This document shows, one piece after another, positions 1 to 64,000 of a DNA stretch of 64,000 nt (its first letter is position 1; each line of letters starts with the position of its first letter). This DNA is from Ceratodon purpureus. Lineage: Eukaryota; Streptophyta; Bryopsida; Pseudoditrichales; Ditrichaceae. The translations under genes were made by a program, and so were the position numbers. Under the pieces are notes generated by a model. That model was not told the DNA's origin, did no database searches, and saw only the letters and a list, made by a program, of their open reading frames with translations. The stretch is taken from the NCBI GenBank assembly GCA_014871385.1, contig CM026433.1, forward strand, positions 13,342,023 through 13,406,022. Direction: 5' to 3'.

Positions 1-117
1 GAGCAGTTCGTGCGCGCGCGCACGGGCGGGCGTAATCCTGGTTTTATTCTCGCTGGGGCAGGTTCGCGCGCGCGCGAGTACGCACACTACGGGCGCGCGC
101 AAACGCGCGCGACCATG
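1..117. repeat. GGGCGCG-rich array, left copy
   Basis: Very CpG-rich sequence made of irregularly spaced GGGCGCG/CGCGCGC words, cut by the window edge. The same words form two longer arrays further right, each just upstream of a minus-strand promoter. It may therefore be the upstream array of a gene that lies outside the window. Confidence 0.7.
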
Positions 118-720
118 CGGGCGGGATCAGAGTTCAAATCCACGTAACATAAAATTCAGTCCATAAGTTAAATACACTTACAATAACTGAAGTTCTCTTA
201 GCGTGACTTAAATCCAGCAAGAACCCCAGCCCCCGATCCCCGACTCTGGCCTATCACGAGACCCAACCCCCTGTAAATTAACTCGAACCCTGTGAATCGG
301 AAACGGGTTTTTTGGAGGGCCCGGAGTTAGACAGTCGGTAGCCGGTGGTACACACCTCCAGGTGTGAAGGGACCCTTAGCGTGACTTAAATCCACTGTCC
401 ATATTAAACATTTTGGTGTGCAACAGAGATATTTATACACTGATCATACGATGGAAGGAGATGAGACAACGGGCGGAATGAATAACATGATTGGCAATCC
501 AAAAAAGAGAGGCCAATGTATTATGAAGGGAGCATAAAAGCGTCTTGAGAATCACGACAATGATTTACAAAAGCAAATTATCATCCATTGTTTGAGTTTA
601 ACAAACATTAAACATGTGAATGTAATCCCAAACCTATCCATACCCCTATGCCATCTACATGTATTTATATTCCGATATCTTTTTACAAAACGTGGTCTTC
701 ACTCATGGATCTCCACGACG
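118..720. other. Non-coding stretch with a 20-bp direct repeat
   Basis: No gene is supported here. The exact 20-mer cttagcgtgacttaaatcca occurs at 197-216 and again at 375-394. The right part, to about 720, would hold the 3' untranslated region of the minus-strand gene that ends at 721. Confidence 0.5.
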
Positions 721-3273
721 TCACGTGCCCGGTGCAGAGGAACTCGATCCACCCTCATCGTGTCGAGCACGAGAGGTACCTGCTGCACTACTTTCTGCCC
801 CATCGTTGGCGATGAGTTTCCGCTTGGCAGAACGGGTTCTCTTCGCTATGCCATCTCCTCCAAGCATTGCTTCCATGAAGTTGTTGTTGCGCATCCGACG
901 GAGCACTGTTACGACCTCCGGAGCCACTTCAGCACATAGGAAATCCACGGCTTGATTCTTGAACAATATATCCCATTCAGATTCCGCGGTTTGTACATCC
1001 TCAGCGATCCGGAAATCCTCTGCAGTCATGTCGTGCAACTCCTTGATCTGATCCGCAACCAACTCCCCTTTGGAATTCCACTTAAATCCAAGAGGATGGG
1101 GGCCGTACTGGAATGTACAAGTTTGAATATCCCAATACCCATGTAGCACTTGGTAGAAGAAATTCCTCCTTCCCTCGAGTTCCTCCTCCGTCCCGCCCTT
1201 GATGAGTTCGTGGCAGATCCGTACAATCTCCGCAGGTTTCTGGTCCCACCTCCACTGATCGCTCATTTGTTTAATATAGGACAGGTGCATTCCCATAAGC
1301 CAATTCCAAATCAAGTCTTCACCCCACTTGTCCGGAAAGTCAGGAGCATTTTCCTTATTTAGCTCCCAATGCGGTGGCATCCAATTCACTAGGCCGAATT
1401 GCTCATAAAAACGCTTGTGTAAGGGGGCCTTACATACTGCACACTTCCGACGTATCAAGGCCCACGAGATCAAGCATTGTGGATGATACATGCATTGACA
1501 GGATCCCAATTGCCAGCCCCCCTCTGGCCCAAATAGATTGGTACAAATTGCACAGTGGGTTCCATCCAACACATACTTCGCTGGATTGGGCCAGAGCAAG
1601 CTTGGCTTTGCATTTTTAGCGATCTTCTCATTGGATATGGCGGTCTTGTACTCCCACCCCAACCGCGTCCAATCTATTGCTTTACCAATCATCGGTAGGC
1701 TGTCAGGGAACATTTCATTTGGATCTGCCCACGAGGTAAGTCCGAAATCTCTCTTGGAGTTAAGCTGGAGGTAGTCGCGGTCAATCCTCTCGAACTCAGC
1801 GCGCATCTGTCTGAAACGGTCGACGTTCATGATGCATGCAATCTTCCATTGGTAGTACTGTCTGCTCATCTCGATCAGATACTTTCTGAGCATCCCGTTG
1901 GTAGCTTGCAATTCGGAGACAGTGGGTACTGATGGCTGTTGAAATCCCAAAGAGTCCTCCGTCTCTTGAGAATCTACGAACATGATTTGCCGCTGGGGGG
2001 GGTGCATCACTTGACTTGATGACGCGAATGGAATGATTGGCTTACGGGGAACTCGGACCGGGGTATCTTCCAGGAGACCTTGCGTGGCCGATTCAATGAT
2101 GGCATTTACGTCTTCCTCGTTCATTCCAGGGCTACCAGGGATTGGAGCTTGGCTTGCTTCGGGTATGTAAGTCGGAGTCTTCGCAGATCTAAGTTGCGAA
2201 ATCTCTTCATTCTGCTTCCGTATAATCTCATTCATCCTATCAGCTTCCTCGTACAAGTTCTGGATAGTCTTCTCCATCTCAGAAATTATTGCATTTTTTC
2301 CTTCCAGCTCCTTCTGCAATGCATCGACTTGCAGGCCCTGGGCATCAGCGGCGGCTATTGTAGCCTCCAACTCATCTGCAAACCCAGTGTCATCATCTTC
2401 CATTACATTGCTCGGGCCCGCAATCTGTGGATTCAGTACATGAGGAGCTACATCAACATTGCTCGGGCCCGCAATCTGTGGAACTAATATTGGAGGAGCA
2501 ACATCAACATTGCTTGGGCCCCCGACGATTGCTAGAGGAGCCTGATGAGGAATACCCGGTCCAGTAGGATTTGCAGGCGGTGCACGATTCCTCGTCGACA
2601 AACAGGCAGCTAGCTCAGGATCCTTCTTTTTTAACCGTGTGATTCTAGCACTAGTCGCTGCTCTTGTCTGTGACTGAGGGGGACGGTCTACCGTACCATC
2701 AGAATCACTATCCTCCCCTGAGTCACTCCATTGAACAGGCGCTTGATCCTCAGGATCATCCAAGTATGCCCAGTCCACACCTGGGAATCTTAGGACCCCT
2801 GTAGGTATCGCCATCTCATGTGGACGCCGGTGGACGCTAGGAGTCAACCGTATGGTCCTCCAATCCACCTGCCTATGAAGCACTACCTCGGCATATACCA
2901 TTCTACAAATAAAGAGCGGAACCTCATTCCTCTCGTTCATCGCCTGGTTGTATAGGACCTGCCACACCTCCAAACACCGCCTCCCGAACTGACGGTTCTT
3001 GCAATATCTCATGTTCGCCTTGTTTGAAGTACGATTGTTTTTATGACGGTGCAACGGGAATAACTTCCCAATGTGGCACCATTCAATGAATTGTTCACAC
3101 GTTGCTAGAGTCCACGGTTGCGATGCAGCTTCCCACCCTCTGAATGCCAGCTTTGCTGGATTCAATAAGACGTGGACCCTCTTATGTTGGAGGTTTCCAT
3201 GCCTGGGCCGTCCCGCATCCTTTTGCTTTTTCCTCTGCTCTGCCGCCGTGAGTGCTGGTTGTTGCCGTTCCAT
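721..3273 (-). CDS. Large RING-like zinc-finger protein with coiled coil, probably mobile-element encoded
   Basis: An intronless 850-aa open frame; the frame extends to 3351, but the first ATG is at 3273. Residues about 1-160 form a basic, Trp/Cys-rich domain. Next come an acidic linker and three copies of an AGPSNVDVAP-like repeat, then a coiled coil (ELEGKNAIISEMEKTIQN region). A RING-like finger lies at about residues 570-625 (CAIC ... SCQCMYHPQC ... RKCAVC) and is followed by an H-x-x-F-x-x-FG motif. The C-terminus is a Trp-rich helical region ending in a basic, Ser-rich tail. The finger shares the S-C-x-x-MYHP-x-C core and the trailing FG motif with the RING-SET protein of the transposon at 6196-21338. 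I infer a ubiquitin-ligase-like or DNA-associated accessory protein of a transposon; no function is proven. A TATA promoter and a GC array lie upstream. Confidence 0.75.
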   Translation of the reverse strand: MERQQPALTAAEQRKKQKDAGRPRHGNLQHKRVHVLLNPAKLAFRGWEAASQPWTLATCEQFIEWCHIGKLFPLHRHKNNRTSNKANMRYCKNRQFGRRCLEVWQVLYNQAMNERNEVPLFICRMVYAEVVLHRQVDWRTIRLTPSVHRRPHEMAIPTGVLRFPGVDWAYLDDPEDQAPVQWSDSGEDSDSDGTVDRPPQSQTRAATSARITRLKKKDPELAACLSTRNRAPPANPTGPGIPHQAPLAIVGGPSNVDVAPPILVPQIAGPSNVDVAPHVLNPQIAGPSNVMEDDDTGFADELEATIAAADAQGLQVDALQKELEGKNAIISEMEKTIQNLYEEADRMNEIIRKQNEEISQLRSAKTPTYIPEASQAPIPGSPGMNEEDVNAIIESATQGLLEDTPVRVPRKPIIPFASSSQVMHPPQRQIMFVDSQETEDSLGFQQPSVPTVSELQATNGMLRKYLIEMSRQYYQWKIACIMNVDRFRQMRAEFERIDRDYLQLNSKRDFGLTSWADPNEMFPDSLPMIGKAIDWTRLGWEYKTAISNEKIAKNAKPSLLWPNPAKYVLDGTHCAICTNLFGPEGGWQLGSCQCMYHPQCLISWALIRRKCAVCKAPLHKRFYEQFGLVNWMPPHWELNKENAPDFPDKWGEDLIWNWLMGMHLSYIKQMSDQWRWDQKPAEIVRICHELIKGGTEEELEGRRNFFYQVLHGYWDIQTCTFQYGPHPLGFKWNSKGELVADQIKELHDMTAEDFRIAEDVQTAESEWDILFKNQAVDFLCAEVAPEVVTVLRRMRNNNFMEAMLGGDGIAKRTRSAKRKLIANDGAESSAAGTSRARHDEGGSSSSAPGT

Positions 3274-3465
3274 GTCTGCTCGAGGTAGATCGTTCTTCGA
3301 AGTCTTCCGAAGGTGCAAAATTAAAAGCCTACGACTACCCCAGAACCTCAATCACATTTACAAATTATAAACATTTACAAAATTCTCAAATGTAATACAC
3401 AGACACCATAGAGTTCTGGAGAATAAAAACAAGGACACGTGTCAGAGTGCTGGGACCCACCTGAG

Positions 3466-3556
3466 TACCACGCAATCAGCTACCCGGGGGCTATTGAAGG
3501 CAAGGTGCTCAAAGGGGGGGGAGTGCAAAATGAGGTGGGAAATCGCCCTTTTATAC
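3466..3556 (-). promoter_or_regulatory. TATA promoter and leader of the RING-like gene (module A)
   Basis: On the minus strand the sequence reads GTGAGTATAAAAGG, with a TATA box at 3555-3548. A C-rich leader (GCACTCCCCCCCCTTTGAGC) follows. The first ATG is about 275 bases downstream. A diverged copy of the whole block sits at 4482-4573 in front of the next minus-strand gene. Confidence 0.65.
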
Positions 3557-3930
3557 TCACGGGCGCCAGGGAACGGGCGCGAACAGCCTGCTACGGGCGC
3601 GAGCGGAAACCCGACGGGCGCGCGCGGGCACCGACGGCGGGGTTTCGGCCGTGTATCCGTCCGCGCCCGCGCGGATATCAACGGGCGCGAGCGGTTCAGT
3701 GGCGGGTATATGACGGGCGCGCGCGGGTTTTACCGCGCGCGAGCGGGTACCGACCCGGTCTTCGTCGGGCGCGAGCGGGCGTCGTCCGGGTACCGAAGGG
3801 GCGCGCGCGCGGACGTCGACGCGGGCGCGCGGATATTTTCGGGCGCGATCCGAACTGTACGGGCGCGACCGTCGGGCGCCAACGCTGAATGGACGGGCGC
3901 GAGCAGTGGGCCAGGACGGGCGCCACCACA
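3557..3930. repeat. GGGCGCG-rich array upstream of promoter A
   Basis: Roughly 370 bases of repeated (A/T)CGGGCGCG(A/C) words in both orientations at irregular spacing, extremely rich in CpG. It abuts the TATA box of module A, as expected of an upstream activator-binding array. The long open frames across it in several frames are composition artefacts. Confidence 0.75.
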
Positions 3931-4039
3931 ACCTAGAACACTGTTAAAAATCAGAGTAACCAAAGAGGACTTGCAAATTCAGAGTTAAAAAAGAATACTT
4001 TATTTATTTTGGAAATGTATCACTTCATTGTAATGTCGA

Positions 4040-4444
4040 TTACAGTGCCATGCACTCTAGGTACCGGTCCTCTAGGTCTTTCAAGTGCGTCTCGAAATGG
4101 TTCGTTTGAGCACTAGAGACAATAGTGGGGACACAAAGTATTGCCATCTCCTTCTTCAGTTCTTTGATGAGATCGCCAATCTCACAGTCAAGTTCTTCGA
4201 CAGTCGCTTGGGTTGCCAACTGCTCTTCAGTGGTTGGAGGCAGAGGGCGTCCATTCTCTGCGTAGGCCACCAATTTGTCACGGCGAGAGATCCAATCCTC
4301 GAAGAACTCAATCAGTTGACGGAGTCGCTCCAGCTTTGACCAAATAACTGTGTCCGTTCGCTGTGCAGTGCCCGGTGGAGTAGCACCATTCGTTAAACTC
4401 ATAATGGACTTGATTTGTTGGCAATTGCAGGCGTTGGAATTCAT
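4040..4444 (-). CDS. Small coiled-coil protein, unknown function
   Basis: A 134-aa frame starting at the ATG at 4444; upstream in-frame codons back to 4492 lack an ATG. The sequence starts MNSNACNCQQ. It has a Trp/Arg-rich helix (WSKLERLRQLIEFFEDW), a proline break (GRPLPPTTEEQ) and a Glu/Lys-rich helix typical of a coiled coil. No family was recognised. Support for it being a real gene is its own TATA box at 4572-4565, about 120 bases upstream, in a promoter block that duplicates the one before the RING-like gene. It probably belongs to the same mobile or selfish cassette. Confidence 0.55.
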   Translation of the reverse strand: MNSNACNCQQIKSIMSLTNGATPPGTAQRTDTVIWSKLERLRQLIEFFEDWISRRDKLVAYAENGRPLPPTTEEQLATQATVEELDCEIGDLIKELKKEMAILCVPTIVSSAQTNHFETHLKDLEDRYLECMAL

Positions 4445-4481
4445 GTTGGACGGTACACCGAATGTTGAGAAACCCACCGTA

Positions 4482-4573
4482 GCACTAAGCAATCAGCTAC
4501 CCTTGGGCTGTTGAAGGCAAAATGCACAAAGTGGGGGGGTGCGAAATCAGTGGAGGAGGGTGGCAATTTATAC
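4482..4573 (-). promoter_or_regulatory. TATA promoter and leader of the small gene (module B)
   Basis: The minus strand reads GTGAGTATAAATTGCC (TATA box 4572-4565) followed by GCACCCCCCCACTTTGTGCA and GCCTTCAACAGCCC. This aligns base by base with module A over about 90 bases, including the shared GGGTAGCTGATTGC segment. The two promoters therefore share a recent common origin. Confidence 0.65.
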
Positions 4574-4574
4574 T

Positions 4575-4875
4575 CACGGGGCCGACAGTGTGGGCGCGAG
4601 CAGGTTGGGCGCGCGCAGGCTGCTACGGGCGCGAGCATGTTACGGGCGCGGGCGACCCTGATTGGGCGACGGTAATCGGGCGCGATCACCGCGCGCGCGC
4701 GAGACTGACGACGGGCGCGATCACAGCAAGCGCGCGACGGGCGCGGGCGACCCTGGTCGGGCGAGGGTAATCGGGCGCGATCACCGCGCGCGCGCGAGAC
4801 TGACGACGGGCGCGAACAGCCACAAATGACCGGCGCGAACAGGCGCAAAGACGCGCGCGGACACGACGACGGGCG
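4575..4875. repeat. GGGCGCG-rich array upstream of promoter B
   Basis: About 300 bases of the same GGGCGCG/GCGCGCGCGAGA words as the array at 3557-3930. It contains an internal near-duplicate, with segments around 4670-4720 and 4765-4815 both reading gggtaatcgggcgcgatca-like. It is placed directly upstream of module B. Confidence 0.75.
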
Positions 4876-4879
4876 CCAC

Positions 4880-5144
4880 CCATGGTAAACAGTAGTAAAC
4901 TGTGAGGACAGTAATTTTGCTCGCGGTCGGGAGCCCGTCCGATAAGCGTCCGTCCGATAACCGTCCGTCACGTTCGTCACGTGACTACACGACAATTTTT
5001 TGGCCCGTCCGTCCATTATGACAACCATGCTCAGTGGATAGTGAAAACAAAACAAGACCACTATAGATATATCATGTTCATAAGGAAGTAATAGCATTGT
5101 TATCTAGTTTATTATTAACTATGAGATTTAAATATCAAATATTA
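4880..5144. other. Possible right end of the left-hand element, then AT-rich spacer
   Basis: Holds repeated cgtccgataa/cgtccgtc words (about 4936-5015) and a CACGTG. After these, composition switches abruptly to AT-rich. This could be the terminal region of the element carrying the two genes to the left. The opposite end is not in the window, so neither inverted repeats nor a target duplication can be verified. Confidence 0.35.
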
Positions 5145-5830
5145 CCTTAGCAAATCTTTCACAATAGAGAACCAATCCAAGATGTCATTGTTTCCTTCCT
5201 AAAGCCCTAAAGAAGAATGCCATATCAATAAAGATTTGATCAGCAATTGCGTTAGATAAAATCATAAAGAGATTCTTATCTTTGTCTTGGAACTGCCTGG
5301 CTATAAAAAAAAACAATTCTTTTACAACTAATGCATACACTCCAAAGAGGCAAGCATATTACTAAGGAATCCTTGTTGGATGTTAAACATTATCTTTCAA
5401 GTTGAAGATCTACTTCTGTGAAATGCCAAAGGTATTCACCTTCAAAGTAGTAAAAAATGGCATTGACAAAGCAATCCATGGCTTGAGTTGGAAACTTGCA
5501 GAACTCTCTTTTAGACGGCAATAAGTTAGCGGTTGTGTCAACATCACCAAAAGATATCATCCTAATTGCCAATGATTGTGGCATTGTGCACATGACAACT
5601 TCAGTCTTCTTAGTTCTCAAGTCGTTACATTTTTGAACAAAGTAAAAATCAAATGCTTTAACAGAGTCTATGATTCTCAAAATAATTCTCTACACATCTT
5701 AAATCGACAACAAAACTCGACATAGTCAAGAATAAGAGTAGGAGCAAAGTAGTCTCTAATCAAGTATTCATGCCAAAGTTTCCTATCTTTGTACACAAAT
5801 TATGTCTTTTCTATGCAGCTATCTCTTCTT
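5145..5830 (-). pseudogene. Decayed PIF/Harbinger transposase (ALP1-like nuclease)
   Basis: Minus-strand translation in shifting frames recovers the typical order of a plant PIF/Harbinger nuclease: WHEYLIRDYFAPT, then MRIIDSVKAFDFYFVQK, QSLAIRMISFGD, QAMDCFVNAIFYYFEGEYL, GFLSNMLASLECMH (first catalytic Asp region, with Asp changed to Glu), QFQDKDKNLFMIL and NDILDWFSIVKDLLR. Frame changes occur near 5683 (one base missing) and near 5390. There is a premature stop after TEVDLQLER, and the C-terminal part is absent. It is a dead copy. It lies about 360 bases left of the 15-kb transposon and is unrelated to it. Confidence 0.8.
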
Positions 5831-6191
5831 GGCCTTAAACTAATCTTTTCAACAGATTCACTTAAATCTTGGTTGATTGTTGCAAGAAAATACTCCTGCC
5901 CCTCGTCATTGGAATATCAAATGCTTGTTGAATAGTGCTCACAAGTTGAGCTAAGATTTGGAGACACAATAATAGCTCTATAGAAGCTCTATCCGGCTCC
6001 CTCGATTTGCTAAAAAGACTAGAAGACAAGAAGATAAGGAAAGGGTCATATTTTGAAACCGCCAATGTGGCAAGCACTATTTGTTCCCCTCACTTTATTT
6101 TTCTTAAAATTCAATTCTTAAGAAACTTTTCCTTACCAATACATAATATCAACACAATGTTGATTGGTCCAATAAGACACTCATGCTTCTT
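5831..6191. other. AT-rich spacer
   Basis: No gene is supported. This is flanking sequence immediately left of the 15-kb transposon insertion. Confidence 0.5.
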
Positions 6192-6195
6192 ATTA
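6192..6195. repeat. Target-site duplication, left (ATTA)
   Basis: ATTA directly precedes the left inverted repeat. The same ATTA follows the right inverted repeat at 21339-21342. Confidence 0.8.
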
Positions 6196-6215
6196 GGGTG
6201 TTGGCAAGCTACGCC
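6196..6215 (+). repeat. Left terminal inverted repeat of the 15-kb transposon
   Basis: GGGTGTTGGCAAGCTACGCC. It matches the inverted right end except at position 18 (G versus A). Confidence 0.9.
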
Positions 6216-7062
6216 TATGGAAAAAGTATGTCAGAAAAGTACTTTTTCCAAAGTACCCTTGACAAAGTACATGTTTTCTATAGGAAATTAACGTAATTCT
6301 GAGCTGTTTATTATGAAATTAGGGTCGACCACTGCTATGCTGTGTTGTTTAATGTCAGAAATTAAAAGAAAATGATTAGGCACCTCTGTATAAAGTACTT
6401 TTCCAACTTATTAAAGTACGTCAGATTGTAGAAATCTCGACAAAGTACTTAATTTCTTGCAACTCGAGTTTTGTATTACTGTGATTTTATTGCAGGGAAT
6501 GTGGCTTGTTTGTCGCTACAGATCTCAATAAAAAAAGGAACCAAAAAATGAAAATCCGTGGAAAAATTGGATGTGGTGGGAATTTTTTTTCTGCAGTCCA
6601 AAAGTCTACGAAAAAATGGGCGCACGATTGATTCGCCTATGCAGGCGGCGTTCCTAACGTATGCTCTTTGTTGGCTAACGGCTGGATATTCTATAAAATC
6701 TGTTTTTTGTGGACTTTAGGATTTCATGCGGCCGCCACTAAGAGTACTATGCGGGTTACTTTCCAGATTCAGAAGTACTCAAAGTACTTCGTAGTGTAAT
6801 CTCCACCGTCCAATTCCGATGCCTTTGTATCTCAGCCGTACACGTCATGATAAGATCCGAATATATTGGATCTGGGCTGTTTGAGTTCCGGTGAAGTTTC
6901 TGTCCATTCATACTACGGATGATATATCTTTTTTTCTATTCATCTACTTGTGGGTGGTCTTGCATGCGCACAGGCGCATGCAAGGATTCTCAACGTCGTC
7001 TCTCTTTTCCCTTAGTGTTCCAGGCGGTGTGAGGTGCGGCGCTGCAAGGGTTTGCAACACCA
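6216..7062 (+). promoter_or_regulatory. Subterminal repeat region and transposase 5' region
   Basis: Six AAAGTAC words lie between about 6235 and 6450, several as palindromic AAGTACTT, with more at about 6745-6800. No coding frame is supported. By analogy with CACTA-type elements these could be binding sites for an element-encoded protein, and the region should also hold the transposase promoter. Confidence 0.55.
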
Positions 7063-10000
7063 ATGTCTGGGGAAGGCTGTCCCTACAACCCAGCATTAGT
7101 TCAGTCTCTAATAACGTCGTACTATGGAGTTAGAGAACCTCCTCAGCTTGTCCAACAGCGAATTACTAACTACTACCCAAGGAGTGATGGTGTCGATGAG
7201 GAGATTCAGAGTGTAGATCAAACGTTTACTGCCCCTTCATGCTATAGTCCGGATGATGATGTGTCAAGCAGCTCGCACATTTCCGGTACACCAACTTCGA
7301 GGCTTGGAGATATTGCATGGTACCTCCATAGTGGAAACCAAGCCGTACATGCCCGTGAGTGTCTTGTCCGGAACTCGAAGACCCTGTTTGGATCCGAGCT
7401 CACTGAAGAGGCACTGTCACCTGAGGAGCTCAACCAATACGCATCCCCGACCCCTTCCAGTGCGCACTTGGTGAGTTTTGCTTTCCTTATCATTCAGTTT
7501 CTAAGCTTCGAAGTTTTATGTTACTGTTTTGATTCGAAGTTTTTGCTGCTGTAGACAACATGTTCCACATGTTGACAAATGTTTGTGCTCGTAGGTTCAC
7601 GACATGGCTCTTTGCAGACTCTATTATCCCAGACTGTCTCCTCCTTCTCTAACCGCGTAGTCTCTCCTTGTTGGTGTTCGCGGCTCTTGACGGGCATTTG
7701 TAGGATGGGCGACAAAACCCGGACACAGAGGTCCAGAACGCGACGGCCTGGTCCTGCGGAGAGGGCGGCGCTAATGGAATCGGCAGAGGCTGCACGGTTA
7801 GAGAAAGCGGAGCGCAATCGTGTGTACCAGCAACGCCATCGAGAGAAGTCTTCGGTGCGTTCGGAAGGAGGGGAGGAGATATCGACGAGGGACACAGCCA
7901 CTGATGAAGTCGACTACATTTCGCCTAGGGATGCATCCAGAGTTGCTCAGAAGATTGTGACGAGCATATCTCATGAGCTCAATGCTCTCCCTGGACCACA
8001 GTGTCGACAGTCTGTGTTTGAGAAGGTTCTGCGCCATAATCAAGTTTCGCCTCTCTTACCCTACTACTACCCTCGTCATTTAGAGGCAAAAAGTATCCAC
8101 TACTTGATTCAAAGTTTTAGAGCTGAGTTACATTCTCTATCTATACCATTTTCGAACAACATGTTAGTTAGAAAAGGTGCCTTGTTAGATGCTGCTGTGA
8201 ATGGCAGTGTAGGTGGTGTTAGGGCGCTTGCACGTGTTTTAGGAACTAAACCTGAAAATATTCAAGCCGCCTTGGAAAGGAGAGAAGAATACGAAGAGGG
8301 AGCTCCACGGTTTGTACCACTACGCAGGCAGAAACGAATTGACACTACAACAAGTTACACAATTGAGTCAGTCAAAGCATGGTGGCACGGTCAGACTAGA
8401 GTCAGCCCGAACAGGAAGGACGTGGTCAACAAAGGCGGTGGTGTGAAAAGGGGAGGAGAGACGCATGCGAAGCACTACTTGACTGTCACACTGGTATGGA
8501 TTCAGTACAACACTCGATTTAATTGCTTGACCACATCTATGCTAAGTATTGCCGTGTCACTTTGCTTGTCATATAGTACTTCAGATACTGTAAATCTCCT
8601 TGTGCAATACTCTTTTGATGTCCGAGTTTAAAATTATGTTACTTTTTGACTTGAACTAGTAGTACCCGTGGTAGAGTGTGTATTACCATTGCTCAAAGTG
8701 TATCACGTGAAGTACATTATCATAGAGATATTTTACCTGCACTGGATATGAGGTACTTCAAGGTATAATTTACCTCTCACATTAGAGTACCATCAGTACT
8801 TGAACCACTTCGTATTGTTGTCATTTTACTTTTTTTCTCAAACTATGTACTCTCGTTTAGTACTCACTGATGAAGGGTACTTCGAAGAGGTATGTGAAAC
8901 ATACTGTAGTACTCGCAGTGTGTCGGAGTAGTCCCATTTGTACATTGTATCAGTCCGTCCATTCCAAAATGTATTTCGAGGGTCATGGTGATGAGTACCG
9001 AAACTAGTTTCAAATGATGCATACTACTTCGGAGTAGTACCTTAGCATCTACTGTAGTACTTTTAGTGCTTTGGCGTAGTGATAGTTTGTACTTTGTATT
9101 AGTACATCCATTTCGAACTGTACTTTGAGGATCAAGTTGCAACGGTACTGTAGTACCACTAATACTTGTCTTCGGTGGCTTGTTGTAGGCGACCTTCTTT
9201 TTGCAATTCAAAGAGGCTCACCCGGAGTGCAAGATAGGACAGCGAAGCTTCGATAACCTCAAGCCCTGGTATGTGAAACCTCTAAGGGACCGTAATGTCT
9301 GCTGCTGTATCTACCACGTAGAAATGGATCTCATGAGGGTAGGACTGAACACTCTACGGGAGGAAAAGAGGGGACTGCATGCACAACAGGGTTGCTCCTG
9401 TAGATGTGTTGTTTGTTCTACTGTCTCAGAGGGTGCATCGGGTGCTAATGTGGGCTGTGATGCTCATCACAGTACATACAAAAGAATCACCCTACTTTGG
9501 GAAGCTTGTCTTTGTCCAAAATCTGAGTTTGATGAATGGCACAAACTGAGCTGTATAATGGGTGACTGTGAGAACTGTGGGGTAGAAACTATGAAGCTTT
9601 GTCCACAGGAGTTGTCTGACGCTGAGGAGCCGAAGCTACGTTGGAAGCAGTTCTCCTACGTTCAGATTGGGATGGATCGGGAGACTGGGAAACCGAAAAA
9701 ACGTTTGCAGGAAGTGTATCAGGAAACAAGTCCAGTCCAGTTCATCAACTACATGAAGCCGAAGGTGGAGGCTTTCATAAAGCACAACTTTATTGCCAAT
9801 TGGCAAGATGCTCAGTGCAAGGAAATGATGGAAGGTTTGCCTGAGGGAGTTTTAGTTTCCCACATCGATTTTGCAGAGAACTATGAATTCCAGATTCAAA
9901 ACGAAGTCCAGAGCATGTACTATATGTCTGAGTATGTATCCTTGTTGGTTCACATCACTTTGCAGAGAGTCCGTGATGTGAGTGGTGATTTGATCACCAT

Positions 10001-11413
10001 AAAACATACACACTACTATATATCGGATGACAAGAAACATGACTCATTGTTTGTTCAGCATTGTTTGATGCTTCACTGGAGGTGGTTAAATGCTAACGGT
10101 CAAAGACCAGTGGAGCATTGGGTTTTTAGTGACGGATGTGCAGGGCAATTCAAGGGTGCAACTGCTATGTATTTTGTTGCGAGGTACCCGAGTCTCACCG
10201 GTGGCTGCTCCATGATTTGGAATTATTTTGCGACGGGTCACGGAAAAGGTACTTCGCGTAGTTTTTAAGTTAAGTCTAATACTTTTAGTACTTAAAAGTA
10301 CACTGCTCCCTACTGTACTCTAGAACGCCCAGTGAATAAAATGCCACATTATAGAATAGGCTGATGGTTTGATGTCATATATAATGCGGTCTGAAATCTC
10401 TGGTTGCTTGAATTTGCAGGGGAATGGGATGGCGCAGGGGCAGTAGTGAAGCGTGCGTTACGAATGGAGCAAATCCGCAACCCAGATCGGCAGTTGCAGA
10501 ACGCTCTACAGTGCGTCGAGTTTTTGCAACAGGGCTTCTCCACTCGGGCGACTTCTTCCTACGCTGGGACAAGTAGTAGAGATATTCACCGTACCTTTTG
10601 GCACGTTGGGGAGCACGAAATCAACAGGGAGTCATCAATGGCTTGCAACACCATTGGAGGCTCGAGATCACTGCATTCAATTATGGGGAATTCGATCACT
10701 AACAAGACTGTCTTGTTAGTGAGACAACTTTCCTGTTTTTGTAGGGCATGCATAGAGAAGGATTGGGAGAACTGTGAGCAACAGGCACATGTTACTCGGT
10801 GGCGTGCAGTGCAACTTCAGCCAAAGACTCCAACTGAGGAGCCGGACCCCATTGAAGATGACCCAATGGAGCAGGTGATAATGAAATATTTATATGTTCA
10901 TCAAGAGTAATTAATTCCTTAGTCATGTTTTCCTAGTGTACAACATTAAGCATTGATGTTTAATTCTTTCCTTAATTTTGTCTACAAATTGCTGTTCAGG
11001 TTCAGCAAGGAGAGAGACTTGGTGATGTGCTCGACGTTGGAGACAACTTCGTGGTCCCGGCTGAGCAACCGAATGAGGAAGGAGTTGATTTTTATGTCTT
11101 GCAATGCCAACGTCGAAAATATCGATTACAGGCTCCATTGCAGTGTCCATGGGGTGCTGAATTCGAAGTAGGAGACTATGTTGTTGAGGGAACATATTAT
11201 AAAAAGGCAGGGCGAGGGGAATTTACTTACACTTACTTGGATAAGTCTGTGGTGGCTCATGTTGCTTCTCATCTAGTCATAGCATGCAAGTTCCGCATGA
11301 AACTGGCTCCATACTGTTTGAAAGGTGGAGATCCAGTTTACAAAATTTCGTCAGAAGTTGTAGAGGTAGTTCGGCATGCTCTAGCTCAGTTGTGGGAAAA
11401 TGATGATGACTAA
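7063..11413 (+). CDS. DDE-type transposase of the 15-kb element, five exons
   Basis: Exons 7063-7470, 7618-8493, 9189-10248, 10420-10874 and 11000-11413 join in consistent phase to 1070 aa with no stops. Residues about 170-250 are a basic helix (RLEKAERNRVYQQRHREK). A cysteine-rich segment (NVCCCIYHVEM; CSCRCVVC; CENCG) follows near 465-560. The catalytic core contains HIDFAENYEF (Asp about 655), ISDDKKHDSLFVQHC, FSDGCAGQFKG (Asp about 743) and HGKGEWDGAGAVVKR (Asp about 785, across the exon 3/4 junction). This three-block pattern is known to me from many uncharacterised plant and animal proteins considered transposases; I cannot name the superfamily with confidence. It is convergent with the RING-SET gene of the same element. 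Confidence 0.85.
8494..9188 (+). repeat. Transposase intron 2, dense in AGTAC words
   Basis: This intron (GTATGG donor, TTGTAG acceptor) carries about a dozen AGTAC/GTACT words, far denser than host DNA elsewhere in the window. The same words fill an intron of the RING-SET gene. Confidence 0.6.
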
Positions 11414-14400
11414 TACTTATAAGTATTATCATTTGCTTTGTGTTCAATATCTTCTTGACATTGCTTTGAGTTTAATGAGATTAAGTTTAGTCATGAGCTT
11501 TACCAAGTTAAATGATTCTGGACCCGGCTCATTTGTCCTTGAACCATTATGTTGTTGGATATTAAGAATGGACATGTGTGATTACTAAGTTACAAACACA
11601 GAAGCTGATCCGCATGCATATTCTCTTGGTTTATTAAGTGTATGCTGATTAACAGTATCCAATAGACGTTGTGTACAGCGGTTGCATGAACTCAACATCT
11701 CTCAAAAAGTAAGATGACTCTGTAGAAACCAGTATCAACTGAATATACAATACTACCTGAACCTACCACAATCTTGTTTAAAGAATCGAACAAAGGAACC
11801 ATGAATGATAAACATATCTGAAGAGGCGACACTTATGGAGTATAAGGAGTTTGAGTATAATGGACCATTAACCACTTTTTCAAATAGGAATGTCGTCCGA
11901 CAGTGATAGTGATTGTCCAATTCTGGAGAGCCTGACATCTCTCGAAAGAATCTCTGTATTTTTAATCCTGAACTGTCTTTTTCTAATATAGTGGGAAGTC
12001 TTTCCGTTGCCGCCTACTGATCCAACAAAAACGCTGAATTTCGACCGAATATAGACTTGCTTTTCACTGGGGTTTAGGGAGCAGCGCATTATACTATTCT
12101 TACATGCAACAGTAAATGCGTCCTGAGCTAAGAAAAGGATACGGATCTTGGGAAACAATGTACAATCATAAACAAATGCCTAACTCTGTCTCAATCACAA
12201 CAGAAAGGTATATAGAATGTAACTGTAGATTTGAAATAAATTATGAAGACCACTAACATAAAATATAATTTATGAGACAATAGTTAAAAAGGAATGAAAG
12301 TTAGACAAATTAATAGGTAGGAATATGAAATTAATAGGTAGGAATATGAATGTAAAGTGAAAGACGAATGAAATAAAAAGAAAAAACGAATAAATAAAAT
12401 AATTATAAAAGAAGTTCAATAACAAAAGATATAATGGAGTGATTTGGAAGGGAAGAAAATGAAGGAATTCAAGAATTATAATAGAAGATTATGAAATAAT
12501 CTGAAAGACAATTGAGGGAGAATGGTCGAGGGTCAAATTGAAAAAATAAAGGATTAAGAATGGAAGTTTAAAAAGAAAAAAAAAAGCGGTAGAATTAAAG
12601 GAAAACATAAAATTACAATAAAGGAGGTTTATAAAATTGAAAAACAAGAAAATAAAGAATGGAAGTATAAATTTAAAAAATAAAAAAATAAAAAAAAATT
12701 GTTTGAATAAGTAAGGAAGTTTTTTAGAATATAATAAAAAAATTAAAAAAAAACAAAGAAGAAATAATTGAAAAAATAAAGGAATAAGAATGGAAATTCA
12801 AAAAGAAAATAAAAGCGATAGAATTAAAGAAATACATAAAGTGACAATAAAGGAGGTTGCTTGAATTAAAAAATAGAAAATAAAGAATGAAAGTACAAAT
12901 AAAAATAAAAAATCAAGGAATAAGTAAGGAAGTTTTTGAAAATAAAAAATTAATAAAATTTTTAAAAATGGAAGAAGTAATTGAAAAAATAAAGTAAGAA
13001 GAATGGAAGTTTAGAATGAAAAATAAAAGCATTATGATTAGAAATAAAACGTAAAGGGAACAACAAAATTAAAAATCAATGGATAAGTAAGGATGTAGAA
13101 ATAAAATAATTGAGGAATAAGAAAGATATCCTTGAAATCTCAAAAGGAAGGGAATGGAAGAAACTATAATTGAATAAATAAAGAAATAAGAAGGGAAGTT
13201 TTTAATAAATTAAAACTAGTATGAGAATGGATAAAACTAATATATTAATAAATAAAGGAATTAGAATGGAATTAGAATTGATGTGAGTGAGAGTATCCAT
13301 TAAACATCAAATCCTAGAAATGACCATGCTTTTCATTACTTATACAAAGGAATTGACTAGAGCTTTACGTTTAACCAAAAAATATTGGGGACTGGTATTC
13401 AAAATGGTGTGTCTTTATGAAGGAAACATATTGGGAGAGGGGATAGGCATGTTTTTCACTTTGAATAAATTTAATGAAATAATTTAAAGTGTATGAATTT
13501 TGAAGCATGTGCATGATTAAACTTACCAAACATTGCAAGTATTAAATTTTAAATTTCAGTGGATACAATGCTATATTCCAAGTCAACACTGATACACTAT
13601 AGTTCTAAGATAAAGTCACTTGTAACCACAAGCCATGTTAGTAGCTCATAGGGAAATAATGAAATTTTAGAGTTATGTGGATGAAAATTGGGAGTAATAT
13701 GAATACGATTCGGTTTGCAAGACCAGTGACCACATCAATAATTACACATAATATTGAAAGCAATATTTATACTATGTTCATAACACTAACCAATTCTATG
13801 CTAGCTAGTTCTCCAAAACTAGGATCCTCTACGGTTACTGCTGCATACAGACCCTGTAGTGTTCAGCTTGAAAAGATGGATATGAGTATTTAGGATTGCA
13901 AAGCTTGAAGGGACACATGGTATACTTTATTAACGGCTAAATCTAGCGGGAGAAGCAGGAGCGGGAAGGTATGAGAGTGGAGGAAACTGTTTCTTTTTAG
14001 AGTTAAAGGTCCGAGCGGGACGGAATCAAGGGCGACCAAGTTCCCTCCAAAATGTGTCCGTTTGGAAACAAAACAGGATGATAGAGGAACGTCAAGTCTA
14101 TACCTTCACAATTGCAGACCCCTTCTGTTCCCTGGGGGCATTATTGCCTCAGAACTAGAACCTGGTCCAGTCCTAGGTACGCTTCTCTCTTAAATTTTTT
14201 GATTTCAGCTGCTACTTTACTTGTACCCGTTCCTCTTCAATGTACTCTGTTTATCGCTAGACTCAACTGACTGCTACCTTGGTTTTCCAGGAACCGGTTT
14301 TTGGATTGAGAATTCTTCTTCCATGAACAGTGCACTATAGGTGATATACTCTTCAACTTCAAGTGTACAGTGATGATTAGAGCGCAAGTCAATAGAGGTA

Positions 14401-14491
14401 AAGTCTCTCTAGAGTATAGTTCAGTAGATTTGAAATCAGTGTTTAATGTATTCTGATTCAAAATTAGTAAAGTACTATCTAGTTTTAGTGC
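11414..14491. other. Convergent intergenic region of the transposon
   Basis: Lies between the 3' ends of the transposase and the RING-SET gene. No gene is supported; the short frames at 13287-13487 and 13675-13893 have no recognisable features. It includes the purine-rich repeat tract listed separately, followed by about 500 bases of more normal composition before the RING-SET stop codon. Confidence 0.5.
12280..13280 (+). repeat. Purine-rich, diverged tandem repeat tract
   Basis: Plus-strand sequence is almost all A and G with few C. It contains recurring phrases such as aattgaaaaaataaagga, aagaatggaagtt and acaataaaggaggtt, which reappear about 240 bases apart (near 12535, 12765 and 12975). 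It looks like two to three decayed tandem copies. Confidence 0.6.
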
Positions 14492-17400
14492 TTACTTGCG
14501 GCGCCTGACTGGTTTCTTGAATGCTTTTCTCTGCTGTTTATTTCTAATGCTCCTTCTTAGCAACCTGGATGGCTTTTCTAGTGTAGTATTCTTCGGCTTC
14601 TCCCCTTGTGACTGTAGTGATGTCTGGTTCCCCTTGTCCCGGCACTTGCTACTCCCACAGGCGCATCTAAAGCCCGGTATATCTCCATCATCGGACTTGA
14701 AATCCTCGCCATAGTCCTACCACACCCGGATCAGTGAGTTAGTCATACACTCTTTATTCCTTTAGTTTTAGAAATTGTAGATTAATGAATTCAAACTTGG
14801 TCCAGAGAGTCAGCGTCTCAAGTTCGATTCAGGGTACTTACCCATGTCAACTCTTCTCCTGGGTAGATGTCACGATTGGCAAAGAATGCCACATGGTAGA
14901 TACGCTCATCTCCGGAGTGCACTTGCGCAGGCATATCGACGACGTTAGCTCCCTCGCACCTGAAACAGCGGCAACAGAAAATATCCTAGTAAGAACCAGT
15001 ACTAGACCTTAGGCACTCTACTTTACTTTACATAAAACAGTTAGAGCTAGGACAGTCCATGCCTGTGATTTAGAAATCTTGCAACATTTCCATAGTGGGT
15101 GGCATCGATACAGAGGGAGTTGTTGTCATTGGCCATTACTTCAGACCGCCAAGAAGCATCCAGTTGGAGAGTGTAGGTTTGGCGAAAACCAAGTATCTTG
15201 TGCACCAGGTGGTTTCGCTCAATGAGTTCATCGTTAGTCACAATCTCCCCGGCGAGTTCAAATAGAAACTTACCCGCCTTGATATGCTCCACTGTCCGGA
15301 CACCCCAGCCGCGAGAAGGAGTCCTAAAAATCTGTCCAATTAAAATTACATGTTAGAAAATGTGAATATTAAAAATCCCTATTTGGTAATTAAAATGACA
15401 TTTGTCTAATTCTGGACAAGCCTTACCTGTACCTTCACCGTCATGCCATGCTGAATAATGCGGTTCCCACACTTTAAGTGGCAAGCACACATGGAGTTAC
15501 ATTCTGTGATAAAGGTTCGGGGTTGGTGACCATGACAAACGCCATCGTCCCCGCTACTACTATCTTCAGTAGGCAGGCTCGCACAATAACAACCGGTTCC
15601 TTTATTACAAAATTCCAAAGGAATTTTGTCATCCAACTTTTTAATGACGTCAGCCCGAAGTAGACCACCAGTGTCGTACGCGAATTCCCCGGCTTGTAGG
15701 GCGCACGCGCAACCAAATTTTCCAGAAATAAGGCAATTTGTACCGCATCCTGAACAACCTGCTCTCGGTCTGAAGGACCCTCTAACACTCTTCCACAAGT
15801 CGCCACCATTAGGCTCTTCAACAAGCACCATGCTCTCTTTAGTGTACCAGAAATTAGGTGAATTAATGTGATATCCAGTAGGACAGACCACTTGCACAGG
15901 ATTCCGCTCCAAACCATAGGAAATATCTTGAACCAATATATTATCCTGTTTTGACAAGGCAGGTGAGATCAGCAATCCAAATGGAAAACTTGTGTGCGAG
16001 CTCAGACGTTTTTGCAATTGATGGAATACATACGAAAATGTATTCTACGATAAGTAACAGTAGACCCAAAAGAGCCCACGTATGTATGTCTCACATGAGA
16101 AAACAGAGTTTACAATGTTTTTCTGCACCCACTCTAATCTGCCTACACAATCTAACACAACCCTGCAGATTCGCACTACATCAGTTAGTTAGAGGACTCC
16201 AAAACAACCTTCACCGCTTTTAGCTTCTTTCCAGTAGGGCTCCCTCCTCGACCTGCAACTTCGGGGACGCTACGTAGAGTGGGGGTCTCATTTTTCTTTC
16301 TCTTGCCTGATTTTTTTTCCCCAACCCTCTCTATCACATTGTCCTTCTTTTGTTTCCTGGTCTTGGATTTCCCTTGGGATGCCTGCTCCACGCCTTCCAC
16401 TAAGTGTTGGTCATCTCCGGCATCTAGCGATCTTCTGCTAGCCCGAGTCCTCACAGCTGGCCCTTGATCCGTGGCATCTACTCTTCCCATTTTTTGTCCT
16501 TCCAACTCGTCTTGGAGTCTTTTCCCCTCCTCGGACTTCCTCTTCCCTCGATGCTGTTTCACCTCACGACGGTGCTCGACCATGGTGGCCCCTTCATCTC
16601 CCTCTGCCATCTTCTTCGTTGTCAATCCTTCAAGCCCTCCCTGTGTATCCTGACTCTCGGAAGTCAACGGCTTCCCCTGTAGAGGGCAGTCCCGTTCCTT
16701 GTCGGCGGTCAGCTCCGTGGCCATGTTGGACTGGACTAGCGCCGTCCAAGGCCTACCCCAAATCTCCATGCTCTCTTGATCGGGCTCCACCTCCTGCCCC
16801 TCATCAAATCCCTCCTCTATGCCTGGAAGCTTCACTACCTCAACAACCCCCCCTGCCTTCCCCTTAGTTTCCCCCTCTCCTTCGACTTCACTGTCCAATT
16901 CCATATCACTCTCCCTCTTTTCCCCACCCGGCTCTCTAACCCCCTCACATCCCGCCCCTCGTTCTTCATCTAGGTCAATTGTGGACACATTCACACGTGG
17001 GATATCCACGCCCGCTAGGTCGTGAGCTCTCAATTGCTGAACCGGAGGATTCACTAAACCCCCTTCCCTAAACCTCTTCTCCACCTCTAACTTTCTACTG
17101 TTCTCCCCCTGAAGTTCTTCTTGTACTATGTCCTCTAACTCACATCTCTGGCCACTGTTTCCATCGTCTTCTTCATCCTGACTCTCCTCGCTGTCGCTGT
17201 CGCTGCCACTGCCACTATCAGTAGTCCCTGAGCTCGATTTAAAATCTGGGACATTACCTGCAAAATTCCACCATCACAATTAGTCACATGAATACACTAT
17301 GGAACGGTTATGCACTGTCCGACCTTCTGAACCGTATGTTATATTTCGACTACAGTAAGGATTATTAAGCTACCAGAAGTTAGGCACAAGATTGAAATGG

Positions 17401-20400
17401 CATACCTCCAGATTCAGAGTCTTCCTCATCTGAGTCGTCGTTCAACTCCGGCTCCATCGCCTTTGACTTCCTGCTCGAATCCTCGACAAGACATTCATAA
17501 ACTCTCTGTGGAGGTAGTTGCGCCTTTGTCTCGCGTTTTTTTCCATCAACTCTCCCTTGCTTCCCCCCAGACTGTTTTGGTGCCACAGTTTTATTTTGTG
17601 GACTGTCTACTACCGTCTTCCTGTTTTCCTCCTCTCTGATCTGGAACAGACTGCTAGTTAAAGTTTCTCCCACAGCCGAGTCCCCTAACCGCGTTGAACA
17701 AACCGCTTGGCTCTGTTCTCCAAAACTTGCAACTCCGTGAGAAAGGGTAGACATGGGCTTCAATGACGAGTCTGCAAACACAACGTACAAAAAGATTTAA
17801 AAGAGAATATAAAAGTACATCAGTATACTATAAGTACTTCTAAGAGTGCGAGAGATAGTAATAGTACATTATTATCTAGCAAACCTCGACTATTGCCCAC
17901 TACGAACTGCTACATTATACTTTTTTGAGTAGCGTATAGTACTACTGTGTGACCTAAGTACTATTAGTACTGAAACACGTAAGTACTTAGAGTACCGATC
18001 GACCTAGGTGTATTATACTTTTAGTACTAACAGAATACATTTACAAAAAAGTACTACGTAGGATCTAGCTAAAATTTCTAAATGAATAAACAATGTACTT
18101 CATAAACACCATGTAAATCAAAACATACATATTACAGTAGTATTCAATGTACACCAACAATCTGAAAAAACCAAGAAGTATGTGGAAGTACACATAATTC
18201 CGAACAGAATACAAAAAGTACACAAAGCATAGAAACAGAAAACGACTTCGATTACAAAAAGTACAAACGGTAGAGGGGAATGTATTCTTCCTTGATACTC
18301 TGCAAGACAAGTAGTGCTGATCAGAAACTCTAGATTCGACAATTAAGTACCAAGTTCACTAAGGGGTACAGCTAGTTAATTCCACTAATACAAAATGGAA
18401 TGATAGTACAGTGACCTGAACGTCTCGAAGTAGATGAAGTCCTACCAGAAGTATCACGAAACAACAAGCCACGATGAAAACAAATATTCAGCACTGCTAT
18501 GTACTCACCTGTGTTCGGACATCGAAGACGTGCTCGTTCAGCTCGCTCTGAAAGTAAACGTGCCACCTCCTCGTCACATATCGTCATCTGGGCAGCTACA
18601 TCTTCAACAACAACACTCCCTGGACCTCCCCACCCAAAGCTACGATGCCAATCTGGATCTACAAGCTTATCACTACAATTCGATGCAGCACATTTGTAAC
18701 CACTCTCATAGGTCACCTTAGCGCAGAAAGGGTGGTACATGTGCTTACAAGATGCAATGACAATGTCACTTTTAGGAAAGTTAAAACCGCAAAGGGCACA
18801 TTTAGTGATTTTTAGGAACCTCTTTTCGGGAGAATCATCCTCTCCAAACGCACTGTCAGGGTACACGAGTGGAACTGGATTGAGGGAAGCCGTGTTTCTT
18901 CCATACTTGATGCGTTCTATCTCGACCTTCACCCCTTCGCACATCCGAATCTTCTGCTCCCTTAGCCTCCGACATTCTGCTGCTCCTAGGTCTTTCAGTA
19001 GCGCCTCGGTTTCCTTAGTTGCTAGAGTACGCTTTTGATCCTCCAGGAGCTCTGCCAAAACATTCCGCTTCCCTTCGTTTCCACAATGCTCCACGTCACT
19101 GCTTTGTAGTGAAGCCAGATTAGCTTCATAGGATTCCACCATTAGAAGCGCAAGTCTCTTATCCTGCGCAGCTGAGTCCTTGGCTTTCACCGCCAACTCC
19201 TCGTCCATCTTCAGACCTTCTATCTCCATCAAAAGTATCGTGTGCATCGTCTGGAAATACTCCAGTTTGGACATCGAAGCTATTCCGCGATCTTCGACCT
19301 TCACCGAATTTACCGCCAATTCACCCTTCAGTCCCACCTTCCAATTCGTCTGCGCACTGTTCGGTGGCGGGACACCTCTCCTCTACAAGTACAGTAACAT
19401 TTCATTGTACCACATTGTTAAAACCAAACAAAGCTTTCAGATAATAAATCACATCTACAGATGAAATGAATGCAATAACACTACACCTAACACTCTATCT
19501 CTCTAACATTCTATCTAACTAACTCTGACACACCAACTGATATTATTAAGTAATACCACATTGTTAACACTAAACAGAGCATACAAATGATATGTTACGT
19601 CTAGACTTAATCTAAAAGCAAACGTACTACACCTATACATCAAAAAAGTATATCATCACATTACAATGCAGTGCCTTACGACTGAATTTACAATGCTAAG
19701 TCTGAAAGTACTGATCGGTTTTGCAATGCTAAGTATACAAACAAAGAAATTGGAGAAATAGTAATCAATAACAGAAACAACTCGAAACAGTAATACAGAC
19801 AACCCTAATCATAAAGACAAACAATTCTAATCAAACAAACAAACAGATTACCAGAACGTAGGAGGTATACGTACCTTTGTTGGCGTTGCAGCATCGGCTC
19901 CAACACAGGGCTCCAACTTAACCGCAACATCGACTTTCAAACTCCTCCAACTGCGCTTCGTCACCCTGGCCCCTGTGTTGATCGCAAACTGAAGCTTCGA
20001 CAGATCCTGCTCATACTTTCTTCGTTGGTGATGGTTAGTCTCTTGACCATACAGAGCCCAATTCACCGCATTCTTCTGGTACTCCAAAACGATGCCGACC
20101 GCGAACTGCTTCGTGACACACCTAGGGATCTCATCGGCTCCGTGCTGGTACACAATTGGGTGCATGTATCTGATGCGGTTGACAATTTCCCGCACCTTGC
20201 AATCGCTCCAAGAGTACCCTCCACGACCCTTAACCCCCTCGGGTCTAAACCCTAACTCTTGCATCTGTTTGTCTGAGATATCCTTATCTTTGCGACATCT
20301 ATGCGGGTTGATAGAGTTAGGGCTACACTCCAAATCGTATCTATCGCGGAAGTCCTCCCAGGTTAACAAATCCGGAGGGGATTTCAAGCTTGCTATCAAC

Positions 20401-20585
20401 TCCTCCAAATCATCGACTTCCAGGAAACGCTCCTCCTCCTTCACCGAAACCCCTACCACCTCACTTCCCCCCGACTTAGTCTTCCCGATTTTCACTCCCA
20501 TTCCATCAACTCCCGACTTCACCTTTCCATCCCGAGAACTTGATTTCAGACCTTCGCCCCCCCCGGACTTGGACCTCCTAGACAT
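14492..20585 (-). CDS. RING-like / SUVR4-type SET histone methyltransferase fusion, eight exons
   Basis: Exons from the 5' end: 20585-19875, 19382-18509, 17771-17406, 17257-16209, 15945-15427, 15331-15063, 14959-14842, 14716-14492. Phases fit at every junction, giving 1376 aa without stops. Residues 1-237 are an N-terminal domain and about 250-400 a coiled coil. A RING-like finger lies at about 432-475 (CALC ... SCKHMYHPFC ... KCAASNC), and about 530-1000 is an acidic then Lys-rich disordered linker. Pre-SET cysteines span about 1060-1165 (CSGCGTNC, FGCAC, CHGH, CNSMCACHLKCGNR). The SET domain spans about 1174-1306 (GWGVRT, NVARFLNHRC, ELTWDYG) and post-SET is RCACGSSKCR. NHRC and ELTWDY are typical of plant SUVR1/2/4, H3K9 methyltransferases; catalytic residues look intact. 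The SUVR N-terminal WIYLD domain is absent. Intron 6 appears to use a GC donor. Confidence 0.85.
17772..18508 (-). repeat. RING-SET intron 2, dense in AGTAC words
   Basis: This intron lies between the RING exon (donor ACACAG|GTGAGTAC) and the acidic linker exon (acceptor TTTGCAG). It contains more than a dozen AGTAC/GTACT words. Its phase-1 boundaries match on both sides, which is the key evidence that the RING and SET parts belong to one transcript. Confidence 0.6.
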
Positions 20586-21318
20586 TGCTAACACACGACA
20601 CGAATAAGACCGCAACCAAAACCTACTAGTCCAAGCTAAAACTTGAAAACAAAAATCCACCCTAAACCCTAGACCAGCAGCGAAACCATATCGTTAACAG
20701 TCGCAATAAACGGAAACCTCGGAGGCACATAATGATCTAACCCTTAAACCTGAAACCCTCAATCCCCATCTGAACTAGCGCAAGAATTACAATGCTCCTC
20801 TCCAACACTCAAAGACCCTAACAGACCGCAAAAATGCCAAAAACTACGACAACAAAGTGAACCTTAAACTCATCTTAGCGTATCTCAAACTCAAACCCTC
20901 TAACTCTCTATCTGTCTGTCTCAGTCTAAAACTCTAACCCTCTATCTCAACAAACCCAAGACAAATAACACATACACTCCTCTCCGAACTGCAAAGTACT
21001 AAGTAAGATCCTAAACCACATTACACCAACAAGAGAGACAGCAACGCCGAGACCAGCAAACACCGAACAGTGAACACCAACGAGACCAGAGTGACGTTCG
21101 ATGTGCGAGACGAAGACTACCGGCTATAGAAGGTAGCACCCAATCCAGGTACCTACAACCACCGGTCAGATGCTGTCTCATTGGTCGATCTGAGCTTGGG
21201 TGCCGGTGGCACGCGGCGATGATATGGACGGCTCAGATTACTCCAAAAAAGTACATCGATTACATCTGAGTATAAATGTACCCGGAAAGTACTTCGGTAA
21301 TTTGCCCAAAGTGTACCC
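20586..21318 (-). promoter_or_regulatory. 5' region of the RING-SET gene and right subterminal region
   Basis: No coding sequence is supported. The frame upstream of the ATG at 20585 stays open to 20660, so a slightly longer N-terminus is possible. AGTAC words lie near 20995, 21245 and 21285, close to the right end. Confidence 0.5.
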
Positions 21319-21338
21319 GGTGTAGCTTGCCAACACCC
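21319..21338 (-). repeat. Right terminal inverted repeat of the 15-kb transposon
   Basis: Inverted match to 6196-6215 at 19 of 20 bases. Confidence 0.9.
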
Positions 21339-21342
21339 ATTA
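21339..21342. repeat. Target-site duplication, right (ATTA)
   Basis: ATTA directly follows the right inverted repeat and matches 6192-6195. Confidence 0.8.
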
Positions 21343-23376
21343 GTGTTAAAGTACTAAATAAATTATAACAACACGAAATATTATATAACACTAAACATCA
21401 CGCCTTCCAACATCTCCATTAAAATCTAACATGTTTACAATCAATGTTGGCATGTTAAGTTCCCACATCGCCATTAAAAATGTACAAAATCCACAATCAA
21501 AATTGTTACATTGTTAGGAAGTCCTCTTATTTTCAAAACACCCATGTTCAGGCAATTCAGTAATGCTACCGCATGCATGACACCAATCAAATGACTTGGG
21601 ATCCTTGTTTACGTAGCAAAAACAATCCATGATTAAGTTACCTCCTCTTATTCAAGGCATTCAAGAGGTGCAAACCTCCACCATCACACACTCACTAAGT
21701 TAGAGAGCTGAACCCAAACTGGTGACTCGGTGACCAGCCAAGCCTACAGAATTACCCGCACGATTGAACTCATAGGAAGGAAGTTACACATGGAGGTGAA
21801 ACCGTCAGGAAATAACACATGATCGCATTGAAGTTACACAGAAGAGCCACCTGAACGCCACCCAATCCAACAAATCACCAAGAACCAGTAAAACAAATTC
21901 AAAACTCTTTCACTTCAAAATTGTCACCAGTATATCACCAACACAAAACTCAACACCTTTCTATCTTCAATACAAGTGGGTTCACTTTCAGCACAAACTC
22001 AACACCTTTCCAACTTCATTACAAGTGGGTTCACCTCCAGTACAGAATTTACAGCCAAGCCTGAATTGCTTTCATATGCAGAGTCCAGACCATTATTTCA
22101 CCATAACAATGGACTCACTACAAAGGTAAACTATCATACAGAATCTGCTCCAAATGATATTATTAGATCGTGGAGTCAAATGATTTAGTGATCATTAAAA
22201 AAAAAATTCCTGCTAATTTCCATGTCTGAAGTGCATGTGTTGATAGATGCAAGAGCTGCAGTTTCGACGCTAGAGTTCCTTGGTTTCGATCCATGCATGG
22301 ACCGGAGTCAAAGAGTTTGATCTAATGAGTTAGTAAGTCCACAACATAATGATGAGCTTATTCACGATATGAAGGAACCTCTGACGTCGAACTTATGGGC
22401 CATGACACGACGTGAATCGATGTGAGGGAGATAGTTGGTTCTGGTGATGAGATGGCGAGATCGACAGGCACGTCGTGTGTGGAATCTGCAGCTGGTGGGG
22501 CAGACATGGCTATGGAGAGCGAGAGCACGTCGTGTGAATGCAGGGAGGTGCAATCGGTCCGGGTGGATGTCTTCGAAAGGTTAAATTCCGCACAGATCTG
22601 TCGCCTTTGCCTGCAACGTGCAGCTTGTGGAGATTCGCAGTGGTGATCAGGACTGATCAGCAACTTGCAGGGAGAACACGACGGTTGCCATGCCGGTGGT
22701 GGTGTTGCAAGTTGCAACGACGTCGTTGATCATGTTCCAAGTTGTCAGAAGGAGCTCTGGAGTGAGTTGGTTCGGTTACAGGCTGCATGTTAAATCGCGT
22801 TTGCTGGTGTTTGTCTGTATCATCGAAGTTGTTGGGAGTGGTGTTGGAGTGTTGTTGCAGTGAGCACTTGGGTTTTATGGTTTATGTACTGTATGTCGAT
22901 TGTAGTGCATGAAGTTTTGTGTCGATGTGAGGGTCGAGGGTTTGGACTCTGGAGGTTGTGATTTGAGTTGTGTTTTGCCATGTTCTTGGTACGCTCAAGG
23001 TGACGACTTTCTCAGTTTCTTGCGTTGGAGAGTAGTGTCACTGTGATCTTCAGCTCTATCTCTGGTTTACGATCGGGAAAATTCTGCAGGTCTTGGGGAT
23101 TAAAGTTTCTTCATGGAGAAGGAGATGGAGTGAGATTTGGTAAAGCAGGGGGATAGTTGGGCAGGATATTGATCCGTCATTGAACGCGGGGTTTGCAGGT
23201 GACGATGGGAATGCAGTGAGCTGAGGTGACGGTTAATTTCGGGAGATCGATCCTGCATTCTGGAAGGTGAAGATGAGACGAACCGGAGAGACGTAACGGC
23301 AAGAAGAGGCCGAGATTAGGTGCAGCTTTTTTGTTTCGGATTGTGGGCATTGCGAGGGGAAGCAGCAGTAGCCACG
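21343..23376. other. Intergenic DNA and upstream region of the methyltransferase gene
   Basis: No gene is supported. The left part is AT-rich. The right part, from about 22350, is more G-rich and probably holds the promoter and 5' untranslated region of the gene starting at 23377. Confidence 0.5.
21948..22045. repeat. Two-copy 49-bp tandem repeat
   Basis: Two adjacent units, each containing ctcaacacctttc and acaagtgggttcac, with a few differences between them. Confidence 0.7.
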
Positions 23377-24978
23377 ATGAGCTTCGAGGCGACTCTGAAG
23401 GCAGAGGACGACATAGGCAAGAGGCGGAACTATCGCCAGAAGGTGATTGCCGTGCTTGTGATTCTCCTTCTGAATACGCTGGCGTTCTACGGCTTCCAGA
23501 GGATCGAGCGAGTGCACTTGTATGACAAGATCGTGTCCGAGCATGCTTCGGTCCAGGACAGCAGCAAGCTCCAGACCACCATTCTCCAGGAGCAGAACGA
23601 CCTGTCGAATCAGCTCAACGATACCTTCGACCAAATTCGCGAGCTACGCCGGGAGCTTCAGAAAGCTCGAGAGCAGCTCGCGATCGCAGAGGACAAGCAC
23701 CTGACTCTTCTCAATGACATCCTAGCCAACACGAAAGCCGTGATCGAGGCCCAAACGGATGCGGAGCGAGGCAGCGCCGCTGAAGCTTTGAACCAGGCCA
23801 TCGAAGGCGACCCCTACCATCGCTGGATGCTCGACAGGCGCGGGAGTCTCCCCAAAGAGCTTCGCGAGTATGTGGAGCCGAGAGAGCTTCCGTTCGGCTT
23901 CAACCCCGCCCTTCGTAACGACAAGATCACGGCCAGCGTCGGCCATGTCTGCGCCGCCAACTTGGAGGACATCAGAACCTTCATGGACTATGAGGTCGGC
24001 AAGGTGTGCCCTGACGACGATAATCTCGCGCAGAAGCTATTGCTCGAAGGCTGCGAGCCTCTTCCACGCCGCAGGTGTGTTCACATGTCTATTGCTTAGA
24101 CTATAAAGCGTAAACCCTTTTGTAGAAACATAGCACGACTTTTGTCATTCCCGGATCCCTTTAGCATCCTTGTCTTGCAATGAATGCCATATCCAGAGTG
24201 AAACTGATGTAAGCTTTCCGATTGCAGGTGCTTGGCGAGGGGACCTGACAACCCAACTGAGCCACTCCCATATCCCGACTCTCTGTGGACGCAACCTTCA
24301 GACGGCAACATCCATTGGACTGCATATGACTGCAAGAGCTTCGAATGTCTCAACACACGCGCCCAGCGCAAAGTCTTCGCTGATTGTCTCGACTGCTTCG
24401 ATCTCTCCGGGAGGGAGCTCCACCGTTGGGTGGGATCGCCATCGACGCCCCCGGCTGTGGATTTCACGGTCGAGCAGGTGGTAGCCCTGAAGGGAGGCGG
24501 CCTCCGCATCGGTCTCGACATCGGCGGTGGCACGGGCTCCTTCGCCGTGCGCATGCGGGAGCACAACGTGACCATCATCACGTCCACCTTGAATCTGAAC
24601 GGGCCGTTCAACAACTTCATCGCGCAGCGCGGCGTGATCCCGTTCTTCATGTCCATCGGGCAGCGCTTCCCCTTCTGGGACAACACGTTGGACATCGTGC
24701 ACTCGATGCACGTCTTGTCGAACTGGATCCCCTTCGACGCCATGGAGTTCATCTTCTACGACATCGACCGCGTGTTGCGACCGGGAGGCCTCCTTTGGCT
24801 GGATCACTTCTTCTGCGTCCAATCTGAGCTCGACACCATCTACTCTCCTCTCATCAGAAGCTTCGGATACAAGGAGCTGCGCTGGGATGTCGGCAGGAAA
24901 CTTGACCGGGGCGAGGACAAGATGGAAGTCTACCTCTCTGCTCTCTTAGAGAAACCCTTGGCCTCTAGAAATAATTAG
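23377..24978 (+). CDS. Membrane-anchored SAM-dependent methyltransferase-like protein (At1g29790 type)
   Basis: Two exons, 23377-24074 and 24228-24978, joined in phase to 482 aa. The chosen start is the ATG giving MSFEATLK; an in-frame upstream extension to 23320 is less likely. Residues about 18-40 form a single hydrophobic segment (VIAVLVILLLNTLAFYGF) after basic residues, as in type II Golgi or endomembrane proteins. A coiled coil follows (about 60-125), then a Cys-rich segment (GCEPLPRRRCLARGP). The methyltransferase fold has motif I GLDIGGGTG, followed by HNVTIITSTLNL and the VLRPGGLLWLDHFF region. This matches the plant family of Arabidopsis At1g29790, whose substrate is unknown to me. 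Coding sequence is GC-rich relative to its flanks. Confidence 0.85.
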
Positions 24979-25463
24979 TCTATCCTTCACTTACACATGC
25001 CGCTAGTTATCTAATACAAACAACCTTGTTTTAGGTGTATAATGTAATCAAAGAATTTTAGAGGTTATTATGATTATTATTATTCGTAGGACTCATTTTG
25101 GTGTTGCTGAATCAAGCCACAAATCGTGCAGTTGCAGTAGTACAAATGGAATGGGAATGAGATGCTCCACATCGACATTGAAATGTATCTCATGGAGAAA
25201 CTATGTTACTGTGGATCTGTAATTCATGCAGCTGCAGGTGCACATATTATCATCTGTAAAGGGCATGTGCAATTATGTTTCAATTCGATTACAAAGCAAC
25301 ATTTTAATGGTACCATTTAATGAGCAATCACGTCTGCAAACACCAGAGGGGATTTGAGAATGGAGTGACTAAATTGAACTATTCTCTAAATATGCAATAC
25401 CTGGAGTACAAAAATCTGCTCCACTATATACTTAATTTTCACTAGCTAAGCGGGCAGGCAGCC
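24979..25463. other. Intergenic, AT-rich
   Basis: No gene is supported. It should hold the 3' untranslated regions of the two convergent genes on either side. Confidence 0.5.
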
Positions 25464-25850
25464 TCAAAGATTGATGAACAAGGTTTGAATCTTACGCCCC
25501 TTATCGTCCACAAGAATTCCATCGATAGAGTCGCTGATGTTGTCCACCAAGGCTACATTTTGGCCGTCGTAGAGCAAGAGGGTGACCACGTTGTCGCTCT
25601 TATGATTCGCGATGGTGAACATGCCGCTCCTGCCGTTGCCGGTGCATGTATACTGCATCCACTCGACTGGTTCAAGCTCATCCGTATTTCCATCGGGACT
25701 AGGAGTCACCGTGATGGTGGTGAAGGCTGTCCAATTCCGGATGGTCACAATGCAAGTGACTCGACACAACATCGAGATCACAAGCGCAAGCCACAACAAG
25801 AAGCAAAACTGAGCTCTCGGCACAGATGAAGTAACCCGTTTCTGCGCCAT
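25464..25850 (-). CDS. Small putative secreted protein
   Basis: A 128-aa single-exon frame starting MAQKRV. A basic start and the hydrophobic run FLLWLALVISMLCRVTC (about residues 17-33) look like a signal peptide. The mature part is about 95 residues with two cysteines or fewer and alternating hydrophobic stretches (VVTLLLYDGQNVALVDNI) that suggest a small beta-rich extracellular domain. I do not recognise the family. The coding sequence is GC-richer than its AT-rich surroundings, and the minus-strand start is followed by normal codon use, so it is probably real. It lies between the membrane methyltransferase and the TIR-NB-LRR gene. Confidence 0.65.
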   Translation of the reverse strand: MAQKRVTSSVPRAQFCFLLWLALVISMLCRVTCIVTIRNWTAFTTITVTPSPDGNTDELEPVEWMQYTCTGNGRSGMFTIANHKSDNVVTLLLYDGQNVALVDNISDSIDGILVDDKGRKIQTLFINL

Positions 25851-26478
25851 TCTATACCTTCAGCCAATAATCACTTCTCTAACGAGACGAACCATATGAA
25901 TTGCAAGGATCTTCTGTGTTCCTCAACTCTGTACAATCAACAAGTAGGTGCTTTGAGGGATTAGGATTTGTGCTTGTCCTGGGAACTCAAAACCTGCGCA
26001 AGTGTCCATGGCCTGAAATGTTCCAGATTCAGAGATGACTTTGTTACTGAGCTTCAGGTTGTACAGATTAAATCCTACTTCACAAACTTTCATGCCGTAA
26101 TCGCATCAAATATCACAGAAATGCAGATTTCCTAGAACTAAATCTGTACATGATAAATGCAAAGCAGGAAATGAGCTGAGATTAATGAGGAAAGGAGTGT
26201 GTACCTGTGAGAAGGTCTAACCATCTCATAGTCATAGCTCCTCAGCTAACTATGCTTGTACTATGTCCAGAATGCTGTGTGCGTGTGTGATGATATTTGA
26301 AAATGGAATCCGGGATTGAGCTCGGAATATGGTACCACAGGTAGGTGATGTGTAGGTTTAGGTAGTTGAGGGAAATCTGCTGATGTGCCGCTTCACTTAG
26401 CCAGAAAAATAGAGAGTCTTCCAATCAGTTTTGAATCAGGTTCAGACCTCCATGGACACCGCACCGCGATAATTGTAG
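25851..26478. other. Intergenic
   Basis: No gene is supported. It holds the upstream region of the secreted-protein gene and the 3' end of the TIR-NB-LRR gene. Confidence 0.5.
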
Positions 26479-29400
26479 CTAATTTGTTGCCCACCCGGTT
26501 GCGACCCCCACGGCTTCCATGATTTTCCCCCACCATGTGGTAATTGGCTGTTCAACAGGACCATCGGCCTCGTCAACCTCATCAACAGGTCCATCGTTTT
26601 CTTCCATCTGAACATCATAATCTTCGCCGCAATCACTAGAACCAGGCAGCTTCACCAAGTCAGGATCCACAAGCGGACAGTTCGTCAAATCCAATTCCAT
26701 CAGACACATGGAGCTCCGAAGGTCGGGCAATGTGACCAAGTTCTCGCAGTCTTGGACAAAGAGCTCGTCCAAAGCAGGCAAACATGTGATGTTGTCCAGC
26801 CTTGTCAGCAACACGCATCCACGAACATTCAATCTCTTCAAGCTTAGCATATGGCTCATGTCAGGGAGCCTTGTTATAGGCGTGTATGCACAGTCCAAGT
26901 ATTGGAGGTGAAAGCAATCCTTCAGCGCAGAGAGATCTTGGATACTTGTACGTGTGATCTTCAAATGGGTTAAGTCGGGCGATTCTTTCAGTTGTGGTAA
27001 TGATGTCAACCTAGAGCATCTCCACATGCTGATCCTTAGCAAGCTCTCACCCACAGCACCACTGCCTGTGAATCCCTCAAGTTCCATACAGTTATCGAGG
27101 CATAATTCCTCAAGTTTGTATAGCTTGCTGCAATCCGGTAGAACGCTCAATCCTGTGCTGGAGAGGTTCACCTTTTCCAAGTCAAGCATGGAGGATATCC
27201 ATATGAAATTCTGAATGCTGGAAGTGCCTGACAGGTCCAGTCCTCTGATTTTTGTGCATGCTTCAATCCCAGGAAGTCTTTGGAGTAAACCTGCATTCTT
27301 GAGGGAGAGGAATTTAAGCGCAGTCAAGCGTTCAAATCCATTCAACTTTTGAAGCCGGAAAGCCCCTTCCAGAGTGAATATTTCCAAATGCTCAAAGTTT
27401 GCCAACGATGGAAACTCCAAAAGAGAGGAACAGTCATATAACTGAAGACTGACCAGATTTTTCAAAAAGTGGAGGCATAAAAAACTCTCGAAATGTTCAC
27501 ATCGGTTGATCATAAGAATCCTCAGATCCTTCAAGAGGTTGAAATCAGGCAATCTGGGCATTGGTGGTTGATTCCATAATTCAAGGACATCCAAGTAGGG
27601 ACATCCTGAAAGATCTAGCGGTCGAGTCTCCATAGAAGCATCGAATACCTTGTCATTGTCTGATACAAAGATTAACCCTTCCAGTGACTCCAAACCTACC
27701 AAGCTTGGATATTCACCTTCGAAGCCTTTCCAAATAATTGCACGAAGGTTTGCCAAACCTTCCACAACGACATTCTTCAAAAGGGGGCAACCAACAATTT
27801 CAAGCATTTTGAGATTTTGCATACCTCGAACATCAACACTCTTGAGATTTGAGCAATCTTCAATAGTGAGCAGTTCTGATTCGGAACATGAACATAACAT
27901 CTCCTTCATCAAATGCTGGATTTCTTGTTTATAAATGCGGAGCCTGTATGCCTGTTTGTAGCGTTGATTCACCCCTCTAAATAAACAGCATTTGCGGTGG
28001 TGCTGGAACTTGTCTTTTTCAACCTCCATTTGAACAAACTCACGATACAGGTCATGGACAAGTATCTCCCCAGAAAAAAGATTATAATACTCAATGAGTG
28101 ACTTTCTTCGAAATTCTTCAAGCTGCACAATACAGGCATTGCAATTAGAAAAAGAATGCGGGTTAGAAAAATAACTGCAAATCAACAACAAAGAATTTTG
28201 AATAAATATTTAATCCAGCATATTTTCCATATGAAACAAAATAGAGTATGTGTAAATAAACTTACCAACTCAAAGTTGAAAGCGTAAGTTTCTTTATCAT
28301 ATAAATACCGCAACCGCCATGCCAAATCATGGCTGTTTATGCGATATGTGGAGCCATTTCTAGCCAGTATAAGATCTATAAACATCCTTTGATATATTTG
28401 AGGCTTTAGCGTATCGTAGCTTGACCTTAGGATTGAAAATAATGGATGCTCTCCTTCATTTCCAGGGTGCTTGAAATCAATCACAATCTTACACCACTCT
28501 CGAGGATCAGGGCCCATACGAGTTCCAAATACCTTTAATGCGAGTGGATGATATTCCTGGAGACTCCAATCTTCCACATTGAAACAACACTTGTCTACAA
28601 ATTTTCCCAATGTCTCTTTGTGTTCACTTGAGAGATTGCAGTTGTCACAACCTGCGTGCTGCGTTAACAAGGCTACAGCTTCCTCTTTTTTGAGAGCAGG
28701 AACCTTCATACATGATCTCCATGAAATATTGAGGTTTCCCAAAGTGGTAATGCTTCTTGCTGTCACCAAAATCAAACTTCCAACTTTGAAAGGCAGACCA
28801 AGAAATGTTTTTGCTTCGCTGGATGAAGTCTCATTAACATTATCAATAACCAGAAAAATCCTTTGATCTGAAATCCTGTCTTTCAAAATCTGAAGTGCCT
28901 GCACAATGTCAAAAGAAATTCAATAGTGACGTTAAATTCAAATCTTTCTATATCTTCCATAAACTGTAAGACAAATCAGAATTTTTATTCAACAAAGTAA
29001 AAAGATAATCAGACATCAATACAAAATGAAAATACGACATCAGCATAAAATGATGACGTAACATACCAGTTCAGCATCATTCACTTTACTCAAAAACATT
29101 TCTTCATAGTTGGTTGTACACTGTATCACTTGTTTACACAAGTCTAAAAATCCATGTGCACCAAACTCAATACGACAAACTTTTCCCAAAAATTCTTGCA
29201 TCATGTTGTTGCATAAAACCTTACTCATAGTAGTTTTCCCAGAGCCACCCATTCCATACAGCCCAACAAAGCAAACACTTCTTGCTTCGGAAGCATTGGA
29301 CCCATCATTAGATCTTTGAAAACTCTGCAAAACGAAGGAAAAAACATCATTATACAAACTCACGCCGTTCATGACAATTTGAACTCACGTAGTTCATTTC

Positions 29401-31033
29401 AATTTGAACTTTGTTGCATTCCTCTTGCATGACATGCCATTTAGTAAAATACCTTTAAGTAATCTCATTAGAAATCTACAACAATATTCAACGTCTATCA
29501 GTCAAAGAAAATAAAAGGAAACAAAAACAAACCTCTTCAATTATTCTGCTGATTCGCGATTTCCCTTGCACATTAGAATCATCCGATAAAAGATATGGTG
29601 TCACTAGTTTGAAAGTTGCTTTCACTATTTCATTCCTCAATGCAGGTTCGCTTGATCGAAGATGAATGCCGTTTGTTGAAGAAATCACTTTCACTACTTC
29701 TTCCCATTGACAGTCAGATGACATCTTGTTCCAGGTTTTCCTGTATGATCGTTGTCGCTTTTGTTGTCGAAACTCATCTATAGAAAGCTTGTAGAACACG
29801 GGAAGTATCTTCAGCTCTGGCCGTTGCTTTTTTGATTCTAAAAAGGATTTCAATTCAAGCATTGGCCATTTCCGAGTGAAATATTCATCTGACATGACAA
29901 CAATAGCCAACTCACAATGCTTTGCTGCTTCGAAGATACGTGAAGGGAAATTCTCTCCTTTAGGTAAGGAGGCATCATCAATATCAAAGAATATCCCAAA
30001 ATGGAGAACCCTTTGCAGATCAATATATAACTGCTCCACGAAATTCTTTTGAGCCCCAGCATGACTCAAAAAGATCTTGTACTTCTTATCCAAGCATCTG
30101 ATTCACATCCATAATCACACCATATTAAAACAACGAACTCCAACCTCTGTTTGAGGAGATCAGACCGACTGCTCACTTCGGTTCTTCAAAACCAACTAAA
30201 TTCTATTGTATTCTACAATAAGTTTATGTTAACATTGTAAATCATAAACCCGGTGACATTTGTGAAAATGAAAAAGTTGGGAAAGATCATATTGCACCTA
30301 TGCTCTACAGCTGATCCTGCTTGCCTCAAACACAATCTCTTTTGGCGATGGCTTTCAACCTGCAACAACAAAAGATCCACACAAATGTTTGAATGAGGAT
30401 TGATCTCTTGAACAATGTGTTTTTCATGAGTGAACATACTACATTTCCCCAAAACACCATCTCAATTTCTCCAAGTCTGGCACTTGTGACTTGTAGGTTT
30501 AAAGTACAGAAAAATTCCCGCTCAGTATAAGCGAGGAAGAATCCACATGTGCATGCCTACTTGTCTATTGATTTGCCCAAACTCAGACATTTACAACCTT
30601 TGTTAGATTATAATACCTGAAACGATGGAATTGCACTCATGGTTTTGGGCCTGTTATGATCCTTGTCATGTAAGCCATCTCTACGATCCATCCCTTCCGT
30701 GGTTAACATTTTTGGGAGAGGTTACTTCCGCTTCCAGATCCAGCCTCCCTTCTCATATGACCAACAGGAATTTACAGGCTTCCGAAGCGATTTTCGAACT
30801 CGGTCTGCAGAACTTGGTTTAGCTGGATCCAAACTTTGGTTGGAGGGAACTAGAGTCGGAGACGGAGTTGGAGTCGGAGTTGTAGAGGAGTGGCAACTAG
30901 TGGGAGAGGCACTGTAGCAATTTATACAGAGGACCTTAGAGCACACATCACACTTCTCAACGTACCATGTTCGATAGTTTCTAGTGTGACATTTTACACA
31001 CGGATCAGTCACAGAAAGACAAGGAGGCCCCAT
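26479..31033 (-). CDS. TIR-NB-LRR immune receptor with an extra N-terminal cysteine-rich domain, six exons
   Basis: Exons from the 5' end: 31033-30776, 30359-30298, 30097-29533, 29324-29067, 28898-28266, 28122-26479. All junctions keep phase, giving 1139 aa. Residues about 10-50 carry CVKC, CDVC, CINC and a final Cys-His, a zinc-ribbon-like pattern followed by a Thr/Pro linker. The TIR domain (about 108-290) starts KKYKIFLSHAG and has FFDIDD and MSDEYFTRKWPMLEL. NB-ARC motifs are the P-loop GLYGMGGSGKTT (about 316), kinase-2 FLVIDNVNE, RNBS-B LILVTARS, GLPL-like HPLALKVFG and VHD in place of MHD. The last exon is a long run of leucine-rich repeats. TNL proteins are nucleotide-dependent intracellular receptors with NADase-type TIR domains. 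The first exon is the least certain part. Confidence 0.85.
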
Positions 31034-31794
31034 GTTGTGCCCTCCAGATGAATGTTTCTACGAGGAGCGGTAGTGTGAAGCTAGACAGATATTGCACGTT
31101 GATTCGCCTCAAAGAACTTTGCAGTCTCCCATTAGCTCTCCAGAGCAAACCAGTGGAACGTTACACCCCTTTTCTCCGGCAATGGATCATGCCCTGTAAT
31201 GTATCAAGGACCATATACAAATGTGTTCATTAGCTTCCAATTGTAAATCAATTCAGACTCAAAGATGAGTAATTAAGTGCTTCCGCCTCCACTCGTTAGC
31301 TGTCCTTGTCTATCGAGTACAAGCTTGATTACCCAAGCTCACCATCCTACACCGTAATATTGCGTGTTGGATTTTGAAGAATTTTTATTTAATGGAATCA
31401 AGAAAGGTATATACTCTCTCATCATAACTTCAAAATAAGATACCGAATTACTTTGTTAGATTATACTCGCAGAAACAGATCTTCTTCAATGATCGGTCCA
31501 CAAACTATGAGAAGACCCCTCAAGAATGAAATAGCTGACGTACCTCAGAAACAAGTGATACCGAATAGGTGCAAGAGGACGTATAAGTGAACACCGAAAC
31601 CTACTACAATCAGTGCCAACATCTGCACAAAACGACACCAGCCTACATGATCATACTTAGAAGCGCAAAAAGAATAACCTCACACAAAATCGTCAATCTG
31701 CTGGGAGCTAAATTACAGGACTCTAAATTACAATGCTGACTTCTTCCTATTCCTTCACCAACATCACAAAATGACATATGTGGTTGCACAACTG
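31034..31794. other. Upstream region of the TIR-NB-LRR gene
   Basis: No coding sequence is supported. The part near 31640-31795 is the flank of the AP5Z1 pseudogene copy, where similarity to the parent gene ends. Confidence 0.5.
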
Positions 31795-33345
31795 CTGCTT
31801 CCTCAAAAGCCACCACTTTCAAGGAGAGAAAAGTACCGCAAACACACAAACCCATGGACACTCGTTACCATGCACAAATAGTACCTATCATGAAAAGAAA
31901 TCGCTCATGAAAGTAAAGCTGCAGTTGAGAGTTGGGTGCTCAAGCTTGTACATGTAAAGTTAACAAGTCCTTGGCAACGTAGTGAAAATACCTGTGGAAG
32001 TAAAGCAGGGTGTGCAATCATCAACTTAGCCTTGTTCTGATTCAGAAACTTTAAGGTAGCAGCGGCAACAGTAGCATCAGCATATTGCCTGAGCCATCCC
32101 AAGTACCAAAAACAATGACATTAGTCGTTAACAGATTAGTAGTCAGATTTGCAATTCCAAGGTTCAGAGCATAACATGGAACAGATTCAGAGGATTTTGG
32201 GGCGTGGTGATCGCGTCATAAAATAAACACACTTTTTGATTTTATGACAAGGTCGATAACACCAGGAAGAGATTTCCCAAGCTTGCATCTAGTAAGTATG
32301 ACTTGAAATTATCCGGATGTTGGGAGTGAGTATTACCGACTCAAGCAAGAGCGGAAGAAGGTATGCAAACTTGGATCAGCATCATGTAACACAGCTTCGC
32401 CAAAGTCAAGGAAAAACTGCAAAATAGCCTGTTTCAAAGATAGAAAAATTAGGGTACCGCTCAAGAGAACTCAGTCGGAACAGAGGGTCCAAGCCAAAAC
32501 CCAAGTTCCTCAGGAAGCACACGTCAAACTAGCCAACCCATAAATGAAGTACAATATATGCTAGGAAAATTTGCCTACACTTCCAAATACAAAAAATCCA
32601 CTGCAAATCGTCCAACATACCATAATTCCACACCGATTATGGGGCCAGACAGAGTCCTACCAGAAGAAGTAATCCAGTGCTCGTTTTCTGGGATGGCGAT
32701 GACGCAGTGCACCGGTTGACAATCTTCACCAGATGTGGGTATACCCTTCCCACCAAATCGCCATTTTGCTCTCCCTTGGAACACAATTGATGCAGATTTT
32801 TCACCTGATCAAAGTCGAAAGACGAGTCACCAGAAAATTCACAAACCAAGACCGTTGAATGGAATTTCAGGAGCACACAAATTGCGCATAATGACACATT
32901 TTCAACAAGCACTTCTCTTTAATAAATTACATCACATGAAATCAGTGAACTTGAAATCGGTCCTTCCAAGCCAGGCATCATTCAACGCATAATCTCATGA
33001 ATATCTGTCTACTCTAAAGCATTAGACCTAAAATAATTTCACAAACATCCAAATTGAAATCACACTTAGATTGTATGCCCCACGAGCCCAAAATTTCAAG
33101 GCAATACTATGATTCTAATAGGTGAATCAATAAGCGTCACATTCTACACAAAATTCAGTCCAATATAATCCGACACCCTCCGGTTGCTAATAAACATAAA
33201 CCTCAAATTCAACCCAAAAGATCTAAAGACACCAGCCTCAAGTTCCATTGCACCATATCGCACCACATCCAACCCCTAATCTGAACCGCAGACAACGAAA
33301 CACACTACCGCCAACCACAACCATTCCTCAACCCTACTGAAAACA
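31795..33345 (-). pseudogene. Inverted partial copy of AP5Z1 (introns 1-4, exons 2-5)
   Basis: The minus strand matches the plus strand of AP5Z1 from about 44635 to 46185, exons and introns alike, so it is a DNA-level duplication and not a retrocopy. It contains the sequences of exon 2 (KNLHQLCSKGEQNGDLVGR), exon 3, exon 4 (QYADATVAAATLKFLNQNK) and a damaged exon 5. Exon 1 and exons 6-16 are missing. The exon-5 acceptor AG is lost (GACAG in the parent, TGCGG here), and three bases are deleted within the exon. The coding differences seen in exon 2 are few (Phe to Val, Ser to Pro), suggesting moderate age. Confidence 0.9.
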
Positions 33346-34858
33346 ACATCAGAACCCAAACTTGGACTGTCACATTTCACCGACAGAATCAGACACCAAT
33401 GGTCATGGCCAACTAGAGGCCGCTAACTTACCGACAGATAGGTTTCCTTGAATCAATTAATAACTAGGAAAGTCAGTTTATTCCTTAACACTCATATATG
33501 CATCAAAATCATACAATAGACAAATGTTAAGCAACAAACTTCCCCACTATCATATTTGACCGTTGAAGAATATCAGGTGCAAGAAAAGCATACCCATCTA
33601 CCACAATCAACCCCAACATCCGCACAAACATCGCACCATCACAATCTAACATGACCACTTTTCAAAACACCAAAAGCTGCCTCACCAAGAATCCCACACA
33701 ACACCGCCAATATATCACAACTCATCAACACTACCTCCAACTGACACCGTCAATCTGTAAACTAAACTTCAACATAAAAAACCAACATGGCTAAACACAA
33801 ACTCCATCTGCAAGACTCCCAAGCTCAAAAAAGTCAGAAACTTGAGCCATCATCAGAAACAAAAGTCCATCTAACTTACATACCTCAACCAGTTGATGAA
33901 AAAACAAACTCACTCAAATTCACAAAGCAGTAAGTTGGATTGAAGTTAAGTCATTTGACATCGACAAGATTGATCTACCATGACAAGACTAGCTAGAGAC
34001 TCCAACTAATCTCATGCTGGTTGCATCAACAATGATGGTTGCTATGATAATGGTTGCTATGATAATGGTTGCTATGATAATGGTTGCAGACAAAATCCAA
34101 GAGTCTTGGTTGCAAGAGTCTTCATGAATCATGGATACTGTAGTCGGTAACTTAGCCTCAGATTGCGTACAGACAGTCTGCATCCTTGTCACTATACTCT
34201 ATTTATGTATGAATACTGTTGTCCACGCTGAGGATTTAACCCAAATCAATCCTTTACTGTGTCTTCATAAAAACACTTGAAAATGGGGCACACTAATGTA
34301 TATCTATCCAACTCTTTGCAGAATCCTTTTTTAGAATGTACAACACTAGAATGTTCTACATGTATTAGTCATGTAGAACATGTACAATCCTGAAATTGCA
34401 ATTTTGAAGTTCTAGAGTCTTTTTTAGATTTAATTGACCAAATTTGGGTTCTATGACTGAAATTTAGTTGAGAGTATTCTTCTTGCGGGACGTGGGACCA
34501 ATGTTTTTAAAATTGGAATGTTCTGCTAAAGCCCACTCACGATCCTCCAAAGATTTTGATGGATATTTTTTAATGTACCCTTTTGATAATTGGCCTTTTA
34601 GGCGCAAGGAGTGGAAGGATCAAAACCAAAGCTTTCATTGAATTTGAAACAAATTTAGAATTGATTGTTTCAGTTTCTTTGAAGTTTTTTAAAACAAATT
34701 AATAACTTTATTAAGTTTTTAAGGATCTTTTAGAAAAACATTCAGCTTTTGAAATTATACAAAAAGAATTGAACTTGGTCTAGAAACTAAAGGCCTAGTG
34801 TTTATTTGAATTCAATATGTTTATAAGTTCAAGTTTACTAACTTTCGTTTCTTTGGCT
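33346..34858. other. Intergenic, AT-rich
   Basis: No gene is supported. It contains the minisatellite at 34032-34087 and, on the right, the 3' flank of the BTB gene. Confidence 0.5.
34032..34087. repeat. 15-bp minisatellite
   Basis: About four copies of tgataatggttgcta in tandem. Confidence 0.85.
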
Positions 34859-35578
34859 TTAAAAAACTTTTTCTAGGCTTCTAGCTATACCGATGGATTG
34901 CACCAATTTGGGGTTTTGATGCATCTCCAACCTAGTAGCACTGGACGCAAAAACTTCATCATAGTTCATTACTATATAAATGTAACAATAATAATCAAAA
35001 TCATATTCTGTTGAGTTTAAAGTATCAAAGTATTTCCAAACATTATCACCCTTTGCATGTGGTATGATTTTTGAAGATAAGTTGTTGAGGTAGTACCAAC
35101 AATTTTTTGGGGACAAGATTTGTTGGAAAGTTGTTATGAGGACCGGTTTCAATTTATACACCTGGTACTTCTCGCATGCTTGAAGTAGCTCATCAAAATG
35201 CTTTCTTATAGCAAATTGAAAATGTGGTGCAAATTCCCCACCATCATTTGCAAGGTAAAGCAAAATTAAAAAAACGTTTAAACCTTGAGTCGTCATATCA
35301 ATAATCTCCACAACTGAGGTGAGTTGTTCCTTCATGTTGTAGCTAAACATTGCATAGAATACATCTGATGAAGATGCTAATACACTTTTATGTGCTTTTA
35401 TAGAGCCTCCTTGAGATTTGAAAGTAATGTCAGCATGAAGACCTTCTTCAAGCATCTTTTTTAGCATGAGTATCCAAGCACATTTTTCAGAATTTTCTCT
35501 TAAATATTCCTCAAATAACATCTCTGAATCTACAAACTTTAGAATATCAATATTAATCAAAGCAGTAGTAGTTTCCAT
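34859..35578 (-). CDS. BTB/POZ domain protein
   Basis: A 239-aa single-exon frame with an ATG at 35578. Residues about 50-120 are a BTB fold with the signature ADITFKSQGGSIKAHKSVLA, SSDVFYAMFSYNMKE and VEIIDMTTQGLNVFLILLYL. The remainder is a BACK-like helical region (ELLQACEKYQVYKLKPVLI). Such proteins usually act as substrate adaptors for CUL3 ubiquitin ligases; no MATH, NPH3 or ankyrin domain is present, so its substrate cannot be inferred. The gene is strikingly AT-rich in an AT-rich surround, unlike the GC-rich host genes further right, and short for the family. It may be one member of an expanded, fast-evolving BTB group. Confidence 0.75.
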   Translation of the reverse strand: METTTALINIDILKFVDSEMLFEEYLRENSEKCAWILMLKKMLEEGLHADITFKSQGGSIKAHKSVLASSSDVFYAMFSYNMKEQLTSVVEIIDMTTQGLNVFLILLYLANDGGEFAPHFQFAIRKHFDELLQACEKYQVYKLKPVLITTFQQILSPKNCWYYLNNLSSKIIPHAKGDNVWKYFDTLNSTEYDFDYYCYIYIVMNYDEVFASSATRLEMHQNPKLVQSIGIARSLEKVF

Positions 35579-37071
35579 ACTTAACTATAATTTAATCAAA
35601 CTTTCCAATAAAAAGAATGGATGACAATATCACTTAAAATATTATATGATTGTTCAAATGAATAAAGAAACTAAAGAAAGCAATGGTTACTTCTTTATTT
35701 ATACTACTAGAACATAGATAAAATAAAAGTAAATGTAAATACAATTGGAATTCTTCAAGCAAAAGTAAAATTGGGATCCATCATATGAAAGTAAAATGGG
35801 CATGAATTGTATAAAAGTAAAATAATGAATTGGAATCCATCTTTTTGGTGCTGTGATGACAAAGTTGGCTCTCCACGTGTACCGGTATCCTATTTATACC
35901 CATATAAAAGATAAAACTTAGAACCCTCACTCCAGCTAAGGCCAACAACATCTACAAAAAAACAGTTTGCTGCTGACATTTCATCAGCTCAGAGGCCATT
36001 CTCTCATCGAAAGATGGTGATGACTCTAACGTTTTTCCACTTGCATATTAATGAGAAGATGTCTTCCAGGTGAGTTAAGCAAAGGTTAGGTCACAAAATA
36101 GTAGAAAATTATATGAAACGCAGGAATTGAGCTACTTTAATGCTGCACACTTTTCTTATGACAGCTGAAGCTTCTATTAGATAAGTTGAGGGCAGGTCTT
36201 AGAAGAGAAGGAAGGCCAAATCTTCCACCATGTTTGCTCGGATGACAAGAGCAGTGTTTTTTTCTGGAATTGCGGTGGTTTTCTGAGAAAAAAAATACTT
36301 GCTGACTTGTGTGGCGCCATAGCTGATTGTGTTCTGTTGCTACCAGTCTCATGAAACAAAGAAAAAATAATAATATGTGGGATGATGGGATTAACGATGA
36401 ATGAGTCAACTTGCCTCCGTTTCTACATTTCTAGAGTGTGATCAGCCCATACTAACAATCATGAAATGCATTCACGAGGCCGCATGAATCTCCTGATATT
36501 AGCTTCCTCCTTCAGAGAGGAAGCATCAACTTCATTGAATTTATCTCAGACCTAGTGCTGGATTCCACCCTATCCTTAATATTGGTTCCAATGGATCACT
36601 TCAAAGCTTCACACTTGGAACACCTGCTCATGCTAAGTGCCGAACACCAAGAACTTCTACTACTTCGAAACAATTCACCTACATTTCAATTTTTTTTTAT
36701 AAGAAACAATTCACCTCGCTCTCTCAAATCTCCACACCACAATAAACCTTTCCGCTCAAATTTGCAAGACTCCAACCAAACGCTCAGAACTTCAATTCTG
36801 ATTATTCACAGAACAACACAGAACCCTCAGAACTCCAAAAATGACATCAGAGTCGACTGCACTCCTGTTCCAGTGTTGAGAAGGGTAGCCTGGTATCATA
36901 CTCAAAGCTGTAGCGCAATGGAACATGCTAGTCATGCCCCTCATGACCAGGAAGGCTATTCTGAAATCAACACTCTCTACCAAAAATCAAAAGTTTAGTC
37001 AAGTCAAGACCAAAATAAGATACACAGTGTCTACTATGGAACACAAGCTCAGTTTGTCTCAAAATTAAATA
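35579..37071. other. Intergenic
   Basis: No gene is supported. The frame at 36555-36998 has no recognisable domain and weak codon bias. Confidence 0.5.
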
Positions 37072-37075
37072 TTAA
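37072..37075. repeat. TTAA target duplication, left
   Basis: TTAA immediately precedes CCCCTAAAG. The second TTAA is at 42672-42675. Confidence 0.85.
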
Positions 37076-38082
37076 CCCCTAAAGGACAATAGTCCTGCAG
37101 TGGGCGTTTTTTTTTTTTGGGCAGGTTCCTAAAAATCGAATTTCAATTGTATTTTTTTGAAAAATTTAGTGTAAGTAGACTTTTTGAAGAGCTTCGTGTG
37201 TATATTTTTTTTAATTTTTATGGACATGGTAAAAAAAAGTTATGCCATTTCGAACATCAAAAGCTGCATTCTGGACTTGTGGGGCAGATTCAGGATCCAA
37301 TGATATTGAGGGTGTGGTTTGACTTTTCCTCGGGCATGTGCCCAGATCCAAGCTCAAATAGGGTGGGGCAAGTGAAGGGGAAGAAGTTTAGAGGGGGGGG
37401 GGGGGGGGCGATTAAAGAAGTTTAAAAATCCCAGGGGCGGAAATAATGGCCAGGGCGGGGCAGAGTCAATGGATAGTGTGGAGGGGCGTGGGCGGGGAGG
37501 GTACTGTTCACTGCCGGGAAGGGACCGGGAATTGGGAGGAGGGGTCGGGATCGGGGACTGGGGGAGAGGGGCAGAGATGCGCCGGCAAGGGAGGGAATAG
37601 TGGGAGAGTGCAGGGTGGAGCCGAGAGAGGGTCACGGGAGAGGTGCACAGGAGCATGCATGCACATTGCCAAAGTCCGCATGCATAGCATGCATGGGCTG
37701 TGCATGGGATGCTTGTAGCTGTGACTTCGAAGGAGACACACTGTGGCTGCAATAAACAGCACCCTATGTTGAAAAATTCCCTCCACCCAACTTTCAACAG
37801 AGTAGCTCAAAATGAAATTAGAAAACCATCAACATGATCCTCTTCATAGTCAACAACGAAATCAAGAAAGGTTCATCTTCTCCACTGACAGATCCATGGG
37901 AGAACACTTCTCAACCTAGAAATAAACTCAAGATGCTCATGAACAATGTATACACTCTACATCACAACATACTACTTGACTTCTTCTACATTGCATACAA
38001 CTACATATTGAGATTATGACCATCACAAATCCCACTTCCAAACACTATTACCATCCCTTGTTGCAAGCTTTAGTTTGTTGAG

Positions 38083-41000
38083 ATGCCTAGGCGAAAATCT
38101 GCATCATGGAGGGGAAAGGAGGTGAGAATTTCATTTCAGTATTGACTATAGATTGCAATGTCTACTAGAGGTGTCTATTGAGTCTCTACTCATACATCAT
38201 GTCTCATGTTTTTGCAGGAAAGCTTCTTGGAGGCTCCAAGAAGGAGCTCCAGATTACACCAACACCAACCATCAACAAGTTCAACTCCTATTCCACCACC
38301 CTCACTCCCATCCCTACCTTCTCCTTCTTCACCACAATCACTTCCAATACCTCTCTCACCTCCTCCAACACTACCTACACATCAAGAGGGAGACATTCAC
38401 ACACTATTGGAGGAAATAATAGGGCAATACAACCCTGATTTCTTTGATAGCCAAGAGTTTTTAGAAGATGGAGGGAGGGCAAATTCATGTGAGGAACTTA
38501 CTGAAGATAGTTTCGATGCATTAGGAGAAAAATCAGGTCACAAAAAGGCCGTGTAAGCGGCACGTGAGAGAAAAAAACGGGCGCTGCCCGCGTACTTTTT
38601 GACATGGCACTGGCTGTGCCACCGTGGTGCCAGCAACCGCCACGGGGGCTCGAACCAATGACCTCCGAGGGAGGCGTGTGGAGGGCACATCTACAGTGTC
38701 GGGCTGACACAACCTGCCCACTTGGGACCAAAGCCCGAGCCGAGGCATTCATGTCTCACCTAATATTCCGAGGACCTTTGTTGTGAGAGCGCCACGCAGT
38801 TCTGTGCGGGCAGCAACTCTGGCATCCGCTGCCAGCGGCAGAGGTGCCCAAAGTAGGGAGTTCACCTAGAAAGGGCAGGCTTACACGGCCTTATTTTGAG
38901 CTCATTTTTCTCCTAATGATGGAGACTACGCTTTTGAAGAAGATCGAACGCTGGAGGAACTCATGTGGCCTGAAGAAAGCAACTACAGTGTGGAATTGTA
39001 TGATGCCCGATCAAGGAAAAGAAGACGGAGGCATGGGAGACTTCGCAGGGGGGAGAGAGACCTCGCAGACACTGGTGGCCAAGCAGTGGGTGAACAGCAA
39101 GGTACAGGGATAGCGGGGGAGGGAGCGAGGGAGGCTGGACAGGAGGGATTCGAAACCTCTGGAGACCGTTGGAATGAGGACGACGAAACGCAGGCCGAGC
39201 CAGCGAGGCAGCGGGGAACCGCATGCAGTGGATCAGGGGCCGGGAGGCTCAGCGCCAGCGGGGCATGCTGAGGGCGGGGAGAGGCGGACAGTGCTCCCTC
39301 GCACTCTCACTGTTGAGGTGGACCCGGGCAGCGACATGGGGGATCCGGAGCGGGGAACTCATGGGAGCGGGATGGATGGGAGGGGACGAAGGGGAACTGA
39401 GAGCGGGGAGGGTGATGTCATGCATGGGGATGCCACAGGGGATGCCATCAGGGGCGGAGAGGGATCAGTGATGGGTGGGAACATGGGGGAAGTTATGGGA
39501 GAAAGGGAGGGGGGATTATCAGCATAGAGGAATGATGGAGGGGATAACAGAGAGGGTTTTGGGATGGCATATGATGGTGAGGGTTTTCAAAGGGAAAATT
39601 CTCAAGGCTTCAATGAGGGTCATGGTGAGAGGAATTTCCCAGAGAGGACTCAGAGGGAGGGACAGGGTCAGGTTTTGCAGCGGCGCAGTAGAGAACACAG
39701 GAACATTTATAACGTGCCCATGTTACAAAGTGAAAGTGAGGAGTCATGGAGTGATTTGGAATTCAGTGACGAAGAAGGTGAAGATGAAGAAACGGGAGAC
39801 CCAAATAGCATAAAGTATGTTTACAGAGATGCAACGTGGAGTAAAACTCATTTTACGTATGACCCGGAACCGCACGAGTTTGAAGGTGTTTCAATGCCGA
39901 GTGGTTTTGAGAGGAATTTTCCGACAATGTTACAATTATTCGAGGTGTTTTGGTCACATTACATTTTGCGGGATATAGTGAGGGAATCAAATCGATATGC
40001 CACCGAGATTGATAGAGAAGGAAATTCCAGGGGAGGTCCAGAATGGGAAGAATTTACAGTGTCGGAGTTGAAGGCATTCATGGCTATTTGGTTGTACATG
40101 GGTATGAAACGGCAACCTAATATCAAATCTTATTGGCATAGGGCGGGTTCGATTTTTCATTGCTCCATAATTTCCAAAGTTATGACACGTTCTCGGTTCA
40201 TGGCATTGACAAAATGCTTGCACATCACCAATCCGGCTAGGTACGTACAAGACAAGGATTTACCGGGCTATGACAAACTTGGGCAAGTCTGATGGCTGAT
40301 AGATGGCATTAGAGATAACTGTAGAAATGCATGGATTCTGGGGAAATTTTGCACAATAGATGAGATGATGATTCGCTATAAAGGTTCGCATTGTCCTTTG
40401 CGGCAATACATGCCTCAGAAGCCGCAAAAATGGGGTATAAAGGTTTGGTGCCTTGCGTGTTCAACTTCAAAATATGTGTGGAATTTTGCGGTTTACTGCG
40501 GTAAAAGCCAGGGTAGTGGAGAGGAACGTCCAATTGTAAGAGGTGAGCCTAGATTAGCTCATAATGTGGTATTGGATTTGACGAATGAGATAGGAGGGTG
40601 AGGGCACGTCATTGCCATGGATAATTTTTTCTCAAGTGTAGGTCTTTTCAAGGAATTACTCTCGAGAGTAATTTATGCCACAGGAACAATGCGGTCAAAT
40701 CGTATAGGAGTACCTCTTGTTTTGAGGAATACAAAGGCATACAAGAGCAAGGATCAAGGGTGGATGGAATGGCGAATGCACGAATCTCGAACAATGTCAT
40801 CAGTGGTATGGAAAGACAAAAAACCAGTTCTACTTTTATCTACTCACGCCCAACCAACTGTTACTCCAGGATTGCATGTGCCAACCGTGCCGCGTAGAGA
40901 TGGGGCGATTAGAAATGACATTCCTACTTCTCCTATGCATTTGGAATATACGACGTACATGAGGGGAGTTGATGTTGCAGACCAACTAAGGGCATCGTAT

Positions 41001-41426
41001 TGTACCCAGAACCGGTCCCATAAATGGTGGCACCGCATATTCTTCTTTTTATTGGACATGACCGTTGTCAACATGTTTTTGATATATGTTGACAAATGTC
41101 AGAAGGCCACTCCTATCCGGAAACCTATTACACACCTACAATTTAGGACCGAGTTGTGTGACTCTTTATTGCGGAATTGGAGAGGGCGGCAAGAGGATAA
41201 CTTCATGGAACCGATACGAAGACGTGGTTTGTGCTTTCCCATGTATTCGAAGAAGAGAAAACCATGTGTTGTATGTAACAAGGCTAAAAATAATAAGGGC
41301 ACGAGGCCACATTACTACTGCCGGTCATGCGATAACAAATTCATGTGTTTTAGGCCCGGAACATGCTTTGAAGAATATCATGAGGCTCTCCGACAACGGG
41401 GTCTCCAAAATGTAAGTGGGTTGTAG
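38083..41426 (+). pseudogene. piggyBac transposase, broken
   Basis: Probable exon 1 is 38083-38121, with exon 2 from 38218. The N-terminal part is proline-rich, then acidic. It is interrupted by the 400-bp MITE at 38519-38918, a frame change between about 39180 and 39270, a TAG at 39525 and in-frame TGA codons at 40290 and 40599. The catalytic core is otherwise in one frame: IDEMMIRYKG (first Asp), VIAMDNFFSS (second Asp) and MRGVDVADQ (third Asp). The C-terminal cysteine-rich DNA-binding domain (CVVCNKAKN, CRSCDNKFMC) is present, ending at 41426. The family cuts and pastes at TTAA. This copy cannot make a full protein. Confidence 0.9.
38519..38918. mobile_element. 400-bp MITE nested in the piggyBac transposase gene
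   Basis: The ends form long imperfect inverted repeats of about 38 bases. The left starts CATTAGGAGAAAAAT and the right ends ATTTTTCTCCTAATG, with AAGGCCGTGTAAGC further in on both arms. The triplet ATG is duplicated at 38516-38518 and 38919-38921. The insertion splits the acidic N-terminal coding region; removing it with one ATG brings the two flanking frames together. It has no coding capacity. The 3-bp duplication suits CACTA- or PIF-type families, but the parent element is unknown. Confidence 0.85.
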
Positions 41427-42671
41427 GATGTTCATATATTTTTTTTTTTGCTTTTTTTGCTTTTTTATTTTTTTATAAAAAAAATTAAATAATTTGTATG
41501 AAAATGTTCTCAATTTTGTACTTCTATTAGTTTTATTTATTTTTTTAAATTAAAAATTGGCTAATTGAGTTCGTTCAAGGGATTCTACTAGTGAGGAGTG
41601 GACATTGAGGAAATATTGTCCCCTAAGTGTGCTCACAGTGATTTTGTGGATTACAGAGACAGGTTTAGGGTCGCGGAAGTGATGGAATATGGTGATAGTG
41701 GATGGTTCTTCATGAAAATATAATAAAAAATCAAACTCCAGTGAACATGGAGTAAAGGTTGCATTTGAGAGGATTTACAGGTGGAAAGGGGAGGCTGTGG
41801 GGTAAGCGCCGTGGAAGGAGAGTTGAGATACCGGGGAAGGAGGGTCGGTGTCGGGGAGGTGGGCCATCAGAAAGTGGACCCGGGCTGCCCACTGCCGGGT
41901 AACTGTAGCACCATCGGGGGTAGGTGGGGTCCCGAGGGGAGAGGGAGGAAGGGACTATGGGCAGGGTGGAAGGAGGGTGGGGAAGGGGCTGATTTTATTT
42001 TCTTTTATTATATGGACTACTTTACAGGGGGACTGCTGGGGATGCGTAACAAGGGGGCTGATCAGACTGTACTTCCTGCCCATTACCCAAAATGATATAG
42101 GGAACACAAAAAGTCGCAATTTGTGTACTTTGTTTATTTTTTATTTTTTTTTTTAAAAAATTATGGATTATAAGTTCATGTGAAGAATGACATTTTCACC
42201 GAATGGATTGCTAAGTTTTTTGAGGGTTCCATTTTGAGAAATTCTTGAGTGAAAACCATGGATGTAGTGGACTTTGACACTGTCCTATTTCCATAGTTTT
42301 TTAGAATACGTTCTGATCCTCCGTTATGCCTAAAATTTATAACACTTACTTCTAACATGCTCTTCTTCATGATTATCCAAAACCCCCAACTTCTCTAATG
42401 TAAAAATCCCACTTCACAAGTGGTCAAAGTGTAGTTAATCTCTCGGGCAATATCAAAAAAAAAAAAAAAAAAAAAACTTCAAATGCTATAAACTATCAAT
42501 CCGTGAAGTTAATCATGCTGAAATTTTTTAAACACACTTCAATTACTGTTATCTTCAAGATCCTACGGTTGAAAGTGAGGAAAAACATTTTTTATTTTTT
42601 TAAAACCATATGCACCGAAAATGGCAGTTTTGGACTCATTTCTTAGAAACATAGTCAAGGAACTTTAGGGG

Positions 42672-42675
42672 TTAA
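42672..42675. repeat. TTAA target duplication, right
   Basis: Follows GGGG at 42671 and matches 37072-37075. Confidence 0.85.
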
Positions 42676-42846
42676 AAAAATAAGATACTCATTTAGATTT
42701 CTCTTCATAAACTACCTCTTTGCTATGATGATAACCTGGAGAACTCTTTGAACCACCATCCCGCTGGCTACTGAGCATGAAGCAAAGTGATCATCCGCCT
42801 CTCATTAGAGCACACACACCGGCACATCCTTTTTTATCTTTTTTTT

Positions 42847-42926
42847 AAGTTATTAATTTCTTCTAATTCCATATTGCCTTTCTTGCCTCTGCATTGAAGG
42901 CAAGAATTAGAAGGAATTAACAACTT
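42847..42926. repeat. Long imperfect hairpin
   Basis: Left arm 42847-42888 (aagttattaatttcttctaa...cttgcct) pairs with right arm 42897-42926 (aggcaagaattagaagg...aactt), with an asymmetric bulge of about 12 bases. It could be a remnant MITE or a small-RNA precursor; expression is unknown. Confidence 0.6.
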
Positions 42927-44028
42927 AGAAGAAATGATAAGTTATTCCTCTCAAATCCATTGGCTTGAAAATTATATTCAAGCATGTTTGTCTCCACACG
43001 AATGTTACATCATGTGCAAAACCAGTTTCTCCAGGATTCAAAAAGAATTAGTCTGTAAATGTAATGGACGTGCAAGGCAGTCCCAATGCTCCTGGTTCCG
43101 GAATGCCCACCATACCTTATTGTTGCCCCATAACTTTTGGGGGACAATGTACCAAGCCATGCTACTTAGTTCCAGACTGGATACTCCATTTTGAAAGCAG
43201 CCGGGTGCTCAGCACAAAGCGAACTATTCTTTCGCCTTTTACTAAAGAATACCGTGCGCTGGGTACACATACCGGCATACCCCATTTTTTGGATTGCCCC
43301 TCACAGGGCCTAACCAACATAAACCCAAATTGATCCACTTCCCAACGATCCTATTAACGTTCGTATCATATACTTGTGAAGAAGTCGCCTCTTTTTTTTT
43401 TTTTTTTAGATTTTAATTTAAAAAAATAAATGAATTAATTAATGTTTTTAAGCAAATGGTGACTTTATTCCATTGCAAAGAGAAATAAACACACCGCCTC
43501 GCCTGCTGTTTTCAGGGCAGTGTATTACCTTTTTCCAACATCCACAATTTAATCTCATCCTATACCGCTACTTATGTTCACAACTACAAAGTTTTTGTTT
43601 CAATGCATGAGTTTTTGAGCCAGATATCCTTTTTGAAGGAGGCACGTGAATTTACAACTAATTCTTTTAACATTCTTCATAAGTACAGTAACCTGTAAAG
43701 AATCTCTTGATTCTATTACTCCCATGGCACATGTCCATAGAAGCACTACAGGAAAAAAGAATAAGAAAAGGGGAAAAAAAAAAACAGGAAAAAGGAAAAG
43801 TATAATACTAAAAAAAAAGGAAAATGAAGGGAAAGAAACTAGATGAAAAAATAAGAACTTGTGAGTGTTGAAGGTATTTAAAGCTGAAGGTTTTCTATTT
43901 ATTCATCAAAACAGGAAAAAAAAAAAAAAAAACAGGAAAAAATGAAGGCTTTTGGGTTGTGATTGAAGTTGGATATTCAAAGATGAAGCTTTTGCAGGCA
44001 TCCAAACAGAGTGATCAGATGAATCTCA

Positions 44029-44061
44029 CATGAAGCCAACATGAAGCCAACATGAAGCCAA
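44029..44061. repeat. 11-bp tandem repeat, three copies
   Basis: Three exact copies of catgaagccaa, in the AP5Z1 upstream region. Confidence 0.85.
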
Positions 44062-44335
44062 CCATGAGCTGCATTGACACTTGAAGCACCTGGAGCCAAT
44101 TCGGAGTTCACGCAAGTTATTTTGAGAGAGACACAGACAGACAGAGAGAGAGAGCAATCTTAGTTTTGAAGATGGGTCCCAAGTTTTAAGGGTTGAGGGT
44201 GACAACAGAGCGAGGGAGAGAGAGATCAGAGGGAGCAGTGGGAGTGTTGGAGATGGGTTCCAGGTTTTGAGAGTTGGAAGTGAAGACAGGATTTGGGAAG
44301 GATTTGAGAGTGAGGGAGGAGGAGGAGGAGGAGCG

Positions 44336-47300
44336 ATGGCGGATGGAGGGAATGGCGATGACCGCAACTGGTCCATGTGGTTACGCCTGCTCTCGCATTC
44401 CGTGCGCGACACTGCTGGATCGGCTTCCGCTGATGACAATACCGTCTTGCAAGCTGTACGCTTCGAGCTTCGTCTCATTCCTGGATGGGTAGCTTTTTGA
44501 GATTGGGTTGGGGAGAGTGATGAGATTTTCTTTTTGAGTCAGTGAATCCTCTCCAGAATCTGAGTTTTTTGTGGTTTTTTGAGATTTGTTGTTTTCGTGA
44601 CCAGGGTTTAGGAATCGAGTTCAGGGGAATTTGATTTTGGGGTTGAGAAATGGTTTTGTTTCGTAGTTTTGTCTGCGGTTTGGATTAGGGGTTGGATTTT
44701 GTGCGACATGGCGCAATGGAACTTGAGGCTGGTGTTCTGAGATCTTTTGGGTTGAATTTGAGGTTTAAGTTTATTAGCAACCGGAGGGTGTCGGAGTCAC
44801 ATTGGACTGGATTTAGTGTAGAAATGTGACGCTTATGAATTCACCTATTAGAATCATAGTACTGCCTTGAGGAGCAAATAACTTTTGGCTCGTGGGGGAT
44901 ACAACCGAAGTGCGATAGTTTGGATGTTTGTGAAACTGTTTTAGGTATAATGCTTTGCAGTAGTTAGATATTCATCAGATTGTGCGTTGAATGATGTCTG
45001 GCTTGGAAGGACCGATTTCAAGTTCTCTGACTTTGTGTGATGTAATTAATCGGAGAGAGGTGCTTGTTGAGATTGTGTCATTATGCGCAATAGTGTGCTT
45101 TCGAAGTTCCGCTCCTCGGTCTTGGTTTGTGAATATTCTGATGACTCGTCTTTCGACTTTGATCAGGTGAAAAATCTGCATCAATTGTGTTCCAAAGGAG
45201 AGCAAAATGGCGATTTGGTGGGAAGGGTATACCCACATCTGGTGAAGATTTTCAACCGGTGCACTGCGTCATCGTCATCCCAGAAAACGAGCACTGGATT
45301 ACTACTTCTGGTGGGACTCTCTCTGGCCCCATAGTCGGTGTGGAATTATGATATGTCGGACGATTTGCAGTGGATTTTTTGTATTTGGAAGTGTAGGCAA
45401 ATTTTCCTAGCATATATTGTACTTTATTTATGGGTTGGCTAGTTTGACGTGTGCTTCCTGAGGAACTTGGGTTTCGGCAAAGACCCTCTGTTCCGTCTGA
45501 GTTCTCTTGAGCGGTACCCTAATTTTTCTATCTTTGAAACAGGCTATTTTGCAGTTTTTCCTTGACTTTGGCGAAGCTGTGTTACATGATGCTGATCCAA
45601 GTTTGCATACCTTCTTCCGCTCTTGCTTGAGTCGGTAATACTCACTCCCAACATCCGGATAATTTCAAGTCATACTTACTAGATGCAAGCTTAGGAAATC
45701 TTTTCCTGGTGTTCTCGACTTTGTCATAAAATCAAAGAGTGTGTTTATTTTATGACGCTATCACCACAGACCAAAATCCTCTGATACTGTTTAATGTTAG
45801 GCTCTGAACCTTGGAACTATAAATCTGACTGCGCACCTGTTCTTGACTATTATCATTGTTTTTGGTACTTGGGATGGCTTAGGCAATATGCTGATGCTAC
45901 TGTTGCCGCTGCTACCTTAAAGTTTCTGAATCAGAACAAGGCTAAGTTGATGATTGCACACCCTGCTTTACTTCCACAGGTATTTTCACTACGTTGCCAA
46001 AGACTTATTAACATCAACTTAACATGTACAAGCTTGAGTACCCAACTCTCAACTGCAGCTATACTTTTGTGAGCGATTTCTTTTCATGATAGGTTCTATT
46101 TGTGCATGCGAGTGACCTTGGGTTTGTGTGTTGACAGTACTTTCCTCTCCTCTTGAAAGTGGTGGCTTGGGGAAGCAGCACGTAAGACTACGCCCTTCTT
46201 TGAATGCTGTTTACACTTGGAAATGTTGTTAATGCGAGTTCCAGTGTACAGTCATATTTATTGGAGCTTTTGTGATCCTCGCTGAATATTTAGACTGAAT
46301 TTCCTTCACTAAAAATCTTTATAGGTTATTTGACCACAGTAACAAATGGAACTGATTGCAGGCTGGATAAAGCTTTTACGGATCTCTTGCCAGCTTTAAT
46401 GGGAGTCTCTTCTTTTCTACCTTTGTTTCCTGCTCTGCTTGACCTACCGAGTAAGTTGGCAATATATGTCCTTGGCATCGTCTTTCGTAACCGGGAGCTG
46501 TTTTTGCTTATTTCTCTATTCATCATTCCTTTCTCACAAGACTTGTGCATTCACCGTCATGCATCGAAACCGGTGGTATTCAGAATCCGATTTAGATCAA
46601 TAAATTTCTGTTGTGTGAAATGTGCAGCCTTAGTATTAGCACTAGAAAATTTGCAGGCTAGCTCTGGAGCCGCTCCAGGGACTACTAGTGGCAGTAAAAA
46701 GAGTCCTGCACCAGAGGCATGTCATCTGCCTACCTCCCCGTCAAATTGATTTTTGGCTGCATGGACTGGCAATTGTTTTAGTTAGTTGGAAGTATACTAA
46801 CCTCCTTCATAGATTTACTATTTTATAACTTGGTAGCTGTTTAATTTTGTTGGTTATAATTTTTTTTCTGAGCTGCTCTTAAGTCCCCACTTCATTTTTA
46901 TGCTTGTTTTAATTTCAGGCCTTGCTTGCATTGATGGACGAGGCATATACGGGATCTATAATATCTGACATGCAAGGTGATGCTGGGACTGGTGGTAATG
47001 GGAGTGCGAGGGACGAAACTGAAGCATTATTTGCAGACCTACTTAAGGATGAGAATGAGGGCCTAGCGGTAAAGTCCACTTCTTGCATAAATATCATATT
47101 TGGTTTTGGGTGTTCCTGCTGAATGACAACGTCCGACAAATACTGCGTTTGAAGAGTTAGTATTATCATATATCTAGGGGTATAATATTACATGTAACAG
47201 AAAGAGATCGTGGAGAGGTTCACAATGTCAAAGTCATTGAGAAATGATGTGAAAGAGCCAAATCTAATACTCTTTTCTGTAGAGTCTTTGTGTTGAAGTC

Positions 47301-49430
47301 GGTCATCTTACATGTAGAATTGTCCACAGGAACGTCATTGGTCTTTTCCTGGGATGGCAGCTGCTCTGCAAGCTCTCATGGGATCGAGTCCCTCACAACG
47401 TCTGCAGCATGCTTTGACGTTGACACCATCGTTACTCAGTATATACTTTACCATAACATTGCGAGATGTCAATGACTGTAAGTATTCTTTCTACTCATGA
47501 TGCTAAAGCAAAGTTTAGTGTTGCTACTCCACTAATGGGTCTGCCTTAAATGGAGAAGTAGAACTGCGAAACATGTTTCTTCTTACATGGTTGTGATTGG
47601 ATGTGCTGTATGAAAAACGGCTACAATGTCTGGAAATTTTTAAATACTGGATTGATTTTAACCATCTCAATTAGATTCTTCTCATCTTGGGGTTCTGCAT
47701 GCATTACATAGGCGTCACACCTAATGAAAATGATTTTGTTGAAATATGGGTGGTACAGCACTGTTAGCTGCACTGCTGCCAATTGTGTTCCTGAGAGTTG
47801 ATGCGATGCTACCAGATCCAAAATTTACCTTGCAGGTTAGTTTCTTTTCGACGACTCTAGGCTGTTCTAGTGGATTGAGTTCTTGTTTTAGTTCTAAACA
47901 GTTCACTTCAACAATGCTGTACTTTCCATTTTTATTCTCTCTACGGTGACCTTTTTTAGACTCCGCTATGCTAATCAATTTTCCTCGCTCTTTATCATAT
48001 GCAGGCACAAAAATTGTTGCTGGAGTTTGTATTAGCAGCATTTCAAAAATCTCCTCACTTAGTAGCTGTATTGAAGGTACGCTCTACAGTTTCGTGCGAT
48101 TCATTCTTAACGAGGAGGTTGTGTTCTGCAATCGAGTGAGGTCAGGGACTGTTCGTAACATGTTTGACACTTGGGCTGCAGAAACCAATAATGGACAAAA
48201 TTGGGCAACCGCATAATACGACAGCAAAGGTATGTGTTACTTGCAGCTATCAAATAAGATCTATGATATTTACGCTTAACAGCTGCATTGCAAGGGTTAA
48301 AACAATACAAGCTACTATTAATTATTTAGTTCAAAGCAGTCTTACGGCATGATATATCCAGACAGGTAATCATGTTTGAATTATTGTAAATTGTATGTTC
48401 TTTGCAGACAGAGCTCGCACTACAACTTTGTTGGGCAGTTGGTGAGCATGGAGGAGGCGGTCTTGGATACAAGGATGCTGCTCGAGAGCTTTTTGAGACC
48501 CTTGAGCTACTCCTTTACGAGAATCTTGCTTCAAGGTAGTTATCCCGCTGTGTCATATATAACAGTATACACCAAGCCTTTGGGATTGTCAGAATAAGTT
48601 GAAGTGCTCTTCATAGCAACATGTCAGCGTCCTCATAGGCAGTTTTGCAGTCGTAAACTTAAATTACAACAAGTAAATATGTCCCTCTTTCGTTATCATC
48701 ATTGTAGTTGCCATACCCCATCCTTTTCACATCGATCCATCCTGACATTCTGCCTGTGAAGAAGATGAACATTTGCTGAATTGGACTAATGGCATATTTG
48801 CCTGAATTTCACAGCCGCATGAAGGGGAATTCCAAACGAAAAGACGATTCAGATTTTATGGGAGCAGCTGTTTCCCAGTCGCGCTTGCTGTGTTCCGTGG
48901 TTACAGCCATCGCTAAACTGGCAACATGTCATCGAGAGCTTTCTCCCAGAGCTCGTGTTTGCCTTTCTAAGGTGCGTTGTCTGTTCATGTGTATTTAAAA
49001 GCAACTTCTTCATATTTTAATCCATCTTCCTGACCTTGATATGAAACTTACAAAACTGATTTCTGTAGGTTGCTCGATCTCAGCAAGTACTGGACAGATC
49101 TGTCTGGAGGCGCGCTCATGACTTTTTAGGACTTATGCATGAGCCGGCGATGTGCTCCTCTATATTGGGCCCACCGACTGGATACCCGAATCGTCCTGGT
49201 AGTGTCCAGTGGAGTGAAGGTGGCACCAAGGCGGTGGCTTCGATACCATTCTACATTCTTGGGGAGAAAGAAGGTAATCCCAATGTCCATTTACCATTGT
49301 TATACAGACGAAGAAGGTATCTCTTTATAGTCTCTGTCTACGTTTCTTCATATGCTTGATAGTAATCTCTTTTTCTACAGGTCCTCCGTTTCATGACTTC
49401 ACACTCTCAGACATCATTGGGAAGGCGTAA
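44336..49430 (+). CDS. AP5Z1: AP-5 complex subunit zeta-1, 16 exons
   Basis: Exons: 44336-44455, 45167-45310, 45543-45634, 45883-45979, 46138-46181, 46362-46450, 46628-46716, 46919-47068, 47330-47477, 47759-47835, 48005-48076, 48182-48229, 48408-48535, 48815-48971, 49069-49273, 49381-49430. They sum to 569 aa in continuous phase. The sequence follows plant AP5Z1 throughout: GDLVGRVYPHL, TSTGLLLLAILQFFLDFGE, LFPALLDLPTLVLALE, LLALMDEAYTGS, LLKDENEGLAERHW, TELALQLCWAVGEHGGGG, ARELFETLELLLYENL. AP-5 is a heterotetrameric adaptor linked to late endosome and lysosome traffic; zeta is a large alpha-solenoid subunit. Intron 7 seems to use a GC donor (CCAGAG|GCATGT). An inverted partial copy of the 5' half lies at 31795-33345. 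Confidence 0.95.
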
Positions 49431-52400
49431 GAAATGGAGAGTATTGGAAGTTGGTGATTTAATTGAGTATGATAATTCGGGCTGCGTGATGTACATGGGT
49501 TGTAATACTGAAATAGGATAGATTTGATAGATAGATACATGAGTACAGATTGCCAATGGTATCCGATAGTACTTTACAAGGCTATCTAGATTATGTAGAG
49601 CTATATGTAAGAAGATCATTGACATTGACGGTGATAGTTTTCAGTAGCAAAGGGTTTTCCAAAGGATGTAGATAGGTTTAGTTTGGTGAGACATTTTTTG
49701 GGATCGTGAAATGGTGCGCCTTCCCACTTTCTACTTGTTGAATTTGTGAAAAGTTGATACTTCTTCGTGACGAGTAAGGTACAAAATGAAGTTTCTGGGT
49801 GGCTTCAAAATACTGCCGTATGTGGACTTGAATTATCAACATGTCTTGATTGGGAGTTGCATTCTTTTAGAATATGGATACTCCCTTGCAGAATCTTCAA
49901 CTGAACATTATCTGACGCCTTGCTGAAGAGATGGTTGTCTCTGTCAGGTGCATTAGCGAATGACCGGTTTGGGTTGAGTTTAACCAGAACTCATGACCGG
50001 TACATCTTTTAGGGGACAACTAGAAAGACAAATGCCGAGACTTATTCACTTAGCTAACAACCATTCAAACGAAATTAGCTAAATTTACTTAGCTAACAAC
50101 CATTTCACTGAATTTTTCTGGATTGCTCAAGTAAAAAAGTGATGATGAGATGCAGGCTTGCGCTCATGCCGTGACTCCATCATTGATCGTCTCCCTTCGA
50201 CGTCTCACAATCTGATGCAACTATCTATCTCTAAAATGGTTTTCCCGTTATTCAATTGTCCTCGCACATCACATTGAATGTTCTGATTTGAATTTATCAA
50301 CACATTTCACCCGCATCAAAGGACTGTCATAGACACTGACATGGAAAGTGTTGTTCTGTGCTGAGTCTACAGTTCGGTACAGAAATAACTTAAACTGTAA
50401 TTTTGAAAATAAAAAAAATGAACTTTGCAAATCTCTGATATGAACCCAAAAATGCATCAAATCAAGAACCGTAAAGTGCGATAAAAAGTTAATTTAGTTT
50501 GGCTTCATACCAAAACGTACTAGACAGTGGTCGTGAGGTCGCTTGCTACCGGTGGTAGGCGGTGCCAATGGTGAGAGGTCAACCAGTTGCTGCCGGTAAA
50601 GGAGACCTCATGACCATTATCGGATGTAGTTGTCAGGAGGGGTGGTTTGCTGATTTCACAGTTACCTTTTCACTGTCGGTTACTCCAAATTTCTTTGGTC
50701 ATTTTTATACTAGTTGTATGACATTAAAATAGAAGGCTCTCAATCTCACAATATAAGCCATGGTCTCAATCAACGAGAGGTCAACTATAGTGCGAGTAAG
50801 ACCTAGAGAACAACTATAAGTTTGTATCACAAAGTTATAGAATCCTAAGTGATCTAAAAATATTTTTTATCACATTGTTTATCATTTGGAGACATCACTA
50901 TTAATACTAATACAAACCTTAATATGTAAAAAGGCATACCAAGAATGAAGACTTAAGTGGTTCCATAGATATTTCATTCTCGATGTAGTGAATGGTTTCT
51001 ACAAATACCTCTTGGATGTTATGCTTGAAATCATTTTTATCAAATATTTTCACTTTCAAGTCAAACTATTCATTTCAGCAAGGTTTGCCAAAACAATTGA
51101 TAAATTTATATCCCATTGATAAACAATTTTCATACATGCGACATATTTTAAAATATTTCTTCTTTAAATGTTAAAGATTACTTTTTACACTTCAATCCAG
51201 CCAATAAGTGAAATAAAATATGATTGAAAGTACACAAAGCTTCAAAAGAATTAAATGTTAAAAAGAATCAAGAGCATCACAGTTTCATTTGCTAAAATGA
51301 AGTGTTTAATCATTCTGCATATTAAACTGTCATTCTAAAAATTCCATAAAATCCTAAACTTATTCGCTACTCCTTCCGGAGGTTTGGAGCCAGAAAAATA
51401 AAAATCACTGCCCAACATAAACTTTGATTCTGTCCGGGTAGCTACACTTCACCTCGTTCGGTTGCAGAATGTCCTTGAAAGTGTGTCCTTGAAAGTGTGT
51501 CCTTGAAAGCAACCTGCACAAGATGATAATTGTCCGACGCGCAACCACTTGGCCACACGAGGAACCAGCCATGCTCACCGGGACCCAGTCCAGGCACTCA
51601 CTCAACCACACTCCGACCCCACTCACATGCAATCCCATCCCATCCCATCACTCCACTTCCATCTGCTCAGCACACTAGTTTACCGCACCTGTCAATGACA
51701 TGCTCTAGAATCTCATCACATCGCCTTCAAGTTGAGTCCTCTATCAGTCTCTGCTGCTGCAGTATCATGCATCTGGGCAGACGTCATTCGTCCATGCATT
51801 CATCATGTACGCATCTAGACTGTCGTTGGTTCCAGGATATTGATTGATTGACTGGACTGGAATTTGGAGTATAATTTGTAAGCTCAGGTTTATGCTTGTT
51901 TCGTTTGGTTGGTTGCACTAAGGTCGAGGACGATCTAGCTTGCGTTTTCTGTGTGGTTGGAGGTCAAGGCTAAGTTTGCAATGGCTATGTAGTCGATTCG
52001 ATCGATGTTGGAGTCTGCTGGTGAGTCCTTGTGTTTGACTACTGTTGCAGCAACGACATTGCTTGGTATTGGAAGGAGAATCTATGTGTTCGGATGGTTG
52101 TCTGCATTGTGACTCAACTGTGATAGGCATTTTTGTTGGCAGAGACGACTCCTTACGTCATTGCCGGTGCTTGCACTGCTCTCAAGAGTGGACGATTCGT
52201 TTTGATGAATCTAATCTTGCCCAACAATTTCGTGTCGGGATTCCTGTAGCCTTGGAACTTCAGGTTAGTATTGAGGTATTGAGGATTGGTTCGAGGTTTA
52301 GAGGGATTAGTATTGCTCAGTGGCCTTCTTTTTTCGCAAATCGTGCGATGTAATTTCAATGTCCTGAGTTTGGTGTGTAGACAATCTGCGCAGGGTTAGA

Positions 52401-52456
52401 TTAAAGTCTTGGATTCAGTCACTCATCCCTAAACCTAACTCCTAGTGAGTCTCGCA
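49431..52456. other. Intergenic and upstream region of the oxidoreductase gene
   Basis: No gene is supported over 3 kb of mostly AT-rich DNA. The part from about 51900 is less AT-rich and may be the promoter and 5' untranslated region of the next gene; the short Cys-rich frame at 52045-52353 is probably chance. Confidence 0.5.
51471..51509. repeat. 14-bp tandem repeat, nearly three copies
   Basis: The unit gtccttgaaagtgt is repeated head to tail. Confidence 0.85.
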
Positions 52457-53630
52457 ATGGCGGGCGAGGTGAAATTCGGGATCCTTAGCTGCGCCAACAT
52501 AGCGCGGACTCTTATAAGTGCAATGAAACTGTTACCGGAGGTGAAGATTCACGCAATTGCGAGTAGGTCATTAGACAAGGTTCAGAGCTTCGCGGCAGCC
52601 AACGACGTCCCGAAGGAGACGAAGCTGTATGGCAGCTATGAGGAGCTTCTGGATGACGACGAAGTGGATGCCCTTTACGTCCCTCTCCCCACAGGTCTTC
52701 ACGTGGAATGGGTGCTCAAGGCGGCAGCGAAGAAGAAACACATCCTGATCGAGAAACCTCCAGCGCATACCGTGAAGGAGCTCGACGTCATGCTGGAGGC
52801 GCTCCAGAAAAATGGCCTCCAGTACATGGACGGGACGATGTGGATGCACCACCCGCGCACGCACAAAATGGAGGCCGTGCTTCACGACTCCTCAACAATC
52901 GGAAGAATCTGCGAGGTGAAGCTCTGAAGCTCTAAACCCAAATGCAGTTGCTGAATTTATTTTATGACTACAAAGGGCTTAATGATTGTGTCTTGTGCAG
53001 GTGCATTCGACCTTCAATTACAGCGCCGAAGTGGCGTACAGAAGGAAAGGGGGCTTGAGCGCAGATGTGCGAGGAAACCCGAACCTCGACGGCCTCGGCG
53101 CTCTGGGGGACATCGGCTGGTACTGCGTTCGGGGAATTCTTTGGGCATATGACTACGAGATGCCGAAATCGGTCACAGCACATCCAGGCGCATCGTACAA
53201 CGAGAAGGGCGTGATTGTAAGCTGCGGGGCGACGTTCGTCTGGGAGGACGGCCGCACCGCGACGTTCACGACCTCGTTCAACACAGGTCACGTGATGAAG
53301 CTTCTCGTGGTGGGAGTCAATGGAAGCTTGGAGAATGACGACTTCGTCCTCCCAGCGCGCGCAGACAGAGCTGGATTCAAGGTGGTGTCCAACACTTCCT
53401 GGAAGGATGTGCTCGGTGGGTGGAACCGCACCGAGGATGTCCAGGAGGTGACGCTGGAGATTCCGCAGGAAGCGCACATGGTTCGTGAGTTTGCGAGGCT
53501 GGTGGCGAGCATCCGTGATGGGAGTGGGGCAGTGGAGCCACGGTGGGCTGAGATCTCACGCAAGACGCAAGTGCTGCTCGACGCTGTGAAGGAATCCATT
53601 GAAAATGGGCTCAAGACTATCGACGTTTGA
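52457..53630 (+). CDS. Gfo/Idh/MocA-type NAD(P)-dependent oxidoreductase (At4g09670-like)
   Basis: Two exons, 52457-52915 and 53001-53630, phase 0, 362 aa, the usual length for this plant family. The N-terminal Rossmann fold begins KFGILSCANIARTLISA. It continues with ALYVPLPTGLHVEWVLKAA and the family's EKP motif in HILIEKPPAHT, whose Lys is the conserved active-site residue. The C-terminal domain has GNPNLDGLGALGDIGWYCVR and the conserved EDGRTATFTTSF and QEAHMVREFARLV stretches. The physiological substrate of the plant members is not established to my knowledge; a small sugar or polyol is likely. There is no transit peptide, so it is probably cytosolic. GC-rich coding sequence stands out from the AT-rich flanks. 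Confidence 0.92.
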
Positions 53631-55392
53631 GCATCTTCACGATCTCCTGTACCGCAATCCATTTTCCTTACCTCCATATCGAAGTTGCACAATCCCTTAC
53701 AGAGACTTTGAAGGAAAATTCATAGAAAGATGTATATGAATTCAGCATCTTCACAGAAGACTTCTTCAATAGTTAGAATATGGTGGAATTCTAGTAGATT
53801 ATTTCAGCAATACTTGCTGTTTCACAAGAGAGCATGTTTTCATGGAGCCTCTAATTTGTATTCTGTAGCACACTACCATGGCGTGGCAATGTGCTACACG
53901 ACGTACCTCACACTTCTCATATTTCTCACTCGCTACAGATCTTTTTCTATTTTGTGTTTCACTGCTCATGTGAATTCTTTCTCTGCTCATGTGGTGACAC
54001 CTGTGTCAAATTGACGTTGAAGTGTGCTACGAGCTGTGAAGTTTAGATGCCTGCATGACATTCTGCTCTTAGAAACTGCCTGTGTTGCAGCACAGGAGCT
54101 GCCTCGTGGCTGAGTTGTAACAATATGTGGACTGGTGCCAAGGTAACCAGGTTGGTTATAATCTATATTATGGTGCAGCTATGGTGGTATTGTCTAAAAC
54201 ATGGGAAAGGAAACTGTTGGTTTGTGCAGTTTCAGGGCATGCTCACAAATTCCCTCAAAGCTGATAATCTAGCTGCTGATGTAGTAATGAATGCATGTGT
54301 TGTGAAATGCACATTCTGAGAGACTTCAATTGAGCTCTTAATGCAAGCTACACCAAACAATTTGTCAAAATTATTGCAAGATTCATGTCAAAAGAGGAAC
54401 TGCCAAGTTGTTTGCAAGCTCACAAGGAGATCTGTGTTCTGGAGTTCACAATACTTGGAGAAATAGGTAGTTTGAATGAAGAATATCAGTTGAACAGGTC
54501 CCACATGATCAGAGGATTCCGGTCAACATCATTTTAATTTTATCAGTTACAACTTGAGCAGCTTCATTCACCACATAATTCCATTATCTTATTTCCTTAT
54601 GTTGATTGTTTCTGGATACAGACAAGACACAGCAATGGTTCAAATCAGGAAACATTCAAACGTCACAACAGAATGAAACACTATCCAGTGTCCACCACAA
54701 CAGGGGCCATTCTAGACACGCAAGAGGGAAAAGCCAAAGCAACATGTGAAGAGACGCAGATCCAAGAAAAGTGAGTCGAACGAACAGTGACCACAAAAGC
54801 ACCCCAAAGCACTCATGTTCACGAATAGAACCAAAAACACGCAGCCCTATCCCACCTTATCTTCATCGCAGCTTGGCAACCACAAAGGACTCCAACAGTC
54901 TTCACAACTGCCACTCCCAACCAACATTGCCCGTGTACTCGGGCAATACTATTATGATGCCCCGTGAATAACCAAGTGAAACCCGGTTAATACCCTCATA
55001 ATGCACAGGCCATTTGGGTTCCAACTGCCTTCACAACACACGCTACCCGACCTATGCCACAGGGATACTCGTTCACTACCTACATGATACTAAGCTATAG
55101 CCGTATCTATACCCGCCGTAATCAATTCGCTCACTCACAAGGTCGACCAACACTGTCCACTCCGCGACAGATACCCAGTTAATACGTAGGTAATACTCGT
55201 GATATACCGTTGAGATACCCTGGTTATATCCTGGAGATACTCGGGCATTATTCCTGGAAACGATGGCGAGGAAGGTGACTTCGTTGAGAGCTGTCAGGGA
55301 GGTGCCATGAGTTGCGTTGTGAGCGAGCGTTGCAGATTCGCGAGTTGCAATACAATTCCGAGCTCGTCCACGGGGTTTGAGGATTCTTCGCA
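53631..55392. other. Intergenic and ATPD upstream region
   Basis: No gene is supported. Repeated gatac(t/c)cg-like words occur at about 55060-55250, just upstream of the ATPD start. Confidence 0.5.
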
Positions 55393-56181
55393 ATGGAGGC
55401 GTTGCAGCAATCTGTGGCTCGCGCGGCCGTCGCGCCCGTCAATGGCGTGGTCAGCTCTGCGGCCGCTGCGTCGCGCGTTTCGCAGGTGAAGATGGCGTTC
55501 GTTGCCGGGAGCGGCACTTCGTTCAAGCAGGGAAATGGAGCGCTCTTTGCGAAGGTAGGGAAGTCCGTCTCTGTGCCGGCTTCTGGCGCTAGCAAGGGTG
55601 TTGTGGTGATGAAGAGCGAGAGCGCGGCGGGAGGATATGCGTCGGCGTTGGCGGAGCTTTCGCAGGCGAACAACGACTTGGATAAGATCAACAAGGATGT
55701 GGAGTGGTTGGGAGAGTTGTTGAACAACAAGGAGCTGTACGAGTTTATTGTGTCGCCAGTGATTGACGGCGATAAGAAGAAGTCGATTCTGAAGACGCTG
55801 GCGGTGGACGCGCAGTTCAGCGATGTGACGCTCAATTTTCTGAACCTTATGGTGGACAAGAAGCGGATAGAGTTAATCAAGGATGTGGTGAAGGAGTTCG
55901 AGGCGATTTACAACGATTTTACGGATACGCAGGTGGCGAACGTGATCTCGGCTGTGAAGATTGAGAAGCCGCAGCTCGCGATGATTGCGAAGAAGATCCA
56001 GAGCTTGTGCGGGGCGAAGAATGTGAGGATCAAGAACATTGTAGATGAGTCGTTGATTGCGGGATTCATTGTGCAGTACGGAAAGGATGGCTCACGGTAC
56101 ATCGACATGAGTGTCAAGGGGCAGCTCGACCGGTTAGCTTCGCAGTTCGCCGCCGCGGAGCAAGCCGCTGGTGCCTTCTAA
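55393..56181 (+). CDS. ATPD: Chloroplast ATP synthase delta subunit, nuclear encoded
   Basis: Intronless, 262 aa, ATG at 55393. The first 70 or so residues are rich in Ala, Ser, Val and Arg and lack acidic residues, as in a chloroplast transit peptide. The mature protein starts near GGYASALAELSQANNDL. It has the N-terminal helical OSCP/delta domain (DVEWLGELLNNKELYEFI, DKKKSILKTLA) and the C-terminal part (VISAVKIEKPQLAMIAKKIQ, IVDESLIAGFIVQYG, SRYIDMSVKGQLDRLASQF), the conserved delta/OSCP signature. Delta sits on top of the CF1 head and ties it to the peripheral stalk of the thylakoid ATP synthase. It is a single-exon gene with high GC and a clean frame. Confidence 0.95.
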   Translation: MEALQQSVARAAVAPVNGVVSSAAAASRVSQVKMAFVAGSGTSFKQGNGALFAKVGKSVSVPASGASKGVVVMKSESAAGGYASALAELSQANNDLDKINKDVEWLGELLNNKELYEFIVSPVIDGDKKKSILKTLAVDAQFSDVTLNFLNLMVDKKRIELIKDVVKEFEAIYNDFTDTQVANVISAVKIEKPQLAMIAKKIQSLCGAKNVRIKNIVDESLIAGFIVQYGKDGSRYIDMSVKGQLDRLASQFAAAEQAAGAF

Positions 56182-58495
56182 GTGCCCTGCCTCTCTTGAG
56201 TCACGTTCGATCTTTTTTTTACTTCAAGTTGAAGATCAATGTAGGGCTTGTAATCCGTTGACATTTCTGAATCAGTTAGCGAGGGGGAGAATTTGTATTC
56301 TTTCCTCGTTGGTGATTTATTGTGGTCGCAAATTCGTGGAGAGGCTTCTCTCTTCGGGATTGTTGACTATGTACATCATTTTTATGATTTTATCCATCAA
56401 TGAGCTGGTCTCCATGTCTATGCCGCACAAGTTTTTTTCCACAAAGTTCCAGGGCCTCTCTTTCACATTGCTCCTGTGCGAGGCAGAAGCTAGAGCTCTT
56501 CTTATTTTCTGGGTGAAATGATCAAGTGTTGCTCAGTTAAGAAGAGAAGATTGCTTTCAATTCCGGGTGCTTACAGATATTATAGACAGTTAAATTGGAA
56601 CATGCATGACGAGACATTCTTCAAGGAAAATACGTTGAGCTATATGCGGAGAAGAAAGTTTTTCGGATTGAAAATACGAGCTCTTGCTACTCACCATAGG
56701 CAGTCTTCATAACTGAGACTGTATGGTCTCCTAAATCTTGGAAATGCTGTCAGCATTTCGGCTGTGATCAACGGTGAGCAGTAGTATGATAAATGTTTTG
56801 TACTTTGCAAGCCATCAACCATGACTGACACACTTGAACATGGCTCTCTCTCGAATACATAGATTTCCCCGGAGTTCTGTTTTTCAGATGATGACTTCGT
56901 AAACTTTTCCGAAGTGTTCATCATGATGATCAGCAACAAAGCTCTGGTGCTCGTCACTGCACGACGTCAACTGGTATAGTCTGAACCTGATCTACATCTT
57001 CTGTAGGCCCATTGCAAATACTCAACACTTCTCACTGTGATTCTTTCGACGAGAAGATAATGTACCCATTCTCAATCACTTATCGATTCTTTTCAGGAAT
57101 TTTTTGAGATAAACGAGCATGATTCAAATTGAAAAACAGGTTTGTCGTTGCTAACAGAATAGATAAAAAGTGAGATCTAAGAATGGTATTGTGAAAGTAG
57201 GGAGCTGTAACAATCTCCAATGTTATGCTTCAAGTAAAGTGAACTATAATGTTACCCAAAGAGACAATCTGACAAGGATGCCTTGTGAATCAGATGGTCT
57301 GCTTAGAGGATGATTAAAACAAAAGACATGTCCTAAGTTCAAAAATTAATCCTATTCAAATTCTATACAAACTGAATTTGGAGTTTGACCTTCCTATTAT
57401 TGACTTTCTTAACAAGATTCAATTATTCTCCAACGCACACATGGTTCAACCCAAGTGAATCCTTTCAAACCAATGAATGTTTTTCAAAACACCCAATTCT
57501 CTTTCATTCCTTGTTAAGCACCCCGACTTTATCCAACAACTAATGGCTTGAATATATAACTTCGGTTTAATAATTTAAACAGAAAGCATTTAGTTAAAGG
57601 CACTGCACCTCCTCTAACTGCATACAAGATTGACTCTTGTAGATCCATTCAAGACCTTATTCCAGCATCCTTTTTTCATTCAAGAATGAAAAAGAAATAA
57701 AACATTTTGAAGAAAGTGTTTTTAAATCACTGTGTTGGTTTATGTTGACTAATAAGCAATTGTAGTGGTTTATAACTTGATATGGAATATTTAACTATTT
57801 GTAACGCCCCTCCTATGACCTACTTTAAGGTCAGGAGGGAACAGACCCTTAAACATGTGGAAGCAAAACAAGTTTTCACATTCTCAGATACTTGCGCAGA
57901 AATAATTTGGAACAAATCCATTATCATTAATGAATTACAGGATTTAAGGAATCATTGAATTAAAGGATGAGTCATTCAGATTCAAATGAGATTCTGAGCC
58001 GATTGACGAGTACTGATCTAAACACAGACTGTTTGTTCTACCAGTCAAAACGCTAAAAGATTTGAATTCATGCATCCACATTCATCAGGATCCAAGTTAA
58101 GAAGCAGTGCATGGTCGGTGATGGACCTCTTTTGTTATGCTAACATCCACATGTAGTGTGTACATTGACCCCTTCCTATCCACGGTGCAATTTAGAATCA
58201 AAGGTTCACAACTAACTCATTCGTGATTTTCATTATGTAGATTACACTCGACCAGTGAATGCCAAGAGCCTTCGACAAAATCGACTTGGCTTTCCACAGA
58301 TCAGAAACATTGGTGGGCTCAGGGAAGCAAAAGTTGTATGTGGATTTTCTTTTTTTCCTCTCATTGCAATCTGATGAATATGTGCAATATTCGCGGAAAC
58401 AGGATCCTTGCCAGATTCATTCGCTCTACCTAATGCACTAAAGAGAAAAGAATTGTACTTCGTAAACTTGAAGAAACAGAATTATCTACGAATTA
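56182..58495. other. Intergenic, AT-rich
   Basis: No gene is supported in 2.3 kb. An LTR-like word TGTAACGCCCCTCC occurs at about 57800, followed by a short GACCT/AGGTC hairpin, but no element could be delimited. Confidence 0.5.
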
Positions 58496-60005
58496 TCAGC
58501 AAGATGACATGCGAGCAATCTTGTCACGCAAGTAGAAGAGCTTCGCCCTCCGCACCTTCCTCTTGTCAACAACCTTGATCTCCTTGATGTTAGGTGAGTA
58601 GCTGCAGAAAGGATATCCAGGTTGTTGGGTCAGGATGGGAAAAACAAAAGTAAACTGACTGATAGAAAATGAGTTCTTCGCCTGCCTAAATGGCACTGAG
58701 GATGGGCAGCAAAAGTCGGGTTTCACAAGGATACTTACAGTGGGAAAACCATCTCAACTCCAACTCCGGCAATAACCCTCCTGATTCTAAAGGTGGTGTT
58801 AATGCCTGCATTGCGTCGGGAGATAACGATACCTCTCAACAAAGACACCCTCCTCTTGTTCTCAGGCACTTCCTGCAACGGAGAAGCAGAAGGATGTTAA
58901 TCTAGGCACAGGTTTCGAAGGATGGTTGTGAAGCACATAGGAGGAAAACAAGCTCGTGGAATTACTGTACTCTGAACTGATTATGCTGACGCAGTACCAA
59001 TATTCTAATTATGTATTACAATGAGATTGGACTGGGTAAGATTGCAACTTACAATTCTGAGTTGGATAACATCTCCTGGTCGAATGTCGGGAATGACCTT
59101 CTCAGCATTGGCGGCTTCCACAGCGTCCTTGTTAAGAATCTGAAATCGAAAATTTATTCAATTAGAAAATTCGGATCAAGCTCACGGCACATGTGTCTGC
59201 CATCTTTAAAACGCATAGTTCTACTCCGAGCGCCTTTACAGTATCAATCCCATTCAAATGATCAGAACAATGCACATATAAGCGAATTGGGGCATGTCCT
59301 CCTTTCTGAGTATATTACTCATATCGCTGCACTGATGGGTGAAGGGAGCCTGGAGCTACTGACCTCCATAATGTGCTTCACACGAGTGGTGAGCTTCTTC
59401 GACTTCACGGCAGGGGCAGGGGCATCATCGGAGGTTTCTGGTACAGTCGCCTCTGCGGTGGTGTCAGCCTCAGCCTCAGTTTCGGGGGTAGTCGTCACAG
59501 CTTGTGCGAAGACGGTAAACTTGTCCCTTCTGCCGTTCACCGAGGTCTTAGATGCGACCTGAACAACACCGATAACCCTAAGATGAAATCCCATTCTACC
59601 TTCTAAAACGAACAAATACTGGTCCTCTACACACAGACACAAATCAGTAGCTCCCTACTGCCAGATTTCCACACATTGGCCATAATTGCAGTGGGTCCGT
59701 CAATTCGCAATCCTCCAACGCCAACCAAATCAGAATCTCACTCTGAGTCCCACAGAAACGCGACACAACATCTACCTCCTCTATGGATTTTTATTTCTAT
59801 TCTCTGAATATGCACAAATCCGTTTACCGTGCCACTTTATCCAGGGCGCATCTCAATTACTCACCTGGAAAGTAGAGCGAAGTGGTTCGCACGCCTGCTT
59901 CAACGACGGAGTCACAGCAGGGGTAAACGAAGGCGACGACAAGCCTACAACCTTCAACCCCTTGGGCGCAGCCACCACTCTACTCTTGAGAGACAAAGTA
60001 GCCAT
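58496..60005 (-). CDS. RPL19: Chloroplast 50S ribosomal protein L19 (bL19c), five exons
   Basis: Exons from the 5' end: 60005-59865, 59558-59364, 59139-59053, 58872-58739, 58601-58496, phases consistent, 220 aa. Residues 1 to about 75 are a Ser/Lys/Ala-rich chloroplast transit peptide starting [16 protein letters not shown]. An acidic, Thr/Glu-rich plant-specific linker follows (about 75-100). The L19 domain comprises [71 protein letters not shown] and [11 protein letters not shown]. bL19 lies at the interface between the large and small subunits of the plastid ribosome. The start was chosen because it is the first ATG that gives a transit peptide and an in-phase donor (CCAG|GTGAGT). Confidence 0.95.
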
Positions 60006-62194
60006 CTACACAACACCAAAACTCACACCTTCAGACTACAAACACAACACCTATCCCTCACACAACACAACCTCCCACCTTCCACCTCAACAGTACAGCA
60101 CACTGATACAAAATCTAGACAATGACTGTCACCACACTCCGAAACCAAACCTCAATTCCCAAACACCTCCTGGAGCTCCTCCCAGTGATTCCACACAACC
60201 CATCTGCACCTAGCAGATGTTTCAACAACCTGGACCCCATCTGCACCATCTCCAAAACCTCTATCTAGAAACGCCAATCATCAAAAAACCATCGTCGACC
60301 ATACCTGGCGGATGCAGGTGGAAGCCATCCTGCCTAGCAGTGCCTGATCGAGCTAAGATTTCCACTCCAACCAAAAACTCCACCAGCTTGAAGACCAACC
60401 TCCTGTAGCTTCACAGATTCTAAAAACTAGCACAATCCAGTCGGAGAAACGCGAACAAACTCGCAGAAACTCAGAGAGATTGCCGGAACATGAGCAAGGC
60501 GAGTATAATCCTTGTCTCCGACGCCCGTCCCCGCGCTCCGCCGTCGGATGCCCCCACCGACGCTCCCGATCTCGCCACACCACGGCTTCCTATCTAGACA
60601 TCGCTCCGATAACACAATCCCCACCGTCGATGGAATTCAAATCGAAGGCTGTACGAAGATCAATATCCATCCGTCGATTAAAGCTCCGTTGACGGTGGGG
60701 ATTGAGTTTTAGCCAGCGAAGAGTATTGATAAGCTTTGTGTGGCCCGTCGCGTGCACTTGTGGGTTTAAGGGACGCGTTGGGAACACGTTCCCATGGGAC
60801 TTGAACGTGTTCCCATGGGACTTATCTTGAATCTTCGTCGACGAGGGGGCGACGAAGGGGAGGTTCGTTCGTTGATGGGGAGGTTTCGTTCGTTGGAGGG
60901 GGGGTTGTAGAATCTCCCAGTATGGGCGTTGTGTGGTAGATTATTTGCTGAGTGTACTCCTATCTATCCATTATTGATTCTTACCCTTTTGGTGGTGTCT
61001 GCTTTTAAAAGGAGAGGCTGTTGTTTGTTTTTTCACTTTTGTAGTTTCTTCTGGGTTAGCCTTTCTGATCATGTTTTTGTATCGATGACTGTCTTTGATT
61101 TGGATTCTAAAACTGTGCATAGAAAGTCTTGGAAGGTGTTTTTCGGGTAAAGTTAGGATAAGAAAGGCTTTTTCTAGGGGAGTAATCCGTTTGGGACGCT
61201 ACCTTGAGATATAAGATCTGGGAGGGAAGATGTGAATATGATTTTCTTTTATTTTGGTTTTGAGGGAAATATTGTTTTGATGTAGTATGATTCATGAGGG
61301 GGCATCTGATGATTAGATTTCCGGGAAGTGTTGTTGTCCGGTTCTTGTAGATGGGTCCACAGCTTTTGGTGAATCTGGGACTTTCTGTAGCCATGCAAGA
61401 GATTTGTCTCTCTGGTTGCAGTAAGCATGACAAGTCAATGGCATTCGGGAGGCAAGATCTAATGGCACCTGTTTCTCAATTGGGCAGGTAAATGTTTCTG
61501 TGCCTCGTGGAATGGCGAGTTCGTCACTCAATCGACATGTGCATCTGTCAGAGATGGTGGTTTTTAGGAAGGGTCAAAAGCAAGTTGATAATGAGCCACG
61601 TCAGATCTGTATACGGTGTACGTGGATATCACTGCCCATACCGCTAGGCGCTTCAAAGAATCACAATCCAAAGGCCTACACCCAATGGCTACATAAGATC
61701 CAGAAAAGGGCATTTAGATTCCACAGTGAAGACGGAAGAATTTCACTACAGATGAATTCTAAGATAAGAATCTTTCTTGGCAAGGATATTCAACATTCAG
61801 AGCATTTAACTTTCACTACTGAAAAATCAAATCAACATAAGAAGGTCCACAAAGGTCGAGATCATACATAAGAAGTGCATCAAATGATTCAGACTTCAAT
61901 CTGAAACTCTTATTAATCACTTGAATCAAACTCTTGAAGAAAGAAGACGTCGAATCTAAAGGTGTATCAATGTGAACCTAGCAGATTCTCTCACTTTACT
62001 AAACCATGGTGTCACCTCACTCAATCAATCAAACTGGAATTGTAAACCCAACTGGGGTTTGAAAAAATAAATAGGATTCTAAAGAGCCTGCTTGGCCAAC
62101 TATTCAAGTTGGCTGCAGTTGCGCAACAGTGTGTAGAGCTCTAAAAGTTGATGGTTCGAACTTCTTCAACACAAAAGTTAAATGGGCAAATACC
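60006..62194. other. RPL19 upstream region and panC downstream region
   Basis: No gene is supported. The left part is the promoter side of RPL19, with direct repeats at 60782-60823 and a repeated ggaggtt(t)cgttcgttg block at 60858-60898. The right part is AT-rich, and the frame at 61500-61871 shows no recognisable domain. Confidence 0.5.
60782..60823. repeat. 21-bp direct repeat in the RPL19 upstream region
   Basis: Two adjacent copies of gaac(a/g)(c/t)gttcccatgggact, about 780 bases upstream of the RPL19 start. Confidence 0.8.

Positions 62195-64000
<1,806 letters not shown>

Follow-up and report, generated by a model that had tools for sequence, protein, structure and literature searches.

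Does a moss DNA transposon carry, as a standing part of itself, a gene for the kind of histone methyltransferase with which transposons are silenced? Hosts silence transposons through H3K9 methylation, and an element group that keeps an enzyme of the host-silencer class under selection raises the question of who controls silencing, in a form that is testable in a sequenced moss. The case rests on a 15,143-bp element with terminal inverted repeats (TIRs), located at positions 6196-21338 of a 64,000-nt stretch of Ceratodon purpureus DNA (the window, i.e. the whole stretch analysed) and bordered by ATTA at both flanks. An earlier, sequence-only reading described it as one mobile unit with 20-bp TIRs, an ATTA duplication, a complete transposase gene and a complete RING-SET gene. 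The left and right TIRs agree at 19 of 20 bases, as had been claimed; no further TIR match is present in the window besides the two ends, even with up to 3 mismatches allowed, and 0 of 100 shuffled sequences gave two TIR matches. The features are listed in Table 1.

Table 1. Features of the TIR element and its flanks, in window coordinates.
Feature	Position	Strand	Details
Target-site duplication ATTA, left	6192..6195	.	
Left terminal inverted repeat	6196..6215	+	GGGTGTTGGCAAGCTACGCC
Small upstream ORF, 157 aa	7063..7660	+	predicted exons 7063-7470, 7595-7660; open in 9 of 11 copies
Transposase gene, 905 aa	7705..11413	+	predicted exons 7705-8493, 9189-10248, 10420-10874, 11000-11413
Transposase intron 1	8494..9188	+	GTAC-dense, 28.8 per kb
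Region separating the two convergent genes	11417..14489	.	AT-rich, variable
SUVR-type Pre-SET/SET/post-SET gene	14492..15945	-	predicted exons 15945-15427, 15331-15063, 14959-14842, 14716-14492
Putative intron for an in-frame RING-SET fusion	15946..16214	-	inferred; donor GCG/GTGAAG, acceptor AAACAG/G
RING-like/coiled-coil/acidic-basic ORF, 1007 aa	16185..20585	-	own stop; predicted exons 20585-19875, 19382-18509, 17771-17406, 17257-16185
RING-gene intron	17772..18508	-	GTAC-dense, 27.1 per kb
Right terminal inverted repeat	21319..21338	-	GGGTGTTGGCAAGCTACACC
Target-site duplication ATTA, right	21339..21342	.	

The element inserts as a unit. Perfect 4-bp target duplications, which the earlier reading had proposed to check, flank 11 of the 15 checked end pairs of the window element's family and 4 of 6 pairs in another family, and their sequence differs among copies. 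Empty sites were another of its suggested checks. The joined flanks of one copy (C6:45295413) gave at least 40 contiguous empty-site matches at 97-99% identity, with a single copy of the duplication; these are the best 40 of 1748 candidates, all from this copy, although the query also held nine others. A search for an empty site of the window's own insertion found none. Two end pairs without a duplication, a 19-kb pair on C3 (L007/L008) and a 47-kb pair at C6:64386245 (L029/L030), are probably mispaired or composite. TIRs, duplications and empty sites together identify a TIR (cut-and-paste) DNA transposon. Chance neighbourhood of a transposase and a host SUVR gene was rejected in view of ten further copies, the duplications, the empty site and the presence of other families.

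The transposase reading frame runs uninterrupted across its 4 predicted exons in the window element, in agreement with the complete gene that had been proposed. Conserved motifs supply candidate catalytic residues (D490, D578, E618/D620), and it is from these D/D/E-D motifs that the protein is read as a candidate DDE-type transposase. Searches of Pfam, NCBIfam and PDB returned no match to it, which speaks neither for nor against the DDE class; no transposase-related Pfam model was found at E up to 1, and the viral contigs searched contained no conserved stretch. MuDR/MULE elements generate 8-11 bp target duplications, and MULE membership was rejected given the 4-bp duplication and the absence of a MULE domain in Pfam. 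The Sola superfamily makes 4-bp duplications, a likeness to the moss element in duplication length. Harbinger membership was rejected as well, there being no Pfam transposase match and a duplication of 4 bp rather than the 3, 2 or 0 bp given for that group in a passage of PMC12730594. The same passage lists 8 bp (Zisupton), 7, 6, 3 or 2 bp for fungal elements bearing TET/JBP genes; KDZ and Plavaka, which are among these, were discarded for want of a matching Pfam domain and because 4 bp differs from 8 bp (Zisupton) or 2-3 bp.

The SET frame stays open through its 4 predicted exons (376 aa) and lacks a start codon of its own. Pfam recognises SET (3e-21) and Pre-SET (4e-11); with a post-SET region, the catalytic NHxC and DY motifs and no SRA match in the Pfam scan of element proteins, the protein has the make-up of a SUVR. 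WIYLD, an N-terminal domain of the host SUVRs, was also absent in that scan. The best PDB matches are H3K9 enzymes (among them EHMT2, Clr4, SUV39H2 and SUVH6), and SETMAR is also among the matches. In an alignment of ten element sequences of four families with the host SUVR, in which the exons of L051, L053, L054 and the host gene were joined by eye, NHRC, GWG, EELTWDY and the post-SET cysteines are kept in 11 of 11 sequences. The GC donor at exon 15331-15063 is kept in all 10 copies having that exon. Judged by homology, the element SET probably has H3K9-type activity. SUVR proteins are not uniformly active, since SUVR2 works in silencing without detectable methyltransferase activity, as excerpted from PMC4260354.

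A SET gene at a host locus without the ends, which the sequence-only reading had named as evidence against it, does exist, in a form that leaves the reading intact. The genome has a single-copy gene combining WIYLD with SUVR-type SET exons, at its one WIYLD locus, which was taken as the host SUVR. Element SETs are 39-46% identical to it, and by sequence it is kin of the ancestor, not the same gene. Three SET intron positions are common to the element and this gene, showing that the capture of a SUVR gene took place at the level of genomic DNA.

On the strand convergent to the transposase, a RING-like frame, open in the window element, is followed by the SET gene. The earlier claim of a complete RING-SET gene stood for SET and Pre-SET; the RING match in Pfam is weak (zf-RING_16, E 0.004, under the curated cut-off), and a single gene requires an inferred splice. 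Left unspliced, the putative intron between the two frames would yield a RING-only protein, and spliced, a putative RING-SET protein of about 1374 aa. No ATG lies upstream of the conserved splice acceptor of the SET frame, and an independently started SET gene was therefore rejected. Given this splice, RING and SET are likely to form one gene.

Both genes are present, whole or in part, in each of ten further copies from the same genome with ends matching those of the window element, which bears out the claim of one mobile unit; one of these copies lacks a SET exon. Over 15,145 columns, the window element and the C2 copy differ at 42 bases and show 2 gap columns, and a SET-bearing unit has therefore moved recently. 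Copies with the same ends do hold SET, as had been predicted: going by the SET matches listed, 31 of 36 right ends have one on their inner side (at 5.1-6.4 kb in 28 cases; for one of the 31, C6:78394200, the match is that of a neighbouring copy 14 kb off), as do 25 of 31 left ends (in 21 cases no more than 14 kb away). Five of the 36 right ends are without SET among the matches listed; C8:8383953 belongs to the pair of a deletion copy, and the other four are known from the listing alone. The C8 copy, 99.4% identical, has an internal deletion that removes most of SET and leaves 58 SET codons. An element can therefore persist without SET, at least for a while; the same ends without any trace of SET, held beforehand to count against the unit, were not encountered in the copies read.

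The association extends beyond the closest copies. Among the transposase matches listed, a convergent SET lies within 25 kb of 28 of 32 close matches, and SET accompanies 17 of 18 distant ones (56-58% identity), one of them at 18 kb. Distant families, with transposases 54-56% identical across most of the protein, retain the convergent gene order, and in L053 and L054 the arrangement of transposase, SET and RING-like protein is likewise unchanged, at a SET identity of about 40%. Of the SET loci listed, 148 of 223 are on C6, a contig of 110.5 of 362.5 Mb, and the C6 copies are the more decayed ones.

End counts were based on the 67 TIR matches with at most 1 mismatch (the other 32 were left out) and on 73 SET rows taken as first-exon matches of the closer families. 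A SET was counted up to 25 kb from right ends and transposases, up to 45 kb from left ends and up to 30 kb away for family 2; SET orientation was not required in the family-5 count. The SET loci comprised the best 109 of 1004 candidates, with 210 matches of which part was listed, and the best 150 of 721, and the transposases the best 50 of 2130.

Among 11 copies the frame runs through in 4 for the transposase, 3 for RING and 7 for SET, and all three are intact in only 2. In C5, an insertion splits the first RING exon, and the stops listed for it are an artefact of extrapolation. Ratios of dN/dS were calculated from copies without frameshift (6 SET, 3 RING and 6 transposase, skipping the one in-frame stop in each of the C1 and C6c transposases). 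They are 0.22-0.35 in 12 of 15 SET pairs, 0.19-0.20 in 3 of 3 RING pairs and 0.11-0.16 in 13 of 15 transposase pairs, values that are biased downward because the copies were chosen for running frames. The remaining three close SET pairs (0.66, 0.72 and 2.25) each include a C6-contig copy and have few changes. From presence across copies and families, low dN/dS, kept catalytic motifs and shared introns it follows that SET is almost certainly an integral, selected cargo of a large transposon group.

We favour, at a probability of roughly 0.6, an autonomous cut-and-paste transposon that has a SUVR-type SET as a standing gene and writes its own chromatin state. Its demonstrated base consists of the unit, its insertion as a unit, SET across families, the retained catalytic motifs and selection for the protein. 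The SUVR-type gene was taken, introns included, from a plant SUVR gene and now sits beside the transposase. SET would form the C-terminal portion of a RING-SET protein, which may bind element chromatin, perhaps via element motifs such as AGTACT, and write H3K9 methylation there, setting the timing and strength of copy expression; the element would gain by being active in a controlled way and at lower cost. Ubiquitin binding reportedly alters the product of SUVR4, so that a RING ligase and a SUVR SET could provide ubiquitin-aided H3K9 methylation in one protein. That self-marking is the main role of SET is a tentative view, somewhat short of even odds, and self-silencing in trans is not obviously an advantage under element-level selection.

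The strongest competing explanation, though an unlikely one, is anti-silencing, in which the element protein interferes with host silencing as a dominant competitor and not as a productive enzyme, for instance by occupying the substrates of host SUVRs or partners of theirs such as SNF2 remodellers or RdDM parts. Such a mimic could compete, since SUVR2, as excerpted from PMC4260354, acts in RdDM silencing by associating with remodellers; moreover, TET/JBP genes are found in fungal elements, and plant Vandal elements encode a protein controlling how they are silenced (in a passage of PMC12730594). A pure decoy, however, needs no catalytic motifs, and all ten aligned element sequences, drawn from four families, retain them; low dN/dS across the gene and the failure of the Pfam scan to find WIYLD in element proteins also argue against it. 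Less probable again is a transposition cofactor, with RING-SET modifying the transposase or a non-H3K9 histone site at excision or integration. Even deeply diverged families keep the two genes paired in an unchanged order, and SETMAR, a SET-transposase fusion proposed to act in this way near breaks, offers a parallel, with reported H3K36 dimethylation and repair roles (excerpt of PMC4593633). The nearest solved relatives of the element SET are nevertheless H3K9 enzymes, and the SET-less C8 copy exists, although it may be immobile or moved in trans. A role as weapon or niche builder, with the enzyme silencing host genes or competing elements or thickening the heterochromatin in which its own elements shelter, C6 included, is improbable: the excess of listed loci on C6 would fit, but any element should pile up on a large, probably non-recombining contig, and the copies there are decayed, with no sign of targeting others. 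Plant DNA transposons often capture genes, and the three shared introns show that genomic DNA was captured, but a SUVR fragment hitch-hiking without function is strongly disfavoured, to the point of being very hard to credit, by SET in several families with different ends and by its intact frames and low dN/dS.

The SET-bearing transposon has partial precedents, and the earlier statement that no such DNA transposon had been described was too strong: a passage of PMC12730594 cites SET-encoding HarbingerS (Kojima and Jurka 2014, Repbase Reports) and MuDR elements of the oomycete Phytophthora. HarbingerS and the moss element both encode a SET histone methyltransferase domain. The moss element differs from HarbingerS and the oomycete elements in its Pfam-unmatched transposase, 4-bp duplication and plant host, and in a SUVR-derived SET with shared introns behind a RING-like frame. 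The moss element indicates that SET-gene capture, cited for oomycete elements, also took place in a plant, where it involved another transposase lineage. The fungal TET/JBP-bearing transposons (KDZ, Plavaka, hAT7, IS3EU and PHISTA; same passage) are likewise DNA transposon lineages with a chromatin- or DNA-modification enzyme gene, but theirs is a methylcytosine oxygenase rather than a histone methyltransferase, and their transposases are others. SETMAR (Metnase) also links a SET domain to a DNA transposase; it is a single domesticated primate host fusion (excerpt of PMC9062482), whereas the moss SET is kept inside many mobile copies. Plant SUVR4 and SUVR2 (of SUVR1-5) share with the moss protein Pre-SET, SET and post-SET without SRA, but plant SUVRs carry WIYLD, while the moss SET has a RING-like protein in front and is multi-copy and mobile.

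A broader proposal is doubtful: that a moss transposon group whose transposase lineage belongs to no described family encodes a ubiquitin ligase plus H3K9 writer, so that the element, not the host, marks its copies. If true, more than 200 listed SET loci, concentrated on a large sex-chromosome-like contig, would be a material source of the genome's heterochromatin. As to the proposed element motifs, the SET introns, at 2.8 GTAC per kb, are not enriched, which counts against the favoured model; one transposase intron and one RING-gene intron are GTAC-dense (Table 1), against a background outside the element of 2.46 per kb.

The window (C13:13342023-13406022 of the genome assembly G000, which totals 362,488,568 bp) contains one element, whose terminal inverted repeats (TIRs), flanking duplications and convergent frames are collected in the table. 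We consider the observation of this element to be real. No meaningful match to its transposase was found in Pfam, NCBIfam or PDB; the 4-bp duplication is reminiscent of Sola. For the small upstream ORF, Pfam gave no significant match; its frame stays open in 9 of the 11 copies compared (the window and ten others), with a dN/dS mostly of 0.4-0.8.

Features of the window element and its surroundings (window coordinates)
Feature	Position	Strand	Size	Remarks
G+C-rich tandem repeats	4591-4863			left of element; several periods, 15 to 95
Whole element	6196-21338		15,143 bp	20-bp TIRs matching at 19 positions, bordered by ATTA duplications
Transposase half	6196-12300
Small ORF upstream of transposase	7063-7660	+	157 aa
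Transposase frame		+	905 aa	four predicted exons
RING-SET half	13900-21338
RING-like frame		-	1007 aa	convergent to transposase; weak RING match
Last codons and stop of RING frame	16185-16200			CTCTAACTAACT
Pre-SET/SET/post-SET frame		-	376 aa	four predicted exons; 239 bp beyond RING-frame stop
GC donor of second SET exon	15061-15062			GC-AG intron
AGTACT/GTAC-enriched parts	8494-9188, 10249-10419, 17772-18508			introns, and also both element ends; holds for the families read

A genome search with the TIR, allowing up to 3 mismatches, returned 99 matches versus 11 for a reversed control pattern. Ten further copies with convergent ends were fetched for comparison, and in all ten both the transposase side and the RING-SET side could be aligned to the window. 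All four SET exons are present in nine of them; in the copy at C6:70056426, SET exon 2 and transposase exon 3 are missing. The window and the C2 copy are separated by 42 base differences and 2 gap columns over 15,145. The sequence-only reading, in which the transposase and SET genes share the ends of a single transposon, had called for 4-bp duplications and empty sites elsewhere, and both were found. Duplications are perfect in 11 of the 15 pairs of ends examined, window included, and vary in sequence (CCAA, TCAA, ATAT, TTGC, ACTA, TCAT, CGTA, TACA, CACA, ATAG, ATTA); two of the remaining pairs match at 3 of 4 positions and two have no duplication. The element at C6:45295413 inserted in a dispersed repeat, so that intact repeat copies represent empty sites: its joined flanks, with one duplication retained, match at least 40 places without a break (195-201 bp, 97-99%), these being the best 40 of 1748 candidates scored and all deriving from this one of the ten copies queried. 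For the window's own insertion, the joined flanks match nothing in the genome beyond its own two flanks.

The SET gene is a regular part of these elements, a point that the sequence-only reading had put up for checking. Among the best 109 of 1004 SET candidates scored, a SET of the same orientation lies inward of at least 31 of the 36 right ends that have one mismatch or none, at 5.1-6.4 kb in at least 28 of those 31; among the other three, one reaches the SET of a neighbouring copy. On the same candidates, SET is found inward of at least 25 of 31 left ends (within 14 kb in at least 21), and a convergent SET lies at most 25 kb from at least 28 of 32 close transposase matches. One close copy for which no SET was listed (C8:8360367-8367999, loci L055 and L056, transposase at C8:8360367) is 99.4% identical to the window element. 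An internal deletion spans its element bases 5510-9576, taking out the greater part of SET together with the stretch between transposase and SET; 58 SET codons remain.

Values of dN/dS were calculated by NG86 between copies without frameshift, a selection that itself pushes the ratio downward. For SET, 12 of 15 pairs lie at 0.22-0.35, and three close pairs in which few changes occurred gave 0.66, 0.72 and 2.25. All three RING pairs lie at 0.19-0.20. Of the 15 transposase pairs, 13 lie at 0.11-0.16 and the other two, again with few changes, at 0.28 and 0.59. Set against the downward bias, the deep pairs, with a SET dS of 0.2-0.6, have diverged far more than the close copies. The SET frame is unbroken in 7 of 11 copies (5/5 off C6, 2/6 on C6), the transposase frame in 4, the RING frame in 3 (one copy being ambiguous, as an insertion splits its exon), and all three in 2. 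All ten copies that contain the second SET exon retain its unusual GC splice donor. From the low dN/dS, the frame counts and this conserved donor, we read the SET gene as one on which an active element depends, and the decay of copies as coming later. In some comparisons between subfamilies, divergence is lower in the transposase half than in the RING-SET half; window versus C4 gives a dS of 0.16 for transposase, 0.27 for SET and 0.40 for RING, and window versus C1 is more even. This is a hint of exchange among element lineages, or of uneven constraint.

The best solved relatives of the SET protein include EHMT2, EHMT1, Clr4, DIM-5, SETMAR, SUVH6 and SUV39H2. A genome search found one WIYLD locus, which is taken as a host SUVR gene; between the SET exons adjoining it and the element SETs, identity is 39-46%. 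Host and element share the Pre-SET start D-(I/L)-S-x-G-x-E and the intron positions LQ|VF, NHR|C and LTW|DY, the host gene having one extra intron that the elements lack. The loci L053 and L054, of more distant families, retain only NHR|C of the three shared positions. The catalytic set (NHRC, GWG, EELTWDY and the post-SET cysteines) is retained in all 11 aligned sequences, comprising seven copies of the window element's own family (family 1) whose frames run through, a single sequence from each of three other families, and the host SUVR. These shared features make it most likely that the element SET arose by capture of genomic DNA from a SUVR gene, some families having later lost introns. WIYLD was not found in the element proteins; where SUVR has this domain, the element has the RING-like frame.

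Seven family 1 copies and family 2 conserve the splice acceptor of the SET frame, and the frame has no start codon ahead of it. Upstream, six GT columns are conserved across seven aligned sequences, two of them in correct phase in all; the better candidate donor, (C/G)CG|GTGAA or CCA|GTGAA, would give a predicted RING-SET fusion of ~1374 aa. Since the RING-frame stop is conserved as well, a RING-only product is possible. The last codons and stop of that frame are nearly invariant in DNA in families 1 and 2.

According to PMC4260354, SUVR4 uses WIYLD to bind ubiquitin, and this binding reportedly helps to turn H3K9me1 into me3; SUVR2 is active in silencing without detectable enzyme activity. 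PMC7218100 agrees in one place, states the ubiquitin effect on SUVR4 in reverse in another, and gives SUVR2 in a table as depositing methylation. Given these reported properties, the likeliest reading is that the element makes a writer that would mark its own chromatin, with ubiquitin provided by a RING part. The leading alternative is that the element protein would interfere with the host SUVR machinery. SET-encoding HarbingerS and MuDR elements of Phytophthora are cited in PMC12730594. A literature search, which took in neither most subscription papers nor Repbase Reports, found no plant transposon of this kind.

Further families were reached through SET matches of lower identity. The second, whose right ends are GGGTGAGAGTACACTACACC, includes two copies that share 98.7% identity across 8.6 kb and were read over their RING and SET genes; among the matches listed, 20 of its 27 exact right ends have a SET, 17 within 7 kb. 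L053 and L054 have the same convergent gene order as the window element, a transposase identity of 54-56% in the C-terminal two thirds and 40-42% in the N-terminal part, SETs ~40% identical (45-50% in the 11-sequence alignment) and a RING-like protein at 33-42%. Among the matches listed, a convergent SET lies within 25 kb in 17 of 18 transposase matches of 56-58% identity, and at most 12 kb inward of 26 of 36 ends that are GGGTGAAAGTACACTAGACC or nearly identical; in the family with GGGTGAAAGTACACTAGACC ends, 4 of 6 pairs are flanked by 4-bp duplications. Other end sequences, among them GGGTGTAGGCAAGCTACAAT and GGGTGATGGCAAACTGCACC, recur among the 3-mismatch TIR matches and may mark additional families.

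With the L054 SET as query, all 150 scored candidates (the best 150 of 721 found) match. Together with 73 first-exon matches of the earlier SET search they make at least 223 non-overlapping SET loci. Among those listed, SET loci are over-represented on C6 (110,524,308 bp, 30.5% of the genome), which carries 148 of the 223. According to PMC8000587, the Ceratodon purpureus sex chromosomes each exceed 100 Mb, or ~30% of the 360-Mb genome.

The window element has 24 AGTACT motifs, none of them in coding exons, versus ~3.6 in block shuffles. Comparable enrichment holds for all eleven copies (21-28) and for L051-L054, other loci of the genome (10-18); no enrichment was seen in the window flanks or at the host SUVR locus. 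The highest GTAC density is that of two transposase introns and one RING intron; neither the SET introns nor the middle part are rich in GTAC. This distribution ties the RING and transposase genes to the same element and is uninformative on SET. As a guess, AGTACT/GTAC might be putative binding sites for an element protein.
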